Source of the DNA: Ectocarpus siliculosus
Lineage: Eukaryota > Sar > Phaeophyceae > Ectocarpales > Ectocarpaceae
Assembly: GCA_000310025.1 (NCBI GenBank)
Contig: FN648398.1
Location: forward strand, 394,749 to 458,748
Length of the DNA stretch: 64,000 nt
Direction: 5' to 3'
In this document: in pieces, positions 1-64,000 of the stretch
Numbering within the stretch: position 1 is the first letter of the stretch
How the letters are laid out: every line of letters begins with the position of its first letter
Notes under the pieces: model-generated
What the model was told of the DNA's origin: nothing
The model's database searches: none
What the model saw: the letters and a program-made list of their open reading frames with translations, nothing else
Program-made: the position numbers and the translations under genes

Positions 1-3000
1 CAAAGTAGCCTCGCTTCAGTCCATACAATACATGTGGACATGCAGCACTCGGAGTGGTCGCCCTTGTCACCACAGTTTGTAATAGTTTGGGATCGCTTTC
101 AGTCGGCCGCACTCTCTCGCGACGTCCGCATGAGATCGTAGTACTGTAGTTGACGTGTACCGGTGCTGCCCGGAAGTGCGTAGTTCTACACGTAGAACCC
201 TGGGATGAGTGGAGATATGTACTGTAGTCTAGGTATGTATCCAAAAAATTGACACGATGTCATTGGTTTGTGATAGATCGAGCTTCCAAGTATTCCTTGT
301 GGGTTCCCACTTGAAAGAATCGATCAGATGACCACACAAGGAAAAAAATGGCGTGAGGTCTCTTTTCGTGTGTATGAATTGAATATCTTGGGTTCCAGGC
401 AGTTTGGACTCAAGTGCTAATGCAACTCGCTTTGGTAGTTTGTGAATTTTTCAGAAACCGCAGACTATCCCAGTGTGTCTCTTCTGAATCTCTTCGAGGA
501 TTCGGTCCCGTCTTTAAAAGCGGTTTGTTTTCTTTGTACCATATTCTACTATTTAGGTGTTGGCGACGGTTATCGATCAACCGGCATCAGATACAAGCTC
601 TTGCTTGGTTCTGTTGTTCAACGGCCGGCATCGAATACGAAGCAGTGCAGCGTAGTCTCGTACGATATAGGGTAGGTTTTACCTCGGGGGCGCTTGTGAA
701 CCTTATGTTTTTCACTACCATTAATAGCTGACCTCCGAACGCATGCGCGGCGATTCATATTTTACGACAGCGATGGTTGTCCCAGTCACCACGACCCTTG
801 TTCATGCCATTATTGGCATGTCGTCTCGTTCGATGCTGTCAGCACGTACGATGGTGTGGACCAGTTTGTGAGGCGTCGTCAGCGCTTCCCCCCCGTTTGT
901 CACTTGCTTGGCAACATTCTTTTTGCCTTCCGCTTGCCATATTAGGGTGTACGACATTGTTTGTAGTTTGTTCTTGTCTTCGTAGCTTGGTCTTTGGTGT
1001 CATAACATAGTCAGTCGTAGGGCTCGAAGCGTGTGCGAGGTGCTTTTCAAGCAGCCCTTTTCAAGTGGTGATGTCGTATACAACTTTTTCGATGTGAGTG
1101 GCGACTTGTGTCGCGTCTGCCTATTTCACTCGTGTCCAACCAACACCATATCCACCATCCACATCGTAGTGTTTTTTTCTCTGTTTCTGAGATGGATGGA
1201 GTGATGGACCGTTCGTCTATTTGCGGGGCTGACTGTATTCCTGTGTCGGATGCTTGCCGTGACCGTTTCCCCTCATACACAACACTACCACACGCTCGAG
1301 GGCTTTGGCGTCCTTGGGGAAATTATATGTGGTAGTTCCTTGGCGAATGAATGAATTCCGTCTAATTCACTGTGGACCTGACGTTCAAGGCGGACCCGAT
1401 TCGCAGGGTATCCGTCGATTGACTTTTACCAGAATCGGTACACTTTCGATACATACGGCGTCAGTGGCAGGATACTGGTTCGAATCTCCTGGGGTACATT
1501 TTTCCTCCTGACTTGGACACTGTTCCCATGGACACATCTTGGAGTCGATCCTACCGTCCTGGCCACAAGAGGTTCCCAGTTGAGGGAATTCTGTCGGTGG
1601 AGATTGTGATTGTTGAAGACCCGATTCGCAGGGTATCCGTCGATTGGCTTTTACCAGAATAGGTACACCTTCGTATTTTGTTTATTAATGAGTTAAATTT
1701 GGGAGTTTGGTTGATACATTTGGGAGTAGCACGTTCAGACGAAGATACAGCATCCAACAACCAACATTGTATCGTGACGAGATCTCGCGGTAGTGTAACA
1801 CGAGGCCTTGCAACGGGTGGGCTTCTTCTGTGGATGCGGGACTTGTTTTGGCTTGTCTCGAGGTTGACGCGGGCTGCCAGATACTGATTGGATGGAACAC
1901 CGAGATCAAAGCGAAAAAACAAGCTACGCGAGGCGAGTGAATGTGACACGTTTTCTCGCTCGATAGTGTCGAAGAATCGCGAGGTATCGATAGTCGTTTT
2001 CTCCCAAACGCATTATCGCCCGCGAAAGGACTCCAGCCTCGAGCAGAGCGTCATCGTTCGATCTTCTACATGGGTAGCCGCGACAGACGAAAAAAAAGCG
2101 TAATCCATCCAGCGAAATTATGTCGCCACGCCACGCGCCGCTCGTACGGAAGTAACATCTGTATCTTGTCACAGCAGTCTCTTTCCGGTGCTGCATGGAA
2201 CAGCAAGGTTCGACGTCAAACACGAGCACGAACACCCCCGACGTACACGGCACACGGCTACCAGGTCAGAAGTGATTTACCCGTGCAGACAAACACACAA
2301 CAACACCCCTGACAACGGGTTCTCTATGCCATCTCTCTTCTGGTCACATACCGTACACACCAATATCAAGCCAAAAAAAGCAATACATCAAGCACAGCCA
2401 CCCCTCGCCTTCAAACCGCCTTCTTTGTCGCACGGCGGGGTCTTCATCACATACAAAAAATTTAAGCACCGGACAATGTTGTCGGATGTTGCACAACTCG
2501 CCAAACCCCACCACCACCTCCACCACCACACCACCACACCAGCAGCAACAACAACAGCCGGCATCTGCATCAACGCGACGCAGGCCTCCGGTGCTACCCT
2601 GCGGCACAAAGACATGAAGCAAGCATCTTGGGACGAAAGAAACCAACAACCAACAAAATGTGAAAAGCACACGTCAAAAATTGGCGCGGACACGCTCGCT
2701 CTTACAGCTTTGCCCCCCCCCGTGGGGCACCCTGTACAACCTATTACACGGCATACGAAAAAAGTTAGTCGATGTAATCATTTCTCGTCTGACAAATAGC
2801 GCCGGAAATGAAAACAACCACCGACATGTACTAATTTCTCGTTCGCCGAATTGGCGTAGCCTTTGAGGGGAAAGCTACGACGTGTGTCCAAAACACACCG
2901 ACGCTGTGTGAATTGCTCTGTCGACAATCAGCAACAAAACAACTTCCCACCAACTTCAGTCTAACCTTCCCCTGCCGGGATGACTCTCGTCGGAAAAAGA

Positions 3001-3607
3001 AGCGTGTGAAGAAAACACGCAACAATAATGAAACGCAAAAAGTTGTTCGTGTTTGATAACCATTGTTCCCCAACCGCACAAAGCCAGCCGTATGGGCGCT
3101 CTTTTCTAACCCCAAGTGCAGCACGAGCAGGCATTTTTCTTTTTCGAACCCCACGCATAGCACCAGTATGCGTTCTTCTTCGCATAGCATGATGAGCCGT
3201 TTTCCGTTCCATCAATCGTTGATGCGATCATCGTTCCTCTGGCGGGAGACGTCTGTCATTGTCGGCACCGGCTTGAACTCCTAATTGGCATAAAAAACAT
3301 GTTCAGGGTGTGGGAGGGAGAGGGGAAGGGAAGGAGGTAAGGGGGCATCGCGTCAAAATACGCCCCACGAGCATGGGGGGATAGGTATCCGAGATGGTGG
3401 ACACCAAATAATTCACTATGAATGGTGGGTTGGAACGTGTTTTTACTAAATTAACTTGTCTTGAACACGAAATTTTTGGGTTTGGGCATATCACATGTCG
3501 ACTTCTGTGTGTGAAGTGGCGTAGAAGGGAAAGGTCGAAAGTTCTCAAAACTTGATATCGTCGGAGGCGGTAGACTCGGGGGGTGATGCCGCAGTTCGCG
3601 CTTGGGC
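1..3607. other. No recognisable gene
   Basis: Only short, unconvincing open frames occur on either strand, with no family motif. Exons of the NAD kinase gene to the right (its missing C-terminus would be on the minus strand here) were looked for and not seen. The stretch holds a 57-bp direct repeat, listed separately. Confidence 0.6.
1393..1673. repeat. Pair of ~56-bp direct repeats
   Basis: The segment at 1393-1449 recurs at 1618-1673 with only a few changes. Both start GACCCGATTCGCAGGGTATC and both contain CTTTTACCAGAAT. The spacing is 225 bp. No coding or transposon feature explains them; they may be ends of a decayed element. Confidence 0.75.
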
Positions 3608-3914
3608 AGGCGGGGGGGGGGGGGGGGGAAACTAAACTTTTTTCAAAAGAAATCCATGGGGACTTGCCCGGGGGGGGAAATCAATTCAAACAACGGGGAA
3701 ACGGGGCTTTCCTGCCGTAAATGTGCCCCATTTCCAAAACCCCTTTTTTCCTCCCTAAACCTGAACCAAAACCCAAAACTTTTGCCCCCCAAACCCCCTG
3801 GGGGGGAGCGGCCCGGGGAACCCTCAAGCCCCCTCCTGGAACCTTTCAAGGAAATTTGGGCTGGATCGTACCCCCTCCATTGTATTTTCCCCAAACCTAT
3901 CAAAAGGAATGGAA
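3608..3914. other. Probable low-quality sequence at gap edge
   Basis: Almost every homopolymer is stretched (long G, C, A and T runs) right up to the 100-N gap. This pattern is typical of the degraded end of a Sanger trace and not of biological sequence. It interrupts what is probably the upstream part of the Copia element. Open frames through it and the Ns have no meaning. Confidence 0.6.
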
Positions 3915-4014
3915 NNNNNNNNNNNNNNNNNNNNNNNNNNNNNNNNNNNNNNNNNNNNNNNNNNNNNNNNNNNNNNNNNNNNNNNNNNNNNNNNNNNNNN
4001 NNNNNNNNNNNNNN
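3915..4014. other. Assembly gap (100 N)
   Basis: A run of exactly 100 N, the conventional size for a gap of unknown length. Sequence to its right begins inside a Copia gag-pol reading frame. Confidence 0.99.
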
Positions 4015-5877
4015 CTATTTGTAGCTCGTGTCACCAAGCGTCCCACAGTAGACAAAGCTTTTCTATGCCAACCGTACATGCCGAATCCGAAGGGTAGCGA
4101 GCAGTGGCAGGCCGATTCTGGAGCGAGCGCGATGATTTCGAACCAGATAGATCACATGTACGACATTCGCCACTTGGGCCAGGATGAACAATTTATTCAA
4201 ATTGGAGACTCGGCTCTCATCAAGGTTGCAGCTGTAGGAAGCTTAGACCTTCGGTTCCACCAAATCGGAGCCGACGGGAAACAGGAAGACATAGACATTA
4301 CTGTGCCAGAAGTTTTGTTTGTGCCCGGGTGTGGATTCAATCTTTTTTCGGTTTGGAAAGTTTCGCACAAGCATGAAGTCCGCATAAACCCTAGCGGAAC
4401 TCAACTGCTGCACGGTAAACTACGATTCATCCGTGGAGTGTCAAGTGACTCCCTTTTCGCCTCCCGCCTTCCCCACAAAGATGTGTCTCAAGTGAATGTT
4501 GCGCGTGAGAGTTTTCTGGTGAAGCCGGCCTCTACTGCCGAGAGTAGTGACCACTCGAGAGAATGGGCCCATTCCTGCATGTTGAACATCTTTACGCATG
4601 CCCAGAGATCTGAAGTGTTGACTTGCCTTCTGGATTCGGATTTTGAACCCCCCCGCGTGACGGATGTTTCGGCAGAATCCTCTGCCAGGATGATAGATGT
4701 TTGGGAGAGTGCTGAGTGTGACCGTGCTTGGGCTGTGTTGGGTCCGGGTAAGACGCCTTTCCATGTCGGCAATGCAACAAAGGTTATGGATGTTAACACG
4801 TTCCACAACCGTGCCGGCCACTTGTCCGAACCAATCTTGAGGTTATCCGCAAAACAACACGGAATCACCCTCACGGGCACGATGGACAGCTGCCGGTGGT
4901 GCTTGCCGGCGCGGGGGACGAGGGCACCGGTGCCGAAGCAGGTGGGCGGATACCGCGGCAAGAGGGCGCCGAACGACATGTTCCACATCGACATGTGCGG
5001 CGGGTACACGGCGACCATCGGCGGCAACCACTACATGCTCTTCGGTGTGGACGCCGCCACGGGCTGGATCGTCTGCTATGCCATGCGGCGGAAGTCGGAG
5101 GCGTTGGCGGTCTTCAAGCGCATGGTCGTGGACGCCGCCCACAAGGCTGGCACCGCGATCAAGTGCGTCCGGGGCGACTGTGACGCCCTCTGGACCAGCG
5201 GCGACTTCAAGGAGTTCTGTGCCAGCATGGGGATCGCGATCGAGTACTCCCCACCCGGCGTGCAGCAGTACAACGGCGTCGTCGAGAGCGCCATCCAGAG
5301 GTGCCTCAAGGTCGGCAAGGCGTCTCGCCGCGCTGCCCAAGAGATACTTGGCCCCGCTTGATTTTCTCGTATCCGCGGGCTGAGCGTTCGGGGCGACGAG
5401 CTCTGGGCGGAGTCCGCAAAAGACGCCGCGCAGAAGCTGAACCAGTCTGCACCTCCTTCCAACGCAGGGGGTGCCTCGCCGCAGGAGCTCTACACCGGCA
5501 AGAAACGACCCTTCCGTTTGGTACCGTTTTTCCAGTACGGTTTCATGTGGGAGCGGCCGGCGACCAAGATGGACGACAGGGCAGTGCCGTGTTTTTTCCT
5601 GAATGGCGGCGACAACCACGCCGACATCACGGTCAAGGTGCTCAAGGAAAGGACCGCCCACGTCTGCTACTCTTCGAATGTGGCGTGGGCGGCGCTCCCG
5701 CCGTCGGGGGGGGGGGGGGGGGGGGGTATCACGCACAATGGAATCTTGACCGAGGCAAAATCCACGCACGTCCAATCTCCCAATAACGATCGGCCGGCGG
5801 CCCCAAGAGAAGACTCCAAGACCGTACTTCATCAACGCCAACGTGTTGACAAAAACACCTCCACACAGCGACCGTGA
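4015..5877 (+). mobile_element. Ty1/Copia retrotransposon pol fragment (protease-integrase), decayed
   Basis: One frame reads through an aspartic protease signature (DSGAS, about 4113), a pre-integrase zinc motif (HNRAGH with CRWC, 4800-4905) and an integrase core with the three acidic residues in FHIDMC, VRGDCDALW and GVVESAIQ. This order of protease then integrase before any reverse transcriptase is the Copia arrangement. A TGA at 5359-5361 breaks the frame, and the same frame then stays open to 5877 and still reads like the integrase C-terminal region. No reverse transcriptase or RNase H follows, so the copy is 3'-truncated, and the gap removes its 5' part. The first 70 bases match the last 70 bases of the window, so both belong to one family. 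It lies antisense and downstream of the NAD kinase exons. No LTR was delimited. Confidence 0.9.
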
Positions 5878-6348
5878 TTGGACAGGTTTCGCCCATCCTT
5901 TTCCGCTTGGGACGCCCGGGTCTACACTTGGCGGAATACTTTTTGGGCCGCATCAACAGGGGCCACAACGTCAGGAACCCTTGCGAGGCCTACGCCGATA
6001 GAAGCCATGGATGCACACCGCAATTTACTTACTACGTTCGTGTTGAGGTGCCTGCATGAATACTGTGTTGCGGTTCATAACTCGGGGGTGTGACCATTAT
6101 GAATAGTCCGTTGCTCCTTGTACGGGGGTTGCCGTCTCTGACGACAGCTCGAAAAAAATATGATCAAACCAAGTAGAGAACACAGATTTAAGAGAGAAAA
6201 GATTCGCACGGAAGTACGACGAGATACTACAACGAACGACATAAGAAGATTGTGCATCGCCGCACTCTTGGTCGCCGAAAAATGGATATGATCAAATGTT
6301 CTGAGCACTGATCGAAAGGAATGAACAAAAACAAAATACACAATTCAC
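5878..6348. other. Noncoding, probably NAD kinase intron/3' region
   Basis: No exon-like sequence for the conserved C-terminal NAD kinase region was seen on the minus strand here. Nothing else is recognised. Confidence 0.5.
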
Positions 6349-9300
6349 CATGCTGCCCCCAGCAGACATACTGTAGGCGGTGGAACCGGTCGGTGTGGCG
6401 ATGATGAGGCCATCGGCCTGAACGGTCGTCAGGTGCTCCTCGTCACAGTAGCACTCCAAGTTGGTCAGGTAGGGGCTGGAGCCTGATCCGACGGTGCACA
6501 GAGGACGACAGGAATGCACGGCGTTCGCTGAGATCGTCCACGTTCATTTGTATGCCCAAGCCTTCGAATTCCATATGGTCATGGATCGTGGACCATGCAG
6601 CGGCTTAGGACCATACCACCATGCAATGGTAATGCGCCACGTATCCATGTACCATGGTTTTCCTACTCTGTCTGTGAAGAGACGCCGCCAGCAAATCGGG
6701 GAGCCCGGAACAAAAAAGAAAACACGAGCTTCAGCCAATATCTACACCGGAAATTCTTGCAAGATAAGCTCCCCCCTTCCTTTTCGCTGTTGTGGAGCTA
6801 TCACTAATCCCCTCTCCATGTACGGCCATGAATTTTCCACTCCTTGCAATCTAATATGTACATCAGACTTCACCCACACCCACCCACATCCCACATGTGC
6901 TTTTCCAGAGCGAGTGACAATAGACGAGCCTATTTCACTCCTTGGATTCCAATACTTCAGACCTCACACGATGCCGCATCCACCGAAACTCCAATATTCC
7001 AGTGGGGGGGACGGAATATTGACGAGCCTAGGGCAGCAGCACTCTCTTACCTCTGTCGATGACGATCTCGTTGAGGGCGTGGAAGGCCTCCGAGGTCTGG
7101 TCGTCTCTGATTATCCTCGCGGACAGCCGCATCCGGAGGGAGACCTTCATGCCCCCGCTCATGATCCGCCGGACCTCCTCCTTCATCGACTCGTACTCGA
7201 ACGGGCTCAAGAATCCCATCGACCCCAGGTTAAAGCACAGATGCGGGGGCACCGATCTCTGCGCGGATGGGGGGGGTGTATGTGCGAGCGCAAGTGACGT
7301 CATGCAAACGCACAGAGTGAATGCAAAAAAAAACTTTAAACCTGACTTCCAGCAAGCGGGGGGTTGGTCGGAATGTTGGCGAACTGGGGGCGATTTTGGA
7401 ATGAGCGGATGGCCGCAAGTTTTTGTGGTCAAAACGCCATTGATTTCGAGCGCAAGTGATTCCTGATGCCCGCACAGAGGCCGGACTCAGCACGAAACAC
7501 AATAGATAAAGTGGGTGCTCGGAAGCGCAGAGTGCCAACGTTTCGATACACGTTGATGATGACAAATACACACTTTCACGGTCGCAACTCATGCGCTGAA
7601 ATCAGGACACAAAACGGCAGCACGCTACCAAAGAAACAAAAAACACAGCAAGGCAGACACACGATACGAACACACCAATGCATCACCCCTTGATGACAAT
7701 GCTGTGCTCTCATGAGCCCACTCCGGAGGGAGTACATGCAAAACAAAAAAACACAGCAGGGCCGGCAAACACACCAACACACCAACCAAAACTCACTCTG
7801 AACAACGTGTTGCTGTACATCAGGAGGCCGTCCCCACCCAGCGTAAGCACGAAGTCCACTCTGTCTCCGTCAAGAGGGGGCGCGGGTCCCGCCCCTCCCC
7901 TAGGGCCCATCTCTGCCACGACCGACCTCTCGGGCGGCGTAAATACCTCCAGCTTCCCGGCAGCTCCCTCCGTGAACTCGTCTAGGGCCTGGAGCAGAAC
8001 GCGGGTGTAGCGGCGGGTTGCCGTTGCTGCTGCTGCTGTTTTTATTCTTGTTCTATTGGTCGGTATCATGGTAAACGACAATGCTGCAGCTGTCATTGCT
8101 GTTGCTGGTGTTGTTGTTATTCTTGCCGGCGCTGCTGCTGCCGCTGCTGTTGCCGTCGTTCTTGCGTTTGTTCCCATGGTTGGTATCATCGTTACCGATA
8201 ATGCTGCAACCTTCGTTGCTGCTGTGGCTATTGCTGTTGTTGTTGACACTACTGCTACAATAGCGGCTGGTGTCGACGTGTATGCATTGATCCTTCACAA
8301 TGTGTTAGGCACGTCCACGCCGGGTACCTCACAGTCCCGCAAAAACCACCCAATCAGCTAGCAACAAGCTTCCGTGGGGCACAACGTAGAGTAATTTCTA
8401 ATATCAAACACGCAAATCATCATCATCAGCCTCAGCAATAGCTGTCCAATCGGTGTGGACCGCCGCCGTCACCAACGCCACCGTCCTAAGGTAGACATAG
8501 AAAAGCAGATAGCCCGGAGTTTACAGAATGACCGAAAAAAACATGACGATAGTTCGCCCATCATTTCACAAGAAGGCGGGGTGAACCGGGTCATGGACAC
8601 CCTTTCGGATAAAGACATTGTACGACCTAGAAGACAGCTAGTGCAATCCTACCATTCCCGCAACAGCACGGCAACACCTTGACAACGCCATATACCGAAC
8701 GCCGCACAAGCAGGCGGCGTACTTCTTTCATCACCTGGCCCACTGCCTCCGCCGCCGCCGTTTCCACCATGACCTTAAGCCCCATATCCCGCTGCAGGTA
8801 GTCGATGGTCTGTGCGGCAAGGGGCAACAAGTCCCGGTCGGGCTTGAGGAGGACCAACGCCCGTCTCGGCCGCTCGTTCCATCGCATCATCACCTGGTGG
8901 CACGTGCATGAGGAGTGATGCCACAAAGAGTCAGTGGAGGGTCGAGGTGCCGCCGCACCAAAACGAGTGTGCGCGCTCTCGTGGCTCGGAGGCACGCCAA
9001 AATAGCATTATGGCGACCTCCAAAAAATATCATATTGCTTGCCCATCCAAGCGTTTCTAGCCTCCAAAGACACCATATTGCTTGCCCATCCTTGCGTTTC
9101 TAGGCGCCTTGGTCTACTCCTCTCGGCTAACAAGCGTTTGGCGAAACCAACCGTCACCCTGGTTGTTCAGTAAGCCCGTCGTAACCCCTCTTTTGACCCA
9201 TGTGCGACTTCGATAGTGCCAGTCCTATCTATCCCTGGGTCACAACATCCTGCGTACCCCGTTGCGCATCAGGCGCTCACCTGTGTGGTCGCCGGAGCGG

Positions 9301-11237
9301 AGGCAGAAATCTCCCCGCTCTCCACCATCTCCCGCTCGCAATGGTAAGCATCACAGCGGAACAGGCTGAAGCCCGCGCGTTCTCGAATATCCTGTGTAGG
9401 TTAACAGGCAGAGACGCGTGCGAGTCAGTTGGTGTGCGATAACTAGCTCTCCCCCTCACAAAACTCCAGCAAACGTTTTCGCAAAGGTCCGCGATCCGTT
9501 GCAAATTGGCCCCGCATAGGTATCACGACATCAAGTTCACGTGCTTACTACGCCCAAAGAAAAATACCGTAACGCCCTGTTCTGTAACGCTTGTAGGCTA
9601 TCATAGAATTCATACATTCACAATCGCACAGGACCACAACCGTCGTGGGCTCTAGGGAGAAGCCTTTCAAAACAGGAGGATTTCGGCAGCAGTGCCTAGT
9701 TTCCCGCGTGGTTGTTTGTTCGCCCCGCAGGGTAGGATTATCCCGAAACGCGATGTCGACGTCGGTCCTAACAGGGTGAGGGGTTCACGTATTGGACCAC
9801 ATGTGCACAAGCAAGTATGAACGCTGCATCGGTAGATGGTGGCAACAAAAGCACGAGCGAAGGGTCAATAATATTCAAGCCCGAAACAATTAAAAAAAAA
9901 ACAGTATACGTACAAAAACTCACGAGTGTGCTATCGTCGCTGCTGCTCCCAAAGTCGCTCGCTTTGCCGGGACTCTCGCGCGGGGGCATCGAAAACGGCG
10001 GCACGGGTGCCGCTGCTGATACCGTCGCTTCCTTCTCACCACCGCCGAGCGCTGCATTGCTGCTGCCCGAACCGTTCGTGGTGGTGGCGGAGGCGGTAGT
10101 AACGGGATTTCGAGACGAACCCACTGGCGATGTGTCGGTTCTGCCGCACGACACAATGTTCCAAAGTGGGAAGTAGTGGAAAAGGAGTGTTTTCAACCAT
10201 TTGAGGCTTCGGCCTTCCGAAACCACCAGAGGCGACCAAAAGCATTTGTTTACGTCAACACATGAGTGTAAGATGCTGGCGACAGCGGAACGTAACATCC
10301 TGTGACTTAAAGCCTTCGTGGCCGATGCTGGGTTACCCCCACAGCAGAAGAAACAAGACACGAGTCTCAAGCAAGGGAAAGAGGCTCTATCAAAGCTTGC
10401 ACTGTTTTTGAGTTGAACAGACTCATGCGCATGCTTTTCGCCTGTAGACAGGCAAGGACGACCAGCTGGCTCGGGCTTCCCCCCGGCGCACCGCTTATGT
10501 AGCAAAAAAAATGCAAACTGTTGCACCTGGAACACATGTAGTGTCATGATTTTTTGTAAAGACCCTTTACACATCCCATGCGCGAGCACTCATGTCGAAG
10601 GCAGTACAGGACCAGCCCGTGGAACAATCAATCGGTTGCCCCCGGGACGGAGTTGCCTTGCTGCGCAAGTGCAAGAAGTGCAAGTGAGTTTGTACCGACA
10701 TTTGCATCACGGCTGTTACATTACATACCAGCGCCTGTACCCGTGACATGTCGGTAGTTGCTGCCCGCGAGTGTCCCAGCCGCAGTCATCGTGAGCTGCT
10801 GCAACGAAAGGCCAACCTGGCGTGCCAGCCACAGCCCACCAGCATGACACAAGCAGCGAAACAGCTACAACGGCAACGAACAAAGCTTGACGGGCTCACC
10901 TGTCTACCCCAGCGGCGGCAGTAGCATCACCTCGTCGCACAGCAGGAGGTTCTTCGGCGGCACCCCCGCCCCCGCGAACCGAAGGCAGCCTCCACGGGGC
11001 CGGCCGTCGCAACCCGCCCCTGGTCGACGGGGGTGCCCTTCCTCCACCTAATGTCCCAGGCGAGACGCCGCTGTTGCCCGCCTTGTTGACGTCTCTGCCG
11101 CTGCAAGTCGCAGCAGAGGGAGCGTACACGTTGGTGCGTTGCTGGCGGATACTGGCGCTCCCGAGGAGCGAGTCCGCAGGGGATTGCATCATCGCCGCGG
11201 CAGCCACGCCAACAGCGCTGAGGGTTCGGCGTGCCAT
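6349..11237 (-). CDS. NAD+ kinase, six exons, 3' end missing
   Basis: Phosphorylates NAD+ to NADP+ using ATP. Proposed exons (minus, high to low): 11237-10900, 10140-9924, 8893-8678, 7988-7797, 7258-7051 and 6482-6349. All five junctions are phase-consistent with GT-AG borders (for example GTGAGC after 10900 and GTAAGAG below 7051). Exons 1-2 encode about 185 residues of Ser/Gly/Ala/Arg-rich, poorly conserved sequence; the start [10 protein letters not shown] is basic and could be an organelle-targeting peptide. The catalytic domain begins in exon 3 ([12 protein letters not shown]). Exon 4 has the family GGDG motif (about residue 308), exon 5 has FNLGSMGFL and the LNE motif, and exon 6 has [19 protein letters not shown]. 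The conserved block that normally follows (the PICPHSLSFRP-like region) was not found downstream; a Copia fragment sits there. The gene is either continued far to the left or truncated. Exons 3-6 are secure by family; exons 1-2 rest on splice phase. Confidence 0.88.
8040..8265. repeat. Diverged tandem duplication, GCT/GTT-rich
   Basis: Two diverged copies of a roughly 120-bp unit containing GGTATCAT, GATAATGCTGCA-like and long GTT/GCT triplet runs. They lie in the intron between NAD kinase exons 3 and 4. The triplet periodicity creates long spurious Ala/Val/Leu-rich frames on both strands. Confidence 0.65.
9016..9103. repeat. Two tandem copies of a ~43-bp unit
   Basis: The unit runs from CCTCCAAA to GCGTTTCTAG, with core CATATTGCTTGCCCATCC, and is repeated directly at 9016-9060 and 9061-9103. 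It lies in the intron between NAD kinase exons 2 and 3. Confidence 0.8.
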
Positions 11238-12476
11238 GATGCAAGGAGAGACCGCTCACGGCGCCAACAAAGCAGACAGCAGAGGGCTACGTGTGCAAGC
11301 TTCCTTGTTTCCGAAGTGTGACCACAGCAGAGGCAGGTACAGCAGGTACAGCAAGTAGGCCAGATATTGTATTTCCCGGGGGGTTCAAACTCGAAAGTCT
11401 TCGAAGCGACGAAATGTAAACACGCCCAGGCACACCCGTGTATGCACACGAATAGTCAAAGAGCCGTTCCCTTCTCCCTGGTGGCTGATACAAACGCTGC
11501 TTGGCGGTGTGATACGTCAACTTGAGTGCGGAGTGCGTAACATGTCGGGGGCCCTTTGCTTAGGATTCTCAACCCCCTTGCAAAGTATACACTTTGCGAG
11601 CCCCCCCCCCGGGCCGGACCGAGCAACCGAGTAAGCCAGCAGGAGCAGACAGGCGAGGAGAGAGTCAAAGTGCAGGAGCAAGGATGATGTCTCTACTACC
11701 CCGTGAGTGTTATTTGTGTGTCTGCTAGTGTGTCGTTGCGTCCGTCCGGCACGGGGTTAGTCGCGAGCCTCACTCCCGCACTGCTGTGTGTTCGATGCAC
11801 ACACAAGACGCGGTGTCAGTCAAGACCGGACCGCAAATGCACGACACCCCTAGTCAAGAGCAACTTAGTAGAGAAGCAGCGTCTGTTGGTCGCCCGTATG
11901 CTTGTGTTGCATTATCTTGCTCTGCTTTCTTAGCATGCGTGCGCTTCTTGCGTACTTCAATCTGGCCCAAACTACCCCCCCTCTCGCCAGGTCAGTCGAA
12001 CTCCTCCGAGAAAGACACCCGCAATGCGGCCGGGTCTGAAGAGAAGTCAGCCCTCTACTTTTGTAACCACTACACTTGCAGCCCAGGCAATACCATTGTG
12101 CCTCTGACTCGACTCTGGCTCCGTTGCATGCTCAAGAACAACATTACCCTTCATTGCTGCAGCCATAGATAACCTCTGTACAAAGTAGCGTCATCCGCCC
12201 AGAGCCTGAAAGCCAAAAGGTGGGTTGTTTCATTAATTACGACATGCAGAAGTAGACTACATCGTACAAGTTTCGCGATTACCATCTCAGAGCTCTTGCC
12301 TTCCTGCTCAAGCATGAACCCGCAAGGGTGGCATACATGCAGGGCTGCGTTGTTGTTTGTTGGCTTGTGATCAACCGTGCTGCTGCTGCTGCTGCTCCTG
12401 TACACGAATACCCTCTGATTATTCGACGCGAACCCGAACACCTTCGTTTTAACCAGGGCGGGGGCTCGCGATCGCG
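11238..12476. promoter_or_regulatory. Divergent intergenic region between NAD kinase and NDUFS7
   Basis: About 1.2 kb separates the proposed start codons of two head-to-head genes, so both promoters should lie here. No TATA box or other motif could be assigned with confidence. No further gene is seen. Confidence 0.5.
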
Positions 12477-17092
<4,616 letters not shown>

Positions 17093-20000
17093 CGCGTTTT
17101 TTTTTATCTCTCTGCTGGTGTTGTGAGGAGGCACGCGGCGACTTTATCTCTTGTTGTCGTTCACGGTTTAACCGTGTGTCGTCGTTGCTGTTTGTGTAAT
17201 GCCGCCGCGGGGGGTACAGACAAATGGCTTTGTTTGGGGCTGGGTGTCCGCTCAACGGGGTGTGATTAGGCACAGATCTGTAGAAGCCCCCAGTCAGTGC
17301 TGACTAATGGTCTGGTGGTTTTGGAACATGCTGGTATGCATACAATCGAAGAAACACTACAATACCCATTCGAGATAGACCACAGTAGTCGAAGGGGATG
17401 TGTGGAGGTCTTTACATTGAGTTGGAAGAAAACCGGTGGGATAAAAGGGGCATATTTAGGGTCTTTTTAAGCCTATTCACTGACTGAATTTCTATCAGTG
17501 ATGCCAGCGGGCGCTGATCACAAAATCACAGTTTGTACAGGTATAGGTACAAATCACAAGACATCTCCTCTGTAGCCTTCTATCGATTGGGTCGACGACA
17601 CAAACATCGGGGAGAAACCCTCCGTTAGGTCGTGTGTTGTAGCATTCTGCCTTGACGGGAACAAGTTTGATCTGTAGACTTGCCTGTGCAAACCATGCTG
17701 GAAAGGATGGATCTAAGGGAACAAGCTGTACCGCAACCGCACTCGATACCAATGGTACGTACCGTGATTTCGGTGGAAAACATGGACTTGCGTTTTCGTG
17801 GCAATGAGGAATGGCAGAGTGGGAGCGCCACTGGAAGGAAGAGTTCTATTCGTACCTGTGTGTGCTCATTCTGTTGGTTTGGCGAAAAGCTCAAGATTTG
17901 GGCGCGGCTTTTGCTGAGCTTGACCCACCTAGCACTGGAAGCCCAAATGGGGACACTTTGGGACACAGCACTCAAAGGCCTATTTACCGCACTGTAGTCA
18001 ACATAGGCTCCGCTGTGTGCAACGCACGTCAGGACCCTTGGTCTATCATGGTTGGCTGAGGTGGTACGCTGTGTGATATGCTGTGTGATGTCTCTCCTGG
18101 GCCTCTGGCTTGCTGTACACACCTCCAAACCCGCGTGCCCCCTGGGTCGTAAAACTGACTGTACATCGCCTGGTACTGGAAAAAAAATGCTGGCTTGGCT
18201 TCAGTATGAAAAGTGTCCCCAAAATGTCCCCACGTCGTGGGCCACGTCGTGGGGACGTTTTTCACACTCAAGCCACGTCACCCTTTGCCTGGCAAGGAGC
18301 AAGGAGCTCACATATTTGGAGGGACTGTAGCCCCTCGACCAATGGCTGACAAATATTTTTTCGGCGTTTTTTTTTGCGGAGGGACTGGGTACTAGGATAT
18401 GATGTATCTTTCGCGGCAGACGCAAATAAACCTACACTTGACGTCATGGCCTGAGCCTCGGGCCGAAATGGAAGGCCACCAATTTATCATTTCGCGCAAT
18501 ATACCACCGTGCACATGGGTTGTAGCGGACACTAGGATGCGTCACACTTCTTGGGTGTTTTTGAAAAACACCTTTTGTGAAAAGAGGGAATCGTCGTCGA
18601 CCAGACGTTGGGGAGATGGTTCCTTATATATATATATTGGGACGTGATCTCCACACGTTTCGAGATACAAAGAGGAGACGTATGTACATACTCAAAGAGG
18701 AAACAGACGTATCACTCCGTGACCAGGTACAACCTACACTGCTGTGTCCTTTTTCGAGACCGAGTGATATGTGTGACTCCGTGTGTGTGTCGAGTGTCGT
18801 TCTTTACAGCAGACCAGCATTGTGCCGTCCCACCGTGTCTTCTTCATGATACCCCCGGCGGTAACAAACATGCGTTCACATTGGACAGAAAAAAAGAGAG
18901 AGAGGGGGGAAGAAACCGTGAAACCGTCTAACTTCTTCCCACATGCCCGTCCCGGCAGTTACACACCTGACACTGAACACAAAAACGGAACGGATCGAAA
19001 CGGCCCACCGCCTTATTATGGACGGGGCACCCCAGGGCGTGCGGTCCATTTTTCCTGCACGAATGCCAAAGTATTGCAAGGGCAACCATGGAACGCTACT
19101 ATACACGGAGGCACACTCTTGATACACCCGCCCCGACACTTCTGGATCCCGTATTTTCGCGTGGTCTCGGGCCTGCTATGAATGAGGTTCAAGTCTGCAG
19201 TGCTGTACCTAAGAAGTGCAGTAAAAATTCCGAGTAGTCTTGTGTTCCAGGACAACAGCAGATATATCACTGGAAGTGTGTTGACACAAGACACCCCCTA
19301 AAGATCGATCACGGATAGAGAGGCAAAACACCAAGGCCGTATCGTGCAGTTGGACCTCCCTGTTTTTGATAGCGTGAGTTCGTGAAGGGTCACTGCTTCC
19401 TGCTGTGGGTCATTTCATCACCTACTGCTATACTACCGCTGTAGCTCCTAAGGTAATGAGCGAGCCGAGATCTTCCTCCGATTGATTACTGTGGTGGTGT
19501 GGTGGTGCTGTATGCAATGGAGCAAGCGAGCAACCCCGGCAACAACAGCGTCCGCATCAAAGCCGAGCTCTGCTGGAACGAGGGAACGCTGGTGGAGGGT
19601 GCTAGAGTCAGTCAAGTGGGAAGTAGGGAGCAAGCCGCGTCACCAGCAAACAGGGACGAGGCTCAGGCCTGGCAGGTGGCTGCTGTCGGCGTGGAGAAAA
19701 ACTCCCCATCAGGTGATGATGCAAAAGAGAGGAGTTTTTTTTAGAGAGGGTATACCGCCGTTGCACAAGAAGCACGTTTCAACGGGCGCTTTCCTGACGA
19801 AGAGGACAAAAGATAGAGGCAGATGGATGTACAGCAGGTGCGTAGCACGTGCTTCCCGGTTGCGCATCATACAGCACGCCTATCGACATACACAGCTCAC
19901 CAACAAGGCATTTCGAGGCGGGCGGCACTGCTTCCTACCAGCACACACGCCCATATCAGCGGCCGTTTTTTTTTTTTTTTCATGTCTTCAGTACGTTTTT

Positions 20001-21545
20001 TCCCGCTGATATTGTTACCCAGCCGGTAATAAGATAAGATGTCGCAACTTGTGTTGTTGTCAGAGGTTGGCTCCCGACCTCTAGACGCTGCACGCCACTT
20101 TCAACGTGTTGTTTGGAATCGCCAACCTCCCACGTCTTCAACCTCATCAGGGGCAGCCGAACTGTGTCTCTCTTTTCATACAATCATACATTTGCTGTAG
20201 GAAGGCTACGTACGTGTAGTCTATGTCACTTCTTGACTAGTCTAATTGTTGGTCCGTTACCACAGTCTAATTGCATGGTTTTTACTGGTTACGGCCCCCC
20301 TTTGACTTCGTGACGACGCATGACAACGTATGTAGTTCCGGTCGAACATGAGATGGGGGAGCTTGAGCTACATTGCAAGGGCATGGGAGGAGCAATCGAC
20401 AACTACAGACATCTGCCGTGCGGCAGAGGGCAGGTATGCATGGGTTTGTTTGTGTAGCTCGGAGAATCTTTCTTGTGCGGGCTCCGGGCAAACACATCTA
20501 TCTATCCTGGATCTTTGTTTGCTGTTTATGCAACAGAGCTTGTCGGTCTGTGGAATGTACCTGAGGGCGCTGTTTTACTTGTATTATTTTGTTTCTTCTG
20601 CGTTTAGACTACATCCCTACAGCCGCGAGTCTATACAGCAGTATAGGCGCCCGCACACTTAAGGACGTCTAGTTTGGCCGAGATGAGGGTTGTTTGTTCC
20701 TTCGCTGTATGCATATATATGTAGGGTTATTGCGCATGACCGCCACGTAGGGATCAAAGGGGGTGCAGAAAATATATATATTTTTTGGTTGACTAAATTT
20801 TGGAAACAGAATCAAGAGCACCAGCACAAGACCAGTCGGAAGGCATCGTGAGAGACAGAAATCGTTGATTCTCGCACAGGGCGGCAGTAGAGACTGCTCA
20901 AAACACACATTTTCACGCGTCTACCTCCACACACACGCCTCCTTTGAAATCAAGAAAAATTCACACCATTCATTCTTCAGAAAGCCGAAAGAGCCAAAAC
21001 GGCAGGCGCTAAAATATGGTCTGTGATGCCAAGCACCTGGTGCATAGTAGTACTATCATCACTAGAAGAGAGGACATCCTATAGCAGCGGAGGGTGCGTG
21101 TTGGCGCGTGCTCAAATCTGCTGCTGCTGTGTGTGGTGGTGATATCGACGATGGGTGTACAGCAGTAGTAGCAGTGGCCCTACAAGTTCCGCACATCTAG
21201 GCAGATTAGACACCCAGTGTCTTGTACTGCTTGTGCTCGCCGCCACTGACCCCAATCTGAATTGCAGGTTTACAGCAGTAGCTGATGCCACTATCTACTG
21301 TTGACAACCCTCCGTTCAGGGGTTCAACGGTCCGTGGCGGTGAGCACGGCTGTGACAAATGCTGGATGCCGATTGGTTCCAACGCAGACCTCCGAGGCTG
21401 CCTCGACCTTCGATATTTCAGCTCCAGTAGCAAACCTGAACGTGCCAGCACGCACGACGCTTCTTGATGGTGTCCTCTGCTCGTAGTTGTACTAAGTACC
21501 GGGTTCCTCTGGCGGGAAGGTTGTTTTTTTTCTTTATGTTGGATT
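17093..21545. other. Noncoding, no gene recognised
   Basis: Only short open frames without motifs occur. Visible items are an imperfect palindrome around 18225-18262 (CCCCACGTCGTGG repeated in both orientations), a short TA microsatellite near 18628 and a T-run at 19964. Nothing supports a gene. Confidence 0.55.
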
Positions 21546-22312
21546 AAGAACAGTGGCCAAAATCGGGTACATCCGGTCAGAACACGGCCATAATCGAGTA
21601 TCCCTACAAGACGCTGCTGGGAGCGATCGCATGCCACCATCTGATTGGCGGGCGCCCGCCCCTACCCGGCCTTGGCCGTCTTTCCACTGGGTGCACCCCA
21701 TCTTGGCTACTCACCCCGGGGGGGTACCCGGTTTTTCTTTCCCGTACCTATCCGAAAATGGCTGGGCTGTTCGACCAAAACCCATGCACAAAATCACGGG
21801 TCGGGCGCACACCACTGGCCCTCGTTTGTCGCCAATGAGCAAGTAGCGGGAGGGAGAGAGTATGTCTATTTTTTTAATGAGTCCCGTGTGTGTCGCATAT
21901 CGTGAGGGAGGGATTCACCCAGCTCTTCTTCTCGATCATTTGCACAGACATACCGCCAGCCGTTTCCCCCAAGAGAGACTTCCACCGCCGGCGGAGGGTC
22001 TGCCTCCGCCCGGCGGGCCGTCAGAACGTCCGAATTTTCGAGGGCAGGGCGTTGCTGACGTGTATTGTGTGCGTGGGTTTTGGTCGAACAGCCCAGCCAT
22101 TTTCGGGTAGGTAGGGGAAAGAAAAACCGGGTACCCCTCCGGGGTGAGTGGCCAAGATGGGGTGCACCCGGTGGAAAGACGGCCAATGCCGGGTAGGGGC
22201 GGGCGTCGGCCAATCAGATGGTGGCATGCGGTCGCTCCCTGCAGCGTCTTGTAGGGATACCCGATTATGGCCGTGTTCTGACCGGGTGTACCCGATTTTG
22301 GCCACTTCTCTT
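21546..22312. mobile_element. 767-bp inverted-repeat DNA transposon (non-autonomous) with 5-bp TSD
   Basis: The two ends are long inverted repeats of about 245 bp (21546-21795 against 22065-22312), beginning AAGA..AGTGGCCAAAATCG on each strand, around a unique loop of about 275 bp. The 5-bp sequence GGATT flanks it directly on both sides (21541-21545 and 22313-22317), consistent with a target-site duplication. No transposase is encoded. Apparent proteins on opposite strands of this region are the two arms translated. The superfamily is unknown; 5-bp duplications fit several. Confidence 0.87.
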
Positions 22313-22317
22313 GGATT

Positions 22318-23662
22318 GATGTGTGAGAAAAGAGCCAGCGTCAATACCCCTATTACATATTCTGGACCCCCTTCACCAAGCTCACCAATGGTGCTCAAGT
22401 TCTTGGTAGATATTGTTTTTTCGAGGCTCAATTTCTTGACAACCAAGTTTTTTGCTGCGGGCGCACTCTACATTTTGCATATATGCTCGTGAAGTGACCA
22501 CTCAATGTTGTCGAAAGCGGAGTCGACGATTGATCAATTTTTCAGGCCGACAGCAGCCGAGCCGACACGATCGATTCCTGCAGCTCTATGTCCGACGGCT
22601 ATGCATTGCAGTTCGAAGCCCCCATTTGATCGAACTGACGTCGATCCCTCTGCAGACCAAACAAAGAAAGCGAGAGACCCCATTCGACACATTTTGACGG
22701 CACCAACGCCACGAAAAAACTGAAGAGAAATCGCTTGAAAAACGACCACAAAGGACCTTCCACCCTAGGTACCGGGCTAGGCGGCGTGTGTTCTTACCCT
22801 TACGGCTACGGTCCACTATAATAGTAGTGCGGCAGAGGCGAAGATAACCACGAAGTTATGGGAAGTTCATTGCAGAAACTGCCCGGCAAGAGTCATGTAG
22901 GCCAACCAAAAGGTTCGGGCGATACGCCTTTGTTTACCATGTGCTCTCCCCCACCACATTACGTACGTCGCAGAGTGCAGCTCTACGGAGTTTGTCGCCG
23001 CAAACGCAACAAGGATTATTCATGGAAGGAAATATGAAACATGCCCCCAAAACATCTCGAGTGCCCCTTTCGCTTCAGGTAGTTTTTGCTTCAGTTAGTT
23101 TTTATGCCTCGTCACATCCTGTTAGTTTGTATTTAGCGCAAGATCATTGCTATTGCTGTTAATGAACGTTCATTGACCATTGTACCTCTGTACATCAGAA
23201 AGATGGCTAGCCGCCTTTCTGCCCGTGTGATGGGGGAGTGTGCTGTCCACGACACGTTTGTTTAAAAAAATGATTTCGCATGTGTAGATGGGCGGGAAAA
23301 AAGGTAGCGCATAGCTCTGCTGAAAGGAGTTTTTTCACCCTAGACTCTCTGCAACTTTAAATTTGAGGGCAAGAAAGGGAGAGATGTGTGTGCACACGCG
23401 TACCACTACGATAATTCTCACTTTTCTCTTTCGTGCCAGGCTGGTGGAGGCTGCTGCACATCTAACGGCACCCCCTCGCCCCCCACGCCGCCTTATACTT
23501 TCCTTCCCGTGGCCCACGCTTGAACCTGGATGAACTTCTTTTTGGGGGCACTCATGGTTGCTTCGCTGGAGGGCGAAGGCGGACTCAAGCACATGCAGCA
23601 ACAACAACGAAGCTATCCAGGGTCCGGAGAACGCCGGAGGCACCGATGCCACCAACTCTGCA
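22318..23662. other. Noncoding or untranslated upstream region
   Basis: No gene is recognised. A good splice acceptor (TTTCTCTTTCGTGCCAG, ending about 23440) could start an upstream exon of the 353-aa gene, but its frame does not join clearly. Confidence 0.4.
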
Positions 23663-24724
23663 ATGGTCGCTTCCTTTCTCCGCAGGAGGGCCCCTCAGGG
23701 TCTCGCTTTTGCCGTAGTGGCTGCAACGGTGTACGTGGTTTATAGGAGGAGGCGTCGCAGGCCGGGGGGACGCCCACGTTCCCGGCGCCAGGGGGGCGAA
23801 AGGCGTAGTGATGTCGCGGCCGCCGCGGCTAGACAATGGTGGTGGCAACGCGCTGGTGGGAGTGGCCAGGAGGTGGAACGCAAGGATGATGGCGGCGGGA
23901 GTAGCGGTGGTGGTGGTGGTGGTGGCGACACCCGTGATGTGGCGGAGAGAGCCGACGACACAAGGCCTGGGCTTGCACAACAGTTTGGTGAGGACTCGGA
24001 TGACGGACATGCCCATGGTGGGGAAAGTGTTGGTGGTAAGGAGGAGGAGACGGATAGTCGAATGGACGTTGGTGAAGAGGGGATTCGTAAACGTACCTCC
24101 GAACGTGATGAGCCAGGACCTACCGCGTGCCCAAGTCCTGAGCACGACCGGGAGGGAAATAATGGCGGGAAAGCTACTCATGCGGGTGTTCGCACAGACG
24201 GTCAGCAACAGGGCGACGTGTCGTATGATGGGGCTATTCAGGGAGGGGGACAACCTGGTCACTCGGTGGAAGAGCAAGACTCAGCATTGGCGAGAATGAG
24301 CCGAGGGCAGTCCTTGTTATCCGAAAGTAGTACCGAGGACATCCTTGCCGAGGCCGATCACCTGATCGCCGATGCGGCCAACAACACCCTCAACAGCAGT
24401 CGTGCTACGACAACGCCTACCAAACCGAGAGCGGGGAAACCCCGCGCTACGAGCAAAGCAACCGGCCCCACTCAGGCTGCTCGCAGAAAGTCGAAAGACT
24501 CTCCGCGCGGCACCTCTAGTCCCAAGCCGACCCTTACGCGCATGACCAGTGTGAGCCGGTCGAGTGATACCCGCAGCCCGAAACGCCCGCGCGTGTACCC
24601 GGAGGTGTCCGGCGAAGAGGTCGACGCCCTCGTAAGCCTGACGCAAAGGGCGCTTGAGCGGGACCCCTCGGCTCTAAGCGAGATCGCCAAGGACGCGTCC
24701 CTTCAGCAAGGCGGTGATAAATGA
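23663..24724 (+). CDS. Unknown protein, N-terminal membrane anchor, disordered body
   Basis: I do not recognise this family. The 353-residue frame starts at ATG 23663 (the same frame is open upstream, so an earlier exon is possible). Near the N-terminus a hydrophobic helix (GLAFAVVAATVYVVY, about residues 12-26) is followed at once by six arginines, the pattern of a signal anchor with a basic stop-transfer side. The rest is low-complexity Gly/Ser/Arg/Glu-rich sequence, including a Gly run, then a Ser/Thr/Pro/Lys-rich segment (residues about 240-315) and a final helix-prone acidic segment (VSGEEVDALVSLTQRALER). Base composition is higher in GC than the flanks, which supports coding. Length and lack of introns in this stretch suggest a single or last exon. 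Function unknown. Confidence 0.65.
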   Translation: MVASFLRRRAPQGLAFAVVAATVYVVYRRRRRRPGGRPRSRRQGGERRSDVAAAAARQWWWQRAGGSGQEVERKDDGGGSSGGGGGGGDTRDVAERADDTRPGLAQQFGEDSDDGHAHGGESVGGKEEETDSRMDVGEEGIRKRTSERDEPGPTACPSPEHDREGNNGGKATHAGVRTDGQQQGDVSYDGAIQGGGQPGHSVEEQDSALARMSRGQSLLSESSTEDILAEADHLIADAANNTLNSSRATTTPTKPRAGKPRATSKATGPTQAARRKSKDSPRGTSSPKPTLTRMTSVSRSSDTRSPKRPRVYPEVSGEEVDALVSLTQRALERDPSALSEIAKDASLQQGGDK

Positions 24725-27233
24725 CACATTGTCCGACGGTGAGCTACATAGATAGCAGGAAACGCCTCCAGCGTGTGGGACGGCGGGCGGGTGGCTACGT
24801 CTCCTCAGGCCTCCGGTTTCGCAAACTTCTGACCTTTTGGGATGTTCGCTTCGGAGCGGTTCTGAACAGGCCTGCGGTGTAACGGTAGCTCAAGGGTTTG
24901 ATTTTTTTTTGTATGAGCTCTTAGATGGGACGAAACTGGTTGGGCTGCCGCACCCTCAGGCATATTGCTGTTAAGAGCTTGGTGTACGGCTTGCAGCACG
25001 TGCGCTTGTATCATAACCTGCATTTTTGTATCTCATATTTAGATGCATTTTCGAAGATGTGAATGAAGTGTATTCATAGACCTTTGCACAGCCGTGCGTC
25101 TCAGCTTTCATATCTGTTGCGTGCGTGGTTGCACGCTGAGACATGCATGCACCTTGACTGAGGTATGCAGTAATCGCCTGACTTCTTCGTGAGGCTCGTT
25201 GTTTTCCTCTTTCGGTAGGGTTGTTGACAGTAGGCCATCACAATTTGCGCTCTAGCTCTCGCGGTATGAAGAAACCGAGGCCTGTGGTCCTCACAGTCAA
25301 GTTCCGGCCGTGGTTGATCAACGGATTGATTTGATGAGACCTCTTGCCAGGCGGCGGCAATTTATTGTAGTCGCCGCGCGCGAGAGCGAGTAGACCTCAG
25401 CGCGGTGACATCTATGTGACAAGCACTTTACATATGGTGGCACAAGTCGCTCGCGGACATGATGACGTAGTTTTTTTCTGTCGTTGGGCTTTTTGTGGGG
25501 CAACGCTGAGAGAATGGTCACAGGTCGCATAGGTTCTTCAGTGACTGGCGGGCGCAGTTGGTACGAATAATCACAGGTCGCTACAGCAGATTTTTCCAGT
25601 GAGGAAGGGGGGGGGCAGTTGGAACCGTCTCCATGCGATTGTTTCCCCAAATATAGTAGGAGAGGTTGTACCACTGGAGGGCCGACAGCATGTCCATTCA
25701 AAACGTATATGGGGTGTTTGATGATGAGATGTGTGACAAATGAATGGCGTGAATAATCGTGAAACTTCGTTCGGCTGGCGGGGCCAAACCAAAGCTCCCT
25801 CTTTATTTTCCGTTTTTAGCCCTCCTGCTGATCCTGAGGCAGAAAGTTGGGGACCATTTGTTAGTTATCACGTCCGCCATCATGGGTTATTGGTCGGGTG
25901 GTACAACATTGCACATAACGACTACCGACCGGCTGATCGGATCGAAGAAGCGTCCTCCAGGCCCACCCAGATCGTGTGGCCAGGATCTGTCTACGCCCTT
26001 CGGCATCACCTCACGACGCCAGCAGCATGCCAGCAGCAGCACAGCAGTATCATGCTGTCACCTCCTGGGCACCTACCACAACCATTGTCATATCTCTGTA
26101 GTAGTGTATGCCAGAAACGACACGCCTCCGACGAGCGTGGGCCAGAAACTGAGACATGTAACTTTGTGGATACGGCTAGCCTACACAGCAATGCAATGCA
26201 TGAGTCTGTAGGAGGAGGACTCTGCTGGGTGGGGTATGAATGAATGTGCAGCAGTCCACAATACAAGCAGTGTAGACGCCACATCTGGAGGTGACAAGTG
26301 GCAGGTCTCTCCAGCAAGGTGACGGGTGGCTGCGGGCGGCGGCCAGTGGTCCATGACCACGTAGTAGGCGCACAGGCGAGGTTCCAAGTCACAACTCCGG
26401 GGACGACAACGCCCGGTCCCCCGATGTCAAATATGAACCTAAACGCCCTACGTGTACACAATGGACAACCCCCGCCGGTTTGCGTGCCCCCTTGCACACG
26501 TTGAACACTTACCACCCCCTCCACTTGTGAATTGGCGATGTTGGCGAGCAAGGTCAAGAGGGGAGGCGACCACAACACAAGAGGGAGATGTCTTAACATC
26601 GTGTCGGCTTTGCGGCGCAGGTATGGTTTGCGATCGCCGTTTTATGCTGAACGGAACATGTCTGCTCCTCTGCTCCGTAGGAATGCTGCTGCTTTTATGT
26701 CGAGATCAGCACTTTGTACGAGTTGCTCGTTTGTGCCTATACGAGTTTCGGCCACTCAAAGTGGGAGGCCTGTTATTGACCTATGAGCGTGGATTGGCTG
26801 GGCATATTGGGACGTTGATAGTGAAGTGCCACCGGACTGATGCTGTGCATATCAGGTACCTTTGGCTATATCTGCAACAGGCATATTTGAATTTTAAAAT
26901 CGAGATGTTCCAACAACCGCTCTGTTCGCGAATATCGGAAAACCCCAACACAACGAGCATGATTGTATCTGTAGCCAAACCAGAAGCAACGACGATACCC
27001 AGATTGAGCGCTTACCCAAAACATTTCGTTGGTCAATCAAGGTGGTGGGTCAGATCCCGCTTCTCCGCCAGGCTGGTGAGTAAACAAAGAGCGAGTGAGC
27101 AACTCTACACGATGATGACGATGATATATATATATATTTATTTTTTTATCCCATCATTGGACTCTGTCGCCTGCCCCTCTGGCCCCCATCCTCCACTTCT
27201 ACTAGCTAGACGACCCACCCGGGGTCACATAGG
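24725..27233. other. Noncoding, no gene recognised
   Basis: A 273-codon open frame at 26452-27273 was examined: it has no motif, runs through a TA microsatellite and a SINE tail, and is judged spurious. Nothing else is supported. Confidence 0.5.
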
Positions 27234-27484
27234 AGGGGGGGGGGGTAGACCCCCTCCTGCGGTTCCTGCCTGAGATATTTTTATCGCGAGAAGGGTGAAG
27301 CAATCTCTTCCCTCGCGACTTATGAAGTCGATGTAGTTTACTAATAACGAGCTTTGCAGCGCGTCGCTTCCAACTTAGACCTGGAATCATTTAGTGAGAA
27401 GAAGAACTCACTTTGCTGGGACTCGAACCCATGACCTGGCCCTTAGTAGGCTGCGAGGGCACCCACTAGACCACCGGGGCGACC
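27234..27484 (-). mobile_element. tRNA-derived SINE with poly-C tail
   Basis: Read on the minus strand, the element opens with a tRNA-like head. The A-box-like TGGTCTAGTGGG resembles the D arm of tRNA-Glu/Asp, and the B box GGTTCGAGTCC is a perfect match to the consensus, in a T arm with stem ATGGG/CCCAG. Then follows a non-tRNA body of about 140 nt, ending in a C10 tail (poly-G at 27234-27245 on plus). The acceptor stem does not close and the anticodon arm is degenerate, so it is not a functional tRNA. RNA polymerase III transcription through the internal boxes is expected from known SINE biology. No clean target duplication was found. Confidence 0.8.
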
Positions 27485-28605
27485 GGTGATATGATGCTCG
27501 TTTGTTCCCGCCGCTGCCGCCGTCACCGTCCTTCCCACCTCCGGCGACGATTGTTTCTTTCTACGGCACGACGCAGGCGAGCCCTGGGCAAGAAGGGCTG
27601 TCTGCCTTTCTCGCACGGGCTGCCCAAGGCACCGGCAAGACTGGTGTACGCCATGTCCAACGCGATACCCGTGGGCGAAAGACACGACAGGTAGGCAGAG
27701 CGTTAATTCCCACGGTCATCAGCCTTATTTTAGCAAGACAGCATACCCATGATACAGCAGTGGGGGTCCACGAATACGGCGGTGGTGGGGCAGCTGATAA
27801 TCGCCGCCTGATTGAGGCAGCCGCCTTGTTCAATGTGTAGAACAACTTGATTATTTAGTCTATGCCAGCCAATTCACCCGCCTTTTATCGGCCACCGTCG
27901 CCGGGTTTCCCGATCGCGGGGACAAGCGTTATGCTGGCCCACAAGATCCCGAGAGAAATTGGCGTATTTCATGCCCTATGCGAAACGGCAGCGCCACGGT
28001 GTGGCAGGAGCATCTACCCAACCCAGACTAACACCCTGTCCGTGCCAGGAAATATGGTTTTCTGAAGATAGGAAACCACGCGTGTATTCACTATTATTGT
28101 TCTCAGAGTCGGGTGTAGTCAAGTGATGTTACAGAGTAGTTTGTTGGGTTCACCCTCACGGCACACGGTTGGGCATGGCGGTCGTTCCGCCCCCCTTGCT
28201 TTCCCGTCCCCATGCATTCCTTATTGCATCCTCCTGCTTCCGCCGACATATTCTCAATCATTCGCCGCTGTGGGCGTGCCCCGTAAACCGTCTGAGCGCC
28301 CTCGTGGACTCCGTGGGTGTTTCTGCGTCTGTTCGCGTCCATGGCATATTTTCAATGCCCATTAGCTTGGACTACGGAGACGGTCAACTTAGCGACCGCT
28401 GGATCGAAATGATGAGCGTAGCGGGTACCCCCCCTTGTATCATTTCTCGTCCCCACTATATCTCTTCTTTTTGATCCGTGATTGCATGCTACTTTATAAC
28501 TCTACGCGGGTGTTCACTGCCTGGCAGCTCCCGCTTCCTCACCCCTCCAAAGCTCCCCGCTTATCCTTTGTCTCGCTGCGGCTTTTATTCCTTTAGCAAC
28601 ACCCG
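27485..28605. other. Uncertain; possible upstream exons
   Basis: Two stretches might be exons of the gene that follows: about 27560-27690 (ending in a CAG|GTAGGC-like donor) and 28366-28424 (LDYGDGQLSDRWIEMMSVA, donor GG|GTACCC). The second joins in phase to the exon at 28780. The first could not be tied in. No family is recognised. Confidence 0.35.
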
Positions 28606-28777
28606 ACGGAACGTCCCGCCACTAGGGCATGGTACACTTCGTTTTTCCGCAACAATATCCGCGGAACGTTCCGCCACCAGAGCTCGCACTTCGTTCTTCG
28701 GTAGCAACAACCCACCCGTTCCTCCACATCGTTTTTCCGTATATTGAAAAACCCGCGGAACGTTCCGCCATCACCAG
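28606..28777. repeat. Three degenerate repeats with palindromic GGAACGTTCC core
   Basis: The core (CGCGGAACGTTCCGCCA or a close variant) occurs at about 28609, 28661 and 28753, with copies of a CACTTCGTTTTTCCG-like block between them. The last copy runs directly into the splice acceptor used for the exon at 28780; copy two carries the same CCACCAGAG acceptor-like end. Confidence 0.75.
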
Positions 28778-28779
28778 AG

Positions 28780-31700
28780 TTATTCTCGGGTTCACGGCAG
28801 ACGGCGAGCACTTGGTGGTGTGCCGCGGCCCGCTGGCGCACCCCCGTCGGCTTGAGCTGCGCAGGGTGAGGCTGCAGCGGCCGGGTTTGTCCGCGCCGGG
28901 CGAGGTGAGCAAGCAGGCCTCGTCAGCGTCGGAGGGGTCCATCCATCCCATCACCAAACGGATGTACAGCGAAGTCTTCGTCGTGTGATGGTCTCCGTTC
29001 GATGATTGTTGTCGTTGTCGTTGTTGTTGTTGCTGCTGTTGTTGTTGGAGTTGTCTTCACCTTTTTTTTTTACCGTTCTTGTCTCCGCTCAGTACCTTCA
29101 AATACCCGTGCTGGTTCATCTGACGATGGAAGCGTTTTTTGTCAGTCTATGACAGCGTTGTCAACTTCTCGATGGCCGAACGTTTTTTTTTCTGACAGTC
29201 TATGGCGATAGGTGCTGTCAACTTACTAGCAGACGGCCAACTCCATGCTTTCTCGCGTGGTCATACTGACCTGCATTTCCGTGCAGGCTCTCTGGTCCCT
29301 ACCCCTTAGCCTTCGGGCTCGCGGTGATCCCTACGCGGAGAACGGCTACGCTTCGTCGGCAGAAGGGGGAGAAGGGGGTTACAGCAGCGGGGAAGACATG
29401 GAAGAGGAGGACGGAGAAGAAGAGATGCTTCATGGGTCAGGAATGGACGGCATCGGGGACGAGGAGCCTGCTTCCGTAGCGGTGACGGAGAGCTCGGACG
29501 GCTTCTTGGTGGTTGCTGTGGTAAGAGTCATTGTGTTTTTTTTTTGCCGTGGTTCGGGTGTTCGCTCTACTTCGTCTTTGGACATTGTCGATATCATACC
29601 CGGCCGTGGATGCCAGACGCGAAAGATGAACACCCCAGGGCAACAACAACTATGGCGCTAAGCAGGAACACAAGCTCGCGTGGCGAGGACAGACTGCAGT
29701 GTGCGTCCTTCAACATTCTCGACGTGTCGCGGGTTGGCCGATGCAACATTGGCGCGGGGTCGATGTCGCTACGTCGCTACATTCTGGTAAACGCTGCAAA
29801 CCCCTCCGCACACACGCACAGGTGTCTCGGGTCGAGATGCAGGAGGACGAGGACAGGGTGTACCACGTTTTCGTCGCACCGGGCCCCTCCTACCTGGCCG
29901 CCGTTAACGCCTCTGCGGAAACACCGTTCGTCGGTGCGGCGTTCTCCTACATCGTGCCGGGGAGTGGCGGGGCTCCGGTTCCATCCATAGCGGCGCATGA
30001 CGTCGGGTGTGTGGATGGCGCTGCCGGGGCGGGGGAGGAGCGGGTGTACATGATCGTGCTCAATGCTGTGGACGCCATTCGTGTGGTGGAGGTGGGGCGT
30101 GCTCTTGTGTGTTGTTGCGGGTTCGGAGCGCTTGTTCTCCACAGCAGTAGCTTGTCTCAAAAACACCGCTGCTCCTATTTCGTGCTATCGCGCAAGTGGT
30201 TGGAAACAAGCCCCTCATTACCGTATGTGACACAAGATAGCACCCACAGAGAGGATAGCGCACACTTCCAAACGAGAACCACACCCAGTGGAAATAGCTC
30301 TGCATGAGTGAACGAAACATACGTTTACTCTCAGACCAAGAAATACACAGGGACACGCAATACCACACGCCCACACAACGCGCCCGGTGAGATTTGCTTT
30401 AGAAGCCAGAACAGTTTCACAAGGGCGAGTTTTCGTGCGTTACATTCGGTACCCGAAGCCATGATGGCGTCTTATCCGCCCCACTTACCCCGCGCCGCCC
30501 TTCTTCCCCGCTACGTTTGCTCGCAAGGTGAGGCTACACACGGAGGGCGCGGGGCAGGCTTCTCCACCCCCACCCCCACCTTCAATTTCGCCAGGAGGCG
30601 GCAGGTGCCCGGCGCGTGTTCCCGTTGGAGGCCGTAGGTCGCCACCTCTTCCGTTCGACACAACGTTCACGATACGGCCCCCGGAACTCCTTCAGGCAAG
30701 TAGCAAATCGCGCGGCGATGGTGCCGGCGGAAGAGCCGGCGGTGGCGGTGGCGATGCTGGCGGCAGTGCCAGCGTTGACGGTGGCAGTAGCAGCAGCTCT
30801 GCTGACCCTATGTCGCTGTGGTGGTCCTGTGGCCGGGACCTCCCGTCGATGCCCCTCGTCGGCACCCACCGGGTGTTCCCCTTCCGTCGAAGAGGGCCGG
30901 CGACTAGCGTTCCAGCCGCTGCAGCGGAGCCAGCACTGGCGGCGACGGCCCGAGGTGCCGGGCAACTGCGGTCAAGGAGAATGGGCGGAGAAACGGCGGA
31001 ACCCGCAGCAGAAACGCCTTCTGGGGGGAGTTCGATCTCACGGCCGACCGAGGGCGATGCGGAGGGGGAAGAGCTGACACGGAGAAGTGGTGGCCGGGTG
31101 AGTAGCGACAGCGGCAGCAGCAGCAGCGGTAGCGACCGGGGTTTACCGACGGGACGCGGGGGCAGTGGCAGCGACGATCGAACAGAAGCGGAACGTGTGG
31201 CGTTAGCAGGGGTGGGAGGAGCGGAGGAGGGGCGCCACCCCGCAGAACCAGCAGCAGCAGCAGCGAGTGCAGATCGAAGATTGGAAAGGAGGAGACGAGC
31301 GTGCGCGAGCAGCGACAAGAGCCGGCAGCGCGTGCTCGATCTCGAGGTGCTCATCTCGCAGCTTTTGCTACGGAGAGAGGCGTTTCCCGAGTCAAAGACG
31401 CCGGACCCATCCCCGTCACCGCCACCGCCACCGCCTTCGGAGACCAACACACGCGAGGCCAAGACGGTAGCTGCAGCGGCGGTGGAAAGCGGCGGGGTGG
31501 GGGGCGAGAGCGCGCATGCCGGCGGTGGAAGCGGGGGGGAGGCGTCCCGGGCGGAAGGTGCTGATTCCAACGGCGGTGTTGGCGAGGGCGACGCGGATGG
31601 ATTTTCGGCGAGGGCCCCCTCTGTCCACGCCACGGACTACCACTGCGTGACGGCCGGCCTGAGGGATGGAGGGCGAGGAGTGAGTAGATTGTGTTGCCAA

Positions 31701-32587
31701 GACTTTTACCTTAAATGAGTTTTTGTATCATGTACCACACCAATGCGGATGCTACGTCAATCTCTTTATTGTCACACGTGTACGGTAGCCGGGCTCTCGT
31801 AAGCTGCCAAGGTTGATTCTGGTTTTGACCCGTACAACTTCGCAGACTCTGGTCCCCCCCCCCCCCCCCCAGCCCCCTCAAAAATATCGTTAGCGGAAGT
31901 GCTATTGGGTGGAGGTCGTGAGGTCGAACATCCAACGAGGTGGTTTTAGAGCGGCGGCATTGACCCCGAGATGCGCACATGTATAATAGGTTGTCGAGCT
32001 TCTTTCTCCAAGCGCGTTTTGCTCTCACATATCGACCTGGCCCGATAATTGTTTGGTGACGGTTGGTTGTGGTGTGTCTTTGGGTATCCCAGGGCCCCCT
32101 GATTCACCTAAAGCTTGTGCCTCTGGAGGGGGGCTTCAAGCGAAAACAAACAAAAAACCTTGTTTTGTTTTGAATAGATAGGAGGAATAGAATGGGAACC
32201 TTTCGAGTATCTCCGTGTGTTCACGACGAGCCTGTTGGCGTCATTGCTGATCGATGTCATTGGGCAAACCAGGTTTCGTCGGCATTCGCCAAGGTCTATC
32301 CCCGTCGCCTACATCTCATCCTCTCTCCAAATAATCGTCCTGCTCCTCTCCAACGTGTAATAAAGCAGGTGTTGCTCAGCTTGGTCGTCAAAGTGATGTA
32401 CACCGGGTCCCGCCGGAAGAGAAAAAGGGGGGGGGGAGGGGGCGACGGAAGAGAGGAAGGAGGAGGAGGAGCAAAGACGGGGGGAGGGAGTGCCACGGGG
32501 ACGAGGAACGGCAGTGGTGGCGATGCCAGTGCTGCTGTGGAGGGCCCGTTCCTTCTTAGTTACATCTTGGATCTCGACCTTGAGTGA
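28780..32587 (+). CDS. Unknown multi-exon gene (provisional model)
   Basis: I do not recognise the product. Phase-0-compatible exons: 28780-28904 (VILGFTADGEHLVVCRGP, beta-propeller-like in texture only), 29287-29520 (acidic, DMEEEDGEEEM), 29822-30091 (YHVFVAPGPSYLAAVNA), about 30558-31679 (Ser/Gly/Glu-rich, with a helical RVLDLEVLISQLLLRREAF) and 32369-about 32583 (VLLSLVVKVMYTG, a basic Gly-rich stretch, then LLSYILDLDL). Donors and acceptors are good (GTAAGA after 29520, GTGAGT after 31679, AAGCAG before 32369). The start of the fourth exon is uncertain, and the last may end at TGA 32585-32587 or splice again at GTGAGT. The first exon listed could alternatively read on to a TGA at 28987, which would split the model in two. 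Confidence 0.5.
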
Positions 32588-35380
32588 GTGTTACTGTTTG
32601 TTGTTGTTCCTGCGGTTGTTGTCGTTGTTATGCATATTGCTTGGGAAGTTTTTGTGGTATTGTTAGAGTAGGGGTCAAAGCCTTGATCGTCGTTGTTTCA
32701 GTTGCCGTGCAAGCGGCTGGAGGCGTCGTTGGTGGTGCCGTATTAAGTTTTTAAGTTTTTTTTTTTTCGGTATAGGAGATAACCTACTTGTGGCGTGGGG
32801 GCGTATTTCGAACTACACGCAGTGGGGATAGTTGCCTTTGTGATACTGATATTTGCTAAATTTATGTACGTTGCATCGAAACACGTTCTTCATGTCGAGT
32901 CGAGTGTATTTGGAGCTTGATTAAGTAGCGGAGATACTTGCAATTGTGACGTTGATACTTGCCATGCTGCGGTGGAATTATTTTCGTGTCGTACCTCCCG
33001 GAGGACCGGACATCCCTCGCCAAAAATGACTGCATTTTCACACCTAGGTCTCAACCTTGACTGAGTACGCAGGAGGGACAAGCGTCGAGACGCCATAGGT
33101 AGTCCCGACGGAGACAAACAGCCTGCACTCATACTCACAAACGTGTTGCTTCAGTAACTGTCCATCAGGTAGTGTTGTCTGTGGTGAACAGATACGGACA
33201 GGTTCCAAGGCTGGAGGCGAGTTGGCCGTGTCGCCCGTTGGATCTTGTTATACGTCGCACGCATCGCCACGATAACCGAAGTACTGAGGTCATCTTCCTG
33301 CATTTTCTTTCACGGCGGTCTAGTTTGATTTTTTTAGGTAATCCGGTTCTTGTACAGATAGATGGCCTGTTGCGACGTCTTTTTTGTGATGTCCTTTTTC
33401 GCAAAAAGGGACAACAGACCCAAGAAACGCNNNNNNNNNNNNNNNNNNNNNNNNNNNNNNNNNNNNNNNNNNNNNNNNNNNNNNNNNNNNNNNNNNNNNN
33501 NNNNNNNNNNNNNNNNNNNNNNNNNNNNNNNNNNNNNNNNNNNNNNNNNNNNNNNNNNNNNNNNNNNNNNNNNNNNNNNNNNNNNNNNNNNNNNNNNNNN
33601 NNNNNNNNNNNNNNNNNNNNNNNNNNNNNNNNNNNNNNNNNNNNNNNNNNNNNNNNNNNNNNNNNNNNNNNNNNNNNNNNNNNNNNNNNNNNNNNNNNNN
33701 NNNNNNNNNNNNNNNNNNNNNNNNNNNNNNNNNNNNNNNNNNNNNNNNNNNNNNNNNNNNNNNNNNNNNNNNNNNNNNNNNNNNNNNNNNNNNNNNNNNN
33801 NNNNNNNNNNNNNNNNNNNNNNNNNNNNNNNNNNNNNNNNNNNNNNNNNNNNNNNNNCCCCCCCCCCCCCCCCCCAATGTTCCCACGGCATGTCCCCTCA
33901 TCCTCGTACTCCCCTCGCGTGCTTCCCCCTTCAACCTTAACTAGGCTGAGTAACACCGCCGTGTTTCAAGGCCGTTCGGTCGGAGCGATCACAAACCCCG
34001 TGTATCCTGTGGCCATCGTGATGGAGGATGACGATTATTAGTTCTGAATGTTTTTCTCTTGCTTGTTCTCGTTTTTGGGGTGATGGCGACGGTGATCGGG
34101 AAGCGAAATACCCAGCCACATTCGCTCGCCTTGAGTTGGTGGATGACACCTGTCGTTTGTTTATTGCAAACCTGCCTGTACTCCGCAGTCGCTTGCACGC
34201 CGGGTCAATTTGTCCACGCTTCCGGTTCTTGGCCAAGATTTTCCCAATGAGGTTCTGGCTTGTGTTTTTCCCGCAGAATTATCTGTTGCGATTTTCCAAG
34301 GTCATATTTTCGTCAAGAGCAGGAACAGGCTCGACATCAGAAGAGTAGCGCGGGGTTGGGAAGGTCTAGTCGCGAGCGTTTCATAGATCCGCGTGTAGAC
34401 TTGGTGCTCGTAACCAATATTTTGTGGAAAAATATTACCTTGGGGAGCGGGCGGTAGCTACGACTCACGGCCACATAGTTTTCGATAGAACCTGTCCATT
34501 GTCGGTTGTTCCTTCGGTTGTACACGCTTGGGGAGCACCACTGTAGAATAGGCGGCTACGTTTGTTTGGCGGGTATTGTGCTACACATGCGGCAGCCCCA
34601 AGAGTGTTTATGCGAAAATTCTGACGTACAGGTATGGATGGATGGATGGATGTGGTGGAATGTTTTGGCGTTTTTTTGTTGTGGGCCTCTCGCGGTCGTG
34701 GAGACCAGTGAGTGATTCCCCAAACGCTCTTCGCGGTGCCGGTAGGTGAGAAGACAGAAAAATGGATTGATCTTCAAGAATGGTTGTATTACATTTACGG
34801 CAGGAATTAACGCACGGTATCCGTATTGTTCGATGCACTCCTTACATTGCAACAAAAACTTGCGCGGTGCAGAACAAGCGAACAATTGCAACGGTAGCCA
34901 ACCCTAGTGCAGGCCCGTGTACCCCCCACGCCACTTTGATCTTATCTCCTACCGCACGGTGACCTGACTCGGCACGGTTTGAACCGCGCGCCTTTTGATG
35001 AGCCAACGAATGCAAAACACCAACATTGCCAAGATTGGACAACTAGACTGCGAGCGCTGCCACTTCTCCCTTGCTTCTACACCTGTTGACACTGCTGTTT
35101 TGAAGTGTGCACGCGAGATCCTCTTCCAAAGAGCTCTCGTTCGGACACCTGTTGTCCCAAAGCCTCGGACCCTCTTCTTGCCGACACTGCAGCCCCACAC
35201 CGCTGTCGGTGATTCTGACGGTGAAAGCAATGCCACTCTTGTGCTCTACACTGAAAACTATACGTCCCTCAGTGCATCCACCCTTCTATCCGGTGCTATT
35301 TTTACATAGGCAAGTTTGAGTTATCCTTATTCTTGACCGCATATGGTTCCGGAATGTTCAAGTACAAGACGAAGGGGCTA
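32588..35380. other. Noncoding, includes 427-N gap (33431-33857)
   Basis: The gap has a poly-C edge at 33858-33875, perhaps a retroposon tail that blocked sequencing. No gene is recognised on either side. A four-fold ATGG microsatellite lies near 34636. Confidence 0.6.
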
Positions 35381-37152
35381 TCAGTAGCTTTGGACTAGTG
35401 TCGAGTCTCCGCCCCCTTCGGCCGCGGTAGCCGCTGCCGCTGCTGTCGCCGCCTCGCGTGCAAGTACTTCTTCACGCAATCTTAGGCTCCTCCTGGGGTT
35501 ACGCATCGGGAAATATGCAAGAGTCATCGGGGGTAGCAACTGTGAGGTTAGGATAATATGATAACATCTCCGGAGCAATGCTGAGGGACAAGGGCGTTAC
35601 TACGACTCCGCCGGCGCTTGGACCCCGTGCAACACTTGGTTTTCGAAATAGCGTACTCCATAGTATGCATAGGCGCAGCGTTAAATCGCGGCCTTAAGCT
35701 GCTCCTGGCACCAAACGTCCTGCACAGCAGGGAAAAAAAGACTATAGCATCGTTGAACCCGTTTCCAACTACTTCGATTTGTACGGGCAGCGCTCCGTAA
35801 CAATGCTTTCTAACAACCGCCACTCACGCACTGCGACCCAGCTAGACAAATGAACATCTTCGTCACCGATGAAGTTCTTTTATTACCTCTGTCCCGTTGT
35901 ACTCTAGTCTAGTGACTTCCAGTGTGGTCTCTTCACACACTTAGTACAATACAGGTTCCGACCTCGACGAGGTCCCCACACAACATCCGTACCGACCCCC
36001 AAAAATCGCGCAAATCACACTACATACAACCAATGCCAAAACTCACGCCAACGCCATGCGAGCCCGCCCGGCCGCGTTCCTTATCGCCTCCCTCTGGTCC
36101 TGCTGCTGCGCCGCGAGGACCTTCGCTTCCCTCTCCGCCGCGGTGGCCTCCGGCGTGAGGCCACGCTCCAGATCGCCACGGCAGTAGGGGCAGCCCGTGT
36201 TGCCGGCTCGTCGGTTTTCCACCAGGCATGCCCGGTGGAACATGTGCTGTGTTGGTTTATTAGGGGGGGGGGGGTGATGAATACCGGGACAAAGACGAAC
36301 ATGCAGAGGATGAAGATGACTAGCCTCGTGGTGGAGAAGACCATGAAGAAGCCTTGAAGGAACTACATAGGTTTGGCGGAATCACAGCCGCGCATGCCGT
36401 AGTCGTTAGACCATTGACCTCGCATCCCTACAAAGGCGGGGGGGCGGGATGAAAGAAAATGAGCGCGTTGGAAGGGCTGGTTGCAGGGCTTGGCAGAGCG
36501 CCTTCTGCGCCGACTCCCAGCCTACGAAGCGCTACTACTGTGCTGTATTCTCTTACCAAGTGACACTCATCGGGTTGACACGTAAGTCACGTACCACCAA
36601 CGGGAAATGGGAAGGGAGTGACACACGGCATGTGGTTCTCTCGGTCAAAGATGTCCAAGGCCTGTGCTTCCAAAGTTACCACGTTTGAAATACTCGTGGT
36701 CTCTCTCCCCCCAACCAACGAAAGAGATAACCTGCTTGTTTTGAGCAAGGAACGGTTTCCGTGGCTTCTCTCACCACCTTAGCACGGAACAAATATGTCT
36801 CCCCCCCCGTTATCTGTCTGTCTGTCGGCCTCGCTCATTTCGATCCGAACTGGAAAACCCGCACGGAAACGTTTGGGATACAAGCGGGTGTCGATTTCTT
36901 GTATACTATACCTCCTGAAAATGGTTTCTTCTGTGAGATTTCACGTTCTACTGGAATGGCCTACCTCGCCCCGAAAAATAGTACGGTAACACTAACCTGG
37001 CACAGCCGAACGGTGTAGACCTCCTTTTTAGCCCCGGATGGCTTCTTCAGTGGGCTAAGGCAAATCGCGCAGCTTCCGCCTCGGCACGCCGGCGTCGTCA
37101 GCTCCGCCCTCCCTTCGCCATCCCCAACGCTAGCCCGTTCACCATTGGCCAT
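35381..37152 (-). CDS. RING-H2 zinc-finger protein (probable E3 ubiquitin ligase)
   Basis: Three exons on the minus strand: 37152 (or upstream)-36997, 36246-36047 and 35492-35381, with GTTAGT and GTGAGT donors and matching phases. The RING is split by the first intron: SCAICLSPLKK and LCQ before it, HMFHRACLVENRR and CPYCRGDLERG after it. Joined, the order is C-x2-C ... C-x-H-x2-H-x2-C ... C-x2-C, the complete RING-H2 set. RING-H2 domains bind E2 enzymes and transfer ubiquitin; the substrate is unknown. After the RING comes a charged, Ala/Gln/Arg-rich helical tail (REAIRNAAGRARMALA and RLREEVLAREAA) ending in STLVQSY. From ATG 37152 the product is about 155 aa; the frame is open upstream with Ser- and Ala-rich sequence but no ATG, so a 5' exon may exist. 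Confidence 0.82.
36382..36436 (-). mobile_element. Fragment of the SINE/LINE-tail repeat family
   Basis: On minus, TTTGTAGGGATGCGAGGTCA continues into ATGGTCTAACGACTACGGCA and TGCGCGGCTGTGA. This matches the 3' part of the SINE-like copies at 50.1 and 50.65 kb and the LINE tail at 12.96 kb. It lies in an intron of the RING-H2 gene; the poly-C tail is lost. Confidence 0.7.
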
Positions 37153-38573
37153 CTTCCTAACGCTACAGCTACCTTTGCTGCTGCTGCTGCTGCTATTGCT
37201 GCAGCGGTGACGCGCGTCATCCTTTCTGCACGGTGTTTGGAACACAGCCGGTGCTGCTGCTGGGACTGTAGCTGGTACAGCCGATGGAGGAGCCAGCACT
37301 TCTGGTCCTTGCGTGGCACTCCCAGGTGTTTTTGGCCTCGTGGGGGTTGCTGCTGCCGCTGGTGGACATCCTGGAGCAGGAAATAGGGGCGAGGGGCATT
37401 GTTGAGATGTGGAACTCCTGGTGCGTAGCAGTATACTACCCGGTTGAGAACAAGTCTGGCTGCGATGAAGTCAGTGTTTATTGTGATGTTTAGGCTTTCG
37501 ATGCTCGGGTTAACGAATGTACATCATGGTCTTTGTGTGAGACAAACAATCAACGTCCGAGAGAAAGCCCGGGCGAGGAGCGCAAAGTAGAACCGTGGAG
37601 TGCGCCCATGAGGGTGGCAGTTGGCTGTACAGCAGCCACAGACATGACCAACCGCCAGGGGTTGGGGAAGAGATGCGTTGAAACAGCTCTATGCAAAGGG
37701 TTTTGAGCATGCTACACTTCAGTTTGGGTTCATCGTTGCACCGTCGTTGTGTGCGGCTGTGCCGCAGGCTATACTAATTTATACAAGACACCTCTCCCGC
37801 TGAACCGATTTTCCAAAGGCGCTCGTTTTCTCTTCCGAAATATATTGATGGCGAGAGAAAAGGGCGGCGTTCGAACCATCTCCTAGGGAGCTTTCCGAAA
37901 ATGTATCGTTTGATTTTGGCATTCTATTTGTCGTGGCGTGATCGAGCTTGAAACTCGGCAGGGCTGTGGTATCTTTCACAACCTACATAGACTACAGCCG
38001 TCAGTCGGTTATTGAACAAGCTCAAAGAGCGAAGGCTAAACGCGTTCGAAGGAGATGGAGAGCCAAAGGGCGGTCACGTGCAAAAATATTGCTCAAGCAG
38101 ACGTTGCAGATCGAGTTCGAAGAGGCGGCTTGGACCACGCGCACGGCTTTCAGGTACTCATCCTCAGTGCTGGCTTGTGTGTACTTGCTGCACCTCGCCG
38201 TTGCGTGCCGTTGTGTGCGTGTCGGATGTCTGGATGTATGTTGAACAACATGATTGCGCCGCATTTTGTTTTCTCGCACTCAGCGGCGCCCATATGATTG
38301 TGTTGTCCGTTCTCAGCAGAGGCAAGCTGAAAACGGTACCACGACAGACCCTCCCATGTATTTTGTCACATCTTGACGTCAGTGCAAGCACATGCATGGG
38401 CAGCAAGAACTGCCATCGCAAAATGTGGCGGTTGGTTACTTTTTTTCCCGCCGGATGATCAACAGCTGGATGATATTCTGGCAAAAACAGCCAAGTCAGA
38501 GGCATCTCAGCCGCGGACGTGTGAAGAAGGAAGCAGGCCGGGTTGACTCACCGTTTTCATTCATCTCCAACAG
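37153..38573. other. Mostly noncoding; possible basic helical exon
   Basis: At about 37998-38153 an Arg/Lys-rich helical frame (VIEQAQRAKAKRVRRRWRAK) ends at a possible CAG|GTACTC donor. It may be an upstream exon of the coiled-coil gene but its phase does not match the next exon, so it is not included. Confidence 0.35.
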
Positions 38574-41500
38574 GCACGACTGTTCTTGTTGTTATTTTCC
38601 GAACGCTGCTATGGCATGATGCGGATGCAGAACCACCCGGTCTCCCGCCAAAAGGGGCAACGCAACATGACTTCCAAATTCCGCGCATGTTCATCATTCT
38701 GCGGGGCCTCCGGCCAGGAACCGGATCCATGCCGCGCTGTCACATCGCAGAACCGGATCGCTTGCCGGGTGGCAGACAGAGCTGTGATCTCATGGCAATC
38801 CGCACTGCGGCTCCAAATTCAAACGACGTAGAAGAACGCAGCCGACGGAGCCAAGATGAGGGCGCAGGACCAAGAGAAACGAGCCAGAAAATGCTGTGCA
38901 CGAAGATACGAAACCAAGCCAAGGAGTTGGCAGCGTTGACGGAACGCCTTCAGGAAGAGGCCGCCTACTCTCGGCTCGTAGAGAAGCGTTTGGTTGAGCT
39001 GGATCCGGAGCACTCGCTCCCCGTAACCCCTCACCACCTAGGCCGCCGTAGTCCGGAAAGCACTATAGCTCATCGCAGCAGTGGCAGTGTTGGCGGGTTG
39101 GGTCGAGGGTACCACCTGCAGAAGGCCGACCAGCTTTCGAATGAGGAGCATGATCATGATGACGGCTTGCGACAAGGATACGAGGCGGCCCAGGCAAGGC
39201 TAAGGGACGCCGCACAGCTTATCAGGACACTCAGAGAGGCGTTGGAAAGCAGGTAAGGCTCGTCCTGGTGAGGAGGGGCAGGTTACGGAGAGATGCTACT
39301 TTTTCCCTCTCGGTTCTTCTGCTGTCAGATATCGGACAAGTGAGAACAAACGGGAGGTTCGTCTAAATTGTAGAGAGAGAAAGGTCGTTGCAAGTGTAGA
39401 TACCCTGTTTCTCTCTGAAGTCTTCGGCCTCTGTTGCGGGGCACGAAGAGATGATTTTTTTTACCCTCATTTCCCATCTCCTTCTCACTGCACACACACA
39501 CACTGAAGACACATCTACTGTAAATATTGTGGAGAACAGGGTCATGTCTGCGGTTACCCGTCGCCGAGGCCCCTGCATAAAGACTTCGACTACTGCTGTA
39601 TCACATCTCGAGCGGCGAAGCATCCTTATTTAAGTTCACCCATTCTCTCGCCCCTACCAAAAAAGTACTGACATTACCAGGGGGGAGTTCAGGGGCGATT
39701 CTCATGTTGCAGCCAGAGCTCAGCCTGACGCCATTGCCGGGGTCTTCGGCACCACAGGACTCCCGTGGATGCCTACCTGGTATTGTACAGGACGCCTCTC
39801 CTGCAAGAAATGGCCGCCTTTATCAATGTTGCAGCTGGCCAGTCTTTCTTGCCCTTTTTGGAAGATGTGTTTCCTACACAAAACCCAGGCCAAGCATCGT
39901 GTTGGTTCTCACGTTCTTCACGAATCAAGCCCTGAATTGCTTGAAAGGTGATCATCAGCACGGTGTCCCGTACCGTAAGCGAAGCGCACGCCTCGCGTGT
40001 TCAACGGTACTCACTTTCCACCTCGTGAGCTCATCCGCCCTCAGTTGTTCTTTGTTCGCGTCGTCATTCTCTTGTGCGACCCAGACTCATACTTCCCGAA
40101 AGTATACCCAACGGTGAAAAAACTGACGCCCAGAACAAACGTGAGCGATACCCACACACAACGCGCCCAAAGCTCACTGACCCTTTCCATTCCTCGCCCC
40201 GCGATACTCTCAAAGGGACGCCGACGCAAACGCAGCCGCCAACCGCGCCCGCAAATACCAGCGTGAAGCCGATGATCTCCGCCGACGGCTAGAAACCAGC
40301 GGTGGTAACGTTAGCCGGGCGAGCAAGGGCGGCAGCGGCGGCGGCCGTGTCGGAGAGAATCAGACAAGCTCTTCGCCATTGGGCGGAGAACAGGGCCATG
40401 GGAGGGAGCTTGGGATTCGCTTTGTTGATGATGACCGGGCCCGACAGCACCAGCAACATGTTGAGCTCAGCAAGGACGTGGAGCGGCTTGAACAGAAGCT
40501 GCGGGAGCAGAGGGAGGCAACCACCGCCGCTAGAACCGAGGCGAACGGGCTCCACGAGACGCTGAAACAGGCGGGTTGAGCACGCAAAGAGTAACGATTG
40601 GTGTTTTCTGGTTGCTTACGTAAACAGACTAGATCGTGATACCTAGACCTCTACCAGGGGGCTTGCCGTGAACGACGTTATGCTTTGGTACTTGCATGTT
40701 AATGGGAAAGAGACGGGACAGCCGAGTTTTTTTTTTTTTCAGGTTGCACCCGAGGAAAAGCGAAGCACAGGCTATTTGATGGCATGCTACAAGGGAACCT
40801 CGTTCCGGGAGAAGCTCCGCGCTTTATTTTCTTCGTGCTCTACACCTGTTACAGGCCATGTTTCTGCCACGCCTTCCGCCCGGACACCATCGCGCGGAGA
40901 ACGGTCATGAGTAGTGTTCTCGTCCAGGACGAGGCTGATGCTACTCATCAGCTGCCCCTCTCGTAACTTTTTCCCTCGTCAATGGTGGTAGTGCTGCCTC
41001 ATCGATCATGGCGTCCTTATCACTGAAGTGCTTTCCGCTCATCCCGTCCTACTCGCTGTGCCTCCCCATTCCTCTGTACTTCAAAACAATGTTCAGCTTC
41101 AACAATCGCACCATGTCGGCAATCTCAGCAGCCAGAGGGAGGGTGCCGCAGACGACGCTAAGGCTAACGCCGCAGAGCTGGCGCGACAGCTAGCGCGCGC
41201 TAGGTCAACTGCCGAGTCCTCCCGAGAAGAAAATAAAAACCTACGTCTCCAGCTGCGGGAGTTAGGGGGCGGCGGAAGCGGCCACGGCCGCCGTGGGGGT
41301 GGCAACGGAAGTGGAAACAGCAGTCATATTTCCAAGACGATGCCGCGCTCTACAAGTATCGCTAGCAGTAGTAGCGGCGGCCACGCAATTGTTGCAGCGG
41401 CAGCGCTTGGGGGAAGGCACACTCCGGCAGCAGGGTCCAAACCAGCACTGGCGTGCGAGTTGGGGGGTACGAGGGCTGCGAACGTGGAAGAGGAGGGTGG

Positions 41501-43293
41501 TGCGGACAGGGGGGGAAACGAGCTCGAGGCCGAAAAAGAAGCCCTCCTAGACTACGTGCAGGTGAGGCCTAGCTGGTCGTGATCTTGCTGTTGTTGTCGA
41601 ACGATGTCGTTGTAGTGGTTGATCTGCGGATCACCTCCCCATTCTGTCTACCGCCGTTGAAGTTCGCAATGGTGATGTCTGTGCTCGGAGAAAGCAAGAA
41701 GATGTTGCTTGTATGTCGCTTGCCTGTTTTTGTTTGTATACTGTTCACGGTACGTATTGCAGTGGTGGCCATAATCTAGGTTCTAGGTTTGTGAAGATGT
41801 TTGTCACGGGTTACCTCCTACGAACCTGCCACAAGAACGCTACCACTTGTTTATTTTTGCTTATTGTTGGGTTACATGCACGCGCGTGCGCTAGCGTTCA
41901 ACAGACGGGCGCGATACACGTGTGGAGGGGTAGACACCTCCCTTGATCTCGGGGATGTGTCACAATCCGCATGTCAGCTAAAAGACGGGAAATAATACCG
42001 CATGTAAACCGAATTACTGGGCCAACACTTTACCAACATCGCCAAATAACCAGCAAAGGTGCAAGCTTGCCAATATGACGCTATAGTCTAGCAGGTGATA
42101 GAACCATTGCAAATGGTACAAATCTTAGGGTTAGGGTTGATGAGTTTTGGTAGTTGCGAAGGATTTGGGTCTTGGAAACAACAACAGAGGAGGAGAGTGC
42201 AGGCATACTTGGCTGTCATCTCAGCTCGCGAACACTTTCTGTAAAACAGAAAACAAGGTCGAGAAATATGTTATCAACGTTTCCTACTGAAATCGATCGT
42301 GACTCCGCAGGACTTGTTGGGGAGAATCAAGGGGTTAGAGGCCGCCTGCGCGAGCCTCGAGCGAGAGCGCGGAGATAGCTCAATAAACCTCGAGAAGACG
42401 CGCAAAGATCTTCAGCAGAAAGAGAAAGCTATCGCCCAGGTGGGTGTGTTGTAGATCGTGGTAGGTCAAATCGTTCAGGGTCACACATCACTCCACAAGC
42501 AAGCGTTTCGGTGGTCATGGATTGCGGGTTGCCTGCGGAATGCCTCACACGAGTTAGGGTAGGTTTGCACGTGTGGGCCATCTTCCCTTATCGGACATGT
42601 GCACCTTGCGAAACACCTTGTCAAGGAACAACGCGAGATAACCTCGAGCCCGCGAAACGTCTACTACAGCACTTTGAGGCTGCTATTTTGGTGCCCGCAC
42701 GGATTATTAATGCCTACATCGACAAGAAAACTCGAGATACCGCAATTCGCGATGCCGTTGTCTCCACCCTCCATCATGAAAACAACAGCTCTGACCCCCA
42801 CCCAGAACATCTTGCTCCCGCGTTTGTCCAACCCGCGCAAGGTGGATCACATCGTCGTGGCCGAGCAAACCCAATTACGCGGAAATACGGGGACATATGC
42901 AAACACCTCTTTGCATCCGTGAGATGTTAGCCAGATGAGCTCGTCACAAATGCATAGCTGTGCGAAACAAAGAGAGGCGCTCAACACCCACGTGCCAATA
43001 ATTGCGAACACCAAAAGATAAGCAGGTTAGCTGAGACTCCACCCGATTTTCAGCCCCAAGACCACAAGTAAACCTGCTGTACACATGACTTGAAGCGACG
43101 TCGAAAACTGACCATGGTCCTCGATATATTGTGCAAAATGAACCGGACCACCACCAAAAAGACGCAATCGCAGATCGAGGATTTGCAGAAGACGGAGAAG
43201 GTGGAGCGTGTAGAGAAGGAAGAGATGGGCCGACTGTACAACGAGCTTCTAAAGCAGCTCAAGACAGCTGAGGAAGAGAAGGAAAAACTCCAG
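38574..43293 (+). CDS. Coiled-coil protein, exon group A
   Basis: Unknown coiled-coil protein. Exons: 38574 (acceptor CTCCAACAG; or an initial exon from ATG 38792)-39252, 40216-40570, 41097-41561, 42311-42439 and about 43174-43293. Junctions are in phase: AG|G joins exons 1-2 as Arg, and the others are phase 0. Heptad-like segments include KELAALTERLQEEAAYSRL, ELSKDVERLEQKLREQREA, AELARQLARARSTAESSRE, LEKTRKDLQQKEKAIAQ and ELLKQLKTAEEEKEKLQ, separated by Gly/Ser linkers. The exon 2 to exon 3 junction needs a GC-AG intron (CAG|GCGGGT). Long coiled coils of this kind serve cytoskeletal, centrosomal or vesicle-tether roles, but nothing here decides which. An acidic frame at 43683-43820 may be a further exon. 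Group B at 51.3 kb continues in phase 0. Confidence 0.7.
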
Positions 43294-44618
43294 GTATGAA
43301 GCCGGCCCCATTTAACTACTACCGACATATAATGCCACACGGATCCATCCGCCTTTGGATGGCGAACAAATTGAAGCCCGAATCTGTTCGAGAGCGGAGC
43401 GGGGCGTACACGATTTGAAATCAGGCAAAATGGAGCTATGCGTGTGGGTTCTAGGGGGTAGTACATTGGTCAGCTTTCGGTGTGTTCAAGAACGAAAACG
43501 AACAACTCGTCCACAGGGCCGATAAGGTGATCGACCTTCCTCAAGCGTGATAACAATTCACCGTAGGCGGACGGACACTGATTTACTTGTCGTGTAATTC
43601 GAATACCATGGTGTGGCATGGGGGGACGACGGAAGCCGACGCGTGGCCCCGTCGTCCGCTTCATTGCACTTTCTTCCCACAAGCCCTCCTGGAAAAAGCA
43701 GAAACGGGAACAAGGAGCACCTTCGTGAGCCAGCTGACAAATTTGAGTATCGAAGAGGACACCGACGAAAGAGAAGAAGAATCTCAAGCAGAATCTCAAG
43801 CAGCGTCTCAAGTAGTCTAGACTACATCATCGTCTATCACCATTGTACGATGCATCACCCTCTTTCTTCGGATGATACTCCACATGCACATAACTCTGCC
43901 AGGTTTCAAAACGAAAGTGCGCCGCAAAAATATTGGGTCTACTCTATTACCTACAGGTACATGTGTAGGTGCCAGCAGTAGTAGCGCTTGGCAAGAAAAG
44001 GAACGCTGCTGTAATCACTGCGGGTTATGCAATACATGCAACATAATAGGCTCGTGGCACCAAGCGTTTGCGGGGCACGGGGCGCGCCGAGAAGGAAATG
44101 GTTGATGCGCGTTCACATGTACGTCTACCTCACACAACGACAAGTACCTACGTACCTACCCTCAGAGAACCTCCAAACGAGGCCAAACGAGAGTGGCTAC
44201 CACCATTCATACAGGAGGAGCGGGTTGTCCGCCCTTGTATGCATAGGCCACCCTAGCCATACTTCGGGCGTCTGAGGGATTGGCGTTGTGTTGGTGTGTG
44301 GTCATAGCGTGCGCGCTGTTTTGAACACCCACCGAACCTCCAGCTGCTGCCGCTGTGCAATCATGTAGAAGAGCACAAACAAAACAGTACCACAGCAGTA
44401 CTGTAGTACCAGTACTGGCGTGTAGCTCAGCTTTCAGAACTACACCAGGAGCCAAACAGCGGCAGCCTCTGCTGTAGTACATAGAGGGGTGAACGAGCTT
44501 GCCGATGAACCAGTTGGCGAGGCAATCTTGGTGGTAACGGTGCTGCTGCTGTAAGTATACGTGCATGTAAAAGCAGTACATACAGCAGTAGTTTGAATTT
44601 TTTGCATTGTGCGTTATG
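43294..44618. other. Intron or intergenic sequence
   Basis: Between coiled-coil exon group A and the U5 promoter no gene is seen, apart from the possible acidic exon at 43683-43820. Confidence 0.45.
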
Positions 44619-44666
44619 TTGGCGCAGATCAAATTGGTGAGTTTTTCAAGGGAGACTGTATATAAA
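44619..44666 (+). promoter_or_regulatory. U5 snRNA promoter: upstream element plus TATA box
   Basis: TTGGCGCAGATCAAA (44619-44633) lies at about -74 to -60 and GTATATAAA (44658-44666) at about -35 to -27 of the proposed U5 start. A TTGGTGAGTTT stretch just after the first element is shared with the U1 promoters. Confidence 0.85.
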
Positions 44667-44692
44667 CCGCCGGCACCTGCAACCACCTAATC

Positions 44693-44802
44693 ATCTCCGA
44701 TCCTCTCGCATCACGAACTTCACCCTCGCCTTTTACTAGGATGAACCGTGCGGAGAGGATCCTGAAGGAGTATCACTGATTTTTGACCCCACTCCGTGGG
44801 GT
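44693..44802 (+). ncRNA. U5 spliceosomal snRNA
   Basis: U5 holds the exons together during both splicing steps. The invariant loop I sequence CGCCTTTTACTA is at 44727-44738, on top of a long stem whose base pairs GATCCTCTC with GAGAGGATC. An Sm site (GATTTTTGA, about 44779) follows, and a short 3' hairpin (ACCCC/GGGGT) ends near 44802. The length of about 110 nt fits U5. The 5' end is placed from the promoter spacing and an initial A, so it is good to a few bases. Confidence 0.93.
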
Positions 44803-45541
44803 AAGAAGGACCACGGCGTACGCGTTGCTTGCCCATACCACATCCCAACCTCAACCAACACCCACAGCAACACCGCACAAAAAACAACAACAAAACAAAA
44901 TTGCTTGGACGCACCGTACACAGCAGACAGACGGCACAGGAGCACATACATAGCGTGACCTCTGTGAATTGCGCCCCCTTCCTTCCTCTGATGTCTCTAA
45001 AAGTCATGAATAAACATCACAACAAGACGTTCTTCTGTCCGTCACCCCCGCCCGACAGCGTCCATCACACTTAGTAGTAGTTGTTGTTGTTGTTGTTGTC
45101 TTCACATTAAAAACCGTTCCGATCTCTCTCTACCCAGTACCTTCGTATGTCCGTAATGATCCAACACTCGACGCGGTCGATTCCCGTGGTCACAGGTTAA
45201 CTTACCCTAAAAAGGTACACTCAAATAAACTGGCCCCGAGGGGTCCGCAAGTCAATAGAAATCAACGACAGATATTCTGGGATCCTCCGCTCCCTCTTCA
45301 CGCTATGCGGGGTATCAACTGAGATTAGCAGTCACTATCTATCATGGGCCGGAGAGAAAGAGGCACACTCCCTTGGTTTAATCTTGGTACTTCACAACGC
45401 AAGCAGAGACAAGTCCATCTGGCACAGAAAAAGAGAGAAAAAAAGAGCGAAAAAAAAAAGGACAAAGAGGAAAAAAGAAAAGAAAAGAAAAAAAAAGTAG
45501 GCACCCCATAGAATAACAGAAACGTTTGCTGACACCGACGT
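44803..45541. other. Spacer between U5 and U2
   Basis: No gene. A/C-rich sequence follows U5 (44850-44900), and there is a GTT run at 45078-45100. Confidence 0.6.
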
Positions 45542-45586
45542 TTGGCGCAGACCAAAATACCCCCCTTTTCAGGCTTGAGTGTATAG
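45542..45586 (+). promoter_or_regulatory. U2 snRNA promoter: upstream element plus TATA-like box
   Basis: TTGGCGCAGACCAAA (45542-45556) lies at -73 to -59 of U2, and a weak TATA-like GTATAGGAAA (45581-45590) at about -34. The 15-bp element is identical to that of both U1 genes. Confidence 0.85.
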
Positions 45587-45614
45587 GAAAAAAAACTGGC
45601 ACGGCTAGAACGGC

Positions 45615-45805
45615 ATACCTTCTCGGCCTTTTGGCTAAGATCATGTGTAGTATCTGTTCTAATCAGTGTGAAAACTGATTGACGCTCAATGAGCGTCATT
45701 TTCACACCTGTTTTTGAAATCGTCGGGTTCGCACTGCTTGCAGTGTTCCGGCAGGATTTCCTCGGCATTCCACTACCGCCTTGTGAGGTCCGTCCCCTCG
45801 GGGAC
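45615..45805 (+). ncRNA. U2 spliceosomal snRNA
   Basis: U2 pairs with the intron branch site. The 5' end ATACCTTCTCGGCCTTTTGG and following AAGATCA form the canonical stem-loop I. The branch-point recognition sequence GTAGTA is at 45647-45652. Stem IIa (AATCAGT/ACTGATT) and IIb (GACGCTC/GAGCGTC) are perfect, then an Sm site (TGTTTTTGA, about 45709), stem III (GTCGGG..CACTGC/GCAGTG..CCGGC) and a terminal hairpin GTCCCC/GGGGAC ending at 45805. The length of 191 nt is typical. It is convergent with the U1 gene 200 bp downstream. Confidence 0.97.
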
Positions 45806-45830
45806 ACAAACAACAAAACCAACCACCCAA
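45805..45830 (+). promoter_or_regulatory. Candidate snRNA 3'-end signal (A/C-rich)
   Basis: CACAAACAAC follows U2 immediately and recurs 23 bp after the plus-strand U1 (60817-60826). U5 and the minus-strand U1 are also followed by A/C-rich tracts of CAACA type. By analogy with snRNA 3' boxes this may direct 3'-end formation; low complexity makes it weak. Confidence 0.35.
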
Positions 45831-46004
45831 AAAACACGATCATCAGCACGGATGCAAACAACTTCCCACCCCCACTAAAACTGAATAATATCACCTGTGT
45901 CCGTTTCAATGTGCAGGTGAGTTTGGGTGTGGTGATGGCTAATTAAGCGGTGTTCCGTTGTCGCGTGTACTGTGTTGTGTTGTGTTGTGTTTTTTTGTGT
46001 TGGT

Positions 46005-46176
46005 GGGAGGGTCGCAAGCGAACACCTCCCCGGAAAAAAATTATGCGGTAGAGATACCCCCGAAGGAATATTCTCCAGGGATTACAGCACTCCAGGGTCT
46101 AGCCCAGTGCAAGAGCCTGCTCCCCCTGGGGTCACCAGTCATCTTGACCACTGGCAAGCCCCCGCCAGGTAAGTAT
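46005..46176 (-). ncRNA. U1 spliceosomal snRNA, copy 1
   Basis: U1 recognises the 5' splice site. Read on minus, it starts ATACTTACCTG, the canonical splice-site-pairing end, then stem-loop I, stem-loop II containing TTGCACT (the U1A-binding core), stem-loop III, Sm site AATTTTTTT and a 3' hairpin (GGGAGG/CCTCCC). The length is 172 nt. By eye it is identical across the whole RNA to the copy at 60623-60794. Translations across it give a repeated protein-like string that is not a protein. Confidence 0.96.
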
Positions 46177-46202
46177 ACTTGCTGCTTACAGCGTCGGTAT
46201 TC

Positions 46203-46250
46203 TTTATATATAGTCAACCGTCCTAAACTCACCACTTTGGTCTGCGCCAA
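46203..46250 (-). promoter_or_regulatory. U1 copy 1 promoter: upstream element plus TATA box
   Basis: On minus, TTGGCGCAGACCAAA (46236-46250) lies at -74 to -60 and TATATATAAA (46203-46212) at -36 to -27 of U1. Sequence homology with the other U1 copy ends just upstream of the 15-bp element. Confidence 0.87.
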
Positions 46251-46808
46251 CATGATGCAAACAAACAACAACCGTTTCTCTGTTTGCTACCACCTAGGAC
46301 GGTTGTCTGCTGCGAACTTACTACCACCTAGCAATTTTCCTGCTTCGTGTACGCGATGGCTGGTGGTGCGTTGTGGGGATGAGTTTATGGTTCGAGTCCC
46401 CGATACCAACCCAACCAAATGTTTTTGGGAGGCTGGCAATCACTGCTGTTGTAAAAGCGGATCATCATTCGTGGGGGTCTACAGACTGTAGACATGTGCC
46501 ACGGGTCCCGGAGCCTGTAGTCTACGCCCTCTACGGAGATCAACATTGATCTCGCTTCCGGTGGGCTCATGATACATACAGCAGCAGTGTGCCCACGCAA
46601 AGAAATGCACTCAAACAATCAGCTCCCTGAGGCGTATGTCCGGCCCTCTCTTGGAAATTGTGCGGCCCTCTGTTGGACTCCATCTTTACCGGGTACAGTA
46701 TTCTCGCTTGCCAAACAGACGATTTTTCATCGGCAATAATGCTATTTGCTCCACCGTTATAGCTCTAATAATTGGCCTCAAACCTTTTTCGTCGTGTCCG
46801 CAAGGCCC

Positions 46809-47136
46809 TAATCGTGGAACTAGACCATCCGGCCAGTCAGCGCTGACTAGCCGGATGGTCTAGTTCCGCGATTAGAGGATTCCCGCACGAAGTTCGAATA
46901 CCGGCCGGATCACTTTTCTTTGCGTAGAATTACCATTGACTGCGCAGCCGCGTCTGGCGAGGGGTCCGTCCCCGGAGATCTCTAGTCTCAATCCCAGTGA
47001 ATAGGTCTAGTTCCGCCTCAAGCCCGTGTGATCCGGCCGGGTGCTAACGAGCTCTGAGCATATCTTTTAATCGGTAAAATTAGACCACCCGGCTAGTCAG
47101 CCGCTGACTAGCCGGGTGGTCTAATTTTACCGATTA
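46809..47136. mobile_element. 328-bp insertion with palindromic (hairpin) ends
   Basis: Each end is itself a near-perfect hairpin: 46809-46874 (two 33-nt arms, 2 mismatches) and 47068-47136 (two 34-nt arms, perfect, one-base spacer). The two hairpins are related (both TAATCG..TTAGACCA/CTAGACCA..CTAGTCAGC). GGCCC flanks the insertion on both sides (46804-46808, 47137-47141) as a likely 5-bp target duplication. It interrupts the left arm of the larger inverted-repeat element. Confidence 0.8.
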
Positions 47137-47337
47137 GGCCCATCCCGTTCTTCCGAGCTATCGGACACTCCCATTCGATATGTTCCCGCAGATATATGGT
47201 CAACAGAGGGGGTTCCGCAGCATCTAGGCGGGGGGGCGAAATGTCAATTGTCCCGCTACACCTCCCGCCACATAGATAGCTGAACCGCGCCTTAACTCTG
47301 CCCGCACCGTGTAGGCACGGCTCACAGCTATCATTCA

Positions 47338-47945
47338 AGCCATTGAGCACCCCAATCGGAACAGTGGGTGCAGAGAAACGTCCACCCTCGGGAGCTCAGT
47401 GGCTCAAGGGCCGGTGGAGCAGATAAGCTTAACTGCTTCACCAGGCCAAACTCTATGTAACGGGTGTTGTTGTTTGCTCTACATTCCAAGGCTTGCATTG
47501 TGTCGGCCCGGCCCACAGCCATCATACAAGTCATCGGGCACCCCGATCGAGGGTGCAGAGAAACGCCCACCCGCGGGTGCTCAATGGCTCAGCGGTCCGG
47601 TGGAGGAGACTAGCTAATCTGCTCCACCAGGCCAACCTCTACGTAAATGGTGCACTTTGCTCTACGAAGACTCCCATTGTATATTGGCTCGGCCTACAGC
47701 TATTGTACAAGCCATCGGGCACCCCGATCGAAGCACAGGATGCAGAGAAACGCCCACCCACGGGGGCTCAGTGGCTCAAGGGCCGGTGGAGCTTATCTGC
47801 TCCACCAGGCCAAACTCCATCCGCTTGACATCGTTTGTCCTACTAAGACTGGCCTTGTCGTACAAGCCATCGGGCACCCCGATCGAACTAGTGGGTGCAG
47901 AGAAATGCCCAACCACGGGGACTCATGACTCAAAGGCCGGTGGAG
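47338..47945. repeat. Four subterminal direct repeats of ~150-190 bp
   Basis: Units begin near 47338, 47529, 47711 and 47864 with GCCATCGGGCACCCCGATCG or a variant, followed by GGGTGCAGAGAAACGCCCA, CTCAGTGGCTCAAGGGCCGG and TGGAGC. About two inverted copies lie in the right arm (49100-49360). They give rise to repeated spurious proteins. Confidence 0.85.
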
Positions 47946-47974
47946 CTGATATGTGGCCTTTGAGGCACTCCCTC

Positions 47975-48755
47975 GTTAGATTAACTGTACCCTCTCGTCA
48001 GATTCACTGTAACCCGATCAGATACGCTGTGTTCCCTCATCGGATACACTGTATCACCTCGTCAGATACACGGTATTCCCTGATCAGACACGCTGTATTC
48101 CCTGAGCAGATACACGAAATTCCCTCGTCAGATACGATGTATCCCCTGAGCAGATTCACTGTATTCCCTCATCAGATACACTGTATTCCCTTGTCCGATT
48201 CACTGCATTCCACCGAGTGCAGCGTATCTGATGAGGGGATACAGTGAATCCTATGAAGGAATGCAGTGAAAAGTTCAAGGAATACAGTGTATCTGAAGAG
48301 GGAATACAGTGATCCTGCCCAGGGAATACAGTGTATAGGATGACGGAATACAGTGATTCGAACCAGGAAACACGGTGTATCTGATGAGGGAATACAGTGA
48401 ATCTGCTCAGGGAGTACAGTGAAAAGTTCGACGAATACGGTGAATCTGATTAGGGAATACAGTGATCCTGACGATAGAATACAGCGTAATTGATAAGACG
48501 GTGTATCTGATGAGGGAATACAGTGAACCTGCTCAGGGAATCCAGTGAACAGTACAAGGAACACTGTGTATCGGATAAGGGAATACAGTGACCCTGACCA
48601 GGGAACACAGTGTAGTTGATGAGGGAATACAGTAAAACGAGAGAGAGAATACGGTGTACTTGATAAGGGAATACGGTGAATCTGCTCAGCGGATACAGTG
48701 CATGTGATCAGGGTATACTGTGAATCTGTCCAGGAAGTACAGTGTAACTGCATCA
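47975..48755. repeat. Inverted minisatellite of ~22-bp units
   Basis: Some 35 degenerate units: in 47975-48212 they read CAGATACACTGTATTCCCT, and from about 48215 to 48755 they read in the opposite orientation, AGGGAATACAGTGAATCTG. The array therefore folds on itself around 48212. It sits in the middle of the Mutator-like element. Confidence 0.88.
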
Positions 48756-48819
48756 TTCCCTAGAGCACTGCGCCGTCCTATCACGGCGCCAAGAGGCACT
48801 CGTAAGCGGAGAGGAGGGC

Positions 48820-49030
48820 CCACAATGGAGATGGGGTGCTCGTTGTGGACGGGGAGTGCCGTTAGTTGAGGGGGAGTGTCCCAACCAACCAGGGAGGGGC
48901 GTTATGGGGCTGCTAGTTGGGGGGGGCGCCCGTTGTGGGAGAGGAGTGCCCGTCAACCCGAGGGGGGTGCCCGTTGTAGGGGGGGGAGTGCCCGTTAGCC
49001 TGGAGGGGTGCCCATTTGAGAATATTAACC
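48820..49030. repeat. G-rich minisatellite (GTGCCCGTT units)
   Basis: Irregular units of about 20-40 bp containing GGGGGTGCCCGTTGTGG or close variants. G-rich on the plus strand and a candidate for G-quadruplex formation. No coding meaning. Confidence 0.75.
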
Positions 49031-49472
49031 CGTATCCAGGGGGTGCCCCTATCCTGCCGCAAGTCTTCGTAAGACTAACAGCGCCCTCTAGATAGAATTT
49101 GGCCTGGTGGAGCAGATAAACTTACCTGCTCCACTAGGCCCTTGCGCCACTGAGCCCCCGTGGGTGGGCGATTCTTTGCACCCACCGGTCCGATTCGGGT
49201 GCCCGACGGCTTGTACGATGAAAGTCTTCGTAGGACCAACATCGCCCTTTACATAGAGCAGTTAAGCTTATCTGCTCCACCGGTCCTTGAGCCACTGAGC
49301 CCCTGAGGTTGGGCGTTTCTCTGCACCCACTGTTCCGATTGGGGTGCACGATGGCTTGAATGACAGCTGTGAGCCGTGCCAGCACGGTGCGGGCAGAGTT
49401 AAGGCGTGGTTCAGCTATGTGACGGGAGGTATAGCGGGAAGTTTGACACCCCGCCCCCCCCCCCCTAGATGC

Positions 49473-50690
49473 CCCCCTTCCCCGGTGTTTGCCATCGGGG
49501 TTGGGTTTTCGTCGCTTGGCAACGACGTTGTATAAAAAGCCACCACCCCCACCCCCGTAGCGCAACGATGTTTGCCATCGGGGTTGGGCTTTCGTCGCTT
49601 GGTATCGATGTTGTAAAACAGGCCGCCCCCCCTTGTGTTTGCCATCGGGGTTGGGTTTTCGTCGCTTGGCAGCGATGTTGTAAAAAAAGCCAATTCACTT
49701 CTTGAACTCGGCAACCAGGTTACCGCTTTTATTTTTTTGCCTTTGGTTTTTTTTTTTTGCGGTAACCATGAATGGTGGTCGAGTAGGTTATGTTGTGTGG
49801 GGTCGAGAACCCTCACTCCGCGCACAGGGGAAAATCGCACGTTGTGTTAAAATGGTCAAGCACCCTCGAGGCAGTTACACAGCGCTTCCAACTGGCTCTG
49901 GAAGTGAAAGCACCAGAAAAAAAATTAAGTCATACGCAACTGTCATCCGTACGCAAGGAAGTAAGCACAAGATGCCGAACACCCTTAGCAGGATGCAGCG
50001 CACCCTTCATGCGACTCGCCGAATACCTCACGGCGCTTCGCGCCTGGTGATGTGGGAGCCTGGTCCGGTGAGAACCCGGCGTGCTCCGTCCCGGCTTTGT
50101 AGGGATGCGAGGTCAATGGTCTATCGACTACGGCATGCACGACTATGAGTACCCCCCCCCCCCGGTGTTTGCCATCGGGGTTGGGTTTTCGTCACTTGGC
50201 AACGACGTTGTAAAACAAGCCAGTTCACTTCGTGAGCTCGGCAACCAGGGGACCGTTTTTTTTTTGCCTCTTTTTTTTTGCGGTAACCATGAACGGTGGT
50301 CGAGTAGGTTATGTTGTGCGGGGTCGAGAACCCTCACTCCGCGCAAGGGGGATGATCGCACCACGTTGTGTTCAAATGGTCAAGCATCCTTGGGGCAGTT
50401 ACACAGTGCTTATAACTGTCTCTGGAAGTGAAAGCACCAGAAAAAAATTAAGTCATGCGCAGCTGTCATCTGTACGCAAGGAAGTAAGCACAAGATCCCG
50501 AACCCCCTTACCAGGATGCAGCGCCCCCTTCTTGGGACTCGCCGAATCCCTCACGGTGTTTCGCGCTTGATGATGTGAGCCCCTGGTCCGGTGAGACCCC
50601 GGCGTGCTCCGTCCCGGCTTTGTAGGGATGGGAGGTCAATGGCCTAACGATTACAGCATGCCCGCCAAGGGGTCCCCCCCCCCCCCCTCC
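49473..50690 (+). mobile_element. Tandem SINE-like retroposon pair with poly-C tails
   Basis: Copy 1 spans about 49635-50163 and copy 2 about 50164-50690; each runs from TGTTTGCCATCGGGGTTGGG to GGTCAATGG(T/C)CTA.CGA and GCATGC, and then poly-C. Two extra head-only modules precede them (from about 49491 and 49568). CCCCCCTAGATGC occurs on both sides (ending 49472 and 50703), a target duplication of the kind left by retroposition, and the insertion splits the right arm of the Mutator-like element. A possible A box (TGGTCGAGTAGG) and B box (GGGTCGAGAACCC) lie within, but closer together than in tRNAs. The 3' tail matches the LINE at 12.95 kb. Confidence 0.8.
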
Positions 50691-51335
50691 CCCCCCTAGA
50701 TGCTGCGGACCCCCCTCTGTTGACCATATCTCTGCGGGAACATATCGGATTGGAATGTCCGATAACTTGAAAGAACGGCACGAACCGTGCGGACACGACG
50801 CAAAATGTTTGAGGCCAATTGGAGCTATTCGGGCGGAGGCTTGAGACGATTACTGCTTCCTGACATGCTGCGGAACCCGCTGTTCAGCATATCTCTGTAG
50901 CATTGCATATAGCTGTAGTCCATACCTACACGATTCATTTGATTTGAGGTCGATTGGAGCTCTGTGGGTGGAAATCTGCCTGGTGGAGCAAATAAGAGGT
51001 TACTCCACCGGTGGAGCAAAAGCATTGCCGATTTTTCATTCGCAGCTGGCTCCGAGTCCACCACAATCAATCGCGTTTTTTGCCGCGTCACCCGAACTGC
51101 CACAAGCCCGAAAGTCTGTGTTGTTTTTGGTCCTACCTCACCGCGACGCAAATGTGAGTAGATGGGGTCATCCTCGACAGACGTTGGAGAGAGAAAGAGA
51201 CGAAGTGATGATGTTGAAATACGCGTATCACAGATGATCTCCACTAGCTGTCAGTTTCTTGTCGGAAACGACCTTAATTTCTTCTGCTTGATTCACGAGT
51301 GAGTTTGTTTCCTGTCGGCCGGTCGTGTGTCGAAG

Positions 51336-54231
51336 CAGTCCAAGGCGAAGCAGGCCGATACAAGAAAGTCCAGCATCTCCCAAGAGGCCAACTCGTTGCG
51401 CGAGCAGCTGGACCAATGTCTCCAGAGGTTGACGGACGAGCAAAACTGTACCGCTGAGAGTTCCAGGTGGGCAAGAAATAAAAAGGCCTCAAACCGAGGA
51501 AGCACCCGAAACACGGTAATCAACAACCAAGGTATTCTCTCTGAATAGGATTCCCTGCTTGGGCCGTCGTTTGTACCGAAGAAAAAAATGACGAGCCCAA
51601 GGAATCTTACCACTCTTGACAGGGATCAAACGAGCCGTGCCTCCCCGCAAGTAAAGCATGAGCATAGGAGCCCAATTCTTACGTTCTTATGGTATTAGCT
51701 GGTCAACCAATCCCATCTTCGCGGAAAAGTTGATCCCGCAGCCGAGACTACTGTAGTTCCCGTTTCGGCTCGCGCGGTAGCATGGGGTATTTAGGGTAGA
51801 CGTCCTCGCTTCCACCCTCACTTCCTGGACCTTTCGCACAATTTGGCAATGTTTGTCGTGCCTTCCTCCTCCTCGCCATCGTGAGCTCTAAAGACAGAGT
51901 GTTTGATGACGAATCGCCATGTCTAGGATTTATCCCCTGCCTTGGTACCACTCTTTTGGTGTGAACAGGCAAGCGGAAGAGGAACGCGCGGATCTGAAAA
52001 ACGCTCTCTCCAGCGCAAACTCGCGCCTGGCAAAGATGGACGCTCTGGAAGCGGATACGAAAGCTCAGGCAGAAGAGCTGAAGGAGCTGCGGGAGGAGAG
52101 GCGTGAACGGGACGCGAGTCTGGCGGAAGGGCAGAGCCGCACACAGCACTTGGTGAGATTGGGGGGTGCGGTGTTCTTTGTGGTATCGTGCTTTTTGCAG
52201 GAATCCCGAATTTCACGCAGAACCCCGCCACGAACATACAAAACAAAAAAACTGGAATGCCGCCTGAAAACGGTCCCACGCATGATATGATTTTGGGCAT
52301 CGGTGCTATGAAAGGCCGGCGCTCTCAGGGAACTGGAATTGGAGTCTGCCGCGCTGAACTCTAGGGAGCGGGAAGCGGTTTCTCGGGCTGAGGGCCTCGA
52401 GCAAGAGCTTCACCATCTCGAGTCGAAGGTAAGGTTGCTCTGACTACTGTTACCTTCGAGAACGTTGCGCTGTTGTATCCCTGAATCTTTTCCAACAAGC
52501 TGCCAATGGGCACTCTACAGTCGTAACCGTGCACATCCCCAGAACAAACAAAACAACCCGTGTTTGCTCTCTGAATCAAAAGGGCAAGAAAACACAACAA
52601 CATTTTACCCCGGAGGTTCTCCCTGACACAAGGATTTTATTCGTGCCTGTCTTGGCTTCCTCATGGCTTCGCCACGGAAAGGTCTCCGAGCTGTCACTTC
52701 GGTGTGAGGAGCTGCAAAAGCACGTTGTGGTGCTAAAATCAGGCGAAGAGGTCCAGGGTTCTCGCCGAAAGGTAACTATCTTTGGTTTGGTTATCACAAG
52801 AATGCCGGAGAAGCATCAACACTAGGTCGGTCATGGGCCTTCCTATCATGCAAGCCGCCCACTCACTTAGAAACCCATTGTGTCTCATTCGCGACTCTCA
52901 CGGAGCACAATTTCACAGAAGCATCGTGTTTGCTTCTGACCGATATCGTTGATAACGGTCTTCGCTTTGCGTATTGACTTTTCGCCGTCTGAACGCCGGA
53001 TACCTACAGTTTGCTTCATTTCATCCCGGCGCAAGCTGCATCAGGACGACGGTGAAATGATTTATAGACCGTTGCGATGTGTAGTTTCCCTGGCTCACGT
53101 GCGAAAACCAAACGGCAGGCAGCGGAGGCGTTCGCTCTGGCGGAGAGGCAAGACCAACTCTTGGAAGACACGTCGGCTAGGCTTGGCCATCTTAAAGCCG
53201 AGTCAAAGTGAGACACACTGTGGTGCACCCAGCAGAAGACACGAAGTATTCTCGGAGGCTCTTTGTCGTTAAACATCTTTCGATCAGAAATAGATGCACA
53301 TGTCGGTGTGATTCTTTCAGCATGTTGAAAAGTCACATCTACAGCATTGATGCATGACACTTCAGCCCTTAGACCCCTTCCCTGTGTGCCACTAGCGCTC
53401 CTCTATTTGTATGTAATTCTGCAAATAGCTTTTAAGGAGGCAGAGGTTGTTCGAGACAACGTGAGAAGTAATCCCTGACGAACCGACGCAAGTTTCGATT
53501 CTAGCTAACTTTGAGCGGAGATTATCACCTCAAAAAGGGATGTGCCGTCAACGTTCAACGGTTGAGGAAAGTAACAAATGAATACGTGCCGCTCCCCACG
53601 TCGCAAAACTCCACCCGCTCGCTTGGAAGGCTCCTTCAGGAAGAGTTGGCCAAAACCAGAAAAAGTTCCGAAACCGCCAAGAATATCCTCGAACCGGTGC
53701 TCCAAGGCGCTAGGTCTCAGCTGGGACTGGAGTCGGGCGGTTCTTGTGATCGCCACCCAACAACAATGGCTGCGGCGACGCGAAAACAGCGTCGCCAGCA
53801 AGCGCACTCGTTCAACAGCGAATGCGGGAGCCAGGAAGACTTCGAGGTCGAAAACGGTGCCGGGCAAAGACAAGCCCGGTTGGATGAGGAGGGCGAAGAT
53901 GAGGTGAATGCTGTGCGAAAAGAACGGAGACTTGTGATGTACCGTATTTGGGGGCGCACGGGGGGGTCGACGAACAGTAACCTCTATTGCTTCAATTGTC
54001 ACGGGGCCGGACCTATTGTCGAAATATTGACCGCGGGGACAAACCTTCTCGTGCCATGACAATCAACGTTTGCGCGGGTAGCAGGTGGAATTGGAGGATC
54101 TGGCCAGAGAAGTTGCCGACGTTCTCTTGCATGTGCTTGTCGGGACCGAGGTTGGTCACGGAATGGGCGAAAATAAGGAACCAGAAGGGCGAAATGGAAG
54201 GACGAGGTGGACGGCAACCAGGTTTCAAGAC
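51336..54231 (+). CDS. Coiled-coil protein, exon group B
   Basis: Seven phase-consistent exons: 51336-51466, 51969-52152, 52315-52428, 52682-52771, 53119-53207, 53630-53903 and 54085-54231. Joins are AG|G (Arg) between 1 and 2, AA|G (Lys) between 5 and 6, and phase 0 elsewhere. Nearly all sequence is heptad-like: ANSLREQLDQCLQRLTDEQ, EEERADLKNALSSANSRL, QAEELKELREERRERDASL, RAEGLEQELHHLESK, LSLRCEELQKHVVVLKSG, AERQDQLLEDTSARLGHLK, LLQEELAKTRKSSETAK and VELEDLAREVADVLLHVL. Exon 6 ends in a charged, disordered stretch. The frame probably continues: 55025-55154 reads AELVQEDAQEVREELRARR up to a GTGAGG donor. Group A at 43293 ends in phase 0, so one gene with an 8-kb intron is possible. Family and function unknown. 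Confidence 0.72.
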
Positions 54232-57200
54232 GTGAGCTGAAATTTTCTCGTCAGTGCACCTCCACCGCTGTTGCCTGGTGTTGCCAGGAAAACCGTTCTT
54301 TGTATTGACCGGTCGAATTTCTGGGGAAACGTCTGCAACTGCTTCTTGTTTTGGGATCTCAAATCGGTCCCCACCACATAACAGCCGGTTGTGGTGGTGC
54401 TGCAGCCCACCGGAAGGACGATCCAAGTTTTGTTTGGTTTTCCTTTGGCAAGCGCAGTGTATCGTTGTTTCACGCGCAAAATGTTGAATAGAATCTCACG
54501 CCATGAGCGTAAAATGTAACCCCCAACATTGATCCGTTGGGTTCTATTCACTGGCACCTTGAGTACAGAATCCAAACCAAGGCTACTTCGATGGGTTCTG
54601 CCCCTTGTAGTGGCTCGACGTTGCTGCATGCACAATCTTCAGCTGTCTGCAATCTGCCACAAATATGCTCCAGGCAGGGGAACATGCTTGGGCCTCAACC
54701 CGTCGAAGATGTTCTGCCGGCAGAAACTCTCAGTCCGAAGGACCTTTACGCACCTCGAATCTCACAGCATCATCACCACGGTGGGGCATAGAGGACGCGG
54801 AAGAAGAACTCCAGTCGCGACACCATCGGCGGCGGCCGGTTGGTCAAAGAACTCCCGATCACGGGGGTACATATCGCGCCAAAGACGGGAGCGCCTGTAT
54901 CGGCGTGAATTACGACAGTGCCAGCGCTACAAACAGGGCTACGAGCATCAGCGCGGAGAATAGAGGCGGGACTGGTGGGACAAGGGCTAAGCCGTCTTGT
55001 GAGCTGAGCCCGGGGGCCGTACAGTATGACCACAGGAGCGGAGTTGGTGCAAGAAGACGCGCAAGAAGTGAGAGAGGAGTTGCGGGCGCGGAGGCAGTCG
55101 CAATGCCCGATCACAACGCCGTTCGACGTATGGAAGGCATTCGAAAAGGAGGGGGTGAGGACGGGGGAGCGACGCTGCTTCATGGGGTGAAGTCGACACG
55201 GCGTGGTCACCTTCAAGGGGGAAGGTATGCAAGTGTTCCTAACGACCTCGAGCAATGCTGTGCGATTGAATACAACAATCGACAACTCGACTTTGTGTGG
55301 TGGAGTGCGTTCTTGAGTTGAGGTTTGGCCAAAGTGGACGGTGAAAGAAGTGCTGAAAAACGCATCACAGCTCAATGAGCGTCCTTACCCAAAGACGTTG
55401 CGAGGGAACGCTCCCGTCAAGACCGTATATGTATGCTACGGCGGGTTGTTATTTGCGTGCAAGGTTCAACGCATGCTACGTGTCATCATGAACCCTTCAG
55501 CAAGAACCGCAGTTCATCACGAATGGTAACCGCCATTAACATGTTCGGGAAGATACACGAGACGACAAATCTATGCTTCTCACGTACAGGAACCACCGTA
55601 TCGCTTACGAGAGTTGGGTGAATAAAAGCCATCACACTGTTACTCCACATTACACCCTGCCGTCCAGGTGGGTGAGTTCGCCGTCGCGAAACGCAATAGA
55701 ATGTCATCGGTGCAAGGTCGTTCCTTTAGCAATACCAGTTAGTGACGGCTATTAAACCATTCAAACTAGCCATGCGGCGACGACTGGTATGCCGACGTGC
55801 CCTCCGTCTGCCCACACGCCAACGAAAACCACAACAATGTTGCATTTTTTCTTGGTAGGCCACCCACTTCTATCGCGGACAGCTGGATGAACACTTTACT
55901 TGACGGCAGCAGCCTGTCTGCTTCTGCCGAAAAGGATACGCTCTTGAGCACGGCTCTTGCTGGCAATTCAAGGCCACGTGCATGGGTCAGGGGCGGTAGG
56001 GACGACAGCCGTCAGAGGACCACATCGTTGGGCTGCCAGAGTCCGAGCACTAGAAAGATCTGCCAACGCATCCACGACGCTCAGACGGCGCTACAAACTC
56101 TTCGTAGAACTACGGACTAGTTCTTAAGCAAAGCGCGTGCAGTATGTGACCCTTCGGTTGTGTAGGGAGCAGAGGCGGGTGCCTGCTTACCCCTCTGCCT
56201 TGAGTAGCCGTTGCCGTCACAACCCAGAAAATGTTTTGATGAGATTCAAATTCGAAAACTGATTTTCCTGTCACAGTCTTGAAGGAGGAAGCAGGTGAGT
56301 ATTGGGCACGGGCAGTAGCCATCCATATCTGTAGACCCAATTGTGGGATGGAGTACCGTAGTTTTTTTTGGGATGCTTGGGGGGCCGGGCACATTGCGCG
56401 TTGTGGGACATCATGCTCCCCCCCTTAGCACGCTTCTGTGCTGTGACAATAAGAAGGAATATCCCCGGGGGAGAAACCCACTGGGGTTAGGTCAAACAAG
56501 AGAATACGCTGTGGCCTAACAACACGCTCTAGCGCGAACCGTGACTACGCGGTATCTCACCATGACGGGCCTCTCGAGAGCATCTACGAGCAATCCTATG
56601 AGCGTGAGAAGAACAAAAGTAGCTGAGGAATCTGCTACCCCTTGTCAGTATGCCGCAAAAGTGGATGCCGAGGAATGAACAGGGGAGAATAGGACAACAG
56701 GACCCTTTTGGTGATCCTATTCCGTCGGACACCTACCCTAAGAAACCGGTCGCCCCGGTGTGGTCTGTGGTTTCCCTCGCAAAACTTGGTATAATAGTGC
56801 TAATAGTGCCAGGTTGCCGGTCGTCTCTCTGCAGAGAGAAAACTCTGTAACTTGAGGGGCAAAACGAATAGAAATTCGGTTTCACAGTCTACGAAGCAAG
56901 GGGACGGCTGAACCCTACTCGCGATAACAACTAAGGCAAGCAGGTGCAAAGGTGGGGGCATTAAAAACAATTAAATACTACCGTAGTGACCTTCTCTCCT
57001 GATACATCACACATACATGTACACCGAAAGGCGTGTAGAATGGCTCCAGAATAGATGACTCCTACACACAGACACACACATTTACCATGCAAAGTATGAC
57101 GCCGATGAGGCCCATCTGCTGCCAATAGCTAGAGCCTGTCTCTGAGGGTTACGTTGGTTGGACGTGGCATTCTCGTCGCAGCGCAATAGCCTCGGGAAAA

Positions 57201-58890
57201 ATGTACATCAACACTTCGACGTCGACGTCGTCGTTGTCGGCGTCATCGCCACATGGCAAACGAGAAGCGGGCGGGACGGTCGGTTTTTCCCGTTCTCGTT
57301 CTACTATTTATGCCCACTAAATGCGGGGGGGCAATTAGTGCTATTGTCGCGGCGAGTGTTGTCACGAAGTCTATGTACACAACCAGGAGGCAAGCAAGAC
57401 ATAAACAGCACAAAATATCATGTGGTACGCCAGTTTCCTGCCGGCCGTACCATGGCATAGGAAAAATGTTCATCAGTCGCATGGAAGGTAACGGCGACCA
57501 GGTGCCCTGCCCACTAGTACGTACGTATGAAGGGAAACTCCGCCCCCCCCTCAAACAGCAAAAGCTATCCTCAGGCTAACTGTCCGGGCTACGGGGTCGT
57601 TTTCGTTTTGGGACGCGGATCCGGCCGGCCAGATCAAAGTTGTTACGGTACTCCGGCCACGTATTTTTGGGGGGAAGGTCTGTACGTGTTCCTTTTCATC
57701 TACATCCCCTCAAGTCCCTACACTGCCGAGACTGAGCATGTTGGGCAGATCGGCAGATCCCCAACCGAAAAGCGCCATCGCATGCGTCGTTCTCGCCCCC
57801 ATCAGATCATACGTAAGTTCATTGCAGGGGAGAACTCCTTCGAGGCGCCGGTATCATTCCCGAGAGGTTCTCACGCCATCTTCGCACGTGTACCAAAAAG
57901 GATTTTTTTTTCCCTTCAGTCTATACAAACCCAAATCGCGACGAAAGCACGCCTCATGCCGCTTGGCCATCGACAACGCCAAGATGGTCTACTTCTGGGA
58001 ACCCCCTGCTCGTCACGAACGTGCGGTTGGCGTCCCCTCCATCCTCCCCTGCCCCAGTCCCTCCTTGCGCTAGTTCCGCGGGGGTGGCTGAGGGAAATCC
58101 GGCAGTGGAACCACGCGCCCCTCCTCCCCCCGATGCTGAAGCCTTCTTCTTTCTCCGCACCCTGCCCCTGGCTTCCGGGGGGATTTTCTGAGAAGGGTCC
58201 GGTGGCATGGAGGCCGTCAGGCCCGGTATTGTTCCCATCACGCTCTGATGTGATAAATTTGGGACACGCGAGTTTCACGGAGGAAGATTAATTAGAAATT
58301 AGCTCGTGTAAGGAGGGGGCGAGGGTGTGGACGTCTTCCGCGGAATCACCTGGCTACACTGTTGAAAGTTGGCACGGGTCCATATCTACGACGTCTTTGC
58401 CCCCCAGTTTCTCCCCGATTCAGCAGGCGGGGTGAGAGAGGCAAGGGTTGCGTCTTGAGGACGTTTGCGTATCCTCAACGGATACATTGGTACCGTGCTA
58501 TTCGGCGTGCTCATCTTGATATTATCGGGGGAAGCAGCCCTAACTACGCACAGGTGCGAGTGGAGAGATGTAGTTTAGCTCTATGGACTCGGGTGTACAA
58601 GTACTCACAACTAAATAAATACATGGCCCACTCGCCGCCCGGGCGTCCGGTCAGAACGTCAAGTGGATTGCAGCCAAGAACATCAAGGAAGGCACATTTC
58701 AGAAAACGAACCCGCGATAGCCCATTCTGTTTTTATCTGTAATATAGGTGCCTCCATCGGCCCTTGGAGCCTTTGCCTCTCTGGTGAGTGCACCCTCGCC
58801 TTTCCTTTGAAGAAGTTGGAACGCTGACTCATTCTAACTCTTTTCGGCAACGGTAACAAAACCTCCCAATCACACAGATCTGCCTCTGAA
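54232..58890. other. Possible last coiled-coil exons, then noncoding
   Basis: Likely exon 55025-55154 and a weaker one near 54794-54860 (DAEEELQSR). From 55.3 to 58.9 kb no family is recognised. A Pro/Ser/Gly-rich minus frame at 57954-58241 and a plus frame at 57527-58291 overlap each other and have no motif. Confidence 0.4.
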
Positions 58891-60300
58891 CTATCTAGCT
58901 AGTCTGTTCACCTTCTTTATCTCCTCCGTCAACTTGAGCCCCTCCACGTTCTGCTTGGACTCGAGGACGGTCTGCACGTTCCGGTTGCGCTGAAGCAGGC
59001 GTTTGCTGTCAAGGTTCCTCTGTTTGATATGCTCCTTGCGCCGGGCGTCAATTCTCTTGAGCAGCGCCTGCAGCTCCGACTGCGCAATGGTAACGATCGA
59101 ACAGGGCCACCGGTTTTGTTTTTGCTGCAGTGGTCGGGCTACGGAAAGACGCGGACCCGGCGCGATAGGAGGTTGTTGGTGGGCCGTCCGACGAGTCTTG
59201 GGTTAACGAACACATGTTGACATTCTTCTTGTTCTTCGCCTTCTCACGAGAAGAGTAGTCCCTACCCCTTTTCCAAGAGCAAACCGATCCAAGCTCACAC
59301 TCAAGGTGAATGGCCGCCCCAAGGCTACCACCGCAACCCCTCCCCTGATGATACAGGATCAACCAGGATCAACACCGATCTGTTCACGACCGTGTACCTC
59401 TAGATCCTTCGGTTGGCGATTTGCGGTACATGTAACAATACATGCATGCTTCGTACAATCAAAGTTGTTTCGATGCGACTTTTGCGGTGAGGAGGTAGAC
59501 TAATCTGGTACCATCTTGTACCAAGAGTGGGTTCATGAACTTCAACCTTTTCCCTCGCTGAAACAGTCCCAGATTGTCCCTTGGGCTAAGAAGCTCTGCT
59601 GAGCGGTGGACCCTACACTATGTAATTGTATACCTCTGAAGTACAATGAGACCTGCTCGACGGTGGTGGTGACGAAACTAGAAGTTGAGCCTCGAGCCGA
59701 AATTGACGTTTTGGACGTTCCTTTTCTCCGGGCGCCAACTGTACCTGCTGCTGGCCACGAAAAGCCGCTTCTTTCCTCGCCAGAAACAGGCCCCAGTTTT
59801 CGGTCGTCGCGTTTCGTTCAGATTCCTCCAGTTGGTCCGCTATTTTTTTCACCTGTTGGTGTGTCAAGTGGGAGCTGCATTGTTGACGAACGTGGCGTTC
59901 AAGTCTAGTCTAGTCTTTACTCTTGCCCAGTGAGCCATGATCCATGCGCCACGTACTCTCATGCGCCATGTGTACTCGCCTTCTGTGCCTCCGCGTAGTT
60001 CTTCTGGCGTGCCAATATATGTTGTCTGCGTCTCCACTCGAGCAGTTCCTGTCGTGTGATGTGTACATACAGCAGCGGCGGGAAGGTTGGAATGTCAGCA
60101 ATGCTCGCCCTGAATTTTCCATCCACTAACTGTTCGAATGTTTCCACACCATTCAAGGGAGCCAAAAGCTGAGGTTGACCTCCTCTAGAACGTAGGGGTG
60201 TGCCAACAGCGACCGGCGACCGACACACCGGCTGACTGACCGGTTCGTTGCTGTATGAGTTGTACTGTATAAGCATCTCCGTAGAGGGGCTGCACTTCAT
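58891..60300 (-). CDS. Coiled-coil protein, C-terminal part, three exons
   Basis: Minus-strand exons: 60300 (or further up)-59980, 59852-59745 and 59079-58891, all phase 0, stop TAG at 58893-58891. Key segments: ADIPTFPPLLYVHITRQELL, EWRRRQHILARQKNYAEAQK, then KKIADQLEESERNATTENWG, then SELQALLKRIDARRKEHIKQ and EGLKLTEEIKKVNRLAR. The whole C-terminal half is a charged helical coil with conserved-looking texture, but I cannot name the family. The first intron (59853-59979, 127 bp) requires a GC donor (AAG|GCGAGT), which the seamless protein reading supports. ATG 60300 is the most conservative start; the frame is open further up without an ATG. The product from there is about 205 aa. It is divergent from the U1 gene at 60.6 kb. 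Confidence 0.68.
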
Positions 60301-60548
60301 CTTCGAACATCTACGGAGGAGGTGCTGGTGTGTACCAGCTACTGCTGCTGATGATGTAGAGTTTGGGTACCGAGATCCGCCACACCCGAAGGCTGACCTA
60401 CTGCTGTAGTCCACCTTAAGTGCATTGCACCCAAGTATCCCCAAAGAGGAACGTGTCCTTGATGGATGACTTGATGATTATTCGATCAACACTCACCCCA
60501 TCCACGATGCACGAAAGAAACAGGCAAAAAAACAGCGATTTTTTCATG

Positions 60549-60596
60549 TTGGCGCAGACCAAAGTGGTGAGTTTAGGACGGTTGACTATATATAAA
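60549..60596 (+). promoter_or_regulatory. U1 copy 2 promoter: upstream element plus TATA box
   Basis: TTGGCGCAGACCAAA (60549-60563) at -74 to -60 and TATATATAAA (60587-60596) at -36 to -27, the same positions as in U1 copy 1. Confidence 0.87.
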
Positions 60597-60622
60597 GAAC
60601 ACCGACGCTGTAAGCAACGAGT

Positions 60623-60794
60623 ATACTTACCTGGCGGGGGCTTGCCAGTGGTCAAGATGACTGGTGACCCCAGGGGGAGCAGGCTCTTGCACTGGGCTAG
60701 ACCCTGGAGTGCTGTAATCCCTGGAGAATATTCCTTCGGGGGTATCTCTACCGCATAATTTTTTTCCGGGGAGGTGTTCGCTTGCGACCCTCCC
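60623..60794 (+). ncRNA. U1 spliceosomal snRNA, copy 2
   Basis: Starts ATACTTACCTGGCGGGGGC; Sm site AATTTTTTT at 60757-60765; 3' hairpin GGGAGG/CCTCCC ending at 60794. Identical by eye to copy 1 over 172 nt. Upstream of the shared promoter (about -76) and downstream of the A/C-rich tract the two copies diverge, so the duplicated or homogenised unit is little more than promoter plus gene. Confidence 0.96.
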
Positions 60795-61167
60795 ACCAAC
60801 ACAAAACACAACACAACACAAACAACGAATGTACAACCAACACAACCAAACACTACTATTTACTGTAGCTGCCAACCAGAACGCCCACGCGCACAAGTGA
60901 TTGATAAACACAATCACTTACGACATGTGATGTACAATGTACAATGTTGGATGTACTCACAGCATCAACAGATTATTGCGAGCAAGAATTTCCCGAGCAG
61001 ATGGAGCGGGGAGTTTGGGGGGTCAATGGTTGCTATGGATTAGATTTGGTGGTACCAACTTTATCACATATTGCAGGTTTGAGGGTATGGGTGTCTACAA
61101 CGGAATTTGTGTGCGTGGCTTGTGGTTCCTCACTTCCTTTTTCTGTGTATAATCAAGTCCTTTTTCC

Positions 61168-61358
61168 GGCTCTCACGCCAACCCCGGCTTCCACGCCCAT
61201 ACTCCGGCTATCACGCCAACCCGGCTTCCACGCCTTCAGGACTCCCACGTCCCTACATATACCTTTACATCAGGGCCACCACGCCACCCGGCTTCCACGC
61301 CACAACTATATTATACACGAGCTTCCACGCTCCACCACGTAGAAGGGCTTTCACGCCC
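61168..61358. repeat. Degenerate GGCTTCCACGCC tandem motif
   Basis: About eight copies of a GGCTTCCACGCC-like 12-mer are spread over 190 bp just upstream of the Copia gag. This may be part of the 5' LTR or leader of that element, but LTR ends and a primer-binding site could not be located. Confidence 0.6.
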
Positions 61359-61514
61359 GCGGATAGTTTCTACATTTTGACCGTTGGCAGTACCCAGCTG
61401 CTGGCACCTTTTGTTTCCCACTACGGGACCCCGCGCCGAGGCACCCACGCACAAAGCTACTCAACACGCTAGCGTTTCGATCAAGAGAGTGGCCGCTGTG
61501 TCTACGCGCGCAAG

Positions 61515-64000
61515 ATGCCGGATGGAGACGGACGACAGCCTCCGGGGGGACAAGGTCATGGTGATCCTTCCCCGGGAGAAGGCACCGGCGATGGAGGAAC
61601 CAACTATTCGTTCACCGCCGATGCAGAAGAACAAGACAATCTGGGAGGGAGAGCGGCGGCGGGGGGAGATCAGCAAGACTCGATGCGTCAGCTGGTCGAC
61701 CTTCTCAAGCATGCTTTCACGGCAAACTCCCAGGACCAGGGGCATCGTGCCCATTCAGGCACGTCTAGCGCCCAGACAGTAGAGTTGAAACAGCGGGACA
61801 AAGTCGAGGTCCCTGTTTGGAGTGATGATTTCCTCAAAAATCGATCGATGGAGGTTGCGTTGCGGATTTTCACGAGTGCGTTTGAAGCGTGGATGGAGAA
61901 CGAGGGAGTGGTTGACGCAATGAGAGGCCCAGAGATTCCTGTAGCTGCAGCTCAAGTGAATGTGGATTGGATGAAACGTTCGTTTGGTGAGGAGAGAGTA
62001 AAGCAGTCTAGGAAGGTATGGATTTTCATGCTGTCGAAGATCACGGCACAATCTATTCAAGGGCAATTGCTCGCAGCGGAGAGTCCGCAAGCCGGGTACA
62101 AAATTTTCTTGGACTACTACCGACGCAGTAAAAACGAGGAAAGACAGACGTTTGATGATCAGTGGAATGTGCTGTGTCAGAGGAATGGAGAAAGTTTGAT
62201 GGACTACTTTGGTAGAGCTAAGGCGCTTTGGATGAGACTGGTGTCATACGGTGATAATCGTGCTGAAGTGTCCATGTGCAAGCACATCGCTCGGGGTTTT
62301 TTGCCAGAATTTGAGAAAATTAAAGAGCGTGTCCTTTTTCACCCCCATGTTGTCGAGTGCACAAATGCAGGAGGCGTTGAGGACGGCTGAGCACGAGCAG
62401 AGGTACGAGCGGAGGTCTGGAGAGAGAGGAGAGGAGACGAGGCACGCCCTCGTCGCTGCCGGCATGGGCCGGGGCGGCGGGCAGAGGAGACCAGCCATTG
62501 TCGGCATGGGTCACGGCGGACCGCAGCAGCAGCAGCAGCAGCAGCAGCCACAGGCGTCGATGCAGCCACCGCAGCAGCAGCAGCGGCAGCAGCAGCAGAA
62601 GCAGCAGCAGCAGCTGGGACCGTACATCTGCCAGTACCACGGGCCCAACACCTCGCACGCGACCGCTGACTGTCACAAGTTGCGCAGCGAGTTCCTGGCG
62701 AATTACAACGAGATCAGCGCGTACTTGAGCGGCAGGAGGGACGCCGAGGCGGCCGCTCATCCACGAGGCGGATCGCAGAACCTGGGGCGGGTTGGTGGTC
62801 CATCAGTACAGCAGTCGTACCAATTCCAACACGGTGCGGGCTGGAGTCAGGGCCACCCTCATGCGCCTCAGGGGCCGCCGCGTGGGCCAGGACCCGGAGC
62901 TGGGGGGCAGATGCAGGGGCGCAACGATGGGGGACGGGGCTACGGCGGCTACGGGCCTCGCCCCTACGAAAGCCGTGGGCAAGGCGGCGGCCGCGGGGGC
63001 AATTTCCCGCCGGCCAACGTACCTGCAGGGCAGCTTGCCAGCGTCCCGCGGCCCTTTTTTCCGGCTCACCTGGCCATCGGGGGCGGAGATTCGTTCGGTG
63101 GCGAAAGCAGCTCGGGATGGCAGCAAACGTCGGCGCCGGCACCCACGCCAAGCTGGGCCCCATCACCTTCCGAGGCGGGATACGGGTATGGGCTCGCGGC
63201 TCACGGGGGGAACCACAGCGGCGGTTCCTACGGCAACGCCGGCGGGGGATTTGGCTTCGGCTATTTTTCCGAAGACGGCGGGCCGCACCAGCAGCAGGAG
63301 GCCAACGTAACATACTGCCCTTCTGCTGCAGGTCCTGACGCGTATCAGCCGAGAGTCTACAACGAGGCCTTCTACGTCTCGGAGCAGCCGGCGCCCTTCC
63401 CGCAGCAGCAGGCGAGTTTTGAGCAGCAGCAGGAGCAGCAGTACCACGGCGTGCCTCAGGCGGCCTCTTCCTCCTCCTCTCCCTCTCCAGATCCAGGTCG
63501 CACGTTCTACCTCCTGCTGGCGACGCCCCTCTTCGTCTCTTCATGGCACGAAGTGTGTGCCCTCGAGGCAAGTTTGATTCTTTTCTTGAGTCTGCGTTTG
63601 GTTTTAAGGCGTCTGACGTTTTCGTACCTGCTGTACCCGGTGTTGACCCTGAAATGCTTGCGAGTCACGATAGGAATCACTGTTTTTCTGAGCAAGATTT
63701 GCACAGGGTTGCTTCTCCGAGTCTGTCTGCGATGTTCGAGAATTATGAGAAGGAGACCGATTTTCATGAGACTGATGCGATTGTGCCCGCTGTGCCTGAC
63801 GTGGTTGTGAGTACTGAGTCTGATGGGATAATGCATGCTGTCCATGATGTGAGGATGCCTCCTATGCCTGCTGTGATCGCGACTGCTGAGCCGGATAAGA
63901 TTGTGCCTGCTGCCTCTGATGTATCTGGAATGCTAATTGTAGCTCGTGTCACCAAGCGTCCCACAGTAGACAAAGCTTTTATATGCCAACCGTACATGCC
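61515..64000 (+). mobile_element. Ty1/Copia retrotransposon gag and start of pol, runs off the window
   Basis: ATG 61515 opens a frame whose 61800-62340 part is a UBN2/Copia-type Gag (KVWIFMLSKITAQSIQGQLL, ESLMDYFGRAKALWMRL). The Gag reading then shifts frame near a T5/C5 tract (62334-62344), continues in the next frame through a Gln-rich tract and a Cys/His knuckle (CQYHGPNTSHATADCH, about 62630) and a Gly-rich region, and shifts back to the first frame near 63500. The final segment (ARVTKRPTVDKAF) is the same as the start of the copy at 4015, just before the protease. The two shifts could be decay, sequencing error or programmed; without them the element looks young. Protease and beyond lie outside the window. 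Confidence 0.88.
62524..62612 (+). repeat. CAG trinucleotide tracts encoding poly-Gln
   Basis: Two CAG-rich runs inside the Copia gag region give Q8 and further Gln-rich stretches just before the zinc knuckle. Confidence 0.9.

Follow-up and report, generated by a model that had tools for sequence, protein, structure and literature searches.

We propose that the sequence TTGGCGCAGACCAAA, often extended to TTGGCGCAGACCAAA-NN-GGTGAGTTT, serves the Pol II small RNA genes of this lineage as their proximal core-promoter element, the equivalent of the PSE of animals and the USE of plants, and judging from the sequence we give this reading a probability of roughly 0.84. The element, a TATA-like box and an A/C-rich tract past the RNA make up one gene layout, and the sequence of the element, its spacing, its association with genes and the downstream tract are all directly observed. 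The independent evidence for a shared element is provided by the genes that were found blind to it.

The element upstream of snRNA genes

The window, which is the whole stretch of 64,000 nt that was analysed (GC content about 53%), holds four exact copies of TTGGCGCAGAYCAAA, placed upstream of one U5, one U2 and two U1 genes (Table 1). One further match with up to three mismatches was found in the window (at 13844, with 3 mismatches), which is at the chance level. The original prediction had put the element at -74/-60 in U5 and both U1 genes and at -73/-59 in U2, and these distances agree with the gene starts given by Rfam. The TATA-like box that it described downstream of the element was also recovered, the strings beginning at -37 to -34 in the window genes, and the element is indeed the same in U1 and U2 (...GACC...) with one change in U5 (...GATC...). 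The flanks, described as unrelated, are so between U1, U2 and U5, but the promoter flanks of the two U1 genes are near-identical. U1 copies 1 and 2 are therefore duplicates, which leaves U1, U2 and U5 as independent cases in the window. An integrase-bearing retroelement ORF was also seen in this genome.

Table 1. Promoter elements, RNA genes and downstream tracts in the window (positions in the last column are relative to the RNA start).
Feature	Position	Strand	Remark
15-bp element of U5, TTGGCGCAGATCAAA	44619..44633	+	-74/-60
Second half of extended element, GGTGAGTTT, U5	44636..44644	+	
TATA box TATATAAA of U5	44659..44666	+	
U5 spliceosomal RNA	44693..44802	+	Rfam RF00020, 65.6 bits
A/C-rich tract 3' of U5	44841..44900	+	0.93 A+C, best 60-mer, begins 39 nt past RNA
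15-bp element of U2	45542..45556	+	-73/-59; no GGTGAGTTT half follows
TATA-like box TATAGG of U2	45582..45587	+	
U2 spliceosomal RNA	45615..45798	+	Rfam RF00004, 142.5 bits
A/C-rich tract 3' of U2	45804..45863	+	0.85 A+C
15-bp element of U1 copy 1	46236..46250	-	-74/-60
GGTGAGTTT half of extended element, U1 copy 1	46225..46233	-	
TATA box TATATATAAA of U1 copy 1	46203..46212	-	
U1 spliceosomal RNA copy 1	46005..46176	-	Rfam RF00003, 90.5 bits
A/C-rich tract 3' of U1 copy 1	45940..45999	-	0.82 A+C
15-bp element of U1 copy 2	60549..60563	+	-74/-60
GGTGAGTTT half of extended element, U1 copy 2	60566..60574	+	
TATA box of U1 copy 2	60587..60596	+	
U1 spliceosomal RNA copy 2	60623..60794	+	Rfam RF00003, 90.5 bits
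A/C-rich tract 3' of U1 copy 2	60800..60859	+	0.88 A+C

Covariance-model searches of the assembly (189,456,909 bases, 492 contigs), blind to the element and yielding lower bounds, found at least 6 U1, 9 U2, 1 U4, 5 U5 and 1 U6 genes, and the 120 bases upstream of each gene were scanned for the 15-mer on the sense strand only. The 15-mer was present upstream of 6/6 U1 genes (0-2 changes), 5/5 U5 genes (0-1 changes), the one U4 gene (exact) and 8/9 U2 genes, six of which are intact and carry it with 0-3 changes. In the two divergent U2 copies it has 0 and 1 change and lies at -47 and -92, where the 5' end given by the model is probably misplaced, and the ninth U2, which is 5'-truncated, has no 15-mer in the 120 bases upstream. 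By chance, a match with up to three changes is expected 3.7 times per 64 kb on both strands, which corresponds to about 0.003 per 106 positions. Three U3 genes (Rfam 46.7-49.4 bits, E 1e-9 to 7e-9, short of the Rfam gathering score of 80-95 bits) were recognised in loci fetched for having the element; because U3 was sought only in such loci, its 3/3 is not an independent count.

Could the identity of the 15-mer stem from whole genes, promoter included, having recently been duplicated or converted, and not from selection on the 15-mer itself? Duplicates with conserved flanks are indeed many, among them the U1 pair of the window and the A-type genes of the RNA family described below, which form tandem units of about 1 kb at 98% identity. 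However, the blind-found U1, U2, U4 and U5 genes share the 15-mer despite unrelated spacers and RNAs, and several A-type copies with an identity of 82-90% still have a recognisable element upstream. Duplication is largely refuted by this comparison across families, and we consider it highly improbable as the explanation.

The layout was then compared in 21 intact genes (6 U1, 6 U2, 1 U4, 5 U5 and 3 U3). Eighteen of them have the start of the element at -71 to -75, and the exceptions are one U1 gene (-80) and two U2 genes (-82). A TATA-like string starts at -40 to -34 in 20/21 (scan range -45 to -15). The GGTGAGTTT half is missing or altered in U4, in 2/6 intact U2 and in 2/5 U5. Among the 20 intact genes with readable flanks, the 60 nt beginning 5 nt past the RNA have an A+C content of 0.70-0.98 (at least 0.77 in 19/20; 0.70 in the U5 gene of the window), whereas random 60-mers of the window average 0.50, with 0.72 as their 99th percentile. 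The divergent U2 pair has a downstream A+C of 0.93 and 0.63, and the 5'-truncated U2 of 0.67, the two lower values being ordinary to raised. The near-fixed spacing supports the reading of the 15-mer as a core element.

By eye, the 15-mer holds TTGGCGC, which we take to be E2F-like, and an imperfect TTGG-N6-CCAA dyad, presumably NFI-like (TTGG...CCAA), as might be expected of a general activator site at promoters whose core is recognised through the TATA box alone. Such a site would be ill-suited to the few locations found away from small RNA genes and one repeat. In the blind-found genes, moreover, the spacing of the element to the TATA and to the RNA start is nearly fixed in the sense orientation (the strand that was scanned), and the 15-mer stays within 0-3 changes across U1, U2, U4 and U5. 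We therefore regard a general activator site as improbable and prefer a core-promoter element.

As such an element, it would be bound from about -72 to -47 by a sequence-specific factor, most likely a counterpart of SNAPc, which together with TBP on the TATA-like box near -34 would position Pol II, by analogy with SNAPc on the PSE and with the USE and TATA of plants. Transcription would begin about 72 bases past the start of the element, and the transcript would end through a 3' signal tied to the A/C-rich tract. One promoter would in this way serve U1, U2, U4, U5, U3 and the A/B/C RNA family. In this scheme we infer which factor binds, which polymerase is recruited, where transcription starts and how the 3' end is processed. 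A search for SNAPC3 (PF12251) gave no candidates in the genome, and none in the controls either.

Genome-wide sites and a family of structured RNAs

Genome-wide, exact TTGGCGCAGAYCAAA occurs at 64 sites, compared with 0 for the reversed pattern used as a control and about 0.69 expected from base composition (GC assumed to be 0.53). Allowing one mismatch gave 144 sites vs 17 in the reversed control, and TTGGCGCAGACCAAA-NN-GGTGAGTTT (24 specified letters) with up to three mismatches gave 80 sites vs 0. We fetched 100 sites in all, including 36/80 of the one-mismatch sites, these being the ones among the matches listed. Of the exact sites, 17/64 are at U1-U5 or U3 genes (U1 5, U2 4 with one divergent, U4 1, U5 4, U3 3) and 26/64 precede an unannotated multicopy family of RNAs, here called A, B and C, so that 43/64 are at identified small RNAs or A/B/C RNAs. 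The remaining sites are 15 in a mobile-looking repeat, 5 at unassigned places and 1 solitary site (on contig C308, with no unit downstream). A script assigned 15 of the family sites to A, 8 to B and 3 to C; by hand the numbers are 16, 8 and 2, because one scripted C is an A with a variant letter in its second unit. Since the representatives in the comparison of the 64 sites were mostly picked for an exact site, the identity of the 15-mer across families in that comparison is partly a product of selection.

The predicted transcripts of the family consist of units of the form GAGAG-UUUGGCUGGCAC...GUGUUUCAG-UCUUACAG...CUGU-CUCUC, in which a closing stem and two hairpins form a three-way junction; A and C carry two units and B three. 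Although A1, B1 and C1, the first units of the three types, have closing stems of unlike sequence, a cross-pairing energy matrix showed that each pairs best with its own partner. Over all seven unit types in the matrix, the own partner ranked first or shared first place for six, the exception being A2, which pairs slightly better with B3 (-7.9 vs -7.3). Among nine A units, pairing is seen in 93.1% of cells, with a covariation score of 0.290 vs 0.131 when shuffled, a score reached by 0/500 shuffles; double-change pairs (187/500) and further pair types (455/500) were not above the shuffles. For 84 units found with the model, 13/21 pairs have both sides changed, pairing is seen in 92.3% of cells, and the covariation score is 0.319 vs 0.141 shuffled (0/500 in all five measures) and at most 0.087 in slid versions, in an alignment which, being fitted to the model from the nine A units, favours the structure. 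Because single-sequence folding beats shuffles only modestly (z of -0.27 to -2.50 for the seven units), the structural case rests on covariation.

The 84 units were spread over 32/77 sources, each of which belongs to the A/B/C cluster, and the window holds no such unit; 33 more were found in 20/26 further sources, the last few being weak. With the A-type RNA as the query, 41 matches were found, which lie at 40 loci; this is a lower bound, since 40 of 46 first-look candidates were scored. A listed element is upstream at 30/40 of these loci, and at 27 it lies 68-72 bases before the start of the query, which is an arbitrary reference point. Of the remaining 10 loci, three are truncated at the 5' end, and at seven there is a copy at about that position which is decayed or barely recognisable. 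Altogether there are about 60 A/B/C loci, some of them fragments, with at least 40 for A by the RNA search and 14 for B and 7 for C counted from element sites only. The A- and C-type genes mostly end in an A/C-rich tract like that of the snRNAs, and in B-type genes the tract is weaker, often 0.77-0.80. A scan of four loci that carry units (L001, L003, L018 and L052) with Rfam 15 at E <=3 gave a single match, at E 2.7 in L003 and outside the RNA, and the cores of the A and B RNAs have no exact match in IMG/VR. The extended element has no exact match in IMG/VR either, and a viral origin was set aside.

The 15 exact sites of the mobile-looking repeat are on contigs C9, C25, C32, C33, C64, C81, C161 and C464. 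In an alignment of six copies, those on C9, C25, C64 and C81 agree as far as the hairpin CCCCAATTTTGCAATTGGGG (one base shorter on C64) and then diverge; divergence right past the hairpin is as would be expected for the end of a mobile element. The best 60-mer after the 15 repeat sites has an A+C of 0.55-0.68, and of 0.75 in one, so the repeat is without a tract of the snRNA type (14/15 have none at a threshold of 0.75). It appears that the repeat may have taken up the small RNA promoter.

Several identities were considered for other loci. When a telomerase RNA was sought in the 650 bases that begin at each of the 100 fetched sites, the 9-nt TTAGGG template was found once (L027, 411 bases past the element start) and was absent from the other aligned repeat copies, and this candidate was rejected. 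The RNA at C22:524113 was likewise rejected as RNase MRP/P, with no such Rfam match at E <=10. The RNA at C2:4921641 (L009) resembles U7 by what we take to be the motifs of that RNA; it has no Rfam U7 match, and the pattern GGYYCTTHTHAGRRCC, a restricted form of the 3' stem-loop of the histone pre-mRNAs on which U7 acts, has 4 sites in the genome vs 28 in the reversed control, which gives no sign of such stem-loops in this form. The U7 identity was therefore rejected.

The original prediction took the element for the snRNA promoter code of this lineage, to be refuted if the element were common away from snRNA genes or missing at other snRNA genes, and both objections apply in part. The prediction holds for U1 (6/6), U2 (8/9), U4 (1/1) and U5 (5/5), but the single U6 found is without the element, 26/64 exact sites belong to another RNA family, and altogether 47/64 lie away from U1-U5 and U3 genes. 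The prediction is partly supported, and the reading that survives is the promoter of one class of small RNA genes from which U6 is excluded, and not strictly an snRNA code.

U6 and the polymerase

In plants and animals, U6 shares its upstream element with the Pol II snRNA genes. In contrast, the single U6 gene found here by the covariance model has no element in the 120 nt upstream (the best match has 6 mismatches), and the scan from -45 to -15 shows no TATA. The gene is followed by a T-run, and the A+C after it is 0.42. A U6 core pattern gave one exact site and, with up to two mismatches, 10 sites vs 9 in the control, which is no excess. ARAGORN, run with the bacterial code on the 606 bases of this locus (L076), found no adjoining tRNA gene of the kind used in a trypanosome-style promoter. 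U6 would use something other than the 15-mer promoter.

U3 is transcribed by Pol III in plants, and the plant USE and the animal PSE serve both Pol II and Pol III genes. The element here could likewise be common to the genes of both polymerases, with some of the genes described here (U3, the B-type RNAs and the unassigned RNAs on C22 and C99) being transcribed by Pol III. This would agree with the B-type genes, in which each of the first two units is followed by a T-run of about 6-14 and from which Pol III could make a transcript of only unit 1; the T-runs cut both ways, however, because units 2 and 3 are conserved past them, which favours read-through without proving it. U3 shares the spacing and the A/C-rich tract of U1-U5, and U6, the reference Pol III gene, is without both the element and a TATA. 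The DUSE of Dictyostelium is tied to genes of both polymerases (PMC7919456). We consider a mixed assignment unlikely, with better odds than the activator site or duplication; it overlaps with the reading of the element as a Pol II core-promoter element and would alter only a subset of the genes. The alternatives are not mutually exclusive.

Relation to known promoters

To our knowledge, snRNA promoters are little described beyond animals, plants, yeasts, trypanosomes and Dictyostelium, and we know of no published system nearer to the present one, with an snRNA element and a multicopy structured RNA family, than the DUSE and Class I RNAs of Dictyostelium. Plant snRNA promoters have a USE near -70 and a TATA near -30, and the present layout is like them in having an upstream element near -70 and a TATA near -30 common to the snRNA genes. 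It differs in sequence, with no resemblance by eye to the USE consensus, in the length of the element (15 nearly invariant bp, 26 bp when extended), and in that U6 does not share it. Compared with the animal PSE, the element has another sequence and a more distal position, and TATA-like boxes are present at the Pol II snRNA genes. The PSE is a proximal snRNA element bound by a dedicated complex, SNAPc (PMC9652321, PMC6004067, PMC9758055). The two are alike in being proximal elements at a set distance from the start.

The DUSE of Dictyostelium lies about 60 nt upstream and serves as one upstream element for both spliceosomal RNA genes and multicopy structured ncRNAs, a likeness to the present element, from which it differs in sequence and spacing (PMC7919456). 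Class I RNAs are predicted at 18-39 per species (PMC7919456), compared with about 60 loci here, fragments included. Each is built on a single short stem at its end and a conserved motif of 11 nt that is largely unpaired, unlike the two or three three-way-junction units of the A/B/C RNAs. The similar letters ACAG in the A/B/C RNAs fall within a stem. A study of small RNAs in diatoms (PMC4247016) reports U2 fragments, and the part of it that is accessible describes no snRNA promoter.

In the openly readable literature, we found no occurrence of the element on either strand, of its last 13 letters or of a 17-letter core of the A-type RNA, and a search by topic for snRNA promoters of stramenopiles, brown algae, diatoms or oomycetes returned none among the matches listed. 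The promoter is of a known kind, in a form specific to this lineage, and the A/B/C RNA family appears to be undescribed within the searchable literature, an earlier description being possible. We lean, by a little more than even odds, toward the view that the family is an undescribed and abundant class of nuclear small RNAs, with a probable length of about 160-260 nt, two or three modules, about 60 loci (many in tandem, some of them fragments) and the core promoter of the snRNA genes; that its members are independent analogues of the Class I RNAs of Dictyostelium whose modules act as repeated protein-binding platforms; and that the promoter has also been taken up by the mobile-looking repeat.

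With the 15-bp word, its spacing and the 3' tract, candidate Pol II small RNA genes can be listed by pattern, and the search with the element has already turned up the U3 genes and a family of structured RNAs that matched no Rfam model in the loci scanned. U6 is apparently under separate regulation, as its lack of the element suggests, which matters for the design of guide RNAs. The element could also serve as a promoter for the expression of small RNAs in such organisms.

snRNA gene clusters and the U6 locus

Clusters of snRNA genes were also found beyond the one in the window, and their gene orders are listed in the table together with the other mapped features. The only U4 gene found sits in the compact cluster on contig C3, and the second cluster on the window's own contig (L066) is separated by about 316 kb from the one in the window. 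The only U6 gene found (locus L076, contig C30) carries neither the 15-bp promoter element nor a TATA box; it is preceded by the box-B-like motif GGTTCGA, and no tRNA gene was found near U6 in the fetched stretch of this locus.

Mapped loci and features (element, the 15-bp promoter word)
Feature	Position	Strand	Content
Copia-like polyprotein fragment	window 3721-5361	+	Pfam Pol_BBD and rve; N run within
Gene L046/L106	C22:524113	minus	element, TATA
Two related genes, L059 and L060	C99		element, TATA-like box, distal A/C tract
Gene L009	C2:4921641	minus	element, TATA-like box, A/C tract
snRNA cluster L066	C479:121425-124226		divergent U2, U1, U5, U2, U1
Compact snRNA cluster L011	C3:2553789-2556477		U4-U1-(solo promoter)-U2-U5

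A-type RNA genes and the mobile-looking repeat

The A-type genes at locus L103 (C33:2200500-2210000) are repeated in tandem, with a unit length of about 1,042 bp and 98% identity between units. An ORF near these genes resembles, as judged by eye, a LINE reverse transcriptase. Some A2 units, the second units of the A type, contain TCTTACAGCAA (for example at L002, about 487-547, minus strand), which closely resembles the 11-nt motif of Dictyostelium Class I RNAs. In the A2 units, TCTTACAGCAA is partly paired and variable, and the likeness is therefore probably a coincidence.

Several element copies were seen in the mobile-looking repeat at L027, L049, L058 and related loci. In four of the six aligned copies of this repeat, the 3' boundary is sharp and follows the hairpin CCCCAATTTTGCAATTGGGG.

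Candidate small RNA genes with the promoter element

The L009 RNA contains CTTTTAATTTGTCGAG followed by a GC-rich hairpin, and resembles U7 snRNA by these motifs; as a test of the U7-like RNA, the histone stem-loop signal was sought with a restricted pattern, and none was found. GAGGAAAGTT in the L046/L106 RNA is similar to the CR-I motif of RNase P/MRP, and Rfam gave no RNase P/MRP match for this RNA. Between L059 and L060, a block around GTTCGAACGTGTCGGTGTGGTACCTTG is kept, which suggests one more unassigned structured RNA.
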